Assembly (NCBI GenBank): GCA_030620125.1
Contig: JAUXFI010000071.1
Location: 1-9,051 of the forward strand
DNA from: Anaerolineae bacterium
Lineage (GTDB): Bacteria > Chloroflexota > Anaerolineae > B4-G1
Length of the DNA: 9,051 nt
Direction: 5' to 3'
Shown here: positions 1 to 9,051 of the stretch, piece by piece
Position numbering within the stretch: the first letter of the stretch is position 1
How the letters are laid out: every line of letters begins with the position of its first letter
The notes under the pieces: model-generated
The model's database searches: none
The model's input: only the letters and a program-made list of their open reading frames with translations
Told to the model about the DNA's origin: nothing
Position numbers and translations under genes: made by a program

Positions 1-103
1 AGTAGACAAGGAAACAAGTAGACAAGGAAACAGGTAGACAAGGAAACAGGTAGACAAGGGTCGCGCATCCCTTGTCTACTTGTCTACTTGTCTACTTGTC
101 TAC
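1..103. repeat. Palindromic tandem repeat array upstream of pgk
   Basis: A 16-bp unit, GTAGACAAGGAAACAR, occurs at 2-17, 18-33 and 34-49, followed by a partial copy GTAGACAAGGG at 50-60. An 8-nt spacer (TCGCGCAT, 61-68) leads to the exact reverse complement CCCTTGTCTAC at 69-79. Three further 8-bp units TTGTCTAC follow at 80-87, 88-95 and 96-103. The array therefore has a left arm of one polarity and a right arm of the opposite polarity, with an 11-bp perfect hairpin in the middle. It may extend beyond the left window edge. No promoter box could be seen inside it. It lies 21 bp upstream of the pgk start, so it is either in the pgk leader or separates pgk from an upstream gene. The same unit recurs at 2908-2958. 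Function unknown. Confidence 0.9.
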
Positions 104-124
104 TCCCTTCTGGCGAGGAGACAG

Positions 125-1297
125 ATGAACAAGAAAACCATACGCGATATTGACGTACAGGGCCAACGCGTGCTGGTGCGCGTGGACTTTAACGTACCCC
201 TGAAAAACGGGGCAGTGGCCGATGACACCCGCATCCGGGCCGCGCTGCCCACTCTGAACTACCTGCTGGAGCAAAACGCGGCCCTGATCCTGTGCTCGCA
301 CCTGGGCCGGCCCAAGGGCAAGGTCGTGCCAGAGTTCAGGCTGAACCCGGTGGCGGCACGGTTGGCGGAACTGCTGGACCGCCCGGTGAAGAAACTCGAC
401 GACTGCGTTGGGCCGGAGGTCGAGGCGGCGGTCGAAGCAATGCAGCCGGGCGACGTCATCCTGCTGGAAAACACCCGCTTCTACCCTGAAGAGCGGGCCA
501 ATGACTCCGAGTTTGCCAGACAACTGGCTTCGCTGGCCGAAATCTTTGTCAATGACGCCTTTGGCGCGGCCCACCGCGCCCACGCCTCGACCGAGGGAGT
601 GACGCACTACTTGCCAGCCGTGGCCGGTTTCCTGATGGAGAAGGAGCTGGAATTTCTCGGCCAGGCAGTCGAAAATCCCGGGCATCCCTACGTCGCCATT
701 CTGGGTGGGGCCAAAATCTCCGACAAGATCGGCGTCATTGAGAGCCTGCTGAAGCAATGCGACCGGCTATTGATTGGCGGCGGAATGGCCAACACCTTTT
801 TCAAAGCGATGGGCTTTGAAGTGGGTGATAGCCTGGTCGAAAAAGATGCAGTATCGAAAGCCCAATCGCTCCTAAAGAATGCTGGTAGCCAGATCGTCTT
901 GCCCGTGGATGTGGTCATCGCCAACGATTTCGACAACGCCGCCCGCACGCGGGTCGTGGCACCCAACGAGGTCACTCCTGGCTGGCGTATCCTCGACATC
1001 GGCCCCAAAACCATACCCACCTTCGCGTCGGCGCTGGGCGGAGCCAAGATGATAGTCTGGAACGGGCCGCTGGGCGTGTTCGAGATGGACAACTTTGCAA
1101 AAGGTACCTTCGCCGTGGCGCGAGTACTCGCCGGTATGGACGCCGTGACCATCATCGGAGGCGGCGACTCGGCGGCAGCGGTGCGGCAGGCGGGCCTGGT
1201 GGACAAGATGAGCCACGTCTCCACCGGCGGCGGGGCCAGCCTGGAATTCCTGGAGGGCAAAATCCTGCCTTGCGTGGCGGCGTTGGAGGAGCGGTAG
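125..1297 (+). CDS. pgk: Phosphoglycerate kinase
   Basis: This cytosolic enzyme of glycolysis and gluconeogenesis transfers the acyl phosphate of 1,3-bisphosphoglycerate to ADP, giving 3-phosphoglycerate and ATP. The 390-residue product has the normal length for a bacterial PGK and all family landmarks: the N-terminal signature [11 protein letters not shown] (15-25), the substrate loop HLGRPKG (59-65), ENTRF (115-119), [10 protein letters not shown] (142-151), GGAKISDKI (194-202), the nucleotide-site segment WNGPLGVFE (312-320), GGGDSAAA (345-352) and the C-terminal [13 protein letters not shown] (366-378). The ATG at 125 is chosen because GAGGAG lies just upstream (115-120) and the protein then begins [13 protein letters not shown], as in homologues. 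An in-frame TTG at 80 would only translate the upstream repeat. It is the first gene of a co-directional run ending with a membrane protein at 3723. No promoter was recognised, so it may be transcribed from a gene outside the window. Confidence 0.98.
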
Positions 1298-1321
1298 CAG
1301 ACTCTCTCAGGGGGTAAGGTT

Positions 1322-1693
1322 ATGCATACGGAAAAGAACTATGCGGAACAGGATATTCTGGCAGGCATTGGCCTGATGCAACGCCAGATCGAATATCTGG
1401 GGACGAGAGTTGACGAGATACACACTATCCTGGAGCGAGCGCTGCTCATCGTTCCCCCTGTGGTCTTCACCATGCCCGACGGAAGCAAGCGGCCTTTCCA
1501 CTCCAACAGGCCAGTCTCGCCGCAAACCCTGGTCACGATGGCTCGAGTGGAAGAATTGTCTCAGGCGCGCCGTCACCTGTCGGCCGAGGAGCGCACGGAA
1601 GTCTTCTTACAAAACATGGAGCAGGCACGGGCCGAGGCTATCCGCAAGGGCATCGCCATAGACGACGAACGGGAGGCTGCCGCTGGGGACTGA
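1322..1693 (+). CDS. Small uncharacterised protein, candidate antitoxin
   Basis: I do not recognise a named family for this 123-residue protein. An AGGGGG Shine-Dalgarno (1309-1314) sits 7 nt before the ATG, and the gene starts 24 nt after pgk. The N-terminal 45 residues look helical (MQRQIEYLGTRVDEIHTILE), possibly a short coiled coil. A middle segment, VVFTMPDGSKRPFHSNRPVS (about 48-67), looks like a compact beta region. The C-terminal third is helical and charged, ending DDEREAAAGD. Its last 11 nt overlap the proposed start of the downstream PIN-domain gene. That small, same-strand, overlapping arrangement is typical of antitoxin-toxin pairs, so a role as antitoxin is inferred from position. 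No ribbon-helix-helix, AbrB or HTH signature is evident. It could instead be an unrelated small regulator. Confidence 0.8.
   Translation: MHTEKNYAEQDILAGIGLMQRQIEYLGTRVDEIHTILERALLIVPPVVFTMPDGSKRPFHSNRPVSPQTLVTMARVEELSQARRHLSAEERTEVFLQNMEQARAEAIRKGIAIDDEREAAAGD
1671..1676 (+). promoter_or_regulatory. Ribosome binding site for the PIN gene, pointing to a CTG start
   Basis: GGGAGG lies 6 nt before CTG at 1683, in the PIN gene's frame. A second in-frame CTG (1677) directly abuts the site, so it is too close. No ATG, GTG or TTG exists in this frame between the preceding in-frame TAG (1659-1661) and the codon for PIN residue 18. The position of this site is the main reason for choosing CTG 1683 as start. 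Confidence 0.6.
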
Positions 1694-2141
1694 GCGCCGG
1701 CATCTACGGGCAGTCTTCGATACCAACGTCTTTGTGGCCGCTCATCTGAGCAAGAACCCCGATAGTCCTACGATAGAACTGTTGAGGCATTGGCGGCAAG
1801 GGAAATTCGAGTTGCTTTACTCTGATGACCTGCTGGTTGAGATTGATGAAAAGTTCTCAGCCAGAGGAATCAGCGACGAGCACAAAGATAGCCTGCTGGT
1901 CGCATTACGCGACTTTGCCACCTACATCGAGGTCAAGCCGTCGGACGTGAAGCCTGTCATCATCGCCGATCCTGACGATGATTTTATCCTGGCATGTGCC
2001 GTTGTCGGTCAGGCCGACTATCTGGTGAGCTACGATGCGCACTTTGACATATTGGAAGGCGAGTACCGGGGCATCAAGGTCACGGACGCGCTCCCTTTTC
2101 TGTGGACCGTGCGGGGTGACAGGCCGCCGCGCTTCAAGTGA
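1683..2141 (+). CDS. PIN-domain ribonuclease toxin (COG1569-like), probable CTG start
   Basis: PIN domains of this family are Mg2+-dependent RNases that act as toxins of type II toxin-antitoxin pairs. Read from CTG 1683, the product is 152 residues. It has the N-terminal strand RAVFDTNVFVAA with catalytic Asp13, an acidic residue in LLVEIDE (Glu53), the ADPDDDFILACA motif (Asp96, Asp98-100), and DYLVSYD ending at Asp118. These match the usual acidic-site layout of the family. The first GTG (1734) would begin at residue 18 and delete the catalytic Asp13, so it is very unlikely to be the true start. The gene overlaps the upstream small gene by 11 nt, consistent with translational coupling, and ends 13 nt before tpiA. 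A sequence error that removed a normal start codon is the main alternative explanation. Family assignment is firm; toxin activity is inferred. Confidence 0.85.
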   Translation: MGTERRHLRAVFDTNVFVAAHLSKNPDSPTIELLRHWRQGKFELLYSDDLLVEIDEKFSARGISDEHKDSLLVALRDFATYIEVKPSDVKPVIIADPDDDFILACAVVGQADYLVSYDAHFDILEGEYRGIKVTDALPFLWTVRGDRPPRFK

Positions 2142-2154
2142 ATCAGGAGACACA

Positions 2155-2919
2155 ATGCGCAAACCATTCATCGCTGGTAACTGGAAGATGCACAAGACAA
2201 TCGAAGAAGCCATCGCGCTGACCCACGAACTGCGGGCCGCGCTGGAAGGCATCGGTGGTTGTGACGTGGCCATCTGCCCCCCCTTCCCCACCCTGGCCGC
2301 CGTGCGCAAAGCCCTGACCGGATCGGCCATCGGGTTGGGCGCACAGAACATGTACTGGGCGGCGGAAGGAGCCTTCACCGGCGAGGTGAGCCCACGGATG
2401 CTGGCCGGCCTGTGCGACTATGTCATCATCGGCCATTCGGAGCGCCGCACCATCTTTGGCGAGACGGACGAGACGGTCAACAAAAAACTGCACGCGGCGC
2501 TGGACTATGGGATCAAACCTATCCTCTGCGTGGGAGAGAACCTCCAGCAAAACCAGGCCGGGGAGACGGAAGAGTTCGTCGGCGGGCAGATACACGCCGC
2601 CTTCACGGGCATAACCGCTGAGCAAGCACGCATCATCACAGTGGCCTACGAACCGATCTGGGCCATCGGTACCGGGATGCCGGCCACGGGTGAGGGCGCC
2701 AACGTCATCGTCGGGGGAACCGTGCGCGGGACGCTGGCCGAGATATACGGCGACGACGTGGCCCAGGTTATCCGCATCCAGTACGGCGGCAGCGTCAAGC
2801 CCGGCAACATTGCCGAGTTTATGGCGCAACCGGAGATTGACGGCGCGCTGGTGGGCGGCGCGAGTCTGCGTGCTGCGGACTTTGCGGAGATTGTCAGGAA
2901 GGCATTAGTAGACAAGTAG
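2155..2919 (+). CDS. tpiA: Triosephosphate isomerase
   Basis: This enzyme interconverts dihydroxyacetone phosphate and glyceraldehyde 3-phosphate in the cytosol. The 254-residue TIM barrel has Asn9 and Lys11 in GNWKMH, the electrophile His94 in IIGHSERR, and the catalytic base Glu166 in VAYEPIWAIGTG. The phosphate-binding YGGSVKPGN (210-218) and LVGGASL (232-238) are also present. The lid-loop hinge reads GTGMPAT where GTGKTAT is common; this position varies in the family. The ATG at 2155 follows an AGGAG (2145-2149) by 5 nt and gives the canonical N-terminus MRKPFIAGNWK. It is 13 nt downstream of the PIN gene and is probably co-transcribed with pgk. The final residues VDK and the TAG stop are encoded by a copy of the GTAGACAA repeat (2908-2925), so repeat sequence forms the gene's 3' end. 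Confidence 0.98.
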   Translation: MRKPFIAGNWKMHKTIEEAIALTHELRAALEGIGGCDVAICPPFPTLAAVRKALTGSAIGLGAQNMYWAAEGAFTGEVSPRMLAGLCDYVIIGHSERRTIFGETDETVNKKLHAALDYGIKPILCVGENLQQNQAGETEEFVGGQIHAAFTGITAEQARIITVAYEPIWAIGTGMPATGEGANVIVGGTVRGTLAEIYGDDVAQVIRIQYGGSVKPGNIAEFMAQPEIDGALVGGASLRAADFAEIVRKALVDK

Positions 2920-2958
2920 ACAAGGCTGTGTCGTTTGTGTACTTGTATCCTTGTCTAC
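2908..2958. repeat. Second copy of the GTAGACAA/TTGTCTAC palindromic repeat
   Basis: GTAGACAA occurs twice in tandem (2908-2915, 2916-2923) followed by GG. After a 23-nt spacer the exact reverse complement of the second unit plus GG, CCTTGTCTAC, appears at 2949-2958. This gives a 10-bp inverted repeat of the same sequence as the hairpin upstream of pgk. The left arm overlaps the last 12 nt of tpiA. The structure lies between tpiA and the metallopeptidase-like gene and could fold in RNA. It has no following T-run, so I do not call it an intrinsic terminator. Confidence 0.85.
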
Positions 2959-2970
2959 CTGTATCCTCCC

Positions 2971-3723
2971 ATGGACTGGACACCCCTCCTCTGGCTGGCA
3001 GCGACACTGGCGCTCCTGCTGCTGATCGAGCGCTGGATTCATCGCCACCTGCAAGGGGTTATGCTGCTGCTCACGGGCAATCCCGAACTTGCGGTGGTGT
3101 TGTACGCGCTCCCGCTCCTGCCAGGCGTTTTCCTTCACGAGATGAGCCACGGGCTCGCCGCTACACTAATGGGAGCGCGGGTGGGGCGCATCTCCATCTG
3201 GCCCAAGTTGAAAGGACAGCGCATCCAGTTGGGCTTTATCCCTGTCGAGAGAACCGACGCCGTACGGGCCAGCCTGATTGGACTGGCCCCTTTGCTGACC
3301 GGCAGCGCCGTCATCCTGCTGATCGGGTACTGGGTCTTTGGCATCGGCACGGTAGAGGCTGCGCTCGTCGCTGGGGACTGGGCCGGCCTGACCACAGAAT
3401 TGCTAAGAGCGCTGAAAGCATCCGATGCCTTGATCTGGGCCTACGTGATCTTTACCGTGAGCAACACGATGTTACCCAGCCGGTCCGACCGGCAAGCATG
3501 GACGCCTGTGCTCCTCTTCATGCTCCTGATGGGCGCGTTGACCTGGGCAGTGGGGCTGGGACCGGCGATTATCGAGAGCCTGAGCCAACCCCTCACCACG
3601 GCTTTGCGCTGGTTAGCGATGATGTGCGCTCTCACGATAGCAGTTGACCTGCCGTTCGCCCTGCTGCTCATGTTGGTGGAGAGAGTGCTAGAGCGAGTAA
3701 AGGGCGTGCGGGTGGACTACTGA
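2971..3723 (+). CDS. Integral membrane metallopeptidase-like protein with HEMSH motif
   Basis: This 250-residue hydrophobic protein has a zinc-metalloprotease core inside a predicted membrane segment: ALPLLPGVFLHEMSHGLAAT places His56, Glu57 and His60 in an HExxH motif, as in M50/site-2-protease-like families. A second conserved-looking segment, SNTMLPSRSDRQAW (164-177), could provide the third metal ligand (Asp173). The usual M50 NPxxDG motif is not obvious, so assignment is to the M50-like group only. About five to six membrane helices are visible (near 5-20, 40-65, 100-125, 155-165, 180-200, 210-237). The C-terminus is short and basic. The ATG at 2971 is chosen because an upstream TTG (2935) lies in repeat sequence. 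No clear Shine-Dalgarno precedes the ATG, so translation may depend on coupling with tpiA. Substrate unknown. Confidence 0.8.
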   Translation: MDWTPLLWLAATLALLLLIERWIHRHLQGVMLLLTGNPELAVVLYALPLLPGVFLHEMSHGLAATLMGARVGRISIWPKLKGQRIQLGFIPVERTDAVRASLIGLAPLLTGSAVILLIGYWVFGIGTVEAALVAGDWAGLTTELLRALKASDALIWAYVIFTVSNTMLPSRSDRQAWTPVLLFMLLMGALTWAVGLGPAIIESLSQPLTTALRWLAMMCALTIAVDLPFALLLMLVERVLERVKGVRVDY

Positions 3724-3735
3724 TGCTCTTCCTGG

Positions 3736-3747
3736 CGCGCTAGCGCG
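3736..3747. repeat. 12-bp perfect palindrome at the convergent gene junction
   Basis: CGCGCTAGCGCG covers the stop codon of the minus-strand transferase gene and part of the 16-nt gap between the two convergent genes. It could pause or terminate transcripts from either side, but the stem is short and has no T-tract. Only the palindrome itself is certain. Confidence 0.5.
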
Positions 3748-4786
3748 AACGATCAGACCGGGAAAGCCAGGCCAACACGACGACCACCACTACTCCAGTG
3801 GTCACCAGCGCGATCAATTTGTAGAGCCACGACGACACGACCAGCACTAGCAACCCGAACAACGCGCAGAAACCCCAGTAGAAAAGCACGATGGTGCGCT
3901 CCGACAAGCCCATGTCGAGCAGGCGGAAATGGAGGTGGCCCCGGTCGCCCTGTACCGGGGAACGACGGCGGCGCACGCGGTCAAAGATCTGCCAGGCCAC
4001 GTCCACGACAGGCAGCCCCATCACCAATAGCATAGTGGGCGCCCGCCCACCCGCAATGAGCCCGAGACCGCCCAGGGCATAGCCCAGGAAAAACACTCCG
4101 GCGCTCCCCAGAAAGACCCGTGAGGGGGCGATATTGTAGGGCAAAAAGCCCAGCAGCGCGCCAAAGAGCGCCAGCGGCAGCAATGCCACGCTGGGTTGCC
4201 CTGCGCGGTGCATGTGAATCGCCAACACCAGACAAAGGATCGCCCCCACTCCCGCAGCCAACCCCCCCACCCCATCGAGCCAGTTGACTGTGTTCATCAT
4301 CCCCATCATCCAGAGAACCGTCAACGGGACGTAGACCCAGGGACCCCAGGGGTAGGCCCCCAATTCCACGTACCCGAAGAAGGGCAAGGTGAAACATTCG
4401 AGCCACAGCAATGTGGCGAGCGCGATCAATGCAAGCACGAACTGGCAGGCAAACTGGGGCCCCGGCGGAAGATCGAAGCAGTCATCAAGCAACCAAAAGA
4501 GAAAAGCGACCAACCCGCCAAGCAAAAGACCACCCAACCGGGTGAAATCGTCGTCGTTGTAGCCGACGGTGAGAACCCCGCGCCACGCCGTTACCCCGAT
4601 AGCGGCCGCGAACGCCAGGAACACCGCCACGCCACCCAGACGGGGCACCTCGCCTTTGTGACGCCGTCGTCCCCCAGGCCGGTCCACGATGCCCAGGCAG
4701 CGACCGAGACGACCGGCGAGGGGCGTGAGCAAAGCCGCCAGGCCGAGTGAGGTGATGAAGGTAAGTACGTACTGATGTAGATACAT
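3740..4786 (-). CDS. MraY/WecA-family polyprenyl-phosphate sugar-1-phosphate transferase
   Basis: Members of this membrane family move a HexNAc-1-phosphate (or MurNAc-pentapeptide phosphate) from a UDP-sugar onto undecaprenyl or a related polyprenyl phosphate, the first membrane step of peptidoglycan or surface-glycan assembly. The 348-residue protein has ten or so membrane helices and the family motifs: DRPGGRRRHKGEVPRLGG (35-52), the Asp pair LLDDCFDL (99-106; Asp101/Asp102), NTVNWLDGVGGL (165-176), VVDVAWQI (260-267) and the cytoplasmic loop GDRGHLHFRLLDMG (280-293). The segment that is usually F-x-GD-x-G reads FLGSAG (225-230), so Ser228 replaces the metal-binding Asp. The Rfe/WecA/TagO branch fits better than true MraY because of the HKGEVPRLGG and GHLHFR loops. 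The start lies 2 nt after the upp stop, so the two genes form a transcription unit. The exact sugar substrate cannot be read from the sequence. Confidence 0.9.
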   Translation of the reverse strand: MYLHQYVLTFITSLGLAALLTPLAGRLGRCLGIVDRPGGRRRHKGEVPRLGGVAVFLAFAAAIGVTAWRGVLTVGYNDDDFTRLGGLLLGGLVAFLFWLLDDCFDLPPGPQFACQFVLALIALATLLWLECFTLPFFGYVELGAYPWGPWVYVPLTVLWMMGMMNTVNWLDGVGGLAAGVGAILCLVLAIHMHRAGQPSVALLPLALFGALLGFLPYNIAPSRVFLGSAGVFFLGYALGGLGLIAGGRAPTMLLVMGLPVVDVAWQIFDRVRRRRSPVQGDRGHLHFRLLDMGLSERTIVLFYWGFCALFGLLVLVVSSWLYKLIALVTTGVVVVVVLAWLSRSDRSR

Positions 4787-4788
4787 TG

Positions 4789-5418
4789 CTACCCAGTACC
4801 AAACAGCCGGTCGCCTGCATTCCCCAGCCCCGGCACGATCAGCCCCGCTTCGTTCAGCCGCTCGTCCACGTCAGCGAGGTACAGCGGCACATCGGGATGC
4901 GTCGTTGTCAGACGCCGCACACCCTCGGCAGCCGCGATGATGCCCACGAATTTGATGCGCCTGGCCCCCCAGCGTTTGAGAATGTCCACCGCAGCCACCG
5001 CTGACCCACCCGTAGCAAGCATCGGGTCGAGTACCAGGCAGACCTCCACGGTCGGGCTGACCGGGAGGCGGCTGTAATACTCCACCGGCTTTAGCGTTTG
5101 CTCGTCGCGCAGGAGGCCGATGTGCCATACCTCGGCGTTGGGCATCATGCTCCAGATTCCCTCCACCATACCCAGCCCGGCGCGCAGGATAGGAACGAGG
5201 CCAACTCGCTCCCGCAGCCGGTAGCCACTCGCCTGCCCCAGCGGCGTCGTGACCTTTACCTCTTCGGTCGCCAGGTCGGTCGTGGCCTCGTAGGCGACCA
5301 GAACAGAGAGCTCCTGCAGCAGCTCGCGGAATCTCTTGGGATCGGTACGCTGGTCACGCAGAAGGGTCATCTTGTGCTGCACCAGCGGATGGGTCGAAAT
5401 ATGTACCTGTGACATCAT
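4789..5418 (-). CDS. upp: Uracil phosphoribosyltransferase
   Basis: This cytosolic pyrimidine-salvage enzyme makes UMP from uracil and PRPP. The 209-residue product has the family's usual length. It contains the ILRAGLGM segment (77-84), the PRPP-binding loop [12 protein letters not shown] (129-140) and the C-terminal uracil-binding [12 protein letters not shown] (197-208). Two ATG codons are adjacent (5418 and 5415). The first is preferred because GGAGG (5426-5430 on this strand) is then 7 nt upstream; the second would give 10 nt. It is the first gene of a two-gene unit with the sugar-phosphate transferase. It is transcribed divergently from ruvB from a strong-looking promoter at 5464-5492. 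No PyrR-type attenuator was seen in the approximately 40-nt leader. Confidence 0.97.
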
Positions 5419-5439
5419 GGCTCACCCTCCAGAGACCTG

Positions 5440-5467
5440 GGATTTGAGATTTGGACTTTGGGCATTG
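5440..5467. repeat. 7-bp tandem near-repeats in the upp leader
   Basis: On the plus strand the heptamers GGATTTG, AGATTTG, GACTTTG and GGCATTG follow each other without gaps. The first three share the GAtTTTG-like core. They lie between the upp ribosome binding site and the upp -10 box, so most would be transcribed into the upp 5' leader. This may simply be low-complexity sequence. Confidence 0.4.
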
Positions 5468-5492
5468 TACCCTCAAGCCCACCGCTTGTCAA
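5464..5492 (-). promoter_or_regulatory. Sigma-70-type promoter of upp
   Basis: Read on the minus strand, a perfect -35 box TTGACA (5487-5492) and a -10 box TACAAT (5464-5469) are separated by 17 bp. Transcription would start near 5457, giving a leader of about 39 nt that contains the GGAGG site of upp. Confidence 0.75.
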
Positions 5493-5498
5493 AGCGGT
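5481..5498. promoter_or_regulatory. Dyad (candidate operator) between the upp and ruvB promoters
   Basis: ACCGCTT (5481-5487) and its reverse complement AAGCGGT (5492-5498) flank the 4-nt GTCA. The -35 boxes of both divergent promoters fall on the centre of this dyad, so a dimeric protein bound here would block both. No known operator (such as a LexA box) was recognised. Confidence 0.5.
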
Positions 5499-5513
5499 AT
5501 TTCGCTGTATAAT
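5486..5513 (+). promoter_or_regulatory. Sigma-70-type promoter of ruvB
   Basis: A -35 box TTGTCA (5486-5491, one mismatch to consensus) and a perfect -10 box TATAAT (5508-5513) are separated by 16 bp. The predicted start point (about 5519-5521) is only 3-5 nt before the ruvB ATG at 5524, so the mRNA would be nearly leaderless. Confidence 0.75.
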
Positions 5514-5523
5514 CCTTCCTGAA

Positions 5524-6543
5524 ATGCGCGAACGCATCATTTCACCCCAGCCCCAGGAAGACGAAGTCGTGCGTGACCGGGTTCTGCGCCCGCAGCGTCT
5601 GGCCGATCTGATAAACCAGGACCGCGTGCGGGAGAACCTCACCATCCTGATTGAGGCAGCCAAGCAGCGCGACGAAGCACTCGACCACGTGCTGCTGTAT
5701 GGCCCGCCAGGCCTCGGTAAAACGACGCTGGCCCACGTTACCGCCAACGAGATGGGCATGCCAATCCGGGTTCCCTCCGGCCCGGCCATCGAGCGGGCCG
5801 GCGACCTGGCCGCCATCCTGAGCAACCTGCGCGAGAAAGAAGTACTGTTCATTGACGAGGTGCACCGCCTGGGCCGAGTCGTCGAGGAGATCCTCTACCC
5901 GGCGATGGAGGACTTTGCGCTCGATTTTGTCATCGGCAAGGGACCCAGCGCCCGCTCCATTCGACTAAAACTGCCGCACTTTACCATCATTGGGGCCACC
6001 ACCCGCCTGGCGCTGCTGACCGCCCCGCTACGGGCACGCTTCGGCGCGACCTTTCGCGTGCGTTTCTACGACCAGGAGGCACTGGAGGCCATCGCGCGCC
6101 GCGCTGCGTGGGTGCTGCAAGTGGAAATGGACGACGCGGGGGCAGCGGAGATTGCCCGGCGTGGTCGAGGCACGCCTCGCGTGGCACTGCGACTGCTCCG
6201 GCGCGTGCGCGATTTCGCCCAGGTGCGCGCCGACGGGCACATCACCGCCGATGTGGCCCGCGATGCTCTGGAATTGCTGGAGGTGGACGAGCGCGGGCTG
6301 GACGACCTGGACCGGCGCGTGCTGCATACCATCATCGAAAAATTCGCTGGCGGGCCGGTGGGTCTGGATACCGTCGCAGCCGCCGTGAGCGAGGAGCCCG
6401 ATACGATCATGGACGTGGTCGAGCCATACTTGCTGCAACTGGGTTTCCTCGACCGCACGCCCCGGGGGCGAGTAGCGACGGCGCGGGCCTACGAGCACCT
6501 GGGTCTGCCCTATCAACGACCGGAACAGCCCACATTGCTATAA
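5524..6543 (+). CDS. ruvB: Holliday junction branch migration DNA helicase RuvB
   Basis: RuvB is the hexameric AAA+ motor that, with RuvA, drives branch migration of Holliday junctions in recombination and repair. The 339-residue product is full length: N-terminal [14 protein letters not shown], Walker [10 protein letters not shown] (60-68), Walker B LFIDEVHR (108-115), the region [12 protein letters not shown] (120-131), sensor 1 GATTR (157-161), the arginine-finger segment APLRARFG (167-174), sensor 2 [15 protein letters not shown] (216-230) and a winged-helix C-terminus with [20 protein letters not shown]. Small departures from common sequence are LRARFG for LRDRFG and RVALRLL for RIANRLL. 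The ATG at 5524 matches the family N-terminus; the in-frame TTG at 5458 would add 22 unrelated residues and lies upstream of the promoter. No Shine-Dalgarno is present, consistent with a leaderless message. ruvA and ruvC are not in the window. Confidence 0.98.
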
Positions 6544-6577
6544 CGACGAGAGCAAAAAGGTATCTCCTCAACAAGTC

Positions 6578-6652
6578 GGGGGGTGTTTACGGTAGAGGCA
6601 GTTTCTACGCCATCGGGCGGTCCCCCCCCCTCTAATCCCCCCCATAGGGGGG
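6578..6652. repeat. Homopolymeric C/G tracts in the ruvB-GH99 intergenic region
   Basis: G6 (6578-6583), C9 (6622-6630), C7 (6637-6643) and G6 (6647-6652) occur within 75 bp. C6-ATA-G6 (6638-6652) can form a tight hairpin just left of the mobile elements. It could act as a terminator for ruvB, but there is no T-run. The region 6544-6662 otherwise shows no gene. Long C runs are also places where sequencing errors are likely. Confidence 0.6.
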
Positions 6653-6662
6653 AGGTGGCAGG

Positions 6663-6956
6663 CAGCAATTCCCGTTTTGGGTGGCTAACATACCTTCCCG
6701 GTAACTACCCAGGCATAGAACCCTTGCGAAGGTTTGTGAGGAGATTTCAAGCCAGAAATGCTTTCGCCCACCAAAAACTGCCCTGTTGCCAGTGCTATTC
6801 GCAACCTTCGCAAGAGTAGATGGACGAACCCCTGGGTAGTTACCCTTCCCGGAAGCTATGACGATGCTTCTCTATCAAATTAGGCTATGATTCGACCAGT
6901 GTCGCCTAGCGCAACTGAATTTGGAGCTTCCGGGAAGGTCATAACGGGAATTGCTG
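6663..6956. mobile_element. Miniature inverted-repeat element (outer, interrupted), 8-bp target duplication
   Basis: The left end CAGCAATTCCCGTT (6663-6676) is the exact reverse complement of the right end AACGGGAATTGCTG (6943-6956). Direct repeats GTGGCAGG flank the ends precisely (6655-6662 and 6957-6964), as expected for a target-site duplication. The element carries no transposase or other convincing ORF, so it is a non-autonomous, MITE-like element. A second element (6700-6844) is inserted in its left arm. Removing that insert and one copy of its 6-bp duplication leaves 143 bp. It also restores ACCTTCCCGGAAGCT in the left arm, the exact reverse complement of AGCTTCCGGGAAGGT at 6925-6939. 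It lies between convergent ruvB and the GH99-like gene, ending 14 nt from the latter's stop codon. The parent transposase family was not identified. Confidence 0.85.
6700..6844. mobile_element. Second miniature element nested in the first, 6-bp target duplication
   Basis: Perfect 14-bp terminal inverted repeats, GGTAACTACCCAGG (6700-6713) and CCTGGGTAGTTACC (6831-6844), bound a 145-bp sequence. CTTCCC is duplicated immediately outside (6694-6699 and 6845-6850). A further 12-bp inverted repeat lies inside: CTTGCGAAGGTT (6723-6734) with AACCTTCGCAAG (6803-6814), so the RNA or single strand could fold into a long stem. No coding capacity is evident. The ends differ from those of the host element and the duplication length differs (6 versus 8 bp), so it was probably moved by a different transposase. 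Confidence 0.85.
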
Positions 6957-6978
6957 GTGGCAGGTTGAGAGCATACAA

Positions 6979-8370
6979 TCAGTATCTTCCGCGGTCCCGC
7001 AGAACCACCACGAGTGCCAGGAGCAACGCCAGCCCTCCCGCGAGCAGCCCCGGATAGGCCCGCGCGGCGGACAAGGCCCGTTGGAGCGGTGTCTTGGTCT
7101 CGCCCTGCGGCTCTGTATCGAACCCCAGCCCCCCGGACTGATCCTGATGGCTCGGGATGGGTACCGGCGTGGAAGTGGGAGTGACCGTTGCCGTTGCCGT
7201 CGGCGAGGGAATGGGTGTTGGGGTGGCTGTGGGAGCTAGAGTAGGCGTAAGGGTCAGCGTGGGAGTGAGAGAGACCGTAACGGCTTCGGCTGAACCCAGC
7301 GTCGAGGCCTCGGCCTCCAGGGTCGGCGAGACTGTAGACGTGGGAGTGGGCGAGGGAGGCGGAGTGTCCGTAGGGTTGGCGACGACAGTCGGGGTCGCCT
7401 CCGGCGGAAGTGGCTGGTTGGCCCGGTACAGCCCCGCCAGTTCCCTCGTCAGGTCGAGGTAATAATCCCCATAGCCCGCGCTGGGCTCAATCTGTGTCCC
7501 CTCAATCCACTCGTTGAAACTGGTGATGATCGCCCAGTCCGCCCCGCTCTGGATAGCCCCGTCCCAGCAGCGGCGATAATAGACCCCTCCCGCCCGGTCG
7601 CGGACGAAGGCGTTGGAACGGCCAGTGACCCGATCGTCGTAGCCGGGCATCACTGTGGCGACCCAGTACCGGGCCGTGCCGTGCTCCACGTTCCAATCCC
7701 GGATGCGCTCTCCCCAGCGCAGTAGCGTCCCCTCCGGCTCCGGGTCCCAGGCCACGCTGTAGAGATGGTTGCCGTCGAACGCTTCCAGATAGCTCAAGTC
7801 CACCCCCTCGGCGATCCAGACACTGGCGTGCTGGGGGTCCACCTGGTCGCGTATGGCCTGCCACGATTGCACCGAGTAACGACCCTGCCGCCAGAAAAAG
7901 ACGACAGGTCGCCCATCCACCCGCAGATAGGCTGGATGCTGAGCGTGAACGGTCAGCAGGTGCTGGAGGGCTGCCACCACGTCTGCCTCCGAGTGGAGAA
8001 AGGGGCTGGTCACCTCAAAGTGCACCGTCGCCGCGAAGCCGTGTTGGGCGGCGATGTCCAGCAGCGTCGCGAAATTGGTCTCGGTCTGGTTGTTCTCCAC
8101 CTGGGGACCGTACCAGGACTGGACGAAACCGTCAATACCGGCCTGCTTTGCCCAGAGGACGTGCCGCTCAATAGCGGCAGGGTCGGTGGAGGTGTAGGGC
8201 TGTGCGGGCTGGTCGGGGAGAGGCTTCTGCCAGGTACTCGTGTCGTACCAGGCGTAGTAGAAAGCCAGGACCAGCCGCTCGTTCAGAGCGTAGGCCGGGG
8301 TCGGGCGGACGGAGTCCGAGACGAGGGCCAGCAAGAGGACGAGAATCAGGCAAAGACATCGCGCTGTCAC
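6979..8370 (-). CDS. Secreted, membrane-anchored GH99-like glycoside hydrolase family protein
   Basis: The 463-residue protein begins with a hydrophobic signal sequence (about 5-20) and a likely cleavage site after AYA (residue 28). Residues about 30-315 form a GH99/WbsX-like barrel: LAFYYAWYDT (35-44), AKQAGIDGFVQSWYGP (74-89) and ITSFNEWIEGTQIEPS (282-297), which resembles the SFNEWxEGTQIEP catalytic segment of endo-alpha-mannosidase-type enzymes (Glu287 and Glu290 correspond to its two acids). Residue 289 is Ile where His is common. A Thr/Pro/Ser-rich spacer (about 323-405) leads to a C-terminal membrane helix (about 441-457) and a short basic tail, so the catalytic domain should be tethered outside the cell. 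The start is GTG at 8370, supported by the signal sequence and by a -10 box 7 nt upstream. The glycan substrate is unknown. It runs convergent to ruvB and divergent from the DUF2877 gene. Confidence 0.88.
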   Translation of the reverse strand: MTARCLCLILVLLLALVSDSVRPTPAYALNERLVLAFYYAWYDTSTWQKPLPDQPAQPYTSTDPAAIERHVLWAKQAGIDGFVQSWYGPQVENNQTETNFATLLDIAAQHGFAATVHFEVTSPFLHSEADVVAALQHLLTVHAQHPAYLRVDGRPVVFFWRQGRYSVQSWQAIRDQVDPQHASVWIAEGVDLSYLEAFDGNHLYSVAWDPEPEGTLLRWGERIRDWNVEHGTARYWVATVMPGYDDRVTGRSNAFVRDRAGGVYYRRCWDGAIQSGADWAIITSFNEWIEGTQIEPSAGYGDYYLDLTRELAGLYRANQPLPPEATPTVVANPTDTPPPSPTPTSTVSPTLEAEASTLGSAEAVTVSLTPTLTLTPTLAPTATPTPIPSPTATATVTPTSTPVPIPSHQDQSGGLGFDTEPQGETKTPLQRALSAARAYPGLLAGGLALLLALVVVLRDRGRY

Positions 8371-8377
8371 GCTGCCG

Positions 8378-8405
8378 ATTGTACCACAAGAACGCGGAAC
8401 GTAAA
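8378..8405 (-). promoter_or_regulatory. Putative promoter of the GH99-like gene
   Basis: On the minus strand a -10 box TACAAT (8378-8383) lies 16 bp from a weak -35, TTTACG (8400-8405). The predicted start point (about 8371) almost coincides with the GTG start codon at 8370, so the transcript would be leaderless. No Shine-Dalgarno precedes the GTG, which fits. Confidence 0.5.
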
Positions 8406-8429
8406 ATGCACAGGAGAGCAGGTCGCCTG

Positions 8430-8458
8430 TTGCGCGCTGCCCTTGACTGTATTATACT
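8430..8458 (+). promoter_or_regulatory. Putative promoter of the DUF2877 gene
   Basis: A -10 box TATACT (8453-8458) lies 17 bp from TTGCGC (8430-8435), a weak -35. Transcription would start near 8465, leaving a leader of about 27 nt that contains GGAG (8480-8483), 8 nt before the GTG start. Confidence 0.4.
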
Positions 8459-8491
8459 AATGGTTACTACTGGCGACACGGAGATGCACAG

Positions 8492-9051
8492 GTGAGTATT
8501 CACGTCATCGCTCGTTCCATCAGCCAACCGGTGAGGGAACGGTTCTGCAAAGGCCCGTTCGCCGCGCGGGTACTGGCCGTTTTCGAGCACGCCTGCGATC
8601 TGGTAACCGCCGGCGGCCACGTGGTAGCCCTAGTGCTCCCGCAGATCGGTGATGGACCACTCAATATCGTGGTGGATGGAAGGCCCGGCGACTTTGCAGC
8701 CGTCAAGCCTGGAATGTCGGCCCGGCTGGAAGGGGGACGGCTGCGGGTTGGCGGGTTGGAGATTATTCTGGAAGGGGCGGAGGTCTGGAAGCCGCGTCCC
8801 GCTTGGGACAGGCTGCGGGCCGGCCGGGATGGTATCGTGACCCGCCTGCCGCTACTCCGCGCCCTCTGCCTGGAGCGCAGCCCTGCAGGAAGCCTTCTCG
8901 CCCTGCTGGGGGCGGCCCCAGCAGGGAACTCGCACGCCGGGGACGTTCTCGCCGTGGCCCGGCGGGCTGCGGTCGCTTTACAGGCAGGCTGGGCCGGCGA
9001 TCCGGCCCGGTTGAAGGAGGGAGCCAGGCGGCTGGCCGGTCTGGGAAATGG
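8492..9051 (+). CDS. DUF2877 (AllH-like) protein, C-terminus beyond window
   Basis: The reading frame is open from GTG 8492 to the window edge (186 complete codons). The product begins MSIHVIARSI and includes GPFAARVLAVFEHACDLVTAGGHVVALV (about 21-48) and GPLNIVVDG (53-61). It ends ...EGARRLAGLGNG, just where DUF2877 proteins have a conserved GLGxGLTPSGDD segment. DUF2877 includes AllH (YlbF), a subunit of the oxamate carbamoyltransferase of allantoin degradation in E. coli. Whether this protein has that role is unknown, because no other allantoin gene is in view. The GTG start is chosen for its GGAG at 8-nt spacing and because no earlier ATG/GTG/TTG exists in frame after a TGA at 8444. The missing C-terminus is an effect of the window edge, not evidence of a broken gene. 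Confidence 0.85.
   Translation, partial: MSIHVIARSISQPVRERFCKGPFAARVLAVFEHACDLVTAGGHVVALVLPQIGDGPLNIVVDGRPGDFAAVKPGMSARLEGGRLRVGGLEIILEGAEVWKPRPAWDRLRAGRDGIVTRLPLLRALCLERSPAGSLLALLGAAPAGNSHAGDVLAVARRAAVALQAGWAGDPARLKEGARRLAGLGN

Follow-up and report, generated by a model that had tools for sequence, protein, structure and literature searches.

REPINs are usually described with a resident RAYT, and elements of the IS66 family are known by ends that start with GTAA and by an 8-bp target duplication. According to work on REPINs and RAYTs (Bertels and Rainey 2011, PMC3116915), REPINs join two inverted palindromic units across a steady spacer, reach high copy numbers and have RAYT-like neighbors. 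The accessible portion of a second source (PMC3733652) describes TIRtrons and TIRYTs, in which tyrosine transposase genes are flanked by families of inverted, sometimes self-complementary repeats, and also reports GTAG repeats in Chloroflexi. At the locus analyzed here, two hairpin cores that we call E2 and E4 share all four of these features with REPINs, and share tyrosine transposase genes with inverted flanking repeats with TIRtrons, TIRYTs and GTAG REPs. They differ from the former in carrying no GTAG tag and in lying inside shells of DDE type, and from the latter in being captured inside miniature elements (MITEs), which those portions of the text do not mention.

The window, by which we mean the whole stretch of DNA analyzed (a contig of 9,051 bp, probably from an uncultured member of the Chloroflexota), encodes in order pgk (recognized by eye), a PIN-domain protein, tpiA, a protein weakly resembling M50 peptidases (its match is under the cut-off), a family 4 glycosyltransferase, upp, ruvB and a GH99-like protein. 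The closest ruvB relatives are found in Chloroflexi and Anaerolineae MAGs, with 89%, 85% and 83% identity in loci L001, L002 and L003, respectively. In the interval between pgk and tpiA (1290-2141), the PIN-domain gene (1734-2141; PF13470) is preceded by a small ORF (1322-1693) with no Pfam match; as pgk and tpiA align nearly adjacent in L001, the pair, which resembles a toxin-antitoxin module, seems to have been either inserted or lost.

The elements of interest occupy the convergent intergenic gap between the 3′ end of ruvB (6543) and that of the GH99-like gene (6979). We consider it likely that they form a four-layer stack built by two insertion events, in which a MITE carrying E2 was followed by an IS66-type MITE carrying E4 that entered E2. 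In the first step, a 143-bp MITE with DDE-type ends (CAGCAATTCCCGTT, usually with a 9-bp duplication) that already carried the 93-bp REPIN-like core E2 would have landed after ruvB. In the second, a 143-bp IS66-type MITE with GTAAC ends, an 8-bp duplication and the core E4 would have entered E2 within its left arm. The locus would then record its history step by step, the first shell bringing the first core and the second shell carrying the second core into it, and this order can be checked against the duplications and an uninterrupted homologue.

The outer MITE spans 6663-6956 and measures 143 bp once the insert and one copy of the inner duplication are removed. Its terminal inverted repeats are CAGCAATTCCCGTT on the left (6663-6676, forward strand) and AACGGGAATTGCTG on the right (6943-6956, reverse strand), and over 17 nt (6663-6679 and 6940-6956) the two ends are 94% complementary. 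A direct repeat of GTGGCAGG flanks the element at 6655-6662 and 6957-6964. We searched for the exact left 14-mer and found it in 21 of 248 genomes, with 150 matches in G044 and 55 in G001, the nearest genome by ruvB, against four in all for the reversed pattern used as a control. Many of these are single-ended matches that lack a second end close by, and some fall within coding regions (e.g., L184, L185 and L194). From the 14-mer loci and 40 further stretches we assembled 28 distinct short outer-type elements, allowing at most two substitutions per end. Exact duplications of 9 bp flank 19 of them, one has 12 bp, one has 6 bp and seven have none, one of these seven being cut by its contig end. 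The 8-bp duplication proposed in the initial annotation is present in the window, while the norm of the family is 9 bp; the window's GTGGCAGG is compatible with a 9-bp GGTGGCAGG that lost a single G. An uninterrupted homologue was found in G042 (L199): it is 143 bp long, identical to the window's element at 127/143 positions when the flanks of the insert are joined, and bordered by a 9-bp duplication, GCCCCTATA.

A transposase fragment in L178, which ends near an outer-type end, showed no family at first look and led us to complete insertion sequences encoding a transposase of ∼450 aa, with matches in 24 of 297 genomes. The complete copy L218 agrees at 24/24 end bases and has a 9-bp duplication; L216 agrees at 20/24 with an 8-bp duplication, and L215, with one deviating end (CAGCAACTTC), at 19/24 with a 9-bp duplication. 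No duplication was visible at the insertion sequences of L210 and L212, and that of L213 is cut at its right end. Insertion sequences and MITE have the end CAGCAATTC in common and differ further in, where L218 reads TCA and the MITE CCG. The outer MITE family has the ends and the duplication length of an autonomous copy (9 bp in L218; the window itself shows 8 bp), and it shares duplications of 8-9 bp with L216 and L218. Three of the transposases were compared with curated NCBIfam models and stayed below the cut-offs, at best 20.5 against 152 bits for IS4_2 and 14.4 against 70 bits for ISAs1. As only weak matches to curated families were obtained, we leave the transposase as an unnamed DDE family near ISAs1/IS4, set apart from the known kin of the outer MITEs by falling under every curated cut-off tried. 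The transposase query had no match in G001, which holds 55 outer ends, and only a fragment in G044. Unlike known MITEs of DDE families, the outer MITEs have interiors exchanged between REPIN-like cores.

Several observations concern outer-type elements elsewhere. In L186 (G061), a 471-bp element (155-625) has both outer-type ends and an ORF resembling the start of the CAGCAATTC-type transposase (35% over 83 aa against L210, E 2e-11), a possible intermediate between insertion sequence and MITE. Two outer-type elements of 270-276 bp in G191 (L204 and L289) contain a GTAG pair and a long inverted repeat with palindromes of its own, possibly a case of further nesting. In G202, five contigs (C101, C178, C298, C317 and C425) start within ∼25 bases of an outer-type end, as is expected where an assembly breaks at a multi-copy element. 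In the window itself, positions 6622-6654, immediately left of the outer MITE, hold two C runs and then G-rich sequence, which could form a hairpin or reflect a preferred target.

The inner MITE lies on the forward strand at 6701-6843, with ends GTAACTACCCAGG...CCTGGGTAGTTAC, between exact copies of CCTTCCCG at 6693-6700, within the left arm of E2, and at 6844-6851. Its inverted ends are fully complementary over 14 nt (6700-6713 and 6831-6844). The initial annotation had read a 6-bp duplication, CTTCCC, and a length of 145 bp. The sequence taken alone permits either parse. We prefer the 8-bp reading, which makes the inner element 143 bp long like the outer one, because two related copies, L105 and L108, have exact 8-bp duplications and GT(A/T)AC ends. 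A BLAST search of 298 genomes with the whole stack gave matches in nine, with no more than two candidates scored per genome, the match in G059 being to E2. Among these, the closest relative of the inner element is L099 (G165), a 143-bp element at another place with 130/143 identical positions. L108 (G143) and L105 (G242) start with GTAAC or GTTAC, end with GTTAC and are flanked by exact 8-bp repeats, GCAGGAAG and ATTCAAAC, respectively. Nine inner-related loci were tried: the pattern identified both ends in five, two of which have a duplication, none was found in L099, L101 and L111, and in L100, L103, L109 and L113 the pattern did not delimit an element. Exact paired-end patterns matched nothing, for the outer element in viral contigs and for the inner one in genome or viral contigs, because exact ends within one length range were too strict.

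The inner element also matches IS66 by its GTAACTACCCAGG at both ends and its 8-bp duplication. Domain searches found IS66 in five of 13 and in 55 of 199 genomes, and 33 loci were inspected. A 1,560-bp IS66 in G120 (L159) carries GTAACTGCTCAGGCA at both ends, with no target duplication found; L174 has a matching right end only; and L116, a Pfam-confirmed IS66 remnant, has the right end ∼135 bp past its domain match, where the reading frame terminates, with the motif appearing a second time farther upstream. Altogether, the 12-bp motif of the inner ends matched five times in the 33 IS66 loci (98.7 kb), against ∼0.09 expected on equal base use, a count made after the L116 end had been noticed. 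The end was not seen in 30 of the 33 loci, so only a few IS66s match the inner MITE, and the domain search of 13 genomes found no IS66 in G165 or G143, both of which hold inner MITEs. Judged by its sequence, the inner element is an IS66-type MITE: like members of that group, it has GTAAC ends and an 8-bp duplication, is geneless and has an IS66 with ends of the same kind in a relative, and it is unlike them in that most of its interior is a core of a RAYT-associated type.

When the inner element and one duplication copy are removed and the flanks joined, both outer arms read ACCTTCCCGGAAGCT, as the initial annotation had reconstructed, and all strings quoted there are found in the sequence at their places. 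The later arrival was the IS66-type MITE, core included, as it splits an E2 arm that L199 shows unsplit. Two insertion events, their target duplications and their order can thus be read from the DNA, and the earlier proposal of two stacked miniature elements with a legible insertion order gains support from the relatives' copies and duplications. Its expectations of copies with target duplications elsewhere and of full-length insertion sequences with similar ends were both borne out in relatives, among other Anaerolineae. As far as the genomes searched can be read, these relatives hold both MITE families with their duplications, insertion sequences with similar ends and the uninterrupted outer homologue. 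The nested-MITE interpretation is therefore partly supported, right and at the same time incomplete, since each element encloses a hairpin module of 92-93 bp that had not been separated from its shell.

These modules are E4 (92 bp, 6723-6814, forward strand, ends CTTGCGAAGGTT...AACCTTCGCAAG) inside the inner MITE and E2 (93 bp, 6845-6937, forward strand, ends CTTCCCGGAAGCT...AGCTTCCGGGAAG) inside the outer MITE; the inner MITE interrupts E2 in its left arm. The ends of each core are inverted to each other and each is nearly palindromic; ends and length are constant, while interiors vary highly. Like REPINs, the cores consist of two inverted units that form a hairpin (z of −2.82 and −3.84) at a steady spacing. 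Classical REPs carry a GTAG tag, and none stands beside the E2 and E4 palindromes of the window. E4 pairs were found in 15 of 199 genomes, with 152 in G191, 59 in G075, 19 in G143 and 18 in G193, and E2 pairs in five of 297 genomes (one of 40 in an earlier search), the control giving 0 in both cases. A first E4 pattern matched nothing in 40 genomes because it admitted a gap of 35-65, whereas the real gap is ∼68. With patterns admitting 70-100 bp for E4 and 77-107 bp for E2, spacing was 90-93 bp in 28 of 35 E4 copies and 90-96 bp in the seven E2 copies outside G277. The genomes searched are often fragmented, and pattern counts are lower bounds because exact patterns were used; the copy numbers of up to 152 per genome take shelled and unshelled cores together. 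MITE ends were not seen around cores in G002 (L081, L082, L083 and L085), G046 (L328, L331 and L333) and G075 (L089 and L320-L324). In G059, L107 is a compact 37-nt hairpin made of an E2 arm and its complement (ACCTTCCCGGAAGCT-CTGACGA-AGCTTCCGGGAAGGT).

We then looked for a link between the cores and RAYT-like genes. A search for the Y1 transposase domain gave matches in ten of 13 genomes and none in three, including G143, which holds 19 E4 copies. In G191, L126 contains a RAYT-like gene (1486-2046) that matches PF01797 over the cut-off and NF047646 with 75.1 bits, under the cut-off of 80. Upstream of this gene, four tandem E4 without IS66 arms reach to 15 bp from the start codon; a fifth lies 8 bp past the stop codon. 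Using this protein as a query, we found relatives in 155 of 317 genomes. Three loci have the E4 9-mer on either side of the RAYT-like gene: L126, L238 (78% protein identity) and L240 (70%). In L243 (56%), the 9-mer lies downstream only. It occurs in nine of 60 RAYT locus records, of which at least three represent the same place twice. The E2 11-mer occurs in one of the 60, L259, with nine occurrences. By comparison, 1.25 Mb of control sequence contained E4 twice and E2 only as the copy in L002. E4 thus has candidate cognate RAYTs associated with the same repeat, at three loci on both sides and at L243 on one, and the case for E2 is weaker, with the 11-mer of L259. In L238 and L240, the E4 palindromes form compact hairpins. 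Spaced E4 pairs were not found in G088 or G178, genomes with E4 palindromes at RAYT-like genes, and the pattern found no E2 pair in G192, home of L259. In E4-rich G075, the Y1 transposase gene of L123 is not flanked by E4. These observations count against the reading preferred here, as do the core motifs missing from most RAYT loci, the sub-threshold NF047646 score of L126, the untagged E2 and E4 and, for the shells, the partner transposases not found in G165, G143 and G001 and the lack of a duplication at L159.

The association of palindromes with these genes is also seen beyond the two cores. Under a fixed criterion, paired near-palindromes were present at nine of the 30 best RAYT loci, two of which (L237 and L263) had already been seen in the survey that suggested the test, against two of 341 control pieces from ruvB loci and none of 32 IS66 loci. 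Under a second criterion, six of 23 RAYT loci had palindromes that match each other upstream and downstream of the gene, after seven loci cut by contig ends were left out, against 0/302 and 0/15 controls. At the level of sequence, then, cores occur without these shells and core palindromes surround some RAYT-like genes, and the best reading of the cores is as REPIN-like elements that MITEs have captured.

We weighed this reading against explanations that dispense with two transposition events. A fixed structured RNA, a regulatory region or a bidirectional terminator resembling transposons by chance would suit the position between the 3′ ends of ruvB and the GH99-like gene and the strong fold of the 310-nt stretch as single-stranded DNA (z = −7.34; none of 100 shuffles folded equally well), and the initial annotation had held that an absence of copies elsewhere, together with relatives sharing the unchanged 300 bp at this locus, would favor it. 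Over the 700 bp compared 3′ of ruvB, L001-L006 instead have unrelated sequence in all six cases, so the 300 bp are no fixed feature of the locus, and when pieces of the stack were compared by BLAST with 80 ruvB loci, the sole meaningful match was the E2 copy in L002. Given these six relatives and the absence of any Rfam match in the window at gathering score, we rejected this explanation; it is also contradicted by the copies scattered over unrelated sites of other genomes, target duplications included, and is extremely improbable. Recombination or template switching between repeats, or a misassembly, could also stack repeats without transposition, since the window is an entire contig, probably metagenomic, and short repeats can be misassembled. 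Both junctions nevertheless carry precise direct repeats of about family-typical length and both elements are full length at 143 bp, making such an origin very unlikely.

The remaining account keeps transposition and leaves RAYTs uninvolved: the elements would be plain nested MITEs, the cores being family interiors and their near-palindromic ends subterminal transposase sites. Both cores of the window do have a MITE shell. Moreover, a direct repeat of at least 8 bp lies within 36 nt of five of the 35 E4 copies, including the window's, where chance would give ∼0.7; leaving the window aside, three of the remaining four start with GTA-type arms. Part of the E4 copies are by this evidence IS66-type composites, and some copies without a clear shell may be decayed ones; no such repeat was seen within this distance at the other 30. 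Against this account, E2 sits in two unrelated shells, the outer type in the window and L199 and IS66-like arms in L329 (G059), where ten of the first 13 end bases agree and no exact duplication was seen, and it has no visible shell in G002 and G046. Tandem E4 stands beside a RAYT-like gene without IS66 arms, and in three genomes RAYT-like genes have the E4 palindrome at their flanks. Because the enclosed cores also occur without that shell and resemble RAYT-associated repeats, treating each element as a plain MITE is not right, and we consider this account unlikely.

Under the preferred reading of REPIN-like cores captured by MITEs, DDE transposases would move the shells in trans, and the cores would owe their movement to RAYTs, traveling as single-stranded hairpins and leaving the target unduplicated. 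Each chimera would go back to the entry of a core into a shell, after which the two spread together; insertion into the MITE by a RAYT and deletion between the ends of an insertion sequence are both possible routes of entry. In the combinations observed, the outer-type shell surrounds E2 or a GTAG-tagged core, and the IS66-type shell surrounds E4 or E2. Palindrome pairs of the CGACTTTAGTCG type, tagged GTAGT...ACTAC, are present in 17 of the 28 outer-type elements (in G001, G191, G143 and G220), while seven have a CGCGATTT palindrome (G044), one has E2 and three have neither by this count. None of the 60 RAYT loci yielded the GTAG-type palindrome, and the GTAG cores are therefore read as REPINs only from their form.

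We tentatively propose that MITE-REPIN chimeras have arisen repeatedly and form a class of miniature elements with two mobility systems. In Anaerolineae, at least three different REPIN-like cores might have been taken up, in mixed combinations, by at least two unrelated shells of DDE type (the IS66 type and the CAGCAATTC type), a possibility we raise with some reservation. If so, either a DDE transposase or, through the core, a RAYT could mobilize the same 143 bp of DNA, and the shell may let a REPIN outlive its own RAYT or travel without it. REPIN-like cores exchanged between IS66-type and other DDE MITEs would gain a second route of spread, and MITE-borne cores would make REPIN persistence and movement between hosts testable. 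The kinds of component are already known; the chimera itself was not seen in the literature searched, which leaves its absence from print unproven. REPINs inside MITEs are not described in the titles and abstract beginnings covered, nor in the available parts of PMC3116915, PMC3733652 and PMC3189936, and a search by end sequences returned unrelated titles only.

Other RAYT-like genes have different palindromes in a similar paired layout (L122, L130, L133, L140 and L144). Across L237-L266 and L119-L148, many RAYT-like genes are flanked by near-palindromes of 12-17 nt that differ from one gene to another and in some cases form compact hairpins, providing material for a study of RAYT-REP co-evolution.
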